Part shown: positions 1 to 64,000 of the stretch, piece after piece
How positions within the stretch are numbered: position 1 is the first letter of the stretch
Layout: every line of letters starts with the position of its first letter
Assembly: GCA_902552185.1 (NCBI GenBank)
Contig: CACDFZ010000002.1
Coordinates: forward strand, 87,512-151,511
DNA: 64,000 bases
From: an uncultured Pelagibacteraceae bacterium
Lineage (GTDB): Bacteria; Pseudomonadota; Alphaproteobacteria; Pelagibacterales; Pelagibacteraceae
Direction of reading: 5' to 3'
The notes under the pieces: generated by a model
The model's input: the letters and a program-made list of their open reading frames with translations, nothing else
Database searches by the model: none
Told to the model about the DNA's origin: nothing
Translations under genes and position numbers: made by a program

Positions 1-269
1 CAAATTAACTTATTTGTCCAACCGCTTTCTTTTTTTCCTCCAAATAAAGAACCTTGTGCTATTTTAACCTTCTCTGTCCTTGGTTCATCAACTTGTTCTA
101 TTATTTGAAATGGCAAATCTATATTTGTAACATCATCTGATTTGCCATTCCAATTTAGTTCAACTTGCTTATTTTGATCAAATAATAAAAATCTATATTT
201 TTCAGGTAAATTCTTACCCTCCTCTATGAGTTTTACTACATCTCTTTTTTCATTATCTGTTAATTTCAT
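1..269 (-). CDS. Site-specific DNA-methyltransferase, N-terminal part (truncated by the left window edge)
   Basis: Own reverse-strand translation from the ATG at 269: MKLTDNEKRDVVKLIEEGKNLPEKYRFLLFDQNKQVELNWNGKSDDVTNIDLPFQIIEQVDEPRTEKVKIAQGSLFGGKKESGWTNKLI. Resembles the N-terminus of type III/Mod-like adenine methyltransferases (YRFLLF...VELVWNGK...LPFQ..E.VDEPR). Not in the ORF track because it runs off the edge. Confidence 0.65.
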   Translation of the reverse strand, partial: MKLTDNEKRDVVKLIEEGKNLPEKYRFLLFDQNKQVELNWNGKSDDVTNIDLPFQIIEQVDEPRTEKVKIAQGSLFGGKKESGWTNKLI

Positions 270-311
270 AGTTATATTAAGAATAGCATTTCATAATTAA
301 TTTAGAAAGAA

Positions 312-380
312 TTACACGAAGTTGAAAGGCAAGAAATCGGCAAAATGAGCAAAACACTACACGAAGTTTTACACGAAGTT
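312..380 (+). repeat. Three copies of the 12-mer (T/C)TACACGAAGTT (312-323, 357-368, 369-380)
   Basis: Read directly; spacings of 45 and 12 bp, all multiples of 3, encoding LHEV in one open frame. Confidence 0.8.
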
Positions 381-413
381 TTTGAAAAAGTGTTATATTC
401 TGTATATTATTAA
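345..413 (+). CDS. Candidate 22-aa micro-ORF (MSKTLHEVLHEVFEKVLYSVYY)
   Basis: ATG at 345, TAA at 411; LHEV repeat; below the ORF track cutoff; no homology evidence. Confidence 0.25.
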   Translation: MSKTLHEVLHEVFEKVLYSVYY

Positions 414-428
414 TCAAGGGACGAGAAA

Positions 429-453
429 CAGAACGCCCCTGCGTATTGGCGTT
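429..453 (+). repeat. Degenerate repeat copy A (CAGAACGCCCCT) extending into an inverted repeat AACGCC-N10-GGCGTT
   Basis: Shares AACAGAACGCCCCT with copies at 565, 916 and 1074; stem arms 432-437 and 448-453. Confidence 0.7.
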
Positions 454-564
454 AACACTTATTAATTCACAACTTTTTTTAAATAGATCACAATACGATC
501 ACACCCAGCAAAGAAATAGCCGTTTTTTATGATCTAGAATTGTTGTATAACGTTAAAAGGTTAA

Positions 565-590
565 CGGCACCTGGCAACAGAACGCCCCTT
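565..590 (+). repeat. Repeat copy B: CGGCACCTGGCAACAGAACGCCCCTT
   Basis: Direct match to copies C and D. Confidence 0.9.
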
Positions 591-604
591 TACAAATAAA
601 ATAT

Positions 605-910
605 ATGAGTGATAGAAGCGTTATAATAAGAAAATTTGAAAATCAAATTGCTTCATATTCAGATTATCTAAGTGAGACTTCAGATAAAATTATGTATCGG
701 GAATATATCACTCCAAAAAAAGGTAAAGAAATTATACCTGGAATGGAATATGAAGAGTACGTTGATATTGATAAGAAAAATTTAAACGGTATAACTTTTG
801 ATCAAATTCATGATTTTCTCAAAGATACAAAACCTGAGAACCGAATTGATAATCTTAAAAAGTTCTTAAAATTTAATAATATTTCATATGAAACGGGTCT
901 ATGGAATTAA
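605..910 (+). CDS. Hypothetical protein (101 aa), no recognised family
   Basis: ORF track; flanked closely by repeat copies (B ends at 590, C starts at 916). Confidence 0.5.
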   Translation: MSDRSVIIRKFENQIASYSDYLSETSDKIMYREYITPKKGKEIIPGMEYEEYVDIDKKNLNGITFDQIHDFLKDTKPENRIDNLKKFLKFNNISYETGLWN

Positions 911-990
911 TGTATAGCACCTGGCAACAGAACGCCCCTTGCAAATCTTCTAAAATATTAGGAAATATAATTAAAAATTTAGAATTATAA
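901..990 (+). CDS. Candidate 29-aa micro-ORF spanning repeat copy C (MELMYSTWQQNAPCKSSKILGNIIKNLEL)
   Basis: ATG at 901, TAA at 988; overlaps the end of the 605..910 ORF by 10 nt in another frame. Confidence 0.25.
   Translation: MELMYSTWQQNAPCKSSKILGNIIKNLEL
916..940 (+). repeat. Repeat copy C: AGCACCTGGCAACAGAACGCCCCTT
   Basis: 24 of 25 bases identical to copy B. Confidence 0.9.
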
Positions 991-1073
991 ATTTTTGCCG
1001 CCCTATTGTCGCTCTTTCAAGTAAATTTAAAGTTTAATTTATTCAAATTTATTGTATTTTTGCTTAAAGTTCA

Positions 1074-1099
1074 CGGCACCTGGCAACAGAACGCCCCTT
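1074..1099 (+). repeat. Repeat copy D: CGGCACCTGGCAACAGAACGCCCCTT
   Basis: Identical to copy B over 26 bp. Confidence 0.9.
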
Positions 1100-1222
1100 A
1101 CTTGATTATGATATTAATACTTTAATTCATGCAAAAAATATTAAGAAAATATAGCCGTCCCCCACATAAACAATTTATCATTTTTAGGGCCTTTTTTTTT
1201 CATTTAAATTTTAAAAGTTTTT

Positions 1223-1789
1223 TTATTTTTTTTCATCCTCTGGTGACTGTTCTTCTTGAGGTTCAGATTTAACCTCCTCTTCGGTCGGCTGTTCTTCTTG
1301 AGGTTCAGGTTTTACTTCCTCTTCGGTCGGCTGTTCTTCTTGAGGTTCAGCTACGACTTCTTTTCTAAAATCTCTTCTAGGACTATCAGGTGTTCTAGTT
1401 ACGCTTCTTGATGACAAATTATCTCGTTGTCTAAAATAAAAATAAGCACCTATCGAAATAACTAGTATTGAACCAAATATATATAGAGCTAACCTCAAAT
1501 AATTTGTTCCCGAATCTTTCGAGCTATCTATTTCTTTACTTGCTTCTTGTGCTTTTGCTTCAGCTTGAGCCTTCGCTTCCGCTTGAGCTTGTGCTTCAGC
1601 TGCTGCTTTAGCTTCCGCTTCTGCCTGAGCTTGTGCTTCAGCTTTAACCTCCTCTTCAGTTGTTTTCGTTTCCGAAGATTCCTTTACAATTACCTCTGTT
1701 TTTTTATTTCCCTCACTAACTTCAGGTTCAGTATTGAAAACTCCAGTTGCTAAAATAACTGAGACTAAAGCAACAAGTAATAAATTCAT
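1223..1789 (-). CDS. Low-complexity single-pass membrane protein, Ala/Glu/Gln/Lys-rich (TolA-like composition) with Glu/Pro-rich C-terminal repeats
   Basis: N-terminal hydrophobic segment MNLLLVALVSVILATG, EAKAQAEAKAQ region, TM YLRLALYIFGSILVISIGAYFYF, then three EPQEEQPTEEEVK repeats. Confidence 0.65.
   Translation of the reverse strand: MNLLLVALVSVILATGVFNTEPEVSEGNKKTEVIVKESSETKTTEEEVKAEAQAQAEAEAKAAAEAQAQAEAKAQAEAKAQEASKEIDSSKDSGTNYLRLALYIFGSILVISIGAYFYFRQRDNLSSRSVTRTPDSPRRDFRKEVVAEPQEEQPTEEEVKPEPQEEQPTEEEVKSEPQEEQSPEDEKK
1247..1361 (-). repeat. 42-bp tandem repeat (about 2.7 units) coding for EPQEEQPTEEEVK(P/S)
   Basis: Units begin at 1247, 1289 and 1331 (exact period 42). Confidence 0.85.
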
Positions 1790-1820
1790 AATTTACTATC
1801 TTATCACAAAGTCACTCGTA

Positions 1821-1934
1821 ATGACTCGTAATTTTCTTCAGTTTCTGTGTTTTGCAATCATGACTTTGGTGCTATTTAAGGATTCTAGAGACTGGATTAA
1901 GGGAACCTGGCAACAATGGGTTAAAAGCACCTGA
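1821..1934 (+). CDS. Candidate 37-aa small membrane protein (MTRNFLQFLCFAIMTLVLFKDSRDWIKGTWQQWVKST)
   Basis: Sub-ORF of track ORF 1734..1934, whose upstream part is antisense to the 1223..1789 gene; hydrophobic segment then charged tail; C-terminus encoded by the degenerate repeat. Confidence 0.4.
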   Translation: MTRNFLQFLCFAIMTLVLFKDSRDWIKGTWQQWVKST

Positions 1935-1949
1935 AAACAAAACGCCCCT
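1904..1949 (+). repeat. Degenerate double repeat copy E (AACCTGGCAACAATGG + AGCACCTGAAAACAAAACGCCCCT)
   Basis: Two overlapping partial matches to the B/C/D consensus. Confidence 0.7.
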
Positions 1950-2001
1950 ATTAATTAAATAGTCGCATTGATTAAAATGGATTTTAATTTAAGTTTAAAA
2001 A

Positions 2002-2121
2002 ATGGAATTAATTTTTATTATAGTAGCATTATTTTTGATTTATTATCTTTTAAGACCAACGTCGAAAGAGGAATTAAAGCGATTTAAAAATAAAGATAAT
2101 TGGTCAAATATGGGTTTTTAA
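2002..2121 (+). CDS. Candidate 39-aa small TM protein (MELIFIIVALFLIYYLLRPTSKEELKRFKNKDNWSNMGF)
   Basis: Manual translation; N-terminal hydrophobic helix with basic tail; below the ORF track cutoff. Confidence 0.4.
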   Translation: MELIFIIVALFLIYYLLRPTSKEELKRFKNKDNWSNMGF

Positions 2122-2198
2122 AATATATATTTATCTCCTAGATAAAGTAATAAACCAATTGCAATTCCAGTTAATATCCAAAAAAACTTATCTCTCAT
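2118..2198 (-). CDS. Candidate 26-aa small TM protein (MRDKFFWILTGIAIGLLLYLGDKYIF)
   Basis: Start codon overlaps the 3' end of the upstream minus-strand MazG-like gene (stop at 2188), suggesting translational coupling. Confidence 0.35.
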   Translation of the reverse strand: MRDKFFWILTGIAIGLLLYLGDKYIF

Positions 2199-2565
2199 TA
2201 ACAAACTTTTCTAGGTTTGGTTTGAAATAATTTGGACCTTTCATTACTTTGCCGAATTCGTTGTAAATTGGTTTGCCATCTTTGCCAAGTTTACTCATAT
2301 TAGAATTTTGTACTTCATCAAAGCACTTATCTAAGTTGATCCCAAAAGCATGACCAGCTCCATAGGTTACGTAAAGTATGTCAGTCAACGCGTCCGCGAC
2401 CTCTTTGATGTCTCTGTCCTTCAAGGCAATTTTAAATTCCTCTAATTCTTCAGCTATTAAGTCGTATCTTAGATTTACAATTTTTTCTTCTGGAAATTTA
2501 GCTTTATTTTTAACCTCTTGTCCAAATGTTTTCATAAACTTTCCAACTTTTTCAAAATTACTCAT
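2188..2565 (-). CDS. MazG-like / phosphoribosyl-ATP pyrophosphohydrolase-family protein
   Basis: Helical EELEEF...DIKEVADALTDILYVTYGAG motif typical of all-alpha NTP pyrophosphatases. Confidence 0.75.
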   Translation of the reverse strand: MSNFEKVGKFMKTFGQEVKNKAKFPEEKIVNLRYDLIAEELEEFKIALKDRDIKEVADALTDILYVTYGAGHAFGINLDKCFDEVQNSNMSKLGKDGKPIYNEFGKVMKGPNYFKPNLEKFVNER

Positions 2566-2624
2566 ATTTCCGCCTTTATATTTTTTTAATTTAAATATAA
2601 ATATAATATATCAAAGAATCATAT

Positions 2625-4013
2625 ATGAAGTATAGAAACGAGTTTGATAGTATAGGCAAAATTAAAGTACCTGGTGATAAGTATTGGGGTGCTTCAACTG
2701 AAAGATCTAATAAGTACTTTAACATTGGTGATTTTTTAGTAAGACCAATAGTTATACACTCTATCGCAATTATAAAAAAAGCTGCGGCTATTGTTAATAA
2801 AAATAATGGTGATTTAGATACAAAAATTTCAAAATACATAGTTAAAGCATCGGAGGAAGTAATAAAGGGAAAATTAGACGATCATTTTCCTCTGAAAGTT
2901 TGGCAAACAGGATCTGGTACACAAACTAATATGAATGTGAATGAGGTTATTGCAAATAGAGCTATAGAAATGCTTGGAGGAAAACTTGGGGCAAAAAAAC
3001 CTGTGCATCCAAATGACCACGTAAATAAATCACAATCAACTAATGATGTATTTCCCTCTGCTATGCACATTTCTATTGCAATAAAAACTAAACAAAAACT
3101 CTTGCCGTCATTAAAAATATTGGAGAAAGAGCTATTTAAAAAAGTAAAAGAATTTAAAAAAATCGTTAAAGTTGGAAGAACACATTTACAAGATGCAACA
3201 CCAATAACATTGGGGCAAGAATTTTCAGGATATCATGCGCAACTTAAAAAATGTATAAATAGGATTGAGAATGCTTTAGAAGAAATTTATTATCTTGCTC
3301 AGGGCGGGACTGCAGTTGGAACTGGATTAAATACAAAAAAAAATTTTGACACCAAAATCATAAAAGAAATTTCAAAAATAACAAAATTACCCTTTAAACC
3401 AGCCAAAAATAAATTTGCCGCTCTTGCAGCTCACGATGCGATTGTAAATTTTTCAGGTACAATGAATACTACAGCTGTCTGTTTAATGAAGATCGCTAAC
3501 GACATTAGATTTCTTGGTTCAGGACCACGTGCAGGGTATGGAGAGTTGATATTACCATCCAATGAACCTGGTTCTTCAATTATGCCAGGAAAAGTTAACC
3601 CAACGCAGTCTGAAGCGGTTACTATGGTTTGCGTAAAAGTTATTGGTAACCACAATGGAATAACTATGGCAGGCTCTCATGGTCATTTTGAATTAAATGT
3701 TTTTAAACCTTTAATTATTCATAACATTCTTCAGTCTATTGAGATAATGGCGGACTCATCAAAAACTTTTGCTCATTATTGTATTAAGGGAATTAAAGCT
3801 GACAAAAAAAGAATCAAAAGCCTACTTGATAATTCTTTAATGATTGTTACAGCGCTAGCCCCTAAAATAGGTTACGACAATGCTGCCAAAATTGCTAAAA
3901 CAGCACACAAAAATGGAACTACATTAAAAGAAGAAGTTTTGAAAACTAATCTTATTTCAGAAAAAGACTATGATAAGATTATGGATCCAATTCAAATGAC
4001 CAAGCCTAAATAA
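2625..4013 (+). CDS. fumC: Class II fumarate hydratase
   Basis: [18 protein letters not shown] and [13 protein letters not shown] signatures. Confidence 0.95.
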
Positions 4014-4095
4014 GTTCTATTATACTTTTTAAGAAAGGTATTAAATATCATCTTTTTTATTATATTAAGTAGTGTATAAAAGTTAACAAGAAGTC

Positions 4096-6128
4096 ATGTC
4101 ATCTGAAAAAAAATTATTAAACAACTTAAATGATGTTCAAAAAAAAGCTGTGCTAGATACAGAGGGACCAAACTTAATTGTTGCTGGTGCTGGATCTGGT
4201 AAAACCAGAGTTCTTACAACAAAACTAGCTTACATAATTAGTGAAAAAAGAGCATGGCCTAATCAAATCTTATGCGTGACTTTTACAAATAAAGCGGCAA
4301 AAGAGATGCAGAATAGAGTTCTAGGATTTATTAAAGGAAAAAATAGCGCTGTTCCTTGGCTTGGTACATTTCACTCGATTAGTGTAAAATTTTTAAGAAG
4401 GCACGCAGATGCGATTGGTTTTAAAAGTAATTTTACAATTCTAGATACGGATGACCAAAAGAAATTAATAAAAAAAATATGTGAAGCTGAAAATATAGAT
4501 GCAAAAAAAATATCACCTCAATTTATTATCTCTTTTATAGATAATTGGAAAAATAAGGGATTAACCCATAAAGAAGTAAAAATTAATAAAAACAATTCTT
4601 TAGAGTCACAAATTTTAAAAGTTTATTCAATTTATCAGCAGAAAGCACAGGATTTAAATGCAATGGATTTTGGTGATTTAATTTTATTTACAGTTAAACT
4701 GTTCGAGAATAACAATGATATTGCTGATATATATAGAAAAAATTTTAAGTATATTTTAGTTGACGAATATCAAGATACCAACTTTATTCAAAACAAATGG
4801 TTAAATTTATTAGTTAACTCCAAACAAAATATATGTTGTGTTGGAGACGATGATCAGTCGATTTATAGTTGGAGGGGAGCAGAAATTAAAAACTTTTTAA
4901 CTTTTGATAAAATTTATCCAAATTGTAAAGTTTATAAGTTAGAGCAAAATTATCGATCTACGAAAAATATTTTAGAAACAGCATCCAGTTTAATTTCAAA
5001 CAATAATAACAGAGTAGGAAAAAAACTTTGGTCCTCTGGAAATGATGGAGATCTAGTCAAATTAAATTGTTATGGCAGTGGAAAAGATGAGGCCACAGGA
5101 GTAAGTGATATTATTGAGAATAAAATTAAGAAAAAATACTCATTAAATAATGTAAGCATCCTTGTAAGAGCTATTTATCAAACCAGAGAATTTGAAGAAA
5201 GATTTCTAAAAATCGGTTTAGGATATAGAGTTTTGGGCGGTATAAGATTTTATGAAAGGGCCGAAGTAAAGGATGCAATAAGCTATTTAAGAATTGTTAA
5301 TCAAAAATTTGATGATTTAGCAATGGAAAGAGTAATTGGAGCGCCTAAAAAAGGTATCGGTGATGCTACTCTAAAAAAAATATACGAATACGGATCAAAA
5401 GAAAAATTATGTCTAGAAGACGCTATAATAAATTTAATCAAATTAGATCAATTTAAACCAAAAATAAAAAAAACATTTTCTCTTTTGATTAAGATGATAG
5501 AGAAATGGCGGAATGATACAAAAAAAATCAAACATTATGACTTATTAAAATTGATTTTAGATGAATCGGGTTACTCATCTACATTAAAAAATAAAAAAGA
5601 TTTAGAGAATGAAAATAGACTCGAAAACTTAAAAGAACTGTTAAGAGCGATGCAAGACTATGAAAATTTACAGGATTTTTTGGAACATGTGTCTTTAGCT
5701 ACTTCAGCTGATCAAGAATGGGAAGGAGAAAAAGTAAATTTAATGACAATGCATGCAGCTAAAGGTTTAGAGTTCGATGTTGTTTTTTTACCTGGCTGGG
5801 AAGAGGGTTTATTTCCTCATCAAAAATCCTTACAAGAAAAAGGTGATTTTGCTTTAGAAGAGGAGAGAAGATTGGCTTATGTAGGAATCACAAGGGCAAA
5901 AAAAGAAGCTTTTTTATCTTTTGCAATGAGAAGGGCTTATCAAGGCGACTGGATGGATGCTGTGCCTTCTAGGTTTGTAAATGAATTGCCAGAAAATAAT
6001 ATAGAAAAAAATGAGGTAGTTGAAAAAGATAATGATGATGATTTTGATTTTAATCAAGACAATTCAATTGAATTAGGAGACGAATACAGAAGTCCTGGAT
6101 GGAACAGGCTTAAAAAAAAATTAATAAA

Positions 6129-6141
<13 letters not shown>
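4096..6141 (+). CDS. uvrD: UvrD/PcrA/Rep-family ATP-dependent DNA helicase
   Basis: AGAGSGKT Walker A, VDEYQDTN, QNYRST, TMHAAKGLEFDVVFLPG, GITRAKK motifs. Confidence 0.93.
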
Positions 6142-10708
<4,567 letters not shown>

Positions 10709-10754
10709 TTTTTATTCATATCAAAAAAATTATATTAGGTAAAATTTTGTTTTT

Positions 10755-11681
10755 TTAAATACTTGCTGTAAGTGGTTTTTTGAATGTTTCTTCAATTTGA
10801 GCTTTTTTAATAATTGATTTAGAGCCTATGAAAGACCAATTTGATTTATCTGAAAAAAATTTTATTAATAATTTATTTGTTAATGCATGTCCTCCTTGAG
10901 ATGTGATAACATGGCCTAGTATTCTATTTCCAGACAGCATAAGATCACCAATACAATCTAAAATTTTATGGTAAACAAATTCATGTCTATTTCTAAGACC
11001 ATCTTCATTTAATATTTCATTGTCTTTAACTACTATTGCGTTTTCTAATGAGCCACCTTTAGCTAAACCTTTGCTTTTAATATAATCAATATCTTCATAA
11101 AGACAAAATGTTCTAGAATTATAAATGTCTGTTAATTTATCTTGACTTAATTGAAATTTTTTTCTTCTCGTTCTTATTAATGGATTTTTATAAATAATTT
11201 CAAAATCTATTATTAAATCATTTTCTGCAGGTTCAATTGAAATAAATTTTTCACCTTCTTTAACTTCTACTTTTTTTTCAACCTTAATAAATTGTCTTTG
11301 TGTTTTTTGCTCTTTGATCCCAGCTGATCTTATAGCTTCAACGAAATCACTTGCAGAGCCGTCCAGTATTGGAATTTCTGACGCGTTTACCTCAACTATA
11401 GCATTGTCTATGCCTTCTCCAAAAAATGCTGCCATTAGATGCTCCACAGTCGAAACAGAAATACCATTTGTGTTTGCTATTTTCGTGCATAATATCGGTT
11501 CAATTACATTATTAAAATTTGCAGGAATTAAATCATTTTTATCAATATCGACCCTACAAAATTTAATTCCAAAATTTTCAGGTGCTGGTTTAATTATCAA
11601 TTCAGCGTTTACCCCGTTGTGTAAACCTACGCCATTTAATTTAATTGGTTTGTTAATTGTTTTTTGATTAGTTGCTAACAT
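10755..11681 (-). CDS. lpxC: UDP-3-O-acyl-N-acetylglucosamine deacetylase
   Basis: QKTINKPIKLNGVGLHNG, STVEHLMAAF, HKILDCIGDL motifs. Confidence 0.95.
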   Translation of the reverse strand: MLATNQKTINKPIKLNGVGLHNGVNAELIIKPAPENFGIKFCRVDIDKNDLIPANFNNVIEPILCTKIANTNGISVSTVEHLMAAFFGEGIDNAIVEVNASEIPILDGSASDFVEAIRSAGIKEQKTQRQFIKVEKKVEVKEGEKFISIEPAENDLIIDFEIIYKNPLIRTRRKKFQLSQDKLTDIYNSRTFCLYEDIDYIKSKGLAKGGSLENAIVVKDNEILNEDGLRNRHEFVYHKILDCIGDLMLSGNRILGHVITSQGGHALTNKLLIKFFSDKSNWSFIGSKSIIKKAQIEETFKKPLTASI

Positions 11682-11746
11682 CTCAGTACGTATATTAAAT
11701 TAGATAGATATTCTTAAAACAAATTATGTTTCAATAAATAACACTT

Positions 11747-12937
11747 TTATTCGAATAGACCAGAAAAAATCCGCGAAATTAGTGATTTTTTTTTATTTAC
11801 GAAAGGTATTGCTTCTTTAGCCCACCCTTTAGACAGAAGTTGGCCAAAAATTTTAATGGACTCTAAAGGATCCTCTTCCTTAGGTTTGAGAATATTAAAT
11901 TTATATTTTTTAAAATTATTTTTAAAAATAAAATGAAATTTATTAAAAACATTTTTATCCTCGAATTCAAAATACAAGTCGACCTCTTTATCTTTCAAAT
12001 CATATAAGTTTTTATTTTTATTGAATATGATATTAATTATTTCCTCTATTCTCGCAGAAGAAATTTCCATTATGTGATTTAGACTGATTTTTCTATAACT
12101 ATTTTCCGCAAAATATTTTTTATCTACATATAGATTTTTATCTGAAATTTCAAAACTAGTTTCTGAAATTATTTTTTGAATAGTGGAAATTTCAAGAGAA
12201 CAAACCTTTGATATATCTTTAAGTATAATATCTGATCCAAAATTAAATTTTTGGAAAAAACAAAAAGCAGACTCAAAAAAAAATGATAGGGTTGACTCAC
12301 TTTTACCAATTTTAATTTTTATGAAAGTATCATTTTTAAAATTATTAATGATTTTTATACCATCAGAGAAATTTTTAAGAATTATCTTATTTATACCCAA
12401 GTTGCATTTATTAAATAAAGTTTTTAAATTTTTCAGTTCATTATTTTTTATCAAGAAAAAGGTTAGCTGATGAGAATAAAAATCACCATATAGACCGATA
12501 GGTAAATTTTTAATTTGTTTGTTATCTAATAAGTATTTCGTATTGAAAAGATGAATTATCGTTTTATCTTTTTCAGATTCTAATAATTTTGATTTAACAT
12601 CATTTAAAATATATGAAATATCGTCAGATAATATTTGATTTCCATTTAGTTTTTTAAAGCCACTTATATTAATGCAATCAAAATCAGTTTGATTAATTAT
12701 TATATTAATTTCAGAAAAAAGAAGGTTAGATTTATTTTCAATTTTCTTCACTACTTTTTTTAAGTTTTCTACTGTAGTTTCTAAATTTCTTACTTTCCCA
12801 TTGTTAAAGCCTGAAGGTGAATATGATTCATGCTCTATAATTTTAAAGTTAAGCTCATCGTCGTATTCGCCAATAGCAATTAAAAAGCTTTTATCATTAA
12901 TTTCTATATAAAGATTTTTTTTTTTCAATTTATTCAT
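11747..12937 (-). CDS. ftsA: Divergent FtsA-like cell division protein
   Basis: Position between ftsQ and lpxC; size; C-terminal amphipathic SLISRIFSGLFE; low primary-sequence similarity. Confidence 0.65.
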   Translation of the reverse strand: MNKLKKKNLYIEINDKSFLIAIGEYDDELNFKIIEHESYSPSGFNNGKVRNLETTVENLKKVVKKIENKSNLLFSEINIIINQTDFDCINISGFKKLNGNQILSDDISYILNDVKSKLLESEKDKTIIHLFNTKYLLDNKQIKNLPIGLYGDFYSHQLTFFLIKNNELKNLKTLFNKCNLGINKIILKNFSDGIKIINNFKNDTFIKIKIGKSESTLSFFFESAFCFFQKFNFGSDIILKDISKVCSLEISTIQKIISETSFEISDKNLYVDKKYFAENSYRKISLNHIMEISSARIEEIINIIFNKNKNLYDLKDKEVDLYFEFEDKNVFNKFHFIFKNNFKKYKFNILKPKEEDPLESIKIFGQLLSKGWAKEAIPFVNKKKSLISRIFSGLFE

Positions 12938-12938
12938 T

Positions 12939-13607
12939 TCATTTTAAAATGAGTTGATCTTTAATTCTATAATCAAAAATTGTATATTTTTCAAAATTAA
13001 TCTTTTGGTATATATCCATAAAATTTTTTAAACTAATGTCAAAATTCTTTACAGGTAATTTAATTACAACTTTATTTTTCAATAAAATATCCCATCTTCC
13101 TAAGTCGAAATAATAAAATGACTTAATTTTAGATATTGGAAAATTAATTTTCATTAAAATAGAATAAATTTTAAGAAAATTTTTTTGCTTACCAAAAATA
13201 TTAGGTAATTTTTCCAAATCTTTATTTTCAAAAAACTTAATTTTTTCCCCATCCCTAGTTAAATAATATTTTTCTCGTTTGTCATTAAGTATTGCTACTG
13301 CCTCTTTTTCATTGATAATAATTTGAAGCTTGGACGGGAAAATTTTTTTAAATTTCAGATAACTTATAAAATCATTATCATTTAATATTTTTTGAATTTT
13401 AATTTCATCTAAAATAAATAAACTTGAACCAAATAGTTCATTAAAAAATTGATTTTCTATTTTTTTTTTTTCGAGAAATTTAAGATTTTTAACTTCTATT
13501 TGTTTAATCTTAAAAAACTGAAATCCTAAATTTAAATTATTAGGATTAAATGTTGTAAGCATTATAATTAATAGAATTAATGATAAAACGGTTACGGTCT
13601 TTTTCAT
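12939..13607 (-). CDS. ftsQ: Cell division protein FtsQ
   Basis: N-terminal TM plus POTRA-like region; lies between ddl and ftsA. Confidence 0.75.
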   Translation of the reverse strand: MKKTVTVLSLILLIIMLTTFNPNNLNLGFQFFKIKQIEVKNLKFLEKKKIENQFFNELFGSSLFILDEIKIQKILNDNDFISYLKFKKIFPSKLQIIINEKEAVAILNDKREKYYLTRDGEKIKFFENKDLEKLPNIFGKQKNFLKIYSILMKINFPISKIKSFYYFDLGRWDILLKNKVVIKLPVKNFDISLKNFMDIYQKINFEKYTIFDYRIKDQLILK

Positions 13608-14548
13608 TTATTTAAACTTGCATCTAAAATTAATTTTTGAATAAGTTTTTTAAATGAAATTTTCTTGTAACTAGCTATTTCTGGAACCAAAGATAAATCT
13701 GTCATGCCTGGCTGAGTATTAATTTCCAACAGATAAAATTTATTATTATTAAATTTAAAATCTGATCTCGTCACCCCTCGACACCCTAGAATTTTATGCG
13801 TTCTTTGTGCGATTTTTAATACTTCATAATATTTTTTTTGGGGAATATTAGCTGGCATTATATGATCGGTTTTAGCCGATTTTGTGTATTTGGCTTTGTA
13901 ATCATAAAACTTTCTTTTTGGTTTTAATTCAATAGCTCCTAATGCTTTACCATTTAAAACTGCAACTTGAATTTCTTGCCCGCCAATAAAGTTCTCTATT
14001 ATCAATGTATCGTAAGTATTTAATAGAATATTTATATTTTTTTTTAAAGAAATAAAATTTTTACAAATTTTAACGCCAATACTTGATCCCTCGTTGTTTG
14101 GTTTGATTACCATTGGATATTCTAATTTTTTTATTTTTATAGCTCTTTTTAAATTTTTAAAAACATAGTTCCTTTTGTTTATAACCTCGTACTTTGGAGT
14201 TGTAATTTTATGTTTAACAAAAATTTTTTTTGATATTAATTTATTCATTGCGTTCATAGAAGATAACACCCCTGAATGAGTATAGGGAATCTTAGAATAT
14301 TCAAAAAAACTTTGTGCATAACCATCTTCGCCCTCTTCTCCATGAAGTGCATTAAAAATTATGTCTGAATTACTTTTTTTAATATCGAAAAATGATTTTT
14401 TTTTTGGATCAAATATATTTACCTTATAACCTAATTTTTTTATAGCGACTATACAAGCCTTTCCTGTTTTTAAACTTATTTCTCGTTCCCTTGAATTCCC
14501 GCCTAAAACTACTAAAATTTTTTTTTTAACCATTGTTATTTGTTTCAC
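13604..14548 (-). CDS. ddl: D-alanine--D-alanine ligase
   Basis: VLGGNSREREISLKTG, MVIKPNNEGSSIGV, LEINTQPGMTDLSLVPE. Confidence 0.95.
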   Translation of the reverse strand: MKQITMVKKKILVVLGGNSREREISLKTGKACIVAIKKLGYKVNIFDPKKKSFFDIKKSNSDIIFNALHGEEGEDGYAQSFFEYSKIPYTHSGVLSSMNAMNKLISKKIFVKHKITTPKYEVINKRNYVFKNLKRAIKIKKLEYPMVIKPNNEGSSIGVKICKNFISLKKNINILLNTYDTLIIENFIGGQEIQVAVLNGKALGAIELKPKRKFYDYKAKYTKSAKTDHIMPANIPQKKYYEVLKIAQRTHKILGCRGVTRSDFKFNNNKFYLLEINTQPGMTDLSLVPEIASYKKISFKKLIQKLILDASLNK

Positions 14549-15440
14549 CTATTATTTTAAGCTCTAATTCTAATTTAACATTATGTTTTTGGAATACTTT
14601 TTGTCTTACTGACTCAATTAATTTTTCAATATCTTTGGACGATGCTCCTCCCTCATTCACAAAAAAATTACAATGTTTTTTTGATATACTTGCTTTACCA
14701 AATGATAAAAGGTTGCAGTTAGAGTCTTTAATCAACTCCCACGCTTTTTTATCTTTTGGATTTTTAAAAGTACTACCACAAGTTTTAATTTGGCTTGGTT
14801 GAGAATTTTTTTTATTTTTAACATAATTTTTAATTTTTTCATTAATCAAACTTTTATCACCGGCTTTTGCATGGAGTTTGGCTGAAAGAATTATTAAATT
14901 TTGAGGCAAATTAGTGCCTCGATAACCAAATTTGATTTGATCCCTTTTAAATTCTTTTAAATTACAATTAAAATCTATTGTTTTAATTGAAATCAGTATA
15001 TTGGAGATTTCATCCCCATAACATCCGCTATTCATTATTATTGCGCCACCTATTGAGCCTGGAATACAGGATAAAAATTCAAAATTAGCAATCGAATGAT
15101 CAGCAGCAAATCTAGATAAAGTTTTATCTAAAGTTCCGGCTCCTACTTCCAAAATATTTTTCTCAACTCTATTAATATATGAAAATTTAGGACTTAATTT
15201 TATTACTACTCCATTAAAACCGCCATCTCTAACTAAAGTATTAGATCCAGCGCCTAGGCATATTATTTTATGAAGATTTTTAATAGTTCTCAAAAAGTCT
15301 ATTAACTGTTCAATGCTATCTGGTTTAAAAAAAATTTCTGCTGGGCCGCCAAGATTAAACCAACTATATTTGGATAAGTTTTCTTTAAAAGATATATTTT
15401 TTCCAAATTTAACTAATAGTTTATTCTTTTCTAATTTCAT
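14526..15440 (-). CDS. murB: UDP-N-acetylenolpyruvoylglucosamine reductase
   Basis: NLGGPAE, LGAGSNTLVRDGGF, GSIGGAIIMNSGCYG, GSTFKNP. Confidence 0.95.
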   Translation of the reverse strand: MKLEKNKLLVKFGKNISFKENLSKYSWFNLGGPAEIFFKPDSIEQLIDFLRTIKNLHKIICLGAGSNTLVRDGGFNGVVIKLSPKFSYINRVEKNILEVGAGTLDKTLSRFAADHSIANFEFLSCIPGSIGGAIIMNSGCYGDEISNILISIKTIDFNCNLKEFKRDQIKFGYRGTNLPQNLIILSAKLHAKAGDKSLINEKIKNYVKNKKNSQPSQIKTCGSTFKNPKDKKAWELIKDSNCNLLSFGKASISKKHCNFFVNEGGASSKDIEKLIESVRQKVFQKHNVKLELELKIIGETNNNG

Positions 15441-16831
15441 AATGATAATTTTAAATTTCTCATCCAGTTTGATATTGATCCAGCCCCCATACCAATAATG
15501 ATTTCATTTTTAATTAAATTTTTTTTGAAAAAATTTTTAAAATCCTTTTCATTTTTAATGATGATAACTTCAACGCTGGAATTAAGAGAAATCATTTTAC
15601 CAAACTTTACCAGATCAAACTTATTTACCATTTTTTCACCAGCAGAATAAATAGGACATAAAATAACTCTATCTGAAAATTTAAATGATTTTGAGAATTT
15701 TTTTTTTAACAAATTCACCCGACTAAATCTATGAGGTTGAAATACTGAGGTGATTTTTTTTTTATTAGCAACTTTTTTTATTCCCTCCAGAACAGAATAA
15801 ATTTCTGTTGGATGATGGGCATAATCATCGTAAAATTCATTTTCATTTTTTTCAAATATTTTTGTCATTCTTCTTTGAACTCCTGTGAAATTAAGCAAGG
15901 CACTTTTAATTGTCTCTATTTTAATACCTAAATTTAGGCATACACTAATAGCAGCTACAGAATTTAATATGTTGTGTTTGCCAATTAGATTTACAATTAT
16001 ATTTTTAAAAACCTTTTTTTTCCCTAAAAAATTTTTTACATTTAAATCAAATTTACAGTTTTTATTATTATATTTTGGTTTTATAATTTGATAATCCGCA
16101 GATGAAGCAAAGCCATAAGTTAAAATATTTTTTGTTTTGATTTTTTTTTGGATTTTTTTTATATTTTTATCATCTATGCATATAATACATTTACCTATTG
16201 GGGGAGTTTTGTTTATAAAGTGTAAAAAACTATCCTCTAGATTTTTATAATTTTTGTAATAATCCATATGCTCGTAATCAATATTTGTTACTATAGAATA
16301 ATTAATAGGAAGTTTTAGGAAACTTCCGTCTGACTCGTCCGCTTCTAGAACGGCCCATTCACCCTTTCCATGTTTTGCATTATTTTTAATAGAATTAATT
16401 ACACCGCCATTTATTATTGTTGGATCTAATTTAGACTTTAATAGTATTTTTGAAACTAACGATGTGGTTGTTGTTTTTCCATGTGAGCCAGAAATAATTA
16501 TATTTTTTTTTAATGAAACAATGTTAGCAAGCACATCTACTCTCTCATAAATTGGTAATTTTCTTTTTTTTGCCTCTTTAACTTCTTGGTTATTGCTTTT
16601 AATTGCTGATGACTTAACCAAAATAGTTGCGTCTTTTATATTTTTTTTCTTCTGACTAAGAAAAAACTTAATTCCCAATCTTTTGCAATTCTCAATATTT
16701 TTATTCATGCTGATATCACTTCCTTGAACTTTAAAACCCATTATTTTCATAATTTGGGCAAGCCCGCTCATACCAATACCGCCCATTCCAATAAAGTGTA
16801 TAATTTCTTTTTGACCAATATTAATTTTCAT
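15437..16831 (-). CDS. murC: UDP-N-acetylmuramate--L-alanine ligase
   Basis: HFIGMGGIGMSGLA, SGSHGKTTTT, YDDYAHHPTEI. Confidence 0.96.
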   Translation of the reverse strand: MKINIGQKEIIHFIGMGGIGMSGLAQIMKIMGFKVQGSDISMNKNIENCKRLGIKFFLSQKKKNIKDATILVKSSAIKSNNQEVKEAKKRKLPIYERVDVLANIVSLKKNIIISGSHGKTTTTSLVSKILLKSKLDPTIINGGVINSIKNNAKHGKGEWAVLEADESDGSFLKLPINYSIVTNIDYEHMDYYKNYKNLEDSFLHFINKTPPIGKCIICIDDKNIKKIQKKIKTKNILTYGFASSADYQIIKPKYNNKNCKFDLNVKNFLGKKKVFKNIIVNLIGKHNILNSVAAISVCLNLGIKIETIKSALLNFTGVQRRMTKIFEKNENEFYDDYAHHPTEIYSVLEGIKKVANKKKITSVFQPHRFSRVNLLKKKFSKSFKFSDRVILCPIYSAGEKMVNKFDLVKFGKMISLNSSVEVIIIKNEKDFKNFFKKNLIKNEIIIGMGAGSISNWMRNLKLSL

Positions 16832-17912
16832 AAAAAAGTTCTGTTATTTCTCTTCTAATAATTGCAAATACATTCTTATCAGAGTGCTTCTTCTGATTTG
16901 ATTCAATCGACTTTAACATTGATTTATCGTTATGTATTGATTGAAGTAAATCAAATAGACCAATATCTATATCTTTTTCTTCTAACATAATACCAAAACC
17001 TTTTTCACTAAAATATTGAGCATTTTTTAATTGATGATTCTCTGATGATGATGCAAGCGGTATTGAAATGAAAGGAATTTTACAATTCAACAACTCAGCT
17101 AAAGCAGAGGAGCCTGCTCTCGTAATGACTAAATTTGCCAAATTATAATATTTAATAATATCAAAAGTAAAATTAAAAAGTTCGTAGCTTAAATTATTAT
17201 TATTATATTTTTGTTGTAATTCAATTTTTTGCTCACTCAAACATTGTTGGTAAATTTTAAGATTTATTTTATTTTTTTTACATTTTATGAATATATCTGG
17301 TAATTTTTCAGCAAAAACCTTCGCGGCCTGACTTCCGCCTAAGACTAATATATTCAATTTTTTAAGTGTTTCATCTTTACTGGTTATTGAATAATTAAGA
17401 ATATTTTCTCTTAAAATATTTCCTATGATTATAGTTTTACTTTTATATTTTATATTTATTCCTTGAATATCTTCATAAGAAACAAAGATTTTTTTTGCAA
17501 AAGGTGTCAAATATCTGTTAGCTTTTCCAATTAATAGATTATTTTCATAAATCACAAACGGAATTCTTAGTATCACGCCTGCTAAACAGACTGGAAAAGA
17601 AGCATAACCACCCATTCCAAATATAAATTTAGGTTTTTTTTTGATAAGAAAAAATAATGAGTTAAAAATAGCTAATATTATTTTTAAAATTGATACTAGT
17701 ATATTTTTTTTATTTAGGGTCGAACTATTAATTAAAAATGTTTTTTGAAAATATTTTTCATCAATAAATTTTAAACCTCTTTTGTCAGTAGTAATAATCG
17801 AATTAAATCCATTTTTATTAAAAAAATCAGCTAAACTTACAGCAGGAAAAATATGTCCACCAGTGCCTCCTGTTGCTATAATTATATTCCCCTTTAAATC
17901 ACTCATTTTCAA
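16821..17912 (-). CDS. murG: UDP-N-acetylglucosamine--LPS/lipid II GlcNAc transferase MurG
   Basis: ATGGTGGHIFPAVSLA, VLGGSQAAKVF, RAGSSALAELL. Confidence 0.95.
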   Translation of the reverse strand: MKMSDLKGNIIIATGGTGGHIFPAVSLADFFNKNGFNSIITTDKRGLKFIDEKYFQKTFLINSSTLNKKNILVSILKIILAIFNSLFFLIKKKPKFIFGMGGYASFPVCLAGVILRIPFVIYENNLLIGKANRYLTPFAKKIFVSYEDIQGINIKYKSKTIIIGNILRENILNYSITSKDETLKKLNILVLGGSQAAKVFAEKLPDIFIKCKKNKINLKIYQQCLSEQKIELQQKYNNNNLSYELFNFTFDIIKYYNLANLVITRAGSSALAELLNCKIPFISIPLASSSENHQLKNAQYFSEKGFGIMLEEKDIDIGLFDLLQSIHNDKSMLKSIESNQKKHSDKNVFAIIRREITELFYEN

Positions 17913-19026
17913 ATCTATTTTTTGTAAAATTTAGAATAACCCCGGCCAGAATAGAGCTTCCTATTAAAGAAGATCCCCCATAACTCAAAAAAGGTAAAGT
18001 CATACCTGTTGTTGGTAACAAACTAGTGTTTACACCCACATGTATGAAAGTTTGAAAAATTAGCAAAGACGATAGTCCACATAAAGCAATTTTTGAATTT
18101 TCATTAGAAGTTTTAAAGCAATTTTTTATTATTTTATAAGAAATATATAAAAAGATAGTTATTACTATTATTGATACAATAGAACCAAACTCTTCTGCGA
18201 TTACAGCTATTATATAATCTGTATGGGCTTCAGGCACACTTTCTTTTAAAATGCCTTCTCCCATACCTCGGCCTGTAAGTCCTCCTTGTTTTATTGCGGC
18301 TAAAGCTTTATCTGTTTGGAAATTATCTCCCTTAGTTGGATCAAAATAAATGTTTAATCTTTGTATTATATAACCAAATTTTTCAGGAAAAATTACTAAA
18401 AGAGAAATTGAACAAATAATTAATAAACCAAAAAGAAGAAGAATGTACCCTATCTTAATTCCAGAAATAAATAATAAAGAAACCCAAGTTGTTATTAATA
18501 AAATCGATTGACCAACATCTGGCTGATTTAAAAGTAAGATTAATATCATAGATAAAAGCATTAGGCTTAGAAAATATTTATACTTAAGATTTTTATCTTT
18601 ACCACTGGCAATGATGTTTGCAGTAATTAAAACAAAAAAAGGTTTAATTAATTCTATTGGTTGTAAACGAAAAATAATTAAATCAAGCCATCTTTTTGCA
18701 CCTTTAATTTCAACACCAATAAAATGAACTAAAATTAGCAATATTAAGGACATTACAAAAATAGGTAAAATCAATTTTTTTAAAAAAGATAATTTTATGT
18801 AAGAAATATAAAACATAACAAAAATGGCAAAAGTAGAAAAAATTAAGTGCCTCGAAAAATAATGATAAAAATCTTTATTAAGTCTTTCCCCAGCTAATGA
18901 TGATGTTGAAGAAAATGAAAAAAAAATTCCCAAGAAAAATAAAACTAAAAAACTGAAAAGAATATTTTTATCAATATTTCTCCAATAGTCGCTAATTCTC
19001 TCTGGATTAATTAAATTTTTTAGCAT
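17899..19026 (-). CDS. ftsW: Lipid II polymerase / division protein FtsW (SEDS)
   Basis: Multi-TM SEDS signatures; GGLTGRGMGEG, EAHTDYIIAVIAEEFG, LPFLSYGGSS. Confidence 0.94.
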   Translation of the reverse strand: MLKNLINPERISDYWRNIDKNILFSFLVLFFLGIFFSFSSTSSLAGERLNKDFYHYFSRHLIFSTFAIFVMFYISYIKLSFLKKLILPIFVMSLILLILVHFIGVEIKGAKRWLDLIIFRLQPIELIKPFFVLITANIIASGKDKNLKYKYFLSLMLLSMILILLLNQPDVGQSILLITTWVSLLFISGIKIGYILLLFGLLIICSISLLVIFPEKFGYIIQRLNIYFDPTKGDNFQTDKALAAIKQGGLTGRGMGEGILKESVPEAHTDYIIAVIAEEFGSIVSIIVITIFLYISYKIIKNCFKTSNENSKIALCGLSSLLIFQTFIHVGVNTSLLPTTGMTLPFLSYGGSSLIGSSILAGVILNFTKNRFENE

Positions 19027-20281
19027 AATAATTTACTAAATATTTAAATTTTTCTCCTCTCTCTACAAAGTTTGTAAATTGATCATAAGAAGCACTTGCA
19101 GGACTAAATAAAAAAGTAATCTTTTTTTTTTTCTCAAAAGATTTAAAAATTTTATTTATTGCCTCTTTTAAATTTTTAGCTACTTCATATTTAATTTTAT
19201 TATGTAAATGTTTTACAAAGAAACTTTTATGCTTACCTATGATATAAGCTTTAATAATTTTTTTCTTGTATTTATTGATCTTAATTTTATCATTTTTTTT
19301 TGGCTGACCGCCAGTTATCCAAACGATATTGTTATTTGATTTAAGAGCATATTTTGTAGACTCAAAAGAGGTTGCTTTTGAGTCATTTATAAAAATGCTT
19401 TTACCTAATTTAAGAAATATTTCATGTCTATGTGGTAAACCACTGAAAGTTGTTAACGATTTTAAAAATTTTTTCTTATTAATTTGAAAAAGCTTGGTGA
19501 TAAAATATGCGAACATTACGTTATCTTTATTGGCTTCAAGCTGAAGATATCTATTTTGATGCTTTTCAAATTTAATATCATTTTTTTTTAAAAATCTCAG
19601 TTTTCCTCTGAAGTTATTTTTTTTGTAAATTTTTTTAAGATTGATATCGTTTAAATATGCAATATCATTTTTTGTTTGATTGTTAAAAATTTTAATTTTT
19701 GACTTTATATAATTTTTTTTCGTTCCATGCCAATCAAGATGATCTTGTGAAATGTTAAGCACTGCTGCACAATATGGTTTAATAAAATTTGAATACTCTA
19801 ATTGAAAAGAGGATGCTTCAATAACATAAATACAATCTTTTTCAAATTTTAAATCTAGAACTGGTTTTCCTATATTTCCAGCTAATTTATTTTTAATTTT
19901 ATTTTTTTTTAAAATATGATGAATTAAAGAGCATGTAGTTGATTTGCCATTTGTTCCAGTTATTATAATCGATTTTTTTACCTTATTCTTTAAAAAGAAT
20001 AAGTCTAAATCTGTTATAATTTTTTTTTTGTGTTTTACTAGAAGCTTTTTAAATTTTGATTTTTTAATATTTATTCCAGGACTTAAAATAATATAATTTA
20101 CAGTATTTAATTTTGTCCTAAAATTTTTTTTTAATTTTAAATTTTTTTTAAATAAATTATCATCCCACATTGAGATTTTGTTGACTTTATTTTTTTTTAA
20201 AAATTTTACTACGGACTTACCTGTAAGCCCTAAACCGTAAACGGCAAAACTTTTATCATTAAAATTAAATGATCCACGCAT
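19007..20281 (-). CDS. murD: UDP-N-acetylmuramoyl-L-alanine--D-glutamate ligase
   Basis: YGLGLTGKSVVKFL, ITGTNGKSTTCSLI, LPHRHE, NDSKATS. Confidence 0.95.
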   Translation of the reverse strand: MRGSFNFNDKSFAVYGLGLTGKSVVKFLKKNKVNKISMWDDNLFKKNLKLKKNFRTKLNTVNYIILSPGINIKKSKFKKLLVKHKKKIITDLDLFFLKNKVKKSIIITGTNGKSTTCSLIHHILKKNKIKNKLAGNIGKPVLDLKFEKDCIYVIEASSFQLEYSNFIKPYCAAVLNISQDHLDWHGTKKNYIKSKIKIFNNQTKNDIAYLNDINLKKIYKKNNFRGKLRFLKKNDIKFEKHQNRYLQLEANKDNVMFAYFITKLFQINKKKFLKSLTTFSGLPHRHEIFLKLGKSIFINDSKATSFESTKYALKSNNNIVWITGGQPKKNDKIKINKYKKKIIKAYIIGKHKSFFVKHLHNKIKYEVAKNLKEAINKIFKSFEKKKKITFLFSPASASYDQFTNFVERGEKFKYLVNYYAKKFN

Positions 20282-21366
20282 TATCTTAATTTAAGTGTTG
20301 CTAGTCCAATTAAAGCCAAAATAATAGCAATGATCCAAAATCTTATGACTATTGTGGACTCCGCCCAACCCTTTTTTTCAAAATGATGATGAATGGGAGC
20401 CATCATAAAAACTCTTTTCCCAGTAAGTTTAAAAGATATTACTTGTATTATTACAGAAACAGTTTCCAGAACAAACAGTCCTCCAATAATTGCAAGAACA
20501 ATTTCATGTTTAACAATTATTGCAACTGCTGCCAAAGAGCCTCCCAAAGATAAAGATCCAGTGTCCCCCATGAAAATTTTTGCTGGTGGAGCATTATACC
20601 AAAGAAAACCTAGACAAGATCCCACAATTGCTCCACAAAAAATTGCAGTTTCACCAACTCCAGGAATATATTGAATCTGCAAATATTCAGAAAAGATAAT
20701 ATTTCCAACTACATAACTAATAAATGTAAATGAGAGCGCCACTAACATAATAGGAACGGTAGCTAAACCATCTAATCCGTCTGTTAAATTTACAGCATTT
20801 GATGAACCAATAATAACAAATAAACCAAACGGTATAAAAAATATTCCAAGATCCAATATTAAATTTTTAAAAAAAGGAAAATAAATATTATTAATATATT
20901 CATGATCTGAAAAAAAAATTAATATTGTTAAAGTAATAAAACCAATTATAAATTGACCAATAAATTTAAGTTTTGAATTTAATCCAATAGAATTTCTATA
21001 TTTTATTTTTAATAAATCATCTATAAAACCCAATGTTCCTAGGCTAATAGAGATAAATATCAATGTCCAAATATATATATTTTTAAGGTCTGCCCATATA
21101 AGTGTGCTGGTTAACATTCCAATTATAATTATAATTCCACCCATTGTTGGCGTACCAGATTTTTTTACAATATGATCAATAGGTCCATCTTGTCTTATAG
21201 GACCAGTAATATCCATTTTTGAGAAAAATTTAATTAGGGGTCCTCCTATCAGAAAAACAATTATTAGTGACGTCATTAAAGACAAGCCAGTTCTAAATGT
21301 AAGATATTTAAAAACATTTAAAAACGAATACTGATCAACAAGTGAAGTTAAAAATTCAAATAGCAT
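20281..21366 (-). CDS. mraY: Phospho-N-acetylmuramoyl-pentapeptide transferase
   Basis: GTPTMGG, GFIDD, NLTDGLDGLA, FMGDTGSL, MAPIHHHFE. Confidence 0.97.
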   Translation of the reverse strand: MLFEFLTSLVDQYSFLNVFKYLTFRTGLSLMTSLIIVFLIGGPLIKFFSKMDITGPIRQDGPIDHIVKKSGTPTMGGIIIIIGMLTSTLIWADLKNIYIWTLIFISISLGTLGFIDDLLKIKYRNSIGLNSKLKFIGQFIIGFITLTILIFFSDHEYINNIYFPFFKNLILDLGIFFIPFGLFVIIGSSNAVNLTDGLDGLATVPIMLVALSFTFISYVVGNIIFSEYLQIQYIPGVGETAIFCGAIVGSCLGFLWYNAPPAKIFMGDTGSLSLGGSLAAVAIIVKHEIVLAIIGGLFVLETVSVIIQVISFKLTGKRVFMMAPIHHHFEKKGWAESTIVIRFWIIAIILALIGLATLKLR

Positions 21367-24115
21367 TTATTCTCCCTTTGGTTAAATTCTCAGTAATTTT
21401 TTTTAATCCTGTGGCATTAGAACCTTTTATCATCAAATAATCGTTATTTTGCAAAATTGGAAGTAATATTTCTTTAAAATCAGATTTTTCTTGTAAAATA
21501 TTACCTCGTTTATTTTTATTCACATTTTTATAAGTATTCATTATGTGCTCTCCATGAATAAATATTTTTTTTATCTTAGAGTGATTTATAATCGGGGATA
21601 AACTCTCATGTAAAGTTTTGGACTTACTTCCTAACTCTAACATATCTCCCAGCAAGATATATTTTTGACTTTTATTATTTAAACTTGATAAATTCAAAAT
21701 AGACTGTTTCATGGATAATGGATTTGCATTGTAACTTTCATCTATTAAATTAAAATTTAATTTTTTATATTGAATTTTATAAATTTTACCTCTTCCCTCT
21801 AAAACTTTAATATCTTTAATTTTATCTTTTATTTTATCGACGTTTAAATTTAAAATTTCTAACACTGCTATTGCGAAAGCTATATTTTTAACATTTTGAT
21901 TTTTGATTTTAATTTTATATTCCTTTCTAAATGATTTAATTGTTAATAATTTATATTTAGGAAATTTTTTAATTTTAATTATTTTAATGTCTGATTTTTT
22001 ATTATATCCAATAGAAATTACCCTGATATTTCTTTTTTTTGCTTTAGATTTAAAATAATTGAAAAATTTATTATCACTATCGATTACTAAACAGCCAGAA
22101 GTTGCAATATTATCAATAATTTCTCCTTTAGCTTTTGCAATATGATTTAGATTTTTAAAATTTTCGATATGTGCCTCAGCTATATTTGTAATAATTGCAA
22201 TATTGGGTTTAACAAGTTTTGAAAGATTATATATTTCACCTTTTTTACTCATTCCTATTTCAAAAACTCCGTATTCGTGCTCTTGTTCAAGATTACAAAG
22301 GCTTAGTGGTACTCCGTACGAATTATTAAATGATCTTGGTGAAAAATATGTATCACCATATCTCTTTAGTAAGTTTCCAATTAAATCTTTAACCGTAGTT
22401 TTGCCTGAGCTACCAGTTACAGCAATAATTTTTCCATTTGTGTAATTTCTTTTAAGAATAGCTAATTTTTTTAAACAATCGTAAGTATTACTAACTTTGA
22501 TAAATTTATTTTTTGAGATTCTGTTAAAATTTTTTGATATTACGCAATAACTTGCTCCTTTTAAAATAGCCTCATTTAAATAGTTATGTCCGTCATTATT
22601 TTTTCCTTTTATTGCAAAAAATAAATTTCCTTTTTTTACTGTCTTGGAGTCTATAGAAACTCCATTGAAGCCTTTACTCAATTTTCGATTTATTATTTTT
22701 TTTATTAAAAAATTATTTTGTTGGGAATTGATTGCTTTTTTTGTTTTATCTTTTTTATTTTTAAATCTTTTAATAATTTCAAAATCAGAGATTTTATATT
22801 TTTTTCTTCCATAATCCTGGATATTCTCATGACCTTTACCTGCTATTAAAATTATTTCGTTTGAAATTGAATTTTTAATAGCTAAATGAACTGCAGAAGT
22901 TCTATTTCCTACCTCTATGACTTTTTCTTTTTTTATATGTTTCATGATTGCTTTTCTAATTAATTTTGGTTTTTCTCTTCTCGGATTATCATCAGTGACA
23001 TAAATTTTATTACAAAGACTATTTACAATTTTGCCCATCTTTTCTCTTTTTCTTTTGTCTCTTTCCCCTCCACAACCAAATATTATCGTTACGTCTTTTT
23101 TAAAGTGTGTTTTCAGAGAAGCTATAGCAGAATTAATTGCATCGGGAGTATGAGCAAAATCTATAAATACCTTCGTATTATCAGGATATTCTTTTACTAG
23201 TTCTAATCTTCCCTTAACGCTTTTCAATTTACTTATACATTTAGAAATTTTTTTTTTGTTTAAGCCAAGTATTTCACAAGCTTTGATCGCCATTAATAAG
23301 TTTTTTTTTTGAAAGTTTCCAATTGGCTTAAATTGATTTAAATCATAATCTTTTTTTGAATAGTCAATGTATATTTTTTTCAATTTTTTTTTTTTTGCGA
23401 TCTTGTCTAATTTTTTTAATTCTGGAATAGCCTTATCAGTAATAATATAATTACCTTTTTTTAATAACTTTCTAAATAGTATCAATTTAGAATTAAAATA
23501 ATTTTTCATTGATTTGTGATAATCCATATGATCTTGACTTAAATTAGTGAAAATTCCAGCTTTAAAATTTATTCCGTTTAGTCTGCCTTGATTTAGACCA
23601 TGGCTGGAAGCTTCTAACAAAACGTTATCAATTTTTTTTTCTTTTAAATTATTAAGTTCTTTATGAAGATTAATTATGTCTGGACTTGTAAGATTAATTT
23701 TTTTAATTTTTTTTGTTTTTATTCCTAGAGTACCAATAGTTGCTACAGAAAAACTGTTTAATGTTAATATTTGATGAAAAAAATCTGCAACTGAACTTTT
23801 TCCATTGGTGCCTGTTACTGCAATTATATTTTTTGGTTTTAATTTATAAAATTTAGAACAAATTTTTCCTAATAAATCTCTAATGTTATTTGTTTTAATA
23901 ATTTTAAAATTTCCTTTGACTTTTTTCGTTGAAATAACCGCACAAGCGCCTCGTTTTAAGGCATGATTTATAAATTTTTCACCATTGTTTTGTGATCCTT
24001 TTAAAGCAAAAAATAAATCACCTTTTTTTAGTTTTCTAGTATCCGAAGAAAGTCCTTTAACTTCTATATTTGAGAGTTTGCTTGAACAATTTTTAATTAG
24101 TTTTTTTAACAACAT
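21356..24115 (-). CDS. murE-murF: MurE-MurF fusion (UDP-MurNAc-tripeptide synthetase + D-Ala-D-Ala ligase)
   Basis: Single 919-aa ORF with two complete Mur ligase modules: VTGTNGKSSVADFF and DDNPRREKP (MurE), then IDSKTVKKGNLFFAIKG and VTGSSGKTTVKDL, DESYNANP (MurF). Confidence 0.93.
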   Translation of the reverse strand: MLLKKLIKNCSSKLSNIEVKGLSSDTRKLKKGDLFFALKGSQNNGEKFINHALKRGACAVISTKKVKGNFKIIKTNNIRDLLGKICSKFYKLKPKNIIAVTGTNGKSSVADFFHQILTLNSFSVATIGTLGIKTKKIKKINLTSPDIINLHKELNNLKEKKIDNVLLEASSHGLNQGRLNGINFKAGIFTNLSQDHMDYHKSMKNYFNSKLILFRKLLKKGNYIITDKAIPELKKLDKIAKKKKLKKIYIDYSKKDYDLNQFKPIGNFQKKNLLMAIKACEILGLNKKKISKCISKLKSVKGRLELVKEYPDNTKVFIDFAHTPDAINSAIASLKTHFKKDVTIIFGCGGERDKRKREKMGKIVNSLCNKIYVTDDNPRREKPKLIRKAIMKHIKKEKVIEVGNRTSAVHLAIKNSISNEIILIAGKGHENIQDYGRKKYKISDFEIIKRFKNKKDKTKKAINSQQNNFLIKKIINRKLSKGFNGVSIDSKTVKKGNLFFAIKGKNNDGHNYLNEAILKGASYCVISKNFNRISKNKFIKVSNTYDCLKKLAILKRNYTNGKIIAVTGSSGKTTVKDLIGNLLKRYGDTYFSPRSFNNSYGVPLSLCNLEQEHEYGVFEIGMSKKGEIYNLSKLVKPNIAIITNIAEAHIENFKNLNHIAKAKGEIIDNIATSGCLVIDSDNKFFNYFKSKAKKRNIRVISIGYNKKSDIKIIKIKKFPKYKLLTIKSFRKEYKIKIKNQNVKNIAFAIAVLEILNLNVDKIKDKIKDIKVLEGRGKIYKIQYKKLNFNLIDESYNANPLSMKQSILNLSSLNNKSQKYILLGDMLELGSKSKTLHESLSPIINHSKIKKIFIHGEHIMNTYKNVNKNKRGNILQEKSDFKEILLPILQNNDYLMIKGSNATGLKKITENLTKGRINAI

Positions 24116-25820
24116 GATGATTAGGAACTTCTTTATTATTTATGGCTAAAATAGGTCCAATTTTTTCTATAATTTTGCCCGACGAATAAACAGCATTCCA
24201 ACCAGCTTCATTTCTTGTGCCTTTAATTTTTAATCCCCTGTAATCATAGATTAAGTTTTCTGCTATCTGAGGATTGTCTAACATTACCAAAAGAACATAA
24301 CTTTTATTTGAGACTGTAAAAAATGATATAAAAGTATTTATATTTTTACCTTCATCATTGTAATACTGAGATGTTCCAGTTTTTCCAGAAACATTATAGC
24401 CATAGATATCTGCCAAACTAGCTGTTCCTTTTTTGTCAGTAACGACTTTTCTCAAAATTTTTTTCAATTTAATACTAGTTTTTTCAGAAATTACTCTCCT
24501 AGTGTTTAAATGATTATTTTTGTTCTTTTCTAAAGTTGGTAATACAAGCTTTCCGCCATTTACTAAAGTTGCGTAAGCTGCAGCAGCTTGAAGAGGTGTT
24601 GTTGTAATACCGTGGCCGAATGAAACTGTTTCAAGTTTACATTTGTTCCAATTGAAAGGAATAGGACTGCCTATTTCATCTAGTTCGAATTTTGGGCTAT
24701 TGAATAAGTTCAAATCTTTTAAAAACTTTTTATATTTTTCTTCTCCAATTTTTCTAGCTATTTTTATTGTACCGATATTTGAGGATTGGACAAGAATATC
24801 CTCAACTGTCATTTGTTCGGGAAATTGCTTTATATCTGAAATATTATGAATTGAACATTTGATACTTTTTGTAATATTTTTAATTACTGTTTCAGATTCC
24901 ACTATTTCCTCTTCTAAAGCTAACGCAACCGTAAACGTTTTAAATATTGATCCTAGTTCAAAAACACCCTTTGTAACTTTGTTCATGTAAGCTTTATCTC
25001 TTAAATTAATCCTTTTATTTATATTGTAGTCAGGTAATGAAACTAGAGATAAAACCTCACCATTTTTGGAATCCATTAATAAAGATGCAGCTCCCTCAGC
25101 TTCAAAAATCTTTATTGCATCTTCAAGCTCTTTTTTAATGAGATACTGAATATTTGTGTCTAGTGTGAGCTGTAACGGTTTATCAAATTTTTTTTTATCC
25201 CTTAGATAATTGTCATAATAGTTTTCAACACCAGAAATACCGTTATTGTCATAATCAGTTTGACCTATAATATGACTGTAAAGATTTGAATGAGGGTAAA
25301 CTCTAGTTTGAAAAGGTTCAAAAATAATACCCTTTTCTCCAAGTTTCCATAATTTATCCTTTTCAACGTTAGTCAATCTCTTTTTTAGATAAAAATATTT
25401 TTTATTATTTAAATTTAAAATTAGGTTTTTACTGTCTATCTCAGGAAGAACTAATTTGACTTTAACTAAAAATTTTTTTTTGTCTTTAATAAAACTTGGT
25501 TTAATAGCTGCGTGATAAGCGGTGATATTTCTTGATAATAGAACTCCATTTCTATCAATGATATCATTTCTAACAGGATTAAAATTATATTGATAATTTT
25601 TATTGATATGTAAATTTGAACTTTGAAAAGAAACAAACATAATTTTTAAAGAAAAAATTAAAATAAGAAAAAAAAAGGAGAAAAAAAGTATATATATTCT
25701 ATCTTCATTAATAATATAATCTTTTTCTTTTCTTAATTTTTGATTAGTACTTAAATAGTCTTCAAAGAAAAAACTTTGTTGGTTTTTATCTAAAATTTTT
25801 TTATTTTTTCGTTTTTTCAT
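24093..25820 (-). CDS. ftsI: Peptidoglycan D,D-transpeptidase FtsI (PBP3)
   Basis: RNGVLLSRN, GSIFKTFT, SSNIGT, SGKTGTSQ penicillin-binding motifs. Confidence 0.94.
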   Translation of the reverse strand: MKKRKNKKILDKNQQSFFFEDYLSTNQKLRKEKDYIINEDRIYILFFSFFFLILIFSLKIMFVSFQSSNLHINKNYQYNFNPVRNDIIDRNGVLLSRNITAYHAAIKPSFIKDKKKFLVKVKLVLPEIDSKNLILNLNNKKYFYLKKRLTNVEKDKLWKLGEKGIIFEPFQTRVYPHSNLYSHIIGQTDYDNNGISGVENYYDNYLRDKKKFDKPLQLTLDTNIQYLIKKELEDAIKIFEAEGAASLLMDSKNGEVLSLVSLPDYNINKRINLRDKAYMNKVTKGVFELGSIFKTFTVALALEEEIVESETVIKNITKSIKCSIHNISDIKQFPEQMTVEDILVQSSNIGTIKIARKIGEEKYKKFLKDLNLFNSPKFELDEIGSPIPFNWNKCKLETVSFGHGITTTPLQAAAAYATLVNGGKLVLPTLEKNKNNHLNTRRVISEKTSIKLKKILRKVVTDKKGTASLADIYGYNVSGKTGTSQYYNDEGKNINTFISFFTVSNKSYVLLVMLDNPQIAENLIYDYRGLKIKGTRNEAGWNAVYSSGKIIEKIGPILAINNKEVPNHHVVKKTN

Positions 25821-25823
25821 AAA

Positions 25824-26129
25824 TTATTTTTGTGTAATTTTTTTTTGATTTGAAATAAAGCTTTCATAATCCAAATAAATATTGGAAATATTCATATTTT
25901 GGAATTGATCATTAGTTAAAAAAGATAATTTTTGCTGTAATATTTTTGGCGACGTTAAATAATTAAATTCTAATTGGCTCTCATATAATTCCTTCTCTAA
26001 ATCGAATATTTGTTTTTCATAAGTTGTTATATTTTTTTCAATTACGTTTGTTTTATTTTTGATTACAGAAGTACAAAATAATAATAATGAAAAAACTACT
26101 ATAGATATTGTTAATTTTGTATCAGGCAA
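25824..26129 (-). CDS. ftsL: FtsL-like small membrane division protein
   Basis: Short bitopic protein with coiled-coil between rsmH and ftsI. Confidence 0.65.
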   Translation of the reverse strand: MPDTKLTISIVVFSLLLFCTSVIKNKTNVIEKNITTYEKQIFDLEKELYESQLEFNYLTSPKILQQKLSFLTNDQFQNMNISNIYLDYESFISNQKKITQK

Positions 26130-27126
26130 TTCTCTTCTCCAAATCAGTAAGATATTTAAATTTTTTTCTTAATTCTTCTGGATCAATAAATTTATCTGAA
26201 CTTCTGATTGCAACACGCAACTTTGCTGATCGTGATCTCGGGTTTCTCTTAACCTCTTTTGATGATGCTTTAATTACTTTGTTTTTATAGTCATCAAATA
26301 AAGATAAATAGTCCACATTCTCAGGTAAATATTTATTAGACCTTGAACGATTTTTAGAAAAATTTTTGAAGTAAAATTTTATAATTTTATCCTCTATAGA
26401 ATGAAAACTAATTACAATAAGTTTTCCTCCAGGTTTAAGAATCTTAGTAGCTTTAATTACTCCCTCAATGAGTTCATTTACTTCTTTGTTAACAAAAATC
26501 CGAATAGCTTGGAAAGTTTTAGTGCTTTCATTAATTTTTTTATAATCTTTTTTTTTTGATCTTTTTATAATTCTTACTAATTCGTCAGTTGTTTTAATGT
26601 CATTTTTAATTCTTTCTTTAACAATGTTTCTTGAAATTTTTGTTGCATCTTGCTCTTCACCAAAAATCTTTAATATATCTCTTAGATCTTGGCTGCTGTA
26701 AGTGTTTACAACTTTCTTAGCAGATATTTCTGTTTGTCCCATTGACATGTTTAATTCACTTTTCGATCTAAAGGAAAAACCTCTTGATAGATCATCTAAT
26801 TGAATTGAAGACAATCCTAAATCAAAGATTACAGCATCAAATTTATTTGGTGAAGTGAGATCTATTTTGCTAAATTTTTTATTATAAAATACAAATCTTG
26901 ATTGGAAATTATCTTTTAATTTATTGGCTAGTTCAATTACTTGGCTGTCTCTATCAAATGCAACAACTTTAGTTGCTCGAAATTTTAGCAATTCTTTTGA
27001 ATAACCGCCTGCACCAAAAGTACAATCCATAAAATTTCCACCATTTTTAGGATTGCAGATTTTTATAACCTCATCGATCATCACTGGAAGATGTTTGCCT
27101 TCCAGTGATGTGTGGGGTAATTTCAT
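26122..27126 (-). CDS. rsmH: 16S rRNA (cytosine(1402)-N(4))-methyltransferase
   Basis: HLPVMIDEVI, DCTFGAGGYS, DLGLSSIQLDDLSRGFSF, ISFHSIEDKIIK. Confidence 0.96.
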   Translation of the reverse strand: MKLPHTSLEGKHLPVMIDEVIKICNPKNGGNFMDCTFGAGGYSKELLKFRATKVVAFDRDSQVIELANKLKDNFQSRFVFYNKKFSKIDLTSPNKFDAVIFDLGLSSIQLDDLSRGFSFRSKSELNMSMGQTEISAKKVVNTYSSQDLRDILKIFGEEQDATKISRNIVKERIKNDIKTTDELVRIIKRSKKKDYKKINESTKTFQAIRIFVNKEVNELIEGVIKATKILKPGGKLIVISFHSIEDKIIKFYFKNFSKNRSRSNKYLPENVDYLSLFDDYKNKVIKASSKEVKRNPRSRSAKLRVAIRSSDKFIDPEELRKKFKYLTDLEKRIA

Positions 27127-27147
27127 TATAATTGGTCAAAATTTGCC

Positions 27148-28602
27148 TTAAAACTTTTGCTTTCTTAAAAAAGCAGGTATTTCAAATTCCTCATCATCTT
27201 GAGGTGTTTGATTGAATAATTTTTCATTTTGAGTATCTACTTCTTCAAATTTTTGACTATCATCCTCGGAAAATAATTTTGGAGTATCCTCTTCGATACT
27301 GCCGATATCGTCTAATTCTTTTTCTACTTCTATATTATTTTCAATATAGGAAGCATTCTCCATCGAAATGTCCTTAGGATTAAGTTTCTGAGAAATTTTT
27401 TGTTTTTCAGATATTTCTTGCCCTACTGATGATTGATTTGTATTGGAAGGAGTTGTGTCGATTTCCAATTGTTCATCTAGTTTTAAAGCTGTAGCACCAT
27501 CAATTGAACTTATAGGATTTTGCTCAATATTAGGATTTTTAAAAATATTATCGGAATAACCTGGATTTCTATTCTGAATTCTATTTACCATATTCAAAAC
27601 AGTTTTTGACTCGGGTCTGTGTCCGTCTAAAGAAGTTGCAACAATTGAGACTCTCATTTTCCCATTAAGTTTCTCATCTTGTATAGCTCCAAAAATTAAT
27701 TCAGCTTCAGGGTCAACTTCAGCTCTAATTTTGTTTACTGACTGATCCACTTCAAATAAAGTAATATCTTCACCTCCAGTAATATTAACCAGAAGGCCCT
27801 TGGCACCTTTTAGAGAATACTCATCTATAAGAGGATTGTTTAAAGCCATCTCGGTAGCAACATTAGCTCTATTCTCTCCTTCAGCTTCACCAGTTCCCAT
27901 CATAGCTTTACCCATCGAACTCATAACAGTTTCAACATCAGCAAAGTCTAAGTTAACCATACCTGGTCTAACCATCAAATCTGTAACGCTTTGAACACCA
28001 TGTTTGAGAACATCATTAGATAAAGTAAAAGCTTCTTTTAAAGTTGTACCTTCGTTTGCAATTTTAAAAAGATTTTGATTAGGAACAACTATAACAGTAT
28101 CAAGATGTTTTTTTAACTCCTCTAATCCTGCTACTGCCCTTCTCATTCTCTTAGGTCCCTCATATGCAAAAGGTAAAGTCGTAACGCCAACTGTAAGTAT
28201 ATTTAACTCTTTAGCAGCACGTGCTATAATATGAGAAGCACCTGTACCAGTCCCTCCACCCATGCCAGATGTGATGAAAATCATGTTGCTTCCTTGAATG
28301 TAACTTACTATTTCATTAAGTGACTCATCCGCTGCTGCTTGTCCAATATCATTTTTTGCACCAGCACCAAGACCTTTTGTTAAATTCATTCCAATTTGAA
28401 TTTTTGCTTCTGCTTTATTTACCCTTAAGTCTTGGGCGTCTGTATTTACCGCAACAAATTCCACACCTTGCATTCCAGACTCAATCATAGAATTAATTGC
28501 ATTACCGCCTGCGCCTCCAATTCCCATAACTAATATTCTTGGTTTTAATTCTTTTAATTCACCTCCGCCTACATTAATACTCATATCTCCCCCTTTTATC
28601 AT
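27148..28602 (-). CDS. ftsZ: Cell division GTPase FtsZ
   Basis: GIGGAGGNAINSM, GGGTGTGASHIIA, C-terminal peptide EIPAFLRKQ. Confidence 0.98.
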   Translation of the reverse strand: MIKGGDMSINVGGGELKELKPRILVMGIGGAGGNAINSMIESGMQGVEFVAVNTDAQDLRVNKAEAKIQIGMNLTKGLGAGAKNDIGQAAADESLNEIVSYIQGSNMIFITSGMGGGTGTGASHIIARAAKELNILTVGVTTLPFAYEGPKRMRRAVAGLEELKKHLDTVIVVPNQNLFKIANEGTTLKEAFTLSNDVLKHGVQSVTDLMVRPGMVNLDFADVETVMSSMGKAMMGTGEAEGENRANVATEMALNNPLIDEYSLKGAKGLLVNITGGEDITLFEVDQSVNKIRAEVDPEAELIFGAIQDEKLNGKMRVSIVATSLDGHRPESKTVLNMVNRIQNRNPGYSDNIFKNPNIEQNPISSIDGATALKLDEQLEIDTTPSNTNQSSVGQEISEKQKISQKLNPKDISMENASYIENNIEVEKELDDIGSIEEDTPKLFSEDDSQKFEEVDTQNEKLFNQTPQDDEEFEIPAFLRKQKF

Positions 28603-28605
28603 TAT

Positions 28606-29052
28606 TTAATTATTGTCCCATTTAAGTGTTGATCTGCTTTGTAAAGCTTTTTTTCTCGCAAACGACTTAAATTTTTCAAAATTTTTTGGATCCCAAACTT
28701 GAAAAGTTTTACCCAAACCTACAAATAAAATATCAGTTTTAATTTTTGCAAAATTTAAAATTTTTTTTGAAAATTGCACTCTGCCCTCAGTATCAAAAAC
28801 TAAATTAGAACTTTCTGATAAAACAGCAGTTGCAAAATAATCTCTTTTTTCTTCAAACGGATTTAAAGTATCAATTGAGTCTGATAGCTTTTCTATTCTA
28901 TCCTGGGTACAACACTCTAAAGCTGGATTGCTAAAAGATGGATAAGAGATAAAACCATTATAACCCAGAGTTGTTAAATATGATCTAAATGCTGCAGGCA
29001 CTGACACCCTTCCTTTTTTGTCTATCTTGTTTTCGTGACTTGATAAAAACAT
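28606..29052 (-). CDS. mraZ: Division/cell wall cluster transcriptional regulator MraZ
   Basis: KIDKKGRVSVPAAFR and DTEGRVQFSKKI (two SpoVT-AbrB-like halves). Confidence 0.93.
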   Translation of the reverse strand: MFLSSHENKIDKKGRVSVPAAFRSYLTTLGYNGFISYPSFSNPALECCTQDRIEKLSDSIDTLNPFEEKRDYFATAVLSESSNLVFDTEGRVQFSKKILNFAKIKTDILFVGLGKTFQVWDPKNFEKFKSFARKKALQSRSTLKWDNN

Positions 29053-29103
29053 AATTTCTAAATTTTCTTTTTGTTTTTTTAATATTCAATCAATCCTCCA
29101 ATT

Positions 29104-29128
29104 TGGGATTATTTGGGATCATATGGGA
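29104..29128. promoter_or_regulatory. Probable MraZ box: TGGGA-N5-TGGGA-N5-TGGGA
   Basis: Exact 10-bp periodic TGGGA at 29104, 29114 and 29124, 52 bp upstream of the mraZ start; matches published TGGGN-N5 direct-repeat operator. Confidence 0.8.
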
Positions 29129-29207
29129 TTTAATAGCTTAGTCAATATATTAAATTTTAAACTTAAAAGTACAAAAATGGAACATTTTATGGCTGATATT
29201 TAGATTA

Positions 29208-29556
29208 GCCAGATAATCTATAAGCCGGGTTCTGTCATTTAAGAAGTCATTTATCTAGGCATATTTTTACAAATATGCTCAAGCAGCTAACCCGGATGAC
29301 GAACTAAAGACTGTTTTTAGCGTTAAACGCAGTGTCATCCCTATTTAGCCTTGCTCCATTTGGGGTTTACCTAGCAGTTTTTGTTACCAAAAACTCGGTG
29401 TGCTCTTACCACACCTTTTCACCCTTACCTTGATTAGGCGGTTTATTTCTGTGGCACTAGCCCTGAGGTCGCCCTCGCCAGCCGTTAACTGGCAAATTGT
29501 CTTTACGGAGCCCGGACTTTCCTCTATTTAAAATAGCGACTGTCCAATTATCTGGC
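29208..29556 (-). ncRNA. rnpB: RNase P RNA (bacterial class A)
   Basis: Minus strand GAGGAAAGTCCGGGCTCC near the 5' end, ATAAGCCGGGTT region on plus strand, terminal complementary CCAGATAAT/ATTATCTGG. Confidence 0.93.
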
Positions 29557-29605
29557 AGAAGTTAAATAATATTTAAAAAGACAAAAATCAAGAGAAATAA
29601 GACTT

Positions 29606-30313
29606 TTACGCCAATAATTGGCTTATTTTAAGGGTTTTATCGGTTATTTTTCCAGTTACTTCATTCGGAAGAAATCTTCTTTGAAAAGCCATAATTATCT
29701 TACGATCTCTATTTGATTTTTGAGATAAATTAAAAAATCTATATCCAATTTTATGAACATTTTTAAAAAATATTCTTCTTTTTGCTTTTGATTTAATCTC
29801 TTTTTTTTTTAATTTGAATTTTGGATACCAAATAGAAACTCCTTTTAAACTTAAAAAGTCCCAAGGAAATTTTTCACCAGGGTCTTTCTTTCTAAGAGGA
29901 GCAATGTCTGAATGACCTAAAACATTACATTTTTTAATTTTATACTTTTTCAAAAGCGATTTGATTAAAACTATTAAAGAAGAAATTTGTTTTTTTGGAA
30001 AGTTTTGGTAGTCAATAAAATGGCCTTTGTTTTGAATTTCAATACCTATTGAGCATTTGTTTAAATTTCTTACATTTTTCCACTTAGATTTTCCTGCATG
30101 CCAAGCTATCTTATTATCGTCTACCATCTTATAAATATTACCATTCCTATTTATAAAATAGTGACAACTCACTTTTGAATTTGGATTTTTGAGCCTATCC
30201 ATAGATACACGTGCAGATTGCATCCCGGTATAATGAATAATTAGAAATCGAATGTCTTTTGAACTTCTAATCTTTTTTGAAAAATTTGTTGATTTATTTA
30301 CCCTTATTTTCAT
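29606..30313 (-). CDS. N-acetylmuramoyl-L-alanine amidase, AmpD/amidase_2 family
   Basis: IIHYTG, SCHYFINRNGNIYKMV, AWHAGKS, SIGIEIQNKGH, GHSDIAPLRKKDPG. Confidence 0.9.
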   Translation of the reverse strand: MKIRVNKSTNFSKKIRSSKDIRFLIIHYTGMQSARVSMDRLKNPNSKVSCHYFINRNGNIYKMVDDNKIAWHAGKSKWKNVRNLNKCSIGIEIQNKGHFIDYQNFPKKQISSLIVLIKSLLKKYKIKKCNVLGHSDIAPLRKKDPGEKFPWDFLSLKGVSIWYPKFKLKKKEIKSKAKRRIFFKNVHKIGYRFFNLSQKSNRDRKIIMAFQRRFLPNEVTGKITDKTLKISQLLA

Positions 30314-30421
30314 AAATTATACCAATTTAACGTCAAAATTACCTAAATTTATATGCAAATTACTCTAAAATAAAGCTATGATTTATGTGCAAAATCTCAA
30401 TATTTTATATATATAGCCACT

Positions 30422-31174
30422 ATGGGAATTAAAAAAATACAAATTGTTTTATACTCTATATTACTCAATATTTTTCTATTAGTAAGTGCAAACGCTGAGT
30501 CAGAAAAAGAGTGTTTCGAAAAAGTAAGTAGAGGGATTTTTAAGTTTAATCAAGGAGTTGATAATATTATATTAGAACCAGTGGCTAAGGTTTACAACAA
30601 ACTTCCAGAGCCAGTTAAAAATGGAACAGGAAACTTCACTTCAAATATAGCTACATTACTCTCAATTCCAAACCATCTTCTTCAAGGTGAATTAAAATCT
30701 GCAGGTCATGCGACTGGAAGTTTTTTAATTAATTCTACAATTGGAATTTTAGGTTTAGGTAATCCGGCTGCAAAAATGGGTCTAAAAAACCAAAAAGAGG
30801 ATTTAGGTCAAACTTTAGGTGCGTACGGAGTTGGAGGTGGATGTTATTTTGTTTTACCAGTTTTAGGTCCGACAACATTAAGAGACTCTGTTGGAATGGT
30901 AATTGATAATAATTACTTAGACGCTTTTGCCAGAGTTACATGGCATGAAAGAGAAATTAAAAGTATCTCGGGAAATAAACTGGATTATGTAGGGATAAAA
31001 GCAGCCGAAGCTGTAGATTTTAGAGGAGATAATATGGTTAATTTTGAAAGTTTAGAAAAAAATTCTATTGATCTATATGCCGCAACAAAAAGTTTGTATC
31101 TTCAGAATAGATCTAAAAAAATTAAAAATGAGACGGGTACAGATGACGATGCCTGGGGCGATTTAGATAAATAA
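30422..31174 (+). CDS. mlaA: MlaA (VacJ) family lipid-asymmetry lipoprotein
   Basis: FNQGVDNIILEPVAKVY, LLSIPNHLLQG, GVGGGCYFVLPVLGPTTLRDSVG. Confidence 0.9.
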   Translation: MGIKKIQIVLYSILLNIFLLVSANAESEKECFEKVSRGIFKFNQGVDNIILEPVAKVYNKLPEPVKNGTGNFTSNIATLLSIPNHLLQGELKSAGHATGSFLINSTIGILGLGNPAAKMGLKNQKEDLGQTLGAYGVGGGCYFVLPVLGPTTLRDSVGMVIDNNYLDAFARVTWHEREIKSISGNKLDYVGIKAAEAVDFRGDNMVNFESLEKNSIDLYAATKSLYLQNRSKKIKNETGTDDDAWGDLDK

Positions 31175-31185
31175 ATATCTTTTCA

Positions 31186-31788
31186 ATGAAAAAAAGACTA
31201 TTTTTTTTAATACCTATTCTTTATTTTTATTTTACTTCTATAATTGCAGTAACATATAATTCTGAACCTAAAATTTTTATACAAGAACTTGTTGATGATG
31301 CGATAAAATCTTTAAGTGACAAGTCATTAACTGAAGAAGAAAAAAAAGAGGTTATTGAAGAAATTGCTTTAGAAAACGTGGATATTAAGGCATTAGGGCT
31401 TTATACTCTTGGAAATATAAGAAACAATCTTGATGAAAACACAATGAGCAATTATCAAGAACTTTTTCAAAAATACTTCTTAAAAAGTTTAACATCTAGA
31501 CTGACTGATTACGCGTCTCAAAAATTTGAAGTATACGGCTCTGAACAAAAAAGTTCAAATTATACAATTGTAAATTCTAAAATAGTCGAAAGTCTAAAAT
31601 CTCCAGAGATAAAGATAGATTGGAGAATCTATACGAAAAATCCACAAAAACCTTTAATAAGAGATTTAGTTGTTGAGGGTTTAAGTTTGGCAAGAACTCA
31701 AAAAGAGGAGTTTGCATCAATTTTAAATTCAAACAATAATGATGTAAACGCCCTTATGAATAAATTACAAGAATTTATTTCAAATTAA
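31186..31788 (+). CDS. mlaC: MlaC/Ttg2D-family phospholipid-binding protein
   Basis: Signal peptide plus ABC-transporter auxiliary Ttg2 fold pattern; follows mlaA. Confidence 0.8.
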   Translation: MKKRLFFLIPILYFYFTSIIAVTYNSEPKIFIQELVDDAIKSLSDKSLTEEEKKEVIEEIALENVDIKALGLYTLGNIRNNLDENTMSNYQELFQKYFLKSLTSRLTDYASQKFEVYGSEQKSSNYTIVNSKIVESLKSPEIKIDWRIYTKNPQKPLIRDLVVEGLSLARTQKEEFASILNSNNNDVNALMNKLQEFISN

Positions 31789-31792
31789 ATTT

Positions 31793-31869
31793 TGGTGGGC
31801 CCGCCAGGACTCGAACCTGGGACCAATACATTATGAGTGTACTGCTCTAACCAACTGAGCTACAGGCCC
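31793..31869 (-). tRNA. tRNA-Met (anticodon CAT), CCA encoded
   Basis: Minus-strand GGGCCTGTAGCTCAGTTGGTTAGAGCAGTACACTCATAATGTATTGGTCCCAGGTTCGAGTCCTGGCGGGCCCACCA folds as a cloverleaf with loop CTCATAA. Confidence 0.95.
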
Positions 31870-31895
31870 ATTATTTTCTTTTACATTAGAAAAAG

Positions 31896-33767
31896 TTATT
31901 TTTCTAGAAAACTTTTAAGTTGTTTTGATCTGCTTGGATGCTTTAGTTTTCTTAATGCTTTAGCTTCAATTTGTCTTATTCTTTCTCTAGTTACAGAAAA
32001 TTGCAGTCCAACCTCCTCTAAAGTGTGATCAGTATTCATTCCAATACCAAATCTCATTCTAAGAACTCTTTCTTCTCTTGGTGTAAGAGAGGCTAAAATT
32101 TTTGTAGTCGATTCACTTAAATTAGACTGAATAGCGGTATCAAGAGGTTGAAGAGCATTTTTATCCTCTATAAAATCTCCAAGACTACTATCCTCTTCAT
32201 CCCCGACGGGTGTCTCTAATGACACTGGTTCCTTTGCAATTTTTAAAACCTTTCTTACTTTCTCTAGTGGCATTGCAAGTTTTTTTGCTAGCTCCTCAGG
32301 TGTAGGTTCTCTGCCAAATTCACTCATGATTTGTCTTTGAGTTCTAACGATTTTATTTATTGTTTCTATCATGTGAACTGGAATACGAATTGTTCTTGCC
32401 TGATCTGCAATTGATCTAGTAATAGCTTGTCTAATCCACCAAGTAGCATAAGTTGAGAACTTGTAGCCCCTTCTATACTCAAATTTGTCAACTGCTTTCA
32501 TTAAACCAATGTTTCCTTCTTGTATTAAATCCAGAAACTGTAATCCTCTATTTGTATATTTCTTTGCAATTGATATTACTAATCTTAAATTGGCTTCAAC
32601 CATCTCTTTTTTCGCAATTCTAGATTCTCGCTCTCCCTTTTGAATCCTGCTTACTAGTCTTTTGAACTCACCTACTGAAAGTCCTATTTTTTTACTAAAT
32701 TCTACTAGTCTATCTCTTATTTCTGCGAAGTCTTTTTTAAACTTTTTAAAAAAAGATTTCCAAACGGGATTTTGATTTAGAAATGTTTCAAATTTAGGGT
32801 TTATTTCATTGCCAATATAATATTTTAAAAATTCTTCTCTGGAGATTTTATTATCCGTAGCTAATCGTAATAAAACACCTTCCAGAGAAACAATTTTTTT
32901 ATTTTCTTTGTAATGAGATTGAACTAGCTCCTCAACTACATGAGGTGCAATTTGTAAATTTTTAAAATTATCTACCAAAATAGACTGGATCTTTTTAAAA
33001 TTTTTATTTTTCGAAACTGAAAGTTCCTTTCCTGATAAAATACATTCTAAATTTTCTTTTTGATATTTTTGCAATTTTAAGTAATTTTTATTTAAAGATT
33101 CTAATAGTTTGAGTATCTTGGGTTTAATTTCTTCTTCCATTTTCGCTAATGAAACATTAAATTCGTCCTCTTCAGTCACTTCTGCTTTTTCATCTGAATT
33201 TTTATCGTTGTCATTTTTTTCATCTTTTGTTTTAATTTTCTTTTCTGAATCTTTTTTCGTTTTTATCTCTTCATCATCTGAAGCTTCAAAATCTTCGTAG
33301 GTTGAATCTATGTCAATTATATCTCTAACTAACATTTCTTGATTTTCAATTTTATCTTTCCATTCAGATATTTTTTTTCCAACTATTGGGCTTTGGGTAA
33401 GAGCATTAATCATAACATCTTTTCCAGCTTCTATTCTTTTTGCAATAGCTATTTCTCCTTCTCTAGAAAGTAATTCAACTCCACCCATCTCACGGAGATA
33501 CATTCTAATCGGATCATCACTTTTCTCGGATGTTTTCTCCTCTAGATTGTTGGTAGTTTCTTTCTTTTTATTTGATTGAAATTCTGATTTTTTTTCTACT
33601 AATGTGATCTTATTGTCGGCAATAATTAAAAAAGCTCGTTCAGTATTTTCAAAAGATCCGCCCCTCTTACCTAAGGATTTTCCTAGTTCTTCATATGTTA
33701 TGAACCCTCGATTTTTTCCTTTTTCGAGAATTCTTTCAAATGATTTTGTAATTAATTTTTCACCCAT
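31896..33767 (-). CDS. rpoD: RNA polymerase primary sigma factor RpoD
   Basis: [53 protein letters not shown]-terminal HTH. Confidence 0.97.
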
Positions 33768-33825
33768 AAGCTGAATTTAATAGTGAAATATATATAAACA
33801 CTAAATATTAAAAATCTATCTTTAA

Positions 33826-35607
33826 TTATTCCCTATTTATTTGACTTTTAAGCTTTAGAAGTTCTGAATATGCCTTCTCTTCCATATTATTTATTAATTT
33901 ATTCTCTAAAGATTCTATCTTTTTTTTATTTTGACTTTCTAAAAGATCATTAGTGAAGTCCTCAAATAATTCTTTTATCTGGTCATAGTTTTTTTTATTA
34001 ATTATCATTCTTAAATTTGAATTTTCAATAATACTTTTAACTAAACTAGAATGAGTTTTTAGCACTTCATTTTCAATCTCTTTTTCTGTCTTATCTGACT
34101 TTATAAGATCAACTAAAAGCATTTTTAGTTTTTCATTTTCTGAATTTGAAAAATCAATTGTCGATATACTTTCCACAATGTTCTTAACTGCAGCACTATA
34201 AAATATCATTATAAAAAGAATAGAAAATTCAATTATATTTTCTCTTGTTAGATCCTTTTTTTGCATATGTATTTTTTTTGTTTCATTTAGCATTTTAAAA
34301 TTTTTTCGTTTTGAAAAACCATGGTTTATTTTACTATTTACGTTAGGTGTAAGACTATTAATTTTACTTAAAAAATTTTCTAAAATATATTTTTTAAGAG
34401 TATTATCATTTATAGAAGAGCATAATTTTCTCATTTGTTTTTCAAATTTAGTTATCTCATAAGGATTATTAGTGTTTATCTTTTTTACATAAGTATCCCA
34501 AATAAACGATTGAATTATAGTTTTATTATCCAAAAATTTTAAAAAACCTTCTTTGCCAACATCTTTTATAATATCATCTGGGTCTTTACCTTCATCAAGG
34601 ATTGAAAAATAAATTTTGTTTTCTTCGTTTATAAATGGAAATAATCTTTCCGCTATTCTTAGTGCTGCCTGTTGACCACTTTTATCTCCGTCTAAACATA
34701 TAATTGGGTCTGAAAAAAATTTCCATATTAAGTTAATTTGGCTTTCTGTGATGGCAGTTCCACAATTTGAAATAACATTTTTGATTCCTCTCGAATATAA
34801 TGATATAACATCCATGTAACCTTCTACTATAATTACTTCTTTCGTATTAGATCTTTCATCTTTTGCAAAGTTTAGGTTAAATAGCTGTCTTCCTTTTTTA
34901 AAAAATTCTGTTTCGGGAGAGTTTATATATTTTGCCAGGTTTACATCTCCAATTATTCTTCCACCAAATGCAATAATATCTCCTGATAAATTAAGTATTG
35001 GAAAAATAATTCTATTTTTAAATCTATCTATAAATTTTTGATTTTTTTCTACAAAATAATAAAGCCCTGTCGCTTTAATATCTTCTAAAGAATATTTTTT
35101 TGATAAATGATCAAACAAATTATTAGGTGGAACATATCCAAGTTGAAATTTTTTAATTACTTCTTCAGATAGTTTTCTTTCTTTTAAATAATTTAATGCA
35201 AACATATTTTTTTTGTTAAACAATTCACCTTGAGAATAATCGGAATATTCTTTTATAATTTTTTTATATTTATTATATTTTTCCTCTTTTTCTTTATCAT
35301 ATTTTGTAAATTTATATATTTGCATTCCTGCTTCTGAGGCTAAAACTTTTACAGCTTCTCCAAATCTTAAAGATCTAGTCTTCATTAAAAAATCAAAAAT
35401 GTTTCCATGTTCGCCGGTGCTAAAACAATGATAAAATCCCTTTTCATCATTTACAGTAAATGAAGGTGTTTTTTCATTCTTGAACGGGGACAAGCCAATA
35501 AACTCTTTACCTCTTTTTTTTAACTGAACATATTTACCAACTACTTGTGATACTTTTAATCTAAGTTTAATTTCATCTAAATATTCTTTTGGATACTTCA
35601 TTGTCAT
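33826..35607 (-). CDS. dnaG: DNA primase
   Basis: Zn-binding FIGLSPFKNEKTPSFTVNDEKGFYHCF, TOPRIM EGYMDVI. Confidence 0.96.
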   Translation of the reverse strand: MTMKYPKEYLDEIKLRLKVSQVVGKYVQLKKRGKEFIGLSPFKNEKTPSFTVNDEKGFYHCFSTGEHGNIFDFLMKTRSLRFGEAVKVLASEAGMQIYKFTKYDKEKEEKYNKYKKIIKEYSDYSQGELFNKKNMFALNYLKERKLSEEVIKKFQLGYVPPNNLFDHLSKKYSLEDIKATGLYYFVEKNQKFIDRFKNRIIFPILNLSGDIIAFGGRIIGDVNLAKYINSPETEFFKKGRQLFNLNFAKDERSNTKEVIIVEGYMDVISLYSRGIKNVISNCGTAITESQINLIWKFFSDPIICLDGDKSGQQAALRIAERLFPFINEENKIYFSILDEGKDPDDIIKDVGKEGFLKFLDNKTIIQSFIWDTYVKKINTNNPYEITKFEKQMRKLCSSINDNTLKKYILENFLSKINSLTPNVNSKINHGFSKRKNFKMLNETKKIHMQKKDLTRENIIEFSILFIMIFYSAAVKNIVESISTIDFSNSENEKLKMLLVDLIKSDKTEKEIENEVLKTHSSLVKSIIENSNLRMIINKKNYDQIKELFEDFTNDLLESQNKKKIESLENKLINNMEEKAYSELLKLKSQINRE

Positions 35608-36056
35608 TTTAGTAACCCTTTAATGATGTTACTTACTTTTGAAAAATCTAAGACATCTCCATATTCTTTTTTAAGAGCTCCCATAACTTTCCCCATGTCC
35701 TTAATAGATTTTGCTTGAAGACTCTCAATTACTTTTTTACAAATATTTTTAGTTTCTTCATCACTCATTTGTTTAGGTAAAAAATTATTAATAATTGAAA
35801 TTTCCTCTTGTTCTTTTTTGAGTAGATCTTCCCTGCCCGCTTTTTTATAAGCTTCACACGAATCATTTCTTTGTTTGTTCATTTTTTTTAATATTGAGAT
35901 GATTTCTTGGTCTTTTAAAGAACCTTCCTTAACTTTAGAAGCTATTTTAAAATCTTTAATAGCAGAAATTATAAGTCTCAAAGTTGGAAAGACTGTTTTA
36001 TCTTTATTTTTGAGACTTTCGTTTAATTTTTCTTCTATTTTTTTTTCTAGAGACAT
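35604..36056 (-). CDS. yqeY: GatB/YqeY domain protein
   Basis: YqeY-like KDMGKVMGALKKEYG. Confidence 0.9.
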   Translation of the reverse strand: MSLEKKIEEKLNESLKNKDKTVFPTLRLIISAIKDFKIASKVKEGSLKDQEIISILKKMNKQRNDSCEAYKKAGREDLLKKEQEEISIINNFLPKQMSDEETKNICKKVIESLQAKSIKDMGKVMGALKKEYGDVLDFSKVSNIIKGLLK

Positions 36057-36108
36057 TTTTTTTTAGTAAGTTTAATCACAAATTATATTTAAAATAAAAA
36101 GATCTTTC

Positions 36109-36137
36109 TTGACGATTTTTAAAGTTTTTCATATGTT
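36109..36137 (+). promoter_or_regulatory. Candidate sigma70-type promoter upstream of carA (TTGACG-N17-TATGTT)
   Basis: -35-like TTGACG at 36109, -10-like TATGTT at 36132, 17-bp spacer, in the divergent yqeY/carA intergenic region. Confidence 0.45.
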
Positions 36138-36179
36138 TCGCAAAATCATGTTTATAAGTTTTTTACTTTAACTCATGAG

Positions 36180-37388
36180 TTGTATTTGAAACAGATTGAT
36201 CAAAATATATACTCAAAAAATAATCTTAAAAAGATCAATTGCACCGCTATTTTAGTTCTTGAAAATGGAAATATATTTAGAGGATTTGGTTTGGGGTATG
36301 AAGGGCAAGCAACGGGAGAAGTTTGCTTCAACACTTCTATCACTGGTTATCAAGAAATAATTTCAGATCCATCGTATGCGGAGCAAATTATTAATTTTAC
36401 TTTTCCTCATGTAGGAAATGTTGGAACAAATAAAGAGGATCATGAATCTGATACAGTATGGACAAAGGGTGTAATATTAAATACCGAGATCACTGATCCA
36501 AGCAATTATCGTTCCTTAAAGCATTTAGATTTTTGGTTAAAAAAAAATAAGATAGTTGGAATAACTGGCATTGATACAAGAAATTTAACAAATTTCATTA
36601 GGGATAAAGGTGCTCCTAAAGGAACAGTAGTTTTTTTAAAAAATGGTAAATTTAATTTAAAAAAAATTTTGAGAGCTACCAAAAAATGGAGTGGTCTAAA
36701 AAATTTAGATCTAGCAAAACAAGTTACAACCAAAAAAAGTTATGTTTGGAAGGATTTTAAAACTTGGAAAAAGGGATCAGGTTTTGTGAAAAATAAGAAA
36801 AAAAATTTACATGTAATAGCAATAGACTATGGGATAAAAAAAAATATACTTAGATATTTTTCCAACTATAATTGTAAAGTAACAATTGTTCCGTGTAAAA
36901 CAAGTGCGAGTGAAATTTCAAAACTAAAACCAAATGGTATTTTTTTATCTAATGGACCCGGAGACCCAGCGGCTACAGGGAAGTATGCTATTCCAATTAT
37001 AAAAAAGCTTATAAATATGAATCTGCCTATATTTGGAATTTGTCTAGGTCATCAGTTATTAGGTTTAACTTTGGGGGCAAAAACAAAAAAAATGAGTTTA
37101 GGACATAGAGGTGCTAATCATCCAGTAAAAAATTTGATAAAAGGAAATGTTGAAATAACAAGTCAAAATCATGGATTTGAAATAGTAAGAAAAAATTTGC
37201 CAAAAAATATTCAAATTACTCACCAGTCTCTTTTTGATAATAGTATAGAGGGAATTAAACTTAAATCTAAACCAGTTTTTTCAGTACAATATCATCCCGA
37301 GTCAAATCCGGGACCGCAAGATAGTGTTTATTTATTTGAAGAATTTATAAAAACCATGAAACAAAATGCCAAAAAGAAAAGATATTAA
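36180..37388 (+). CDS. carA: Carbamoyl-phosphate synthase small subunit (TTG start as tracked)
   Basis: [32 protein letters not shown]. Confidence 0.96.
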
Positions 37389-40300
37389 GAAAATTTTAGT
37401 AGTTGGCGCCGGTCCTATCATTATTGGACAAGCTTGTGAGTTTGATTATTCTGGTACTCAAGCTTGTAAAGCTTTGAAGGATGAAGGTTATAAAGTAATT
37501 TTAATTAATTCTAATCCAGCAACAATTATGACAGACCCAGATGTTGCGGACAAAACATATATTGAACCTATAACTTTAACAGTTTTAGAAAAAATTTTAG
37601 CTAAAGAAAAACCAGACGCAATCCTTCCAACAATGGGAGGTCAGACTGCATTAAATTTAGCTATGGAGGCAGAAAAAAAGGGAATTCTTAGAAAATATAA
37701 AATTGAACTTATTGGTGCGAATTCTAGAGCTATTTCAAACGCCGAAGATAGAAAAAAATTTAGAAAAAATATGCTTGATATTGGCTTAGATCTGCCTAAG
37801 TCAAAAATTGTAAATAATTTTAGCCAAGCTTCAAATGCTCTAAAACAAATCGGTCTTCCAGCAATTATAAGACCTGCTTTTACCCTAGGTGGACTTGGTG
37901 GAGGAATAGCAAAAAATAAAAAGGAATTTTTTAAAATATTAAAAGATGGGCTACATGAGTCACCGGTAAAACAGGTCTTGGTGGAAGAATGTCTAGAAGG
38001 CTGGAAAGAATTTGAAATGGAAGTGGTAAGAGATAAAAATGATAATTGTATAATTATATGTTCGATCGAGAACGTTGACCCTATGGGAATTCATACTGGT
38101 GACTCGGTTACTATCGCCCCTGCATTAACTCTTACAGATAAAGAATATCAAGTAATGAGAAACGCATCGATAGCTTGTTTAAGGAAAATAGGAGTTGAAA
38201 CTGGAGGTTCAAATGTTCAATTTGCAATAAATCCTAAAGATGGAAGAATGGTTATCATAGAGATGAATCCAAGAGTTTCAAGGTCTTCTGCTTTGGCGTC
38301 AAAAGCTACTGGATTTCCAATTGCTAAAGTAGCTGCAAAACTTGCTGTGGGTTATACTTTAGATGAATTAAAAAATGAAATAACTAAAGTCACTCCAGCT
38401 TCTTTTGAACCAACAATAGACTATGTCGTAACAAAAATTCCTAGATTTACCTTTGAAAAATTTTCAACATCTGCTGCAGTTTTAGGTACATCCATGAAAT
38501 CAGTTGGTGAAGCTATGGCCATAGGAAGAAACTTTAAGGAGTCCTTACAAAAAGCTTTGGTTTCTCTTGAAACTGGTTTTTCAGGTGTAGACCAAATATT
38601 TAATTTAAGAGTCAAACAAATTGAAAAAAAACTCGCAGAAAATATACCAAATAAAATATTGCTAATTGGTGAGGCTTTTAGAAAAAAAATTAATATTAAA
38701 AGAATACAAAAACTTTCAAAAATTGATTACTGGTTTTTAAATCAAATAAAAGAAATTGTAGATGAAGAAAATAAGATTAAAAAAAACGGTTTACCAAAAA
38801 CGTTTAATGAATTTAATTACATAAAATCAATAGGTTTCTCAGACAAAAAACTTTCTGAATTAGCTTATACCACAGAGGATAATATCAGAAAAATAAGATC
38901 AAAATTGAAAATTTTTCCTGTTTATAAAAAAGTAGATACTTGCGCCTCTGAATTTAAATCATTTACCCCATATATGTACTCTACTTATCAGAGAAATTTT
39001 TCTGTTTACTCTGAGTGTGAGGCGGATCCATCTAATAGAAAAAAAATTATTATTCTTGGAGGTGGGCCTAATAGAATTGGCCAGGGCATTGAATTCGATT
39101 ACTGTTGTTGTCAAGCTAGTTTTGCTTTGAAAAAAGCTGGGTATGAAACAATAATGGTTAATTGTAATCCTGAAACTGTTTCAACAGATTATGACACGAG
39201 TAATAGATTATATTTTGAGCCATTAATAGAGGAATTTGTTTTTAATATTATTAAAAGAGAAAAAGTTAAAGGAAACTTGGTAGGTGTCATAACTCAATTC
39301 GGTGGACAGACGCCCATAAAGTTGGCCAAGTTTTTGCATGAACACAAACTTCCAATATTAGGGACTCAATATACTTCGATCGATTTAGCTGAAGATAGAG
39401 ATAGATTTAGAAATCTTTTGAATAAATTAAAATTAAAACAAGCTAAAAGTGGAATAGCAAAAACATTTTCACAAGCATTAAAAATAGCTGAAAAAATAGG
39501 GTTGCCGCTTATGGTTAGACCTTCCTATGTTTTAGGAGGAAGAGCAATGGAAATAGTACATGAAAAAAAACAACTTAAGAATTTTGTACAGGAGGCATTT
39601 AAGGCGGCAGAAAAAAATCCAATTTTAATTGACAAATTTATAGATAATGCGATGGAAGTAGATGTTGATGCGCTATCAGATGGCAAGCAAGTGTTTGTTG
39701 CAGGAATTATGCAGCATATTGAGGAAGCAGGAATTCATTCTGGTGACTCGGCTTGCAGTTTGCCTCCAGTTTCTATTAAACCTTTTTTGATTAAAGAGAT
39801 AGAGAGCCAAACTAAAAAGTTGGCCCTAGCACTTAAGGTAAAGGGTTTTATGAATATACAATTTGCAATAAAGAACGATGAAATTTTTGTTATAGAGGTT
39901 AACCCTAGGGCAAGCAGAACTGTCCCATTTGTATCAAAAGCAAAAAATCTTCCATTAGCCAAAATTGCATCTAGAGTAATGGCGGGTGAAAAATTATCTA
40001 AATTTAATTTAAGAAGTAAAACAAAAAAAATGTTTGCAGTAAAAGAGGCGGTATTTCCATTTAATAAATTTCCAAACAGTGACCTTATACTTGGTCCAGA
40101 GATGAAATCTACTGGAGAGGTAATGGGTTTCGATGAGAATTTTGGTATGGCTTTTGCCAAAAGTCAAATGGCAGCTTCTAACTCGCTTCCTACAAAAGGT
40201 TTAGCATTTATATCACTAAAAAATAGTCATAAAAACGAAGGTGTAGATTTGGCAAAACAGCTAAATAAGCTTAACTTCAAACTTTGCGGTACTGGAGGAA

Positions 40301-40590
40301 CAGCTGAATATATTAATAAGCATGGAATTAAATGTAAAAAAATAAATAAAGTTAATCAAGGGTCACCTCATATTGTCGATGTTCTTAATGCAAAAAAAAT
40401 TGCTCTTGTAATTAATACTGGTGGAGGTAATAGTGAAAAACAACTAAACGATGCTTTAGCGTTAAGAAGAGCAACTTTAGCAAATAAAGTCCCTTATTGT
40501 ACAAATATGTCGACAGCAAAAGTTTGTATTGAAGGTATTAAGTCTCTCAAAAATAAAGAAATAAAAGTAACTTCTCTGCAAGATATTTAA
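37366..40590 (+). CDS. carB: Carbamoyl-phosphate synthase large subunit
   Basis: Two ATP-grasp halves; [35 protein letters not shown]. Confidence 0.97.
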
Positions 40591-40594
40591 AATT

Positions 40595-41257
40595 TTATCT
40601 TACTTTCCAGTCTGTCTCGAAAGTGACGTAGTTAATTTGAATACATCTACGCTCCTTTTTAATCTCTTTTTTTTCCATACCATGCCAAGAGTTGGGTCCA
40701 CTAGTAAAGAAATATCCATAATTATGTTTATACGGAACTGTTTTTACTTTGGTTAATTTAGTATCGTAGAAATCTGTTCCTAAGTTTTCAGATTCGTTGT
40801 GAAGGTTGATAAAAACTATTGAAGACATTAATTTTTCTTTAATATCACAATGGGGTTTAAGCCAAAAACCTTCTCTATCACAAATAACTTCTAGTCTGAC
40901 GAAAGAATTGCTTAAATCTTTTCCTATCAAGCCACCAATTTTGTTGTAAACTTTAGGAGATCTCAGCTCCTCAATAAAATTTTTAAGGTGTGGGAATTGT
41001 TTTGCATTTTCTTTAGTTACGTAGCATCTTATTTTTTTTGCTTTTCCTCCATCTTTAATGCCTGAGCGAAAAGCACCGTCTCCGCCATCAAGTGCTCTAG
41101 TCCCGTCGTAGTTTAAGTTTTCTTTTTTAGGGTCGACAATTTCTGCATTGCTAATTTCCTCAATAGCTTCTTTAGTTAATGGTTGATTAATTTCAAAGTG
41201 TTTAAAAGGATCGTTGAACGATCTAGTTCTGTTTTCTAATGATTTAAATAATTCCAT
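40595..41257 (-). CDS. Putative 2OG-Fe(II) oxygenase-like protein
   Basis: FWLKPHCDIKEK and SWHGMEKK...RRCIQINYV consistent with the HxD...H...R core. Confidence 0.6.
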   Translation of the reverse strand: MELFKSLENRTRSFNDPFKHFEINQPLTKEAIEEISNAEIVDPKKENLNYDGTRALDGGDGAFRSGIKDGGKAKKIRCYVTKENAKQFPHLKNFIEELRSPKVYNKIGGLIGKDLSNSFVRLEVICDREGFWLKPHCDIKEKLMSSIVFINLHNESENLGTDFYDTKLTKVKTVPYKHNYGYFFTSGPNSWHGMEKKEIKKERRCIQINYVTFETDWKVR

Positions 41258-42194
41258 TTTTTTTTATCTTTTCATTAATCAAAGGTGATATTCTGTTTAC
41301 CTCGTCTAGTTTGCTATATGACCATAAATCAATTTTATCTGTCAAATCTTTTATTATATTTAATTGTTTAAATTGGGAGAAAAATTTTTGAAATCTTAAA
41401 TTATTCTTACTTGGTTTCATTTGTGCCACATAAATTGGTTTTCCAGTAATTGCAGCTTCAGAAATCATAGAAGTAGAGTCGCAAGTTACAACAATGTAAT
41501 CTGAAATTGAAAGCGCAGATAAGTAAGCTTTTTTATCTACATCTTTTACAACCATGTGATCATGACCAAAAGAATTAAAAGCTTTTTTAATAATATCTGA
41601 TGGAGTCCTATAGGATGGTATTACAACTAATTTGTATTTATCCCTAGTAAAAATAGATTTTATTTTGTTAAATAAAAAATTAATCTCTTTTTCTGAATAA
41701 GTGTAATATTTATTTGGCCCACCAATAATAAAAGCAATTATTTTTTTGTTTTCTTTGTCAATTCTTAAATAATTGTTTTCTTTTGAAATTTCTTTTTCAG
41801 AAAGATAATGAATTGCTCCGGTTGTTTTGATAACATTATTGCCTATTATATTATCGTGTTCAGGACAAATTATTAAGTCAAATTTGTCTAATGAAACTTT
41901 TGGATCTTGAATATGAATCGTAAAGATTTTTTCTTTATATTTTTTTTTTAAAGCTAAAGAAGGAATTACACTTTTTCTCCCGCAAGAAATAATAACTTTC
42001 GAATCGAATATAAATTGACTCTCTAGAATGCTCATAGATATAGGTGTAAGAAGTGGTGGTATAAAATTCCAAAATTTTTTAAGTTTAATTTCTTGATGTT
42101 TATAGTTTAAATTCAAAGCTTTTGCTAAGCCTTCAACCTGACTAACCATACCGTGCATACCTTGCGTTAAAAGGAGTGCTTTTAATTTTGACAT
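41244..42194 (-). CDS. ELM1/GtrOC-like (DUF1022) family protein
   Basis: LTQGMHGMVSQVEGLAKAL, SCGRKSVIPSLALKKK, IHIQDPK, FDLIICPEHD, FIIGGPNK, STSMISEA. Confidence 0.8.
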   Translation of the reverse strand: MSKLKALLLTQGMHGMVSQVEGLAKALNLNYKHQEIKLKKFWNFIPPLLTPISMSILESQFIFDSKVIISCGRKSVIPSLALKKKYKEKIFTIHIQDPKVSLDKFDLIICPEHDNIIGNNVIKTTGAIHYLSEKEISKENNYLRIDKENKKIIAFIIGGPNKYYTYSEKEINFLFNKIKSIFTRDKYKLVVIPSYRTPSDIIKKAFNSFGHDHMVVKDVDKKAYLSALSISDYIVVTCDSTSMISEAAITGKPIYVAQMKPSKNNLRFQKFFSQFKQLNIIKDLTDKIDLWSYSKLDEVNRISPLINEKIKKNGII

Positions 42195-42218
42195 TTGTTA
42201 CTATATACCTTCATTAGA

Positions 42219-43166
42219 ATGAATAATAAATCATCTAAACATACAAAAGTGTTGATTCTTGGATCAGGACCGGCAGGTTATACTGCAGCAATATATGCTG
42301 CCAGAGCCCTTCTTAAACCAATATTGGTTTTTGGGTCTGAGCCGGGTGGACAGCTTACAACAACTACAGATGTTGAGAATTTTCCGGGTTTTGCAAAAGT
42401 AATTCAAGGACCATGGTTGATGGAAGAAATGAAAGGTCAAGCGAAAGCTGTGGGCACCGAGATGATTCAAGATCATATTAAAAAAGTTGATCTTTCAAAA
42501 AAACCTTTTTCAGCTCATGGCGACAGTGGTCAAATTTATACTGCAGATAGCATTATTATTTCCACAGGCGCTCAAGCAAGATGGTTAAATTTAGAGTCTG
42601 AACAAAAATTTAGGGGATTTGGAGTATCTGCTTGTGCAACATGTGATGGTTTTTTCTTTAAGGAAAAAGAGGTTGCAGTTGTTGGTGGTGGAAACGCTGC
42701 AGTAGAGGAAGCAATGTTTTTGACTAAATTTGCCTCTAAAGTTCACTTGATACATAGAAGAAATGAGTTAAGAGCAGAAAAATTATTACAAGAAAAGCTT
42801 AAAGCTAACAAAAAAATTCAAATTATTTGGGATAGTGTTGTTGAAGAAGTTATGGGAACAAACGAGCCCAAAGGAGTTAATGGAATAAAAATAAAAAATG
42901 TAAAAACTAATAAAACATCTGAGCTTAAGGTTGATGGTTTATTTATAGCAATAGGTCACGACCCGGCTACAGCTTTATTTAAAGATCAATTAAAAATGGA
43001 TAAAGAGGGTTATTTGATTACTAAACCAGACTCAACTATTACAAATATACCAGGAGTATTTGCTGCTGGAGATGTGAAAGATAAAATTTTTAGGCAAGCA
43101 GTCACTGCTGCTGGCATGGGTTGTATGGCTGCACTGGAAGCTGAAAAGCATTTATCTAGTAAATAA
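42219..43166 (+). CDS. trxB: Thioredoxin reductase (start moved to ATG 42219 from tracked 42195)
   Basis: GSGPAGYTAAIYAARA, CATCDGFFF, GGGNAAVEEA. Confidence 0.95.
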   Translation: MNNKSSKHTKVLILGSGPAGYTAAIYAARALLKPILVFGSEPGGQLTTTTDVENFPGFAKVIQGPWLMEEMKGQAKAVGTEMIQDHIKKVDLSKKPFSAHGDSGQIYTADSIIISTGAQARWLNLESEQKFRGFGVSACATCDGFFFKEKEVAVVGGGNAAVEEAMFLTKFASKVHLIHRRNELRAEKLLQEKLKANKKIQIIWDSVVEEVMGTNEPKGVNGIKIKNVKTNKTSELKVDGLFIAIGHDPATALFKDQLKMDKEGYLITKPDSTITNIPGVFAAGDVKDKIFRQAVTAAGMGCMAALEAEKHLSSK

Positions 43167-43167
43167 A

Positions 43168-44115
43168 GTGAAAAACAATTTGCATGTATTTTTAGGTTCT
43201 ACTGTTGCAGATGCAGCTGCAAGACCTTTGCATTGGGTTTATAATCAAAAAAAATTACTGAATTATATTAGAGGAAAAAAAGATTTTACATTTTTAAAAA
43301 CAAATAAAAGTCCTTTCTATGACATTAAAACTGGTAAAGTTTCTGGTTACAATGATATTGGTCAAGTCATGTTTAAAACATTAATTGAGGGACATACAGA
43401 TATTGAAGGTAGATTTAAAAAAAATATAATTAAAAATTTTGGTCCTGGAAGCATATATTGGAAAAATTACAGTTTAAGAGCAAAGTATAGAAAAGTTAAA
43501 GACTGGCGTGGAATAATAAAAGGTCCTTGGATACATCAAAATATAATCGAAACAGTTCAAAATATTAAAAAGGGGAAAAAATTAACAGGAGGAAGAAAAG
43601 TGAATGAATCAGATGGTTTCTGTGCAGCATTACCTTACTTTTTATATGGTTATAGTTTTAAAAATCTTAAAAAAATTATTTCATTAGTCACAGTTTCAAA
43701 AATTAGTCTAAGGTATGCTTTGGCTAAGTTTCATTTAATAGATTTAGCTCTAAAAGGTTCAAAAAATCCAATAGAAGAATTTACTTTAAAATACAAAAAT
43801 AAATCATATTTTAAAAACATCGTTAAGAACATAAATAAAATAAAACGATTAAAAAAGAAACCTCATCCGCAAGTAGTGAAAAAACTTGGAATGGCTTGTA
43901 GTTACCCCGGGACTTTTGAGAGCTCTATTCATTCTATTTTAACCTCCTCTAGTTATAAAAGTGCTGTTTTAAAAACAATTAAAGCAGGAGGATGTAACTG
44001 TTCTAGAGTAAACTTTATTGGAGCATATTATGCGGCATTAAAAGGAGTGGGATCAATTCCAAATTCGTGGGTGAAAAAAACAGATGCAGCAAAAAGAATT
44101 TTGAGACAAAATTAA
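43168..44115 (+). CDS. ADP-ribosylglycohydrolase-like family protein (GTG start)
   Basis: LGSTVADAAARPLHWVY, GYNDIGQ, SDGFCAALP, AGGCNCSRVNFIGAYYAALKGVGSIP. Confidence 0.7.
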   Translation: MKNNLHVFLGSTVADAAARPLHWVYNQKKLLNYIRGKKDFTFLKTNKSPFYDIKTGKVSGYNDIGQVMFKTLIEGHTDIEGRFKKNIIKNFGPGSIYWKNYSLRAKYRKVKDWRGIIKGPWIHQNIIETVQNIKKGKKLTGGRKVNESDGFCAALPYFLYGYSFKNLKKIISLVTVSKISLRYALAKFHLIDLALKGSKNPIEEFTLKYKNKSYFKNIVKNINKIKRLKKKPHPQVVKKLGMACSYPGTFESSIHSILTSSSYKSAVLKTIKAGGCNCSRVNFIGAYYAALKGVGSIPNSWVKKTDAAKRILRQN

Positions 44116-45302
44116 TTATTTAAGCTATCACAGAAATCTTTAATTCTTGCTATGGCCTTCTTTAAGTTTTCCATAGAGGTTGCATATGATATTCTAAAAT
44201 AACCATCTAAACCAAAGGCTGATCCTTGAACTACAGCAACCATAGATTTTTCTAATAATTTTTGAACAAATTCAGTGTCAGTTTTAAGTTTAGTTTTTTT
44301 ATTTAAGAGCCCTTTGCAGCTTGGAAAAACATAAAAAGCTCCGTTTGGAGTTAAACAATTGATCCCTTTTATATTATTTAAACTATTTACAACAAAATCT
44401 CTTCTCTCTTTAAAGGCCACTGCTCTTTCTTTAATAAAATTTTGTTGCCCATTTAATGCCTCAACTGCTGCTGCCTGGCTAATAGATGAAGGATTTGAAG
44501 TAGATTGAGATTGTATCTTTCTAATTGCATTAATTATTTCTTTAGGGCCTGCCGCATAACCAATTCTCCAACCTGTCATGGCGTAAGACTTGCTTACTCC
44601 ATTCATAGTCAAAGTTCTCTCTTTTAGTTTCGAAATTTGAGCAATCGTAAAAAAATTAAAGCCTTCGTATCTAATATGTTCATAAATGTCGTCACTTAAA
44701 ATAAAAATTTTTTTATGTTTAAGTAATACTTTTGATAAATCTTCTATTTCTTTTTTTGTATATCCTGCTCCAGTCGGATTAGATGGAGAGTTTAGAATAA
44801 GCCATTTTGTTTTTTTAGATATTGCTTTTTCTAATTTTTTTGCCGAAAGTTTAAAGCCATCTTTTTCCTCACACTTTATAATCTTAGGAGTGCCACCAGC
44901 TAACAAAACCATATCAGGGTAAGAAACCCAAAAAGGTGCAGGTATAATTACTTCGTCTCCTTTATTTAATGTTGCCATGAAGGTGTTGTATATAACTTGT
45001 TTACCCCCAGTTCCGACTGTAATTTGGTCAATTGAATAATTTAAATTATTCTCTCTTTTAAACTTTTCAACAATTGCTTTTTTTAAATCTGGAGTTCCAT
45101 CAACTGCTGTATACTTGGTATCACCTTTTTTGATAGCTTCTATAGCGGCCTCTTTAACATTTTCTGGGGTGTCAAAATCTGGCTCTCCAGCACCTAATCC
45201 TATAACATCCTTCCCTCTTGCCCGCATTTCCCTAGCTTTTGTAGTAACTGCTATGGTAGGCGACGGTTTTATACGTTTTAAATTGTTGGAAATTATGCTC
45301 AT
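44112..45302 (-). CDS. aspC: Aspartate aminotransferase (class I aminotransferase)
   Basis: GAGEPDFDTPENV, NSPSNPTGAGYT, GVSKSYAMTGWRIGY. Confidence 0.93.
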   Translation of the reverse strand: MSIISNNLKRIKPSPTIAVTTKAREMRARGKDVIGLGAGEPDFDTPENVKEAAIEAIKKGDTKYTAVDGTPDLKKAIVEKFKRENNLNYSIDQITVGTGGKQVIYNTFMATLNKGDEVIIPAPFWVSYPDMVLLAGGTPKIIKCEEKDGFKLSAKKLEKAISKKTKWLILNSPSNPTGAGYTKKEIEDLSKVLLKHKKIFILSDDIYEHIRYEGFNFFTIAQISKLKERTLTMNGVSKSYAMTGWRIGYAAGPKEIINAIRKIQSQSTSNPSSISQAAAVEALNGQQNFIKERAVAFKERRDFVVNSLNNIKGINCLTPNGAFYVFPSCKGLLNKKTKLKTDTEFVQKLLEKSMVAVVQGSAFGLDGYFRISYATSMENLKKAIARIKDFCDSLNN

Positions 45303-45342
45303 TGAATTTTATAATGTTTTTTTTAATTATTAATATCACAGA

Positions 45343-47514
45343 ATGCAAAATACGTATCAAGAAAAAATATTAGATTTAGAAAATACTAACAACTCTATAA
45401 ATAAAAAATTAGAGGGAGGTATTAAATTTAAAATTAAAAGTAATTTTCAACCTGCTGGAGACCAGCCTCAAGCTATCAAAAAACTGATTGCTAATCTTAG
45501 AGGTCAAAAGAACGAACAAGTCTTACTTGGTGTTACAGGCTCAGGAAAAACTTTCACAATGGCAAAAGTCATTGAAGCATCTAACAGACCAGCTTTGGTT
45601 CTCGCTCCAAACAAAACGTTGGCCGCACAGCTTTATGGGGAGTTTAAAAATTTTTTTCCTGATAATGCTGTTGAATATTTTGTGTCTTATTATGACTATT
45701 ATACTCCAGAAGCTTATGTTCCAAGATCCGACACTTATATAGAAAAAGAGGCATCTATTAACGAACAAATAGATAGGATGAGACATTCAGCAACCAGGTC
45801 ATTATTGGAAAGAGATGATGTAATAATTGTTGCAAGTGTTTCATGTATCTATGGCCTTGGATCTGTAGAGGCTTATTCAAAAATGACTATAACTTTAAAA
45901 AAAAACTATGAATATGACAGAGATCAATTAATTAGGGCATTTATTAACTTACAATATAAAAGAAATGACCAAAATTTTTTTAGAGGTACATTTAGAGTTA
46001 GAGGAGAAAATTTAGAAATATTTCCATCACACTTGGAAGATAGGGCCTGGAGATTAAGTTTAAATTTAAATAAATTAGAAAAAATTGAAGAGTTTGATCC
46101 TTTAACTGGAGATAAGACTAATGATTTTTCAATTATTAAAATTTATGCTAATAGTCATTATATTACTCCTAAACCAACAATCGATCAGGCTATTCAAGAG
46201 ATAAAAAAAGAACTAGAGGTCACTTTAAAAAAACATCAGGACAACAACAAATTATTAGAGGCTCAGAGATTAAGAGAAAGAACAAAATTTGATTTAGAAA
46301 TGATTGAGGCAACAGGTACTTGTGCTGGAATTGAAAATTATTCACGATTTTTGTCTGGAAGAAAACCTGGAGAACCACCACCAACATTATTTGAGTACTT
46401 TCCTGATAATACAATTATTTTTGTTGATGAAAGTCACGTAACTGTGCCACAGCTTAACGGAATGTACAAAGGTGACAGAACCAGAAAAAGCACATTAGCT
46501 GAATATGGTTTTAGGCTTCCATCATGTATGGATAATAGACCTTTAAAGTTTGAAGAATGGGATTTAATGAGAACTCAAACAATATTCGTGTCTGCTACTC
46601 CTGGACCATGGGAATTGAAACAAACAAAGAATGAATTTATAGATCAAATTATCCGTCCTACAGGTTTGATAGATCCACCCGTTGAAATAAGGCCAGCAAA
46701 AACTCAGGTTGACGATTTAATGCACGAAGCAAAAGAAATCGTAAAAAAAGGTTTCAGAATTTTAGCTACAACGTTAACAAAAAAAATGGCTGAAGATTTA
46801 ACAGAGTATCTTCATGAAAATGGATTAAAGGTACGATATATGCATTCTGACATCGATACACTGGAAAGAATAGAAATTATACGAGATTTGAGAATGGGTG
46901 TATTCGATATCTTAGTTGGGATAAATTTATTAAGAGAAGGATTGGATATTCCTGAATGTGCATTGGTCGCAATACTTGATGCAGATAAAGAGGGATTTTT
47001 AAGATCAGAAACATCTCTAATTCAAACAATAGGAAGAGCTGCTAGAAATGTAGATGGTAAGGTAATTTTATACGCAGACAAAGTTACAAAAAGCATAGAT
47101 AAAGCTATCAAAGAAACTGATAGAAGAAGAAATAAGCAATTACAATATAATAAAAAAAATAAAATAACAGCAGAGTCAGTTAAAAAAGAAATAAGTGATA
47201 TTTTAGAGTCAGTTTATGAGAAAGACTATGTAAAAATAAGCGAAGGTTCAAACGTTGGTGGAAATCTTAAGAAACATTTAAAGGCTTTAAATAGAAAAAT
47301 GAAAGAGTCCGCTGCTAATTTGGAATTTGAAGAAGCCGCTAAAATTCGTGATGAAATAAGAAAATTGGAAGCAAGTGAGTTAGAGATATCTTTAAATCCA
47401 AAAATAAACCAGTACAAATTGAAAAATAAAGTATACCCTAAAGGTAGATCAACAATGGGAATGCCGGGCACTAAGACAAGGAAAGCAATAAAAAAATGGA
47501 AACCAAAAAGATAA
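45343..47514 (+). CDS. uvrB: Excinuclease ABC subunit B
   Basis: [37 protein letters not shown]-terminal UVR motif. Confidence 0.98.
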
Positions 47515-48251
47515 TTATTACAGGTGGTGCAACAAGAATTGGCGCTGCTATTGCGAAAAGTTTAGCAGGTTACGATATTTATATCGCAATTCATTATAAT
47601 AAATCGAAAAATCTGGCTAATAAATTAAAAAAAGAATTAGAAGATTTAGGTAGCAATGTATTTTTAATTAAGGCCGACTTAAATAATTCTTATCAAGTGC
47701 AAAAATTAGTAAAAGATGCTTTTAACAAAATGAAAGGTTTAGATTGCCTTATTAACAATGCTTCAGTTTTTGAAAATGACAATCTCAATAACCTTAACGA
47801 TAAAAGCTTTTCAAAACACATGAATGTTAATCTAAAAGCCCCAGCCTTATTAACTCAATATTTTAAAAAATATGTAAAAAAAAAAGATGGAATTATCATT
47901 AATATTATCGATCAACGAATTGAAAAATTAACGCCTTATTTTCTATCATACACTTTAAGTAAATCAGCTTTAGGAACGCTTACTATAACTTCAGCCATGA
48001 AATTAGCTCCTAATATTAGGGTAAATGCTATATCTCCTGGTCCAACAATTAAGAATAAAAGACAATCAGAATCTCATTTTAAAAAACAGTGGAAATCGGT
48101 TTTATTAAAGAAGCAAGTGGATTTAGAAAACATTTGTGAAACAGTAAAATTTCTCATAAAAAATGACAATATAACTGGAGAAATTATAAACGTTGATAGC
48201 GGCCAAAGACTCGCGTGGTTAACGCCTGACATAATAAATGTAAAAGAATGA
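47496..48251 (+). CDS. SDR-family oxidoreductase, probable FolM-like pteridine reductase
   Basis: [32 protein letters not shown]; directly upstream of folB. Confidence 0.75.
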
Positions 48252-48646
48252 AAATAATTAAATTTAAAGATAAAAAAAAATATAAATACAAAAGAAAAGT
48301 AAGTATTAAAAACTTAATACTAAAAATTTCAATAGGTCTTCATAATTTTGAGAAAAAGAAGAGGCAAAGAGTGAGATTTAATATTGATATTTCGACTAAC
48401 TCAAATATTAAGCCTAATAATAATAATTTGGCATCTATAGTAAATTATGAGGATATTATAAACAAAATAACCTATATTACAGAAAAAAAACACCATGAAC
48501 TTTTAGAAGATTTAGCAGAAAATATTTTTGATATGATTTTTGAAAATAAGATAGTAAAAAAAGTTAATATTAAATTAGAGAAGTTAGATATAATCAAGAA
48601 TACAGAGTCTGTGGGTGTTGAGGTGTCAAAAAGTAGAGATGAGTAA
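48248..48646 (+). CDS. folB: Dihydroneopterin aldolase-family protein
   Basis: [41 protein letters not shown]. Confidence 0.8.
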
Positions 48647-50477
48647 TAGTTTAGAATTAGGAAAGAAAGTTATAAAAGAAAAAATTCCGCTTATCCCGAA
48701 AAATCCTGGTATTTATAGAATGATAAGTGTTTCTGGAGAAATTTTATATATTGGAAAAGCTAAAAATATTCCAAATAGACTTAAAAGCTATGTTTCTGAC
48801 ACAAACTTACCAATAAGAACTGAAAGAATGCTTTCTCTAACACATAACCTTGAGGTAACTACTACGAGTAATGAGAGCGAGGCTCTTCTTTTAGAAGCCA
48901 ACCTTATCAAAAAACATAAACCAAGATTTAATATTTTGTTGAGGGACGATAAATCGTTTCCATATATTTATATTGGTCACAAAGATAAATGGCCTCAACT
49001 GACTAAACTTCGTGGAAAAAAATCAAGAAATGGTTATTATTTTGGACCTTTCGCTTCAATAGGATCTGCAAATTGGACAATAAAAATTTTACAAAAAATT
49101 TTCCAAATACGAGTATGTGATGATACTGTTTTTAAAAATAGAGAGAGACCATGTATTTTATATCAAATAAAAAGATGTTCTGGTCCATGCGTTGGGCACA
49201 TTGAAGAGTCTCAATATAAAAGAACTGTATCGGATGCCATAGATTTTATCTCTGGAAAATCAAGAAGAATACAAAAATCTTTGTCTAAGGACATGGAACT
49301 AGCAAGTAAAGAATTAGATTTTGAAAAAGCTGCAATAGCTAGAGATAGAATAAAAGCCTTAACTCAAATTCAGACATCACAAAAAATAAATCAAACAAAT
49401 TTAAATGAAGCTGACGTTGTAAGTATTTATAAGGAGTCGGGAAAAACGTGTATACAAGTATTCTTTTTTAGATCAAAACAAAACTGGGGTAATCAAGCTT
49501 TTTACCCAAAGCATGACACAGATGATAATGTAAAAGAAATCATGACTTCCTTTTTAACCCAATTTTATGAAAATAAAGTGGTGCCAAGTATGATAATAAC
49601 GAATACTGAAGTTAAAGATTTAAAGCTTTTAGAAAATGCCTTTTCCCAAAAAGAAAAGCGAGATGTCTTGATAAAAAAAGCAAAGAGCAAGGATGAAGTC
49701 AATATATCAAAATTAGCAGAAAAAAATGCTAAACAAGCACTAACCCAAAAACTTTATCAAACTGAAAGTAACAACAATTTGATAGAAGGCTTAGCCAATC
49801 AATTTGATTTAAATAATAATATTAATCTTATTGAAGTTTATGACAACAGTCATAATCAAGGTAGTGATTCTATTGGGGCTCTAATATGTTTTGGCAACGA
49901 AGGTTTTATTAAAAAACGGTATAGAAAATTTAATATTAAGAATGAAAAAGTCAAAAATGATGATTACGGTATGATGAAGGAAGTTTTATTTAGAAGGTTT
50001 TCAAAAGCAGTAAAAGAGAAGTCTGGTTCTCTTACCTTGCCGGAATTAATTTTAATAGATGGTGGTAAAGGACAGTACTCAGTAAGTAGAGAAGTATTAA
50101 ATGAGCTAGGTTTACATGATTTGCCAATTTTAGCTGTTGCAAAGGGTAAAAACAGGAATGCAGGTGAAGAAAAAATATACCATGAAAATAAAGAATATAT
50201 TTTAAATAAAAATGATCCTTTATTATTTTTTATACAAAGATTAAGAGATGAAGCTCATAGATTTGCTATAAGCACTCATAGAGCAAAAAGAAAAAGTGGG
50301 TTAAGTAAATCTTTATTAGATCAAATTGATGGAATAGGAAAACAAAGGAAAAGATCTTTACTTAATCATTTTGGGTCAGCAAGATCAGTAGAATCCGCTA
50401 GCTTAGAAGATTTAAAATCTGTAGAAGGTATTGAAGAAAGTATGGCAAAGAAAATTTATGATTACTTTCATGAATAA
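48639..50477 (+). CDS. uvrC: Excinuclease ABC subunit C (start placed at ATG 48639)
   Basis: [52 protein letters not shown]. Confidence 0.97.
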
Positions 50478-50479
50478 AA

Positions 50480-51064
50480 ATGAAATTTAAAATTCCAAAT
50501 ATATTAACAATAGGTAGAATAATAATAGTTCCAATATTTATATTTACTTTCTTTTTGCCAGGATTTTTTGGTGATCTAATCCCCTTTTTTCTTTTTGTTT
50601 TAGCAAGTTTCACAGATTATTTAGACGGGCTTCTAGCCAGGCTATTTAAAGAAGAGTCAAAACTAGGAGAGTTATTGGATCCCATTGCTGATAAAATTCT
50701 TGTCTCTACTGCCCTCCTTTTACTTATAATGAATGGTACAATTAAAAATTTTGAGGTAATCGCAGCTATTATAATTATAACTCGTGAAATTATAATTTCT
50801 GGATTGAGAGAATTCTTAGCTAAAGGAAGTATATCCATGCCTGTTACAAGTTTATCTAAACTTAAGGCGTTTATACAAATGTTTGCAATAGCTGTTCTTT
50901 TAACAGGAGACTCCGGGAATAAAATTGTTAACTTTCAGGACTATAACGCTCAGACTATTGGAATTATTCTTTTGTGGTTATCAGCAGCCATAACTTTATA
51001 TACAGGTTATGGTTATATGGTAAAAGGAATAGATCATGCTTTAAGCGAGGATGATAAATCCTAA
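50480..51064 (+). CDS. pgsA: CDP-diacylglycerol--glycerol-3-phosphate 3-phosphatidyltransferase
   Basis: DYLDGLLARLFKEESKLGELLDPIADK (CDP-OH-P motif). Confidence 0.93.
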   Translation: MKFKIPNILTIGRIIIVPIFIFTFFLPGFFGDLIPFFLFVLASFTDYLDGLLARLFKEESKLGELLDPIADKILVSTALLLLIMNGTIKNFEVIAAIIIITREIIISGLREFLAKGSISMPVTSLSKLKAFIQMFAIAVLLTGDSGNKIVNFQDYNAQTIGIILLWLSAAITLYTGYGYMVKGIDHALSEDDKS

Positions 51065-51948
51065 GCAGCAGATTTTTTTCTAACGATATTTTGATAACTA
51101 TTGCTTAGATCTTTAATAAGCTCGCAAACCTTGAAATCATATTTATCAATTTTAGAAACAGGAGTAATTTCTGCTGCAGTCCCTGTTAAAAAACAACCTA
51201 CAAATTTTTTCATTTCGTCTGGAGCAATTTTTCTTTCGTTAACCTTTATATTTTTTGACTTAGCTATTTCTATAACAGCTCTTCTTGTTATTCCGTCAAG
51301 AAATGAGTCTGGTACAGGAGTATGTAATTGACCATCTGCCGATTTAAAAAAAATATTTGCTCCTGTTGCTTCAGCAATATTTCCCTCAAAGTCTAACATT
51401 AATGAATCTGTAAATCCCTGTTCTTCTGCCTCATGTTTAGATAAGGTGCATATCATATATAATCCTGCAGCTTTGGTATCCCAAGGAATAGTGTTTGGTG
51501 CTGGACGTCTCCATTTAGATATATTTAATTTTATTCCCTCTATTTTTAATTTTGGATCAAAATATGATCCCCACTCCCATGTTGCAATTGCTACATGAAC
51601 TTTATTTTTTTGTGCCGAAATAGCCATCATTTCACTCCCTCGCCAAATAACCGGTCTTACATATCCATTTTTTACTTTTTGGATATTGACTATATTTTTA
51701 CAAGCTTCGTTGATTTCTGTTTGATTAAAAGGAATTATTATTCCCATTCTTTTAGCAGAATAAAATAATCTTTCTGTGTGCTCTTCGAGTTTAAATATTT
51801 CTCCGTCGTAAACTCTTTCTCCTTCAAAAACACAACTAGCATAATGCAGCCCATGGTTTAACACATGAATTTGGGCATCTTTCCAGTTTATTGTTTTGCC
51901 ATTAAACCAGATTTTACCAGATCTTTTATCGTAAGGTATCATTTCCAT
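51061..51948 (-). CDS. ilvE: Branched-chain amino acid aminotransferase
   Basis: HYASCVFEGERVYDG, FFKSADGQLHTP, FLDGITRRAVIEIA. Confidence 0.92.
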   Translation of the reverse strand: MEMIPYDKRSGKIWFNGKTINWKDAQIHVLNHGLHYASCVFEGERVYDGEIFKLEEHTERLFYSAKRMGIIIPFNQTEINEACKNIVNIQKVKNGYVRPVIWRGSEMMAISAQKNKVHVAIATWEWGSYFDPKLKIEGIKLNISKWRRPAPNTIPWDTKAAGLYMICTLSKHEAEEQGFTDSLMLDFEGNIAEATGANIFFKSADGQLHTPVPDSFLDGITRRAVIEIAKSKNIKVNERKIAPDEMKKFVGCFLTGTAAEITPVSKIDKYDFKVCELIKDLSNSYQNIVRKKSAA

Positions 51949-52027
51949 AGAAAAAAATAATATATCTTTTTTTTTGTTAGAAAAAAGTATATTTCTTATT
52001 AGTATAAGTCAATATAGCTGACCATTT

Positions 52028-52465
52028 ATGAGGGACCTACTTTATCTTAAAGACGAGCAAATTAAAGATTTTATACAATTACTTTATTACGCCTATAGAG
52101 AAACCTATTCAGATCCAAAAGATATTTTATCAAAAAAATTTTTTGGTCCTGCACATCTAAGAGCATTAAATCTAATTGAAAGTAATCCAGGTATAAGTTT
52201 AGGAGAACTTATATATAAACTTAAAATTACTAAACAAAGTATTAATAGAGTAATAAGGGATTTGTTAAAATCAAAAATGATTAAACAACTAAAAGATGAC
52301 GCTGACACACGAAAAAAAAAATTATTTCTCGATAAAGATGGAAAGATATTTTTCGAGACAATATATAAAAAACAAAAAAAAAGAATATTTAACGCTTTGA
52401 AAAATTCTGAGCCAGAGTCAGTTGTTAAGTTCAAAGAGGTTTTAAAAAAAATTATTAATGGATAA
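52028..52465 (+). CDS. MarR-family transcriptional regulator
   Basis: LGELIYKLKITKQSINRVIRDLLKSKMIKQLKDDADTRKKKLFL winged HTH. Confidence 0.85.
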   Translation: MRDLLYLKDEQIKDFIQLLYYAYRETYSDPKDILSKKFFGPAHLRALNLIESNPGISLGELIYKLKITKQSINRVIRDLLKSKMIKQLKDDADTRKKKLFLDKDGKIFFETIYKKQKKRIFNALKNSEPESVVKFKEVLKKIING

Positions 52466-53132
52466 TTTAAACCATATCTTGGTAGTAGATGATGATGATC
52501 GTATAAGAAGTCTTCTAAAAGAGTATCTAAACGAAAAACATTTTGTAGTCTCTACAGCTTCAAATTCAGAGGAAGCCAAAATTAAGTTGAACCATTTCAA
52601 ATTTGATTTGATTGTTCTTGACGTTATGATGCCCGGCCAAAATGGCTATGAACTTGTAAAAGAAATTAAAAGTGATACTTGTCCGCCTATCATTTTACTT
52701 ACAGCTAAGGGAGAAGTTGAAAATAGAATTAAAGGTCTAGAACTAGGAGCGGATGATTATCTTGGTAAACCATTTGAGCCTAAAGAACTTCTTTTAAGAA
52801 TTAATAATGTAATTTCAAAGAATATTAAGATAGATCTTGAAAAAAAATATTCAGTGGGTGAGGCTGTTATTGACTTAAATAAAATGGTAATAAAATTAAA
52901 TAATTCTGATAAAAAAATTAATGTAACTGAAAAAAAAATTTTAATAGAAATGTTATCTAACCCAGGAAAAACTTACTCAAGATCTCAAATTGGCGACATA
53001 TCTGGAATATCACAGGAAAGATCTATTGATGTAATGATCACTCGTTTAAGACAAAAAATTGAGGTAAATCCAAAAAATCCGAAATACTTACAAACTATAA
53101 GGGGCTCAGGTTATGTTCTCTGGATTGAATAA
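52458..53132 (+). CDS. ompR: OmpR-family response regulator
   Basis: VVDDDDRIRSLL, LDVMMPGQNGYEL, GADDYLGKPF, C-terminal winged helix. Confidence 0.9.
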   Translation: MDNLNHILVVDDDDRIRSLLKEYLNEKHFVVSTASNSEEAKIKLNHFKFDLIVLDVMMPGQNGYELVKEIKSDTCPPIILLTAKGEVENRIKGLELGADDYLGKPFEPKELLLRINNVISKNIKIDLEKKYSVGEAVIDLNKMVIKLNNSDKKINVTEKKILIEMLSNPGKTYSRSQIGDISGISQERSIDVMITRLRQKIEVNPKNPKYLQTIRGSGYVLWIE

Positions 53133-54432
53133 TTTTTTTAAAAGATTTTTACCAAAAGGTTTATTTTATAGATCATTAATAATTGTTGCGGCCCCTACAA
53201 TTCTTTTACAGTTAATCGTGACTATTGTTTTTTTTGACAGTATATGGATCAAGGCCAATAAAGGAATGACTAGATCACTTGTAGGCGAAATTAAAACTTT
53301 GAGCGACGTTTATAATTCTGACAACAAAAACCAAATTAATTACTTAACTGATATTTATAAGAAAAATTTTGACTTTGTCATTAACACTATAGACGAAAAA
53401 ATTCCTAAAGAAGTTTTTGAAAGAAGATTTAGTCCTATGGATAGATCTCTAAGACGTGAACTAAAGTCGACCTTTGGAAATGATAACTACTGGTTTAATA
53501 CCGTAAATTATCTAGATATTGTTGAAGTAAGAATAAGATCAGGAAACAAACATTTGCAATTTTTCTTTCCAAAAGAGAGAATAGCGACATCTTCTGTTCG
53601 ACTGTTTGTTTTATGGATAACATTACCTTCTATAATTCTTATCCTTATAGCAATACTTTTTTTAAAAAATCAAACCAAGCCACTTACTAATTTAGCTAAA
53701 GCAGCTCAGAGATTTGGTAAAGGAGACTATATAAATGAATTTAGACCGTCTGGCGCTAGAGAAATAAGAAATGCTGCGTATGAGTTTGATAGAATGGCAA
53801 AAAGAATAAATAGACATTTAAACCAACGATCTGAAATGCTTTCTGGCATAAGTCATGATTTACGAACACCACTTACAAGATTAAAGCTACAATTAGCAAT
53901 GGTCAGCGACAAAAATATTTCAGGTAATATGTCTAAAGATATAGATGAGATGGAAAATATGTTAAATGATTACCTTCAATTCGCAAAGACTCAAGCTAAA
54001 GAAAATACTGAAAAAGTTAGTTTAAAAGATTTATTTAATATTATTGAGAAAAGAATTAAAAATTCAAATGTAAGTGTAAAAATTGAAAATGATGTTTCTT
54101 TCTATGGAAGAAAGAATGCACTTCAAAGATGTTTTTCAAATGTTATAAACAATAGTCTAATGTATGGAAAAAAAATAAATATTACTGTACAAAAAAGTTC
54201 TAATAGAGCAGTAATTTTGTTTGATGATGACGGACCTGGTATCCCTCCCGAACATTACAGAAACGTTTTTAAACCTTTTTTTAGGCTTGATAAAAGTAGA
54301 AGTTTAAACAAGTCTGGAGTAGGTTTGGGCTTAGCAATAGTTGAGGATATTGTCCATTCCCATGGAGGAAATATTCAGTTATCAAAAAGTGACATGGATG
54401 GTTTGCAAGTTAAGATTTCTTTACCTTTTTAG
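53113..54432 (+). CDS. envZ: EnvZ-like sensor histidine kinase
   Basis: HAMP region, GISHDLRTPLTRLKL, DDDGPGIPPEH, GVGLGLAIVEDI. Confidence 0.88.
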   Translation: MFSGLNNFFKRFLPKGLFYRSLIIVAAPTILLQLIVTIVFFDSIWIKANKGMTRSLVGEIKTLSDVYNSDNKNQINYLTDIYKKNFDFVINTIDEKIPKEVFERRFSPMDRSLRRELKSTFGNDNYWFNTVNYLDIVEVRIRSGNKHLQFFFPKERIATSSVRLFVLWITLPSIILILIAILFLKNQTKPLTNLAKAAQRFGKGDYINEFRPSGAREIRNAAYEFDRMAKRINRHLNQRSEMLSGISHDLRTPLTRLKLQLAMVSDKNISGNMSKDIDEMENMLNDYLQFAKTQAKENTEKVSLKDLFNIIEKRIKNSNVSVKIENDVSFYGRKNALQRCFSNVINNSLMYGKKINITVQKSSNRAVILFDDDGPGIPPEHYRNVFKPFFRLDKSRSLNKSGVGLGLAIVEDIVHSHGGNIQLSKSDMDGLQVKISLPF

Positions 54433-54649
54433 TTTTTTTTAACAATTTTTTGATTTTCGCATCTTGTGTTTCCACTAGCTTTTTAAGTATTTCAAACTCT
54501 TCTCTAGAAACAAGATTTAATTTATTAACAATACTATCTTTTTTAAATTTTAAGTTAGTCGTAAGTTCCTTTTTGACATCATTTACAGTCAAAATTCCAG
54601 TTTCTAACAAGCTTGATAGAGTTTTTAATATTTTTTCTTTGTCTGACAC
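54410..54649 (-). CDS. ubiK: Accessory factor UbiK/BMFP family protein
   Basis: 79-aa helical protein with SREEFEILKKLVETQDAKIKKL typical of the DUF526/BMFP family. Confidence 0.7.
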   Translation of the reverse strand: MSDKEKILKTLSSLLETGILTVNDVKKELTTNLKFKKDSIVNKLNLVSREEFEILKKLVETQDAKIKKLLKKTKKVKKS

Positions 54650-54702
54650 ACCCTATCATATTTGATAAGTAAATTTATTTCAATTATGTTATTAATTTTA
54701 TA

Positions 54703-55482
54703 ATGTATATTCATAATTTAAATCCAATAATATTTGATTTTGGTATCCTGTCCCTAAAATGGTACTCTCTAGCTTATTTATTTGGCGTAATATTTGGTTG
54801 GTGGTATGGAAAAAAAATTATTTTATTTATCAATAATAAATATAATAAAAATTTTAAATTAGATTTATTTGATGATTATATAACTTATGTAATTATCTCC
54901 ATAATTATCGGGGGAAGATTAGGTTACGTTTTATTTTATAACTTAAGCTATTTTATTTCGAATCCCATAGAAATTTTTTTTATTTGGAAAGGGGGCATGT
55001 CGTTCCATGGGGGACTATTAGGGATAATTGCAGCCACTATGTTATTTTCAAAGAGAAGAGGTTTTGATAAAATGGTTCTACTTGATGTAGTTTCATGTGT
55101 TGCGCCTATTGGAATTTTTTTCGGAAGATTAGCTAACTTTATAAATGGTGAACTTTACGGAAAACCAACTGATCTTCCTTGGGCAGTAATTTTTCCATTA
55201 ATTGACAATTTTGGTAGGCATCCTTCACAAATTTATGAGGCATTTCTTGAAGGAGCTTTATTATTTGTAATTTTAAACCTAATAATAAAAAAGTTGCCTT
55301 ATAAAAAAGGTGTGTGTGCTGCTGCGTTTTTGATATTTTATTCTTTGTTTAGAATTTTTTCAGAATTTTTTAGAGAACCCGACTTGCAAATAGGTTACAT
55401 TTTTAACTATGTAAGCATGGGATCTTTGTTAAGTTTTTTTATGTTTTGTATTGGAATTGCAATGTATTTTAAGATCAAATGA
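54703..55482 (+). CDS. lgt: Prolipoprotein diacylglyceryl transferase
   Basis: GGRLGYVLFYN, GGMSFHGGLLG, GRLANFINGELYG, HPSQIYEA. Confidence 0.96.
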   Translation: MYIHNLNPIIFDFGILSLKWYSLAYLFGVIFGWWYGKKIILFINNKYNKNFKLDLFDDYITYVIISIIIGGRLGYVLFYNLSYFISNPIEIFFIWKGGMSFHGGLLGIIAATMLFSKRRGFDKMVLLDVVSCVAPIGIFFGRLANFINGELYGKPTDLPWAVIFPLIDNFGRHPSQIYEAFLEGALLFVILNLIIKKLPYKKGVCAAAFLIFYSLFRIFSEFFREPDLQIGYIFNYVSMGSLLSFFMFCIGIAMYFKIK

Positions 55483-56525
55483 ATAATTTAAATGGAACTC
55501 ATTCAATTGATAAATTTATAGAGAGTGCTCTATATGACAAAAATTACGGTTATTACTCAAAAAAAAATCCATTTGGAAAACAAGGTGATTTTATAACTGC
55601 ACCATTAATTTCTCCGCTATTCAGTGAGATGATATTGGTATGGGTGATTTCTTATTGGATAAATCTTGGTAAACCAAAGGAATTTTTTTTGGTTGAGCTA
55701 GGTCCTGGAGACGGAAGTTTTTGTAAAACATTTTGTAATAGTTTAAAAAAATTTCCCTCATTTGAAAACTCAGTCAAAATATTTTTATTTGAAAGAAGTA
55801 AAACACTTATTAAAATTCAAAAAAATACAGTAAAAAATAAAAAGGTTACTTGGATAAAAAACTTGAGTCAGATAAAGAAAGGACCAACTCTTTTTTTTGG
55901 CAATGAATTTTTTGACTCTATACCAATTAAACAATTCGAAATAAGAAATTCCTCTGTTTATGAAAAATTTGTTCAATTTAAAAACAATAGATTTAATAAA
56001 TTTATTTTTAAAAAAGTATCGCCAAACACTCAGAAAAAATTAAAAAAATTAGATTTGCTCAGAAAAAAAGGAATTATTGAATACCCTCTGAAGGGTTTAA
56101 AAATTCTGGAAACAATTGTAAAAAAAATTAATAAGTTAAATGGAGGTATTTTGCTTATTGACTATGGTTATACAAAAGCGCAGGGTAATGATACTTTACA
56201 ATCAATAAAGACACACAAAAAAAATATGTTTTATGAAAATATTGGAAAAGCTGATATCACATATTTAGTTAATTTTGGACTTTTAAATAATTTTTTTGCA
56301 AATAAAAAACTTATTATAAATAAAATAGTAAGCCAAAATTTCTTTTTAAAAAAATTGGGCATAATAGAAAGGGCAGAAATACTATCCAAGAATATAAGTT
56401 TCAAAGAAAAGGTTGATTTATATTATAGACTAGAGAGACTTTTGAGTGAAAAAAAAATGGGCAGTTTATTTAAAGTTTTATTTGCTTCAAAAAACAAAAC
56501 AAAATTTAATCTAGGATTTAAATAA
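55479..56525 (+). CDS. SAM-dependent methyltransferase, MidA/NDUFAF7-like (DUF185)
   Basis: GDFITAPLISPLFSEM, VELGPGDGSFCK, FGNEFFDSIPIKQF, LLIDYGYT. Confidence 0.88.
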   Translation: MNNLNGTHSIDKFIESALYDKNYGYYSKKNPFGKQGDFITAPLISPLFSEMILVWVISYWINLGKPKEFFLVELGPGDGSFCKTFCNSLKKFPSFENSVKIFLFERSKTLIKIQKNTVKNKKVTWIKNLSQIKKGPTLFFGNEFFDSIPIKQFEIRNSSVYEKFVQFKNNRFNKFIFKKVSPNTQKKLKKLDLLRKKGIIEYPLKGLKILETIVKKINKLNGGILLIDYGYTKAQGNDTLQSIKTHKKNMFYENIGKADITYLVNFGLLNNFFANKKLIINKIVSQNFFLKKLGIIERAEILSKNISFKEKVDLYYRLERLLSEKKMGSLFKVLFASKNKTKFNLGFK

Positions 56526-57295
56526 TGTATTATTCAAAAAAATTCCAAAAATTTAGAAATATTAATCATTGTTTTTTTTCAAGAAAAGGCGGGTGTTCTA
56601 AGGGCATTTATAAAAGTCTAAATTGCGGTCAAGGATCAAAGGATAATAAAAAAAATGTTAGTAAAAATTTAAACTTCGTCTCTAAAAAAATTAAAATTAA
56701 CAAAAAAAAACTTTATTTAATGTATCAAACACATAGTAATAAAGTAATTGTAATTACTAAAAAAAATGAAAATTTAAATAAATTTAAGTCTGATGCCATA
56801 ATTACAAAAATTAGAGGAATAGGCTTGGGTGTGGTTACAGCAGATTGTGTACCGATTATTCTATTTGATAAGCAAAATCACATCATCGGATGCATTCATG
56901 CTGGATGGAAAGGTGCCTTTTCTGGAATTATTGAAAACACAATTAAACGATTTAAAAAAATAAGTATAAAAAATAAAATATATGCTGCTATCGGTCCTTG
57001 TATAGGAAATAAAAGTTACGAAGTTGACTTAACCTTTTATAAAAAATTTATTTCAAAAACTAAAAGAAATAGCATCTATTTTATAAATAAAAGAAAAAAT
57101 AAAAAATTATTTAACCTTCGAAAATATGTAAATGATAAGTTGATCAAATTAAATGTTGTAGTAGATAATATAAACAAAGATACTTTCAGAGAAAAAAGTA
57201 ATTTTTTTAGTTACAGAAGGTCTCAAAAACTAGGTCAAAATGATTATGGAAGATGTATTTCTGTAATTACTTTGACAAAGTTTAGCCAAAATTAA
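56525..57295 (+). CDS. pgeF: Multicopper-polyphenol oxidoreductase-like YfiH/PgeF
   Basis: FFSRKGG, QTHSNKV, TADCVPIILFD, HAGWKGAFSGIIENT, GPCIGNKSYEV. Confidence 0.9.
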   Translation: MYYSKKFQKFRNINHCFFSRKGGCSKGIYKSLNCGQGSKDNKKNVSKNLNFVSKKIKINKKKLYLMYQTHSNKVIVITKKNENLNKFKSDAIITKIRGIGLGVVTADCVPIILFDKQNHIIGCIHAGWKGAFSGIIENTIKRFKKISIKNKIYAAIGPCIGNKSYEVDLTFYKKFISKTKRNSIYFINKRKNKKLFNLRKYVNDKLIKLNVVVDNINKDTFREKSNFFSYRRSQKLGQNDYGRCISVITLTKFSQN

Positions 57296-57404
57296 TCGTT
57301 ATATTTATAATTGTTAAAGCTCTTTAACGTTAAATCTTCAACAACAAATTGATTAAGAACAGCTGGAAAAGGTTAAAAAATAATTGTATAAATAATTACA
57401 TTTC

Positions 57405-58337
57405 ATGAAAATTTTATCTGGAACAAGTAATCCTAAACTTAGCAAAGAAATTTCAAAGCTGCTTAAACTCAAACTCGTTAATACGAATATTAAAAGATTT
57501 TCTGATGGAGAAATTTATATTGAAATAAATGAAAATATTAGAGGAAATAGTGTATTTGTAATTCAATCAACTTCAAATCCAGCAAATGACAATTTAATGG
57601 AGTTGCTATTGTGTATAGACGCTTTGAGAAGATCATCGGCAAAAAATATCACTGCAGTTATTCCTTACTATGGATATGCCAGACAGGATAGAAAAGTAGT
57701 TCCAAGAACATCTATCTCTGCAAAAGTTGTTGCTAATTTAATTACAGATGCTGGAGCTAGTAGAGTGGTTACAGTAGACTTACATGCGGGTCAAATTCAA
57801 GGATTTTTCGATATGCCCGTTGATAACCTTTTTACAACCCCTTTATTTGCAAGGTATATCAAAAAAAAATTAAAAAATAAAAAGTTAATATGTGTTTCAC
57901 CAGATGTTGGAGGAGTTCAAAGAACTAGAGGTCTTGCAACAAAGATTAAAGCTGACTTAGCTATTATTGATAAAAGAAGACCAAAACCAGGTAAGTCTCA
58001 AGTGATGAATATAATAGGTGATGTAAAAGGCAAAACTTGTATTATTGTTGATGATATAATTGACAGTGGAGGAACAATTGTAAATGCAGTTGATGCTTTA
58101 AAAAAGAGTGGAGCCACCGAAGTTTATGTATTTATCACTCATGCTGTTTTAAGTGGTGATGCTACTAATAAAATTAAAAAGTCAAAAATAAAAAAATTAA
58201 TTATAACAGACACAATTGATAACTCACAAAAAATAAAGAATAACAATAAAATTGAGGTATTATCTATATCTTCATTAATGGCAGAGGCCATAAAAAGAAT
58301 TTCTAACTCAACATCTGTGTCAGATTTGTTTAATTAA
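57405..58337 (+). CDS. prs: Ribose-phosphate pyrophosphokinase
   Basis: YYGYARQDRKVVPRTSISAK, VVTVDLHAGQIQGFFDMPVDNL, IIVDDIIDSGGTI. Confidence 0.97.
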   Translation: MKILSGTSNPKLSKEISKLLKLKLVNTNIKRFSDGEIYIEINENIRGNSVFVIQSTSNPANDNLMELLLCIDALRRSSAKNITAVIPYYGYARQDRKVVPRTSISAKVVANLITDAGASRVVTVDLHAGQIQGFFDMPVDNLFTTPLFARYIKKKLKNKKLICVSPDVGGVQRTRGLATKIKADLAIIDKRRPKPGKSQVMNIIGDVKGKTCIIVDDIIDSGGTIVNAVDALKKSGATEVYVFITHAVLSGDATNKIKKSKIKKLIITDTIDNSQKIKNNNKIEVLSISSLMAEAIKRISNSTSVSDLFN

Positions 58338-58391
58338 CACTTGTTTTATTTTTAAAGTTGAGTTAAATAGCCTTTTCAAAATAAATAATTT

Positions 58392-59141
58392 ATGATTAAT
58401 ATAAAAGCTAACAAAAGAGAAAAATCTACAACAGGTTTTACCAATAAATTAAGATTAGACGGTTTTATTCCAGCTATATTATACGGTGGAAAAAACCCTA
58501 ACGAGAAAATATCTATAGCAAAAAAAGATCTAAAAAATTTTATTCAAAATGAGTCTTTTTTATCTACTGTATTTGAAATAGACCTTGATGGTAAAAAAGA
58601 AAAAGTTTTACCTCGAGACGTAGCTTACCATGTGACTACAAATGAGCCGATACATTTGGATTTAATGAGAATAGTCTCTGGAACTAAAATTGTAATTGAA
58701 ATTCCAGTTAAATTTATAAATAATAATGATTCACCTGGTCTTAAAAGAGGAGGCGTTCTTAATATAGTTAGAAGGAAAGTAGAATTGAGATGCCCGGCTG
58801 ATAATATACCAGAAGATATTACTATAGACCTAGCTGGTACAGATATAGGGACAAGCATAAAAATTTCATCTGTAAAATTGCCAGAAAATGTTACACCGGT
58901 AATTATTGACAGAGACTTTGTTATTGCAACCGTAGCAGCGCCAACCATTATTAAGGAACCTGAAAAACCTGCAGAAGGAGAAGCTGCTGAAGGTGCTGAG
59001 GGTGAAGCTGCGGCTGAGGGAGCGGAAGCAACTGCAGAAACATCTGGTAAAGAGGGTGAGCCAGCTAAAAAAGATGATAAAGGTAAAGATGCGTCACCTG
59101 ACAAAAAACCTGCAGACAAAAAACCTGCTGAGAAAAAATAA
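58392..59141 (+). CDS. rplY: 50S ribosomal protein L25 (Ctc form) with long Ala/Glu/Lys-rich C-terminal tail
   Basis: L25 N-terminal domain and TL5 C-domain followed by an EGAEGEAAAEGAEATAE low-complexity tail. Confidence 0.9.
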   Translation: MINIKANKREKSTTGFTNKLRLDGFIPAILYGGKNPNEKISIAKKDLKNFIQNESFLSTVFEIDLDGKKEKVLPRDVAYHVTTNEPIHLDLMRIVSGTKIVIEIPVKFINNNDSPGLKRGGVLNIVRRKVELRCPADNIPEDITIDLAGTDIGTSIKISSVKLPENVTPVIIDRDFVIATVAAPTIIKEPEKPAEGEAAEGAEGEAAAEGAEATAETSGKEGEPAKKDDKGKDASPDKKPADKKPAEKK

Positions 59142-59146
59142 ATAAT

Positions 59147-59719
59147 ATGCTTTTATTAGTTGGACTAGGAAATCCAGGACCTGACAGTGAGAATAATCGA
59201 CATAATATTGGGTTTAAAATAATCGATGCAATCAATTCTCATTTTAAACTTTCGAAACAAAAACCTAAATTTAAAGGCCTTCTAACTACTGGAAATATCG
59301 AATCTAAAAAAGTTTATGCTATTAAACCTTTAACCTTCATGAACAATTCAGGAACAGCAATAAAAGAATTGATTGATTATTTTAAAATTGATGCAAAAAA
59401 TGTAATCGTATTTCATGATGATTTGGATATTGATTTTGGTAAAGTTAAGGCTAAAGTTGGTGGAACAAGTGCTGGTCACAACGGAATAAAATCTATAGAC
59501 AAATTTATTGGCACAGATTACTCAAGAGTGAGAGTGGGTATAGGTCACCCAAAGGAAAAAAGAAGGGTTAATAGTCATGTTCTCGAAGATTTTAAAGATG
59601 ACGAAGAAGAAAGAATAAAAGAGATTACTGAAAATATTGTAAAATTGGTTCCAACTTTAATAGACAAAAAAATCGATTTATTTTCAAGTAAAGTTAATCA
59701 AAATTTAAATGGGATTTAA
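59147..59719 (+). CDS. pth: Peptidyl-tRNA hydrolase
   Basis: LVGLGNPGPDSENNRHNIGF, PLTFMNNSG, HDDLDIDFG, GGTSAGHNGIKSI. Confidence 0.95.
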   Translation: MLLLVGLGNPGPDSENNRHNIGFKIIDAINSHFKLSKQKPKFKGLLTTGNIESKKVYAIKPLTFMNNSGTAIKELIDYFKIDAKNVIVFHDDLDIDFGKVKAKVGGTSAGHNGIKSIDKFIGTDYSRVRVGIGHPKEKRRVNSHVLEDFKDDEEERIKEITENIVKLVPTLIDKKIDLFSSKVNQNLNGI

Positions 59720-60779
59720 GTGCGGTATTGTTGGTTTACCCAATGTAGGAAAGTCAACTTTATTTAATGCATTAACTTCAACAAAAAATGCTGAGGCAGC
59801 TAATTTTCCTTTCTGTACAATTGATCCAAATATTGGAATAGTAGAAGTACCGGACAATCGTTTAGATGCCCTTGCAAAATTGTCAAATTCAAAAAAAAAA
59901 ATTTATACCACAATAACTTTTGTAGATATTGCTGGATTAGTAAAAGGTGCATCAAAAGGAGAAGGATTAGGAAACAAGTTTTTATCTCATATCAGAGAGG
60001 TTGACGCTATCATTCACTTAGTAAGATGTTTTGAAAGTCAAAATATTCAGCATGTCAATAATAAGGTAAATCCGGTTGAGGATCTTGAAACAATTAAAAC
60101 AGAAATTGCATTATCTGATATTGAGACTATTCAAAAAAAACTGGAAAAATCAAAAAAAAAACTTCTTTCTAAAAAAGAAATAGAGATTTTGGAAAAATCA
60201 CTAGAAACACTTAATGGTGGAAATGAACTTGATACTTTAGATCAATCATTTAAAATATTTTTACGTCAAACCGGCTTACTTAGTTTAAAACCCAAAATAA
60301 TTGTATGCAATGTTGATGAAGCAACCTTAAAAGAGGGAAATGAACACACTTTAAGTATTATAAATACTTATCCAAAAGAAAAAGTGATAACAATTTGTGC
60401 AGATATTGAAGATCAACTATCTAGTTTAACAGATGACGAAAAATCAAAATTTATGAGAGAGATAGGTCTTAATAAAATGGGTATTAGTAAGCTTATTAAA
60501 GAAGGATATGATTTGCTTGATTTAGAAACTTTTTTTACTTCTGGAAAAGAAGAAAGCAGAGCTTGGACGGTAAAAAAAAATACCCCAGCTCCAAAAGCTG
60601 CTGGTGTTATTCATACTGACTTTGAAAAAAATTTTATAAGAGCTGAAGCTGTCGATACTGCAGATTTTATAAAATTTGGTAGCGCTGAAAAGTGTAAAGA
60701 AAATGGAAAGTTAAGAATAGAAGGGAAAGATTATATTGTTAAAGATGGTGACGTATTATATTTCAGGGTTAACCCTTGA
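59709..60779 (+). CDS. ychF: Ribosome-binding ATPase YchF
   Basis: CGIVGLPNVGKSTLFNALT, NFPFCTIDPN, DIAGLVKGASKGEGLGNKFL. Confidence 0.97.
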   Translation: MGFKCGIVGLPNVGKSTLFNALTSTKNAEAANFPFCTIDPNIGIVEVPDNRLDALAKLSNSKKKIYTTITFVDIAGLVKGASKGEGLGNKFLSHIREVDAIIHLVRCFESQNIQHVNNKVNPVEDLETIKTEIALSDIETIQKKLEKSKKKLLSKKEIEILEKSLETLNGGNELDTLDQSFKIFLRQTGLLSLKPKIIVCNVDEATLKEGNEHTLSIINTYPKEKVITICADIEDQLSSLTDDEKSKFMREIGLNKMGISKLIKEGYDLLDLETFFTSGKEESRAWTVKKNTPAPKAAGVIHTDFEKNFIRAEAVDTADFIKFGSAEKCKENGKLRIEGKDYIVKDGDVLYFRVNP

Positions 60780-61532
60780 CCATATTTTTTTCATGCTTAA
60801 AAAAACTAATATTGATAGCAGAACAAGATATAAAATTACTTTTACTCCAGTTTTATGTCTGCTTTCTAATTCTGGTTCAGCAGCCCAGCTTAAAAAAGTA
60901 GTAACATCTTTTGCCATTTGATCAACTGTTGCCTCTGTGCCATCAGCATAATCTACTAAACCATCTGACAAATTATTTGGCATTTTGATCTTATTGCCAA
61001 TCATATATTTATTATAATAAACGCCCTCGTCTAACGTTACTCCAGGAGGTGGATCCTCATAACCAACTAAAACTGAGTAAATATAATTAGCCCCTCCTTT
61101 TCTTGCTTTTACTAATACAGACATGTCAGGAGGATATGCTCCTCCATTAGCTGCTGCTGCTGCATTAACATTAGGGTAAGGACTCACAAATTTATCTGAA
61201 GGCCTTCCCGGTCTAGTAAACATTTCCCCTTGAGCGTCTGGACCGTCAGTCACCTCAAAACCTGCAGCTATAGCTTTAACTTCCTCCTCTGAGAACTCTG
61301 GCCCCCCAGGTTCTCCTAGATTTCTATAACTTAAATACTGCATAGAATGACAGGAAGCGCAAACCTCATTATACACTTGATATCCCCTTTGTAACGAAGA
61401 TCTATCAAATTTACCTAACAAACCTTTGAAGCTCCAGTCTACTTTGATTGGATCTATTTGCTCTGCGGATTTTAAAGTATTAAAAATAGTAAGAGATAAT
61501 AGTATACAAAAGAATAATTTAAATTTTTTCAT
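60756..61532 (-). CDS. petC: Ubiquinol-cytochrome c reductase cytochrome c1
   Basis: [15 protein letters not shown] heme motif, C-terminal TM anchor. Confidence 0.93.
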
Positions 61533-62778
61533 TATCCTTCTTCGCCATTGAATAATCAGCCGACCCTGAGAGGACTGGATCAGATATACTTAAAGGAACA
61601 GGTTCAGTTTTTTCTAAATATCCAACAACTGGTAATATAACGATAAAGTGAAGGAAATAATAAACGGTTCCAACTCTCGCTAAAACTAAATAAATACCTT
61701 CAGCTGGCATTGCTCCTACATAGCCTAGAACTAAAACATCTATAACTAAAATCCAAAAGAACTGCCTATAAATTGGTCTAAACACCGCAGACCTCACTTT
61801 CGAAGTATCTAGCCATGGTAGAACAAATAAAATGAATATTGCCCCAAACATGAGAATTACACCGCCTAGTTTATCTGGAACTGATCTTAAAATTGCGTAG
61901 AAAGGTAGCAAATACCATTCAGGTACTATGTGTGCTGGGGTAACCATTGGGTTTGCTTGAATATAGTTATCTGAGTGTCCAAGAACGTTTGGAGCAAAAA
62001 ATACGAAGCCAGCAAAAATAATCATAAACAAAAGTAATGCAAATGCATCTTTAATAGTAATATACGGATGGAAAGGAACAGTATCCTTAGATGGTTTTTT
62101 AATATCTATCCCAACTGGATTGTTATTTCCGGGTACATGTAATGCCCATATATGTAGAACCACTAAACCTAGTATTAAAAAAGGTATTAAATAATGTAAG
62201 CTAAAAAATCTTGTTAAAGTAGGATTGTCAACCGAGTATGCACCCCATAACCATGTGGTAATGCTGTCGCCAATCAATGGTATCGCGCTAAATAAATTTG
62301 TAATAACTGTAGCTCCCCAAAAACTCATTTGGCCCCAAGGCAAAACATAACCCATGAATGCAGCAGCCATCATAAGAAGGTATATCATTAAACCTATTAT
62401 CCATATTATTTCTCTTGGAGACTTATAAGACCCGTAAAATAGTGACCTAAATATATGTATATAAACTGCTAAAAAAAACATTGATGCTCCGTTACTATGG
62501 ATATACCTAATTAACCATCCGTAATTAACATCTCTCATAATGTGTTCAACACTTGCAAAAGCTAAGTCTGCGTGTGCCACATAATGCATGGCTAAAACTA
62601 TTCCAGTGATAATTTGTGTCAACAAACAAAAAGTTAATATACCACCAAAGGTCCACCAATAGTTTAAGTTTTTTGGAGTCGGGTAATCTGTTAAATGAGA
62701 TGCTAATGACAATAAAGGTAATCTATCATTAAACCATTTTCCAACTTTCGACTTTGGTACGTATTCTTGCTCACTCAT
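61519..62778 (-). CDS. petB: Cytochrome b
   Basis: [51 protein letters not shown]. Confidence 0.97.
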
Positions 62779-62783
62779 AAATT

Positions 62784-63305
62784 TTACCCGATCTTAATTG
62801 TGTTAGCGTCAACAAATTCATATTTTGGTATTTCCATATTTTTAGGCGCTGGACCTTTTCTGATCCTGCCTGACAAATCATAATGCGAACCATGGCATGG
62901 ACAAAACCATCCTTTATAATCACCTTTATTTGAAAGAGGAACACATCCAAGATGCGTGCAAACCCCTAACATAACAAGCCACTCGTCTTTTCCACTTTTA
63001 ACTCTCTCTTCGTCTTTTTCTGGATGAGGAAGTTCTTCTAATGAAACTGATCTAGCCTGCAAAATTTCTTCTTGAGTTCGTCTTTTTAAAAAAACAGGCT
63101 TCCCTCTCCATAAAACAGTAATTGATTTTCCTGGTTCAATTTGACTTATATCAACTTCTGTTGTTGCAAGAGCCTTTTGGGCTTTATCTGGATTCATTTG
63201 ATCTATTAAGGGCCATATAACTGCACCTAGACCTACTGCACCAACTGTATAACTCGTGGTAAATAAAAAATCTCTTCTTGTTGTTTTTTTTTCTGATTTG
63301 TCCAT
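62784..63305 (-). CDS. petA: Ubiquinol-cytochrome c reductase Rieske Fe-S subunit (start placed at 63305)
   Basis: [20 protein letters not shown]-like leader, CTHLGC and CPCHGSHYD cluster motifs; tracked upstream extension looks spurious. Confidence 0.93.
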
Positions 63306-63388
63306 ATTGATGTTTATACTCTTATTTATTAAATAAGACACAAAATTAATATTTTCTAGGGTCAGAATGACACATAATATAATTGAAA

Positions 63389-63838
63389 ATGATAAGTATT
63401 GCTCTTTATAAACCTGATATTCCACAAAACACGGCTTCAATTTTGAGGCTTTGCGCATGTCTGAGATTAAAAATGCATATTATTGAACCATGTGGTTTTA
63501 ATTTAAACGACACTAGATTTAAAAGAGTAATAATGGATTATATAAATCATAGTAGTATTATAAGATATGATAATTTTAAAGAACTTTTAAATAAAAATAA
63601 AAAATCAAGAGTGATATTATTGTCTACAAAAGCAAAAAAGTCGTTATTTAAGTTTAGTTTTAAAAAAAATGATATAATCCTCTTAGGTAGGGAGAGCAAA
63701 GGAGTGCCTCAGAATGTTCATAAAGAACTTAAAAATAAATTGAGAATTCCAATATCTGATAAAACAAGATCTTTAAATGTGGTAGTTGCCGCTTCAATAT
63801 CGGCTGCAGAAGCTTTGAGACAAATTAAAATATTTTAA
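63389..63838 (+). CDS. trmL: tRNA (cytidine(34)-2'-O)-methyltransferase, SPOUT family
   Basis: ALYKPDIPQNTASILRLCACL, LLGRESKGVP, SLNVVVAASISAAEALRQ. Confidence 0.92.
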   Translation: MISIALYKPDIPQNTASILRLCACLRLKMHIIEPCGFNLNDTRFKRVIMDYINHSSIIRYDNFKELLNKNKKSRVILLSTKAKKSLFKFSFKKNDIILLGRESKGVPQNVHKELKNKLRIPISDKTRSLNVVVAASISAAEALRQIKIF

Positions 63839-63839
63839 T

Positions 63840-64000
63840 ATGGATTTAGAAGATAGAAAATTATATTCAGATAAATGGTTTTCATATTTGCAAGCACAAA
63901 TTTGTAATCATTTTGAAAAAATTGAAAAAGATTCTAAAAGCTCAAAAAAATTTGTTTCAACAAGCTGGTCTAAAAAAATTAATGGTGGCGGGGGGAATTA
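63840..64000 (+). CDS. hemF: Coproporphyrinogen III oxidase, aerobic (N-terminal fragment, truncated by the right edge)
   Basis: Own translation from ATG 63840: MDLEDRKLYSDKWFSYLQAQICNHFEKIEKDSKSSKKFVSTSWSKKINGGGGN; GGGG motif of HemF. Confidence 0.75.
   Translation, partial: MDLEDRKLYSDKWFSYLQAQICNHFEKIEKDSKSSKKFVSTSWSKKINGGGGN

Follow-up and report, generated by a model that had tools for sequence, protein, structure and literature searches.

Tandem islands downstream of ssrA have been described for Dehalococcoides, each closed by a ~20-bp duplicate of the gene's 3′ end. Of 31 such islands, 16 have a serine recombinase module (dsiAB) and about half are without an integration module; the vcr islands measure ~12 kb (PMC3146451). 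The part of PMC10872708 considered here describes the additive island fGI-2 of Methylophilaceae, in which the last 20 bp of tRNA-Lys recur and bound inserts of 330 bp to 42 kb. Small cassettes at tRNA genes, marked by a direct repeat of a tRNA fragment, are known from Candidatus Actinomarinales (PMC7771536). Published work on SAR11 islands included a search for attC sites, and none were found (PMC2217521). In HTCC1062 the tmRNA gene lies directly between thyX and COG4696 (PMC2704228).

The DNA analysed here (the window) is a stretch of 64 kb, bases 87512–151511 of contig 2, from the genome assembly of an uncultured Pelagibacteraceae bacterium (821 kb, 66 % complete). SAR11 are the most abundant marine bacteria; their genomes are known to be very small and conserved and to hold few mobile elements. 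A scan of the 64 kb with GCACCTGGCAACAGAACGCCCC gave three exact copies (repeats B, C and D) and one copy with three mismatches (repeat E), all on the + strand, and no copy beyond these four anywhere in the window (Table 1); the number expected in shuffled window sequence was 0. A 14-bp exact part of the repeat (repeat A) and a half copy were also located, and the spacings between successive repeats were 149, 350, 159 and 851. The repeats were thereby confirmed as real and non-random. A first-pass annotation, made from the letters of the window, had reported these copies at coordinates that proved to be 1–2 bases off; its spacings, its degenerate copies, their single orientation and their absence from the rest of the window were borne out.

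Table 1. Features of the ssrA-associated array in the window. Iterons are the short direct repeats inside cassette ends; cassette boundaries beside degenerate repeats are approximate.
Feature	Position	Strand	Content or basis
Cassette 1, right end	1..426	-	Start of type III methyltransferase (Mod), ATG at 271
Cassette 1, right-end iterons	314-323, 359-368, 371-380		ACACGAAGTT
Repeat A	427..440	+	Partial copy of ssrA 3′ end (AACAGAACGCCCCT); cassette 1/2 joint
Cassette 2	441..566	+	Gene-less, left-end fused to right-end sequence; GATCACA iterons 486-492, 497-503
Repeat B	567..590	+	Full ssrA 3′-end copy
Cassette 3	589..916	+	101-aa ORF (605-910, +)
Repeat C	917..940	+	Pattern scan, ssrA alignment
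Cassette 4	939..1075	+	Gene-less; GCCGCCCT-type iterons 997-1004, 1008-1015
Repeat D	1076..1099	+	Pattern scan, ssrA alignment
Cassette 5	1098..1926	-	188-aa Ala/Glu-rich protein (1223-1789, -)
Cassette 5, right-end iterons	1815-1822, 1825-1832		CTCGTAAT
Half copy	1904..1915	+	AACCTGGCAACA; immediately left of repeat E
Repeat E	1927..1950	+	Degenerate distal copy
Last-cassette remnant (probable)	1951..2117	+	39-aa ORF 2002-2121
Conserved right flank	2118..4013		28-aa ORF (-), 125-aa COG4696-like/MazG-like gene (-), fumarase fumC (+)

An additional exact copy emerged from a whole-genome search; it lies outside the window, 5.3 kb before repeat B, within ssrA, a permuted two-piece tmRNA gene situated 4.7 kb to the left of the window. 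ARAGORN identified a complete permuted tmRNA gene at this upstream copy (tag ANNKFALAA) and placed the motif ~250 bases into the 310-base gene. All three full window copies were matched by the end of Rfam alpha_tmRNA (RF01849) with 25–26 bits (gathering cut-off 50); they do not amount to a complete tmRNA with tag reading frame, the full gene being outside the window. Alignment of repeats B, C and D with ssrA gave agreement over GCACCTGGCAACAGAACGCCCCTT and sharp divergence on both sides. Because the upstream copy, Rfam, ARAGORN and the alignment agree, the repeats are seen to duplicate the 3′ terminus of ssrA (its last ~24 bp). The first-pass annotation had found no fitting family name; the Rfam match supplies one, and the sequence is a classic ssrA attachment site. 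Its suggestion of relics of a duplicated gene tail stands only in that the tail belongs to ssrA, whereas its option of a recombination or insertion site was correct, the copies being ssrA-derived cassette joints. A coding repeat (GTWQQNAP frame) was rejected, since the copies lie at cassette borders, outside ORFs or at ORF ends.

The same annotation had also offered a structured RNA element, that is, a processing or regulatory hairpin, and the sequence is indeed part of tmRNA, with a GGGGC:GCCCC stem in ssrA. This 3′ stem is intact in 76 of 76 ssrA genes but in only 40 of 194 copies, in which the 3′ side stays GCCCC and the 5′ side drifts; the copies, moreover, sit at cassette borders and travel with the cassettes, which makes an RNA element most improbable.

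Cassette 1 is a type III restriction-modification cassette that spans from ssrA to 427, with the rest of Mod, and Res farther left, outside the window. The methyltransferase noted in the first-pass annotation is therefore cargo, as the gene sits within this cassette. The right-end ACACGAAGTT iterons of cassette 1 match the left-end ACACGAAGTTT iterons adjoining ssrA, ACACGAAGTT(T) words being present at both ends. In cassette 2, bases 1–41 match left ends in other genomes, 1 bp off the repeat, and bases 46–122 match right ends, 7 bp before the next repeat; in those genomes the counterparts of the two halves lie 0.3–2.5 kb apart, and cassette 2 looks like the product of a deletion via the GATCACA words. 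Cassette 3, which is without iterons and whose 101-aa ORF gave no Pfam match, has 95–96 % identity to G007.1 and G022.5 from two other species, with homology stopping at the repeats. Cassette 4 is 97 % identical to G134.1 end to end, and its left 72 bp also open an 810-bp cassette in G027. Family members of the cassette 5 protein occur in cassettes G028.4 and G122.3. The last-cassette remnant (1951..2117) has no recognisable distal repeat.

The motif was detected in 142 of the 169 genomes of the genus, including 14 of 14 among those at least 90 % complete, and a reversed control pattern gave zero matches in the genus genomes. At family level it was present in 344 of 396 genomes and in 13 of the 14 genera of Pelagibacteraceae. 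The 81 loci fetched, with a bias towards multi-copy ones, show same-orientation arrays of up to eight copies; these numbers are lower bounds, as most of the genomes were assembled from single cells or metagenomes. A site matrix applied to these loci gave 280 copies oriented as in ssrA and one in the reverse direction. The array locus is fixed between thyX-ssrA and the block of 28-aa ORF, COG4696-like gene and fumC, and right-flank genes were found downstream of the array in 55–57 of the 81 loci; single-site loci were also fetched from relatives. The first-pass annotation had proposed looking for further copies in SAR11 genomes, for clustering in hypervariable islands and for different inserts in close relatives: the sites are genus- and family-wide, cluster in one variable island and flank different inserts in relatives. 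No description of an ssrA cassette array was found in the SAR11 literature, which was covered incompletely. The array is apparently easy to overlook, given that the HTCC1062 locus looks like an empty site (PMC2704228) and that earlier island work sought attC (PMC2217521).

In several genomes (L118 2111-2401; G052, G054, G055, G078, G129, G131, G135 and G137), a 272-bp repeat-to-repeat unit (71-aa ORF), both sites included, occupies a second place in the chromosome; it has 99 % identity to ssrA-array units of G044, G088 and G142.

The 81 loci comprise 198 inter-repeat units with a median size of 771 bp, and 113 of the 198 hold just one ORF of 50 aa or more; among ORFs of at least 80 aa, 223 are directed towards ssrA and 67 away from it. 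Full-length homologous cassette pairs have the same orientation in 78 of 78 cases and a different array index in 64 of 78. Many homologous pairs align from first base to last, homology ending at the repeats; G031.5 and G155.1, for example, share 99 % identity over 1339 bp, compared with 85.5 % for the thyX flank (median flank identity over all cassette pairs, 84 %). Because pairs share exact ends, are shifted in index and exceed the flank in identity, repeat-bounded units move laterally between species, with exact boundaries. A rival view, in which ancestral tandem duplications recombined by ordinary homology through their short repeats, would draw on the ability of direct repeats to recombine and on the array segments shared by G041.5-7 and G110.1-3, an exchange that could be ordinary homologous recombination via the flanks. 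As an account of the arrays it is improbable: the repeats (24–34 bp) are short for homologous insertion, and the cassettes are non-homologous, with exact ends, one orientation and an order that differs among species.

The cargo is mostly without known function. Identified genes encode methyltransferases, restriction-modification systems (types I and III), Fe/Mn superoxide dismutase, SelO, MORN and DUF2784 proteins, and two large inserts (G249, 13.6 kb; G222, 10 kb) are polysaccharide clusters. A signal-peptide module of ~39 nt, ATGAAAAAACTTTTAGCGATCGTGGTTCTGGGTTTGTTG (MKKLLAIVVLGLL), stands at the start of cassette proteins from 26 unrelated families (ORFs in L050, L051, L064, L110, L119 and others). 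Between families, nucleotide identity is 78 % over the first 51 nt, compared with 30–31 % upstream and downstream, and exact genus matches, among the matches listed, are largely on array contigs; the segment, which occurs with and without lipobox, has the appearance of an N-terminal module that recombines. A secreted protein family of ~190–220 aa with the DIRDFQIEGMSIGDSLLD motif (L105, L194, L104) is frequent in cassettes and also occurs as tandem paralogs; one member tested gave no Pfam match.

The repeats are very probably attR-type attachment copies, left behind as small circular cassettes were inserted one after another, site-specifically, at the 3′ end of ssrA. Each such cassette would terminate in a copy of 22–34 bp of this end, so that an intact ssrA would be rebuilt and the old 3′ end displaced; repetition would yield a head-to-tail additive array that grows on the ssrA side. 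That the 3′ stem is intact in all 76 ssrA genes fits insertion that leaves the gene whole. The farther a repeat copy lies from ssrA, the more degenerate it tends to be (rho -0.39, p 3e-8), which fits entry of new units at ssrA, with older ones pushed outward. The cassettes would have to move in trans, because they encode no tyrosine recombinase, and the enzyme might be brought in transiently (phage, satellite) or might be the host's single conserved non-Xer tyrosine recombinase.

Many cassettes share their end sequences (left, GCGTATTGGCGTTAACACTTATTAATTCACAAC; right, TTGTATAACGTTAAAAGGTTAAGGGCACC), inside both of which lie iterons with a period of ~11 bp, in many cassettes ~45–65 bp inside the left end and 60–100 bp inside the right end; some cassettes are without iterons. 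The iteron words vary among cassettes (GATCACA, GGACTCA, GGGCACA, CTCGTAAT, CACGTAAT, GGCGGAAT, TGCCGAAAT and ACACGAAGTTT). The word is the same at both ends in 56 of 134 cassettes (~40 %), compared with 19 expected, a result reached in 0 of 10,000 permutations. We infer that the iterons act as arm sites flanking the core in the circular form, like attP; a tyrosine recombinase would be expected to have its arm sites arranged in this way.

No tyrosine integrase was found in any array examined, nor any integrase in the large cassettes of G249 and G222. On balance we lean towards an integrase provided in trans by a phage, satellite or plasmid that is autonomous but rare and has ssrA as its integration site; the cassettes would then be CIME-like parasites with several arm specificities. 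Iterons that vary and yet are matched within a cassette point to several integrase specificities, and CIMEs and the Dehalococcoides ssrA islands without integration module (PMC3146451) are precedents. Such an element, or an autonomous ICE/IME parent with the same att specificity, was however not found in the 169 genus genomes, IMG/VR, or the phage or plasmid collections, nor did the searches link a recombinase gene to the site, detect attP among viral contigs, phages or plasmids, or reveal a circular form. The right-end and left-end patterns had 0 matches in IMG/VR; INPHARED matches were at chance level, and plasmids gave none. In named genomes, all 34 matches of the right-end pattern were Pelagibacteraceae/Pelagibacterales (SAR11) records. 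IMG/VR core matches with strong site scores were rejected as phage attP, being tmRNA genes or tmRNA-like. Separately, IMG/VR contigs L006-L013 carry permuted tmRNA genes, most with the tag ADENLALAA, which may be viral tmRNA or host DNA.

That the conserved tyrosine recombinase of Pelagibacteraceae inserts the cassettes, in an integron-like manner with ssrA as docking site, is possible though on the unlikely side. In the genus genomes (n=169), PF00589 gave one protein in most genomes, and the matches listed are outside the array loci; this recombinase (~317 aa; for example, G137:C1:68185-69135) has a conserved locus beside transporter and polysaccharide genes (LPS variable region) and scores 72–88 bits as a Xer equivalog, against a cut-off of 330, so it is not one. 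It occurs in ~103 of 111 family genomes (53–100 % identity), and the sister family, from which the ssrA motif is absent, gave only distant Xer-like matches. These properties make it a candidate enzyme for the cassettes; a single conserved enzyme, however, does not account for the wide differences in iteron words between cassettes, it may merely substitute for XerC/D in chromosome dimer resolution, and normal divergence of ssrA could explain why the sister family does not have the motif. The fuller proposal of an integron-like system, in which a non-Xer core recombinase would insert circular one-gene cassettes at ssrA via matched, diversifying arm words and so distribute secreted, restriction and surface genes from a common pool in SAR11, is doubtful.

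XerC/XerD equivalogs are apparently missing from Pelagibacteraceae, whose one tyrosine recombinase is divergent and adjoins the polysaccharide region (for example, L126 498-1451; L127 1686-2639; G171, G200 and G235). PF00239 serine recombinases were detected in two of the 169 genomes, one of them inside an array cassette, and this class is therefore not the general enzyme. The single cassette concerned, G035.1 (7.5 kb), encodes a 246-aa, weakly CcrB/XisF-like serine recombinase (L068 9749-10486).

A family-wide, gene-sized array at one essential RNA gene offers a concrete path for the exchange of accessory genes in SAR11. The exchanged genes include restriction-modification and surface-polysaccharide clusters, which are relevant to phage. 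With a host enzyme named as candidate, the movement of integrase-less cassettes can here be put to a direct test.

Islander-type tDNA/ssrA islands have an intact target gene at one end and a displaced 3′ fragment at the other, as does the SAR11 array, in which a tyrosine integrase gene within the island is missing. Like additive flexible genomic islands, it has variable cassettes at one conserved locus, each with the target 3′-end repeat. With CIMEs it shares tandem accretion and attL/attR-flanked DNA devoid of integrase and transfer genes, the serine recombinase in G035 cassette 1 being the one exception; CIMEs derive from ICEs or IMEs, and here the cassettes are gene-sized and no ICE/IME relic was seen. 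Single-gene cassettes, one docking site and one site orientation recall integron arrays, but the SAR11 array is not an integron: no intI adjoins an attI, the site consensus is the ssrA 3′ end, not the R and L boxes and imperfect palindrome of attC, and genes lie in both orientations. A XerCD pdif module was rejected, as no Xer equivalog was present among the three conserved recombinases scanned; the site, inspected by eye, is presumably not dif-like. The Dehalococcoides ssrA islands resemble the array in their tandem units, their ssrA 3′-end copies and the many units without integration module, and differ from it in that SAR11 units have a median of 771 bp, no tyrosine integrase, a permuted two-piece ssrA and matched end iterons. 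Methylophilaceae fGI-2 likewise has a recurring target-gene end and mostly unknown genes in streamlined aquatic bacteria; it uses tRNA-Lys, and the part of PMC10872708 considered here reports neither iterons nor a cross-species test of exact boundaries. The Actinomarinales cassettes, from a different phylum, are at several tRNAs inside an envelope-polysaccharide island (PMC7771536). The SAR11 array thus files under the tDNA/ssrA additive islands, of known kind. It stands apart from those described in that its units are gene-sized and integrase-less, its target is a permuted ssrA, its variable end words are matched, and it is family-wide.
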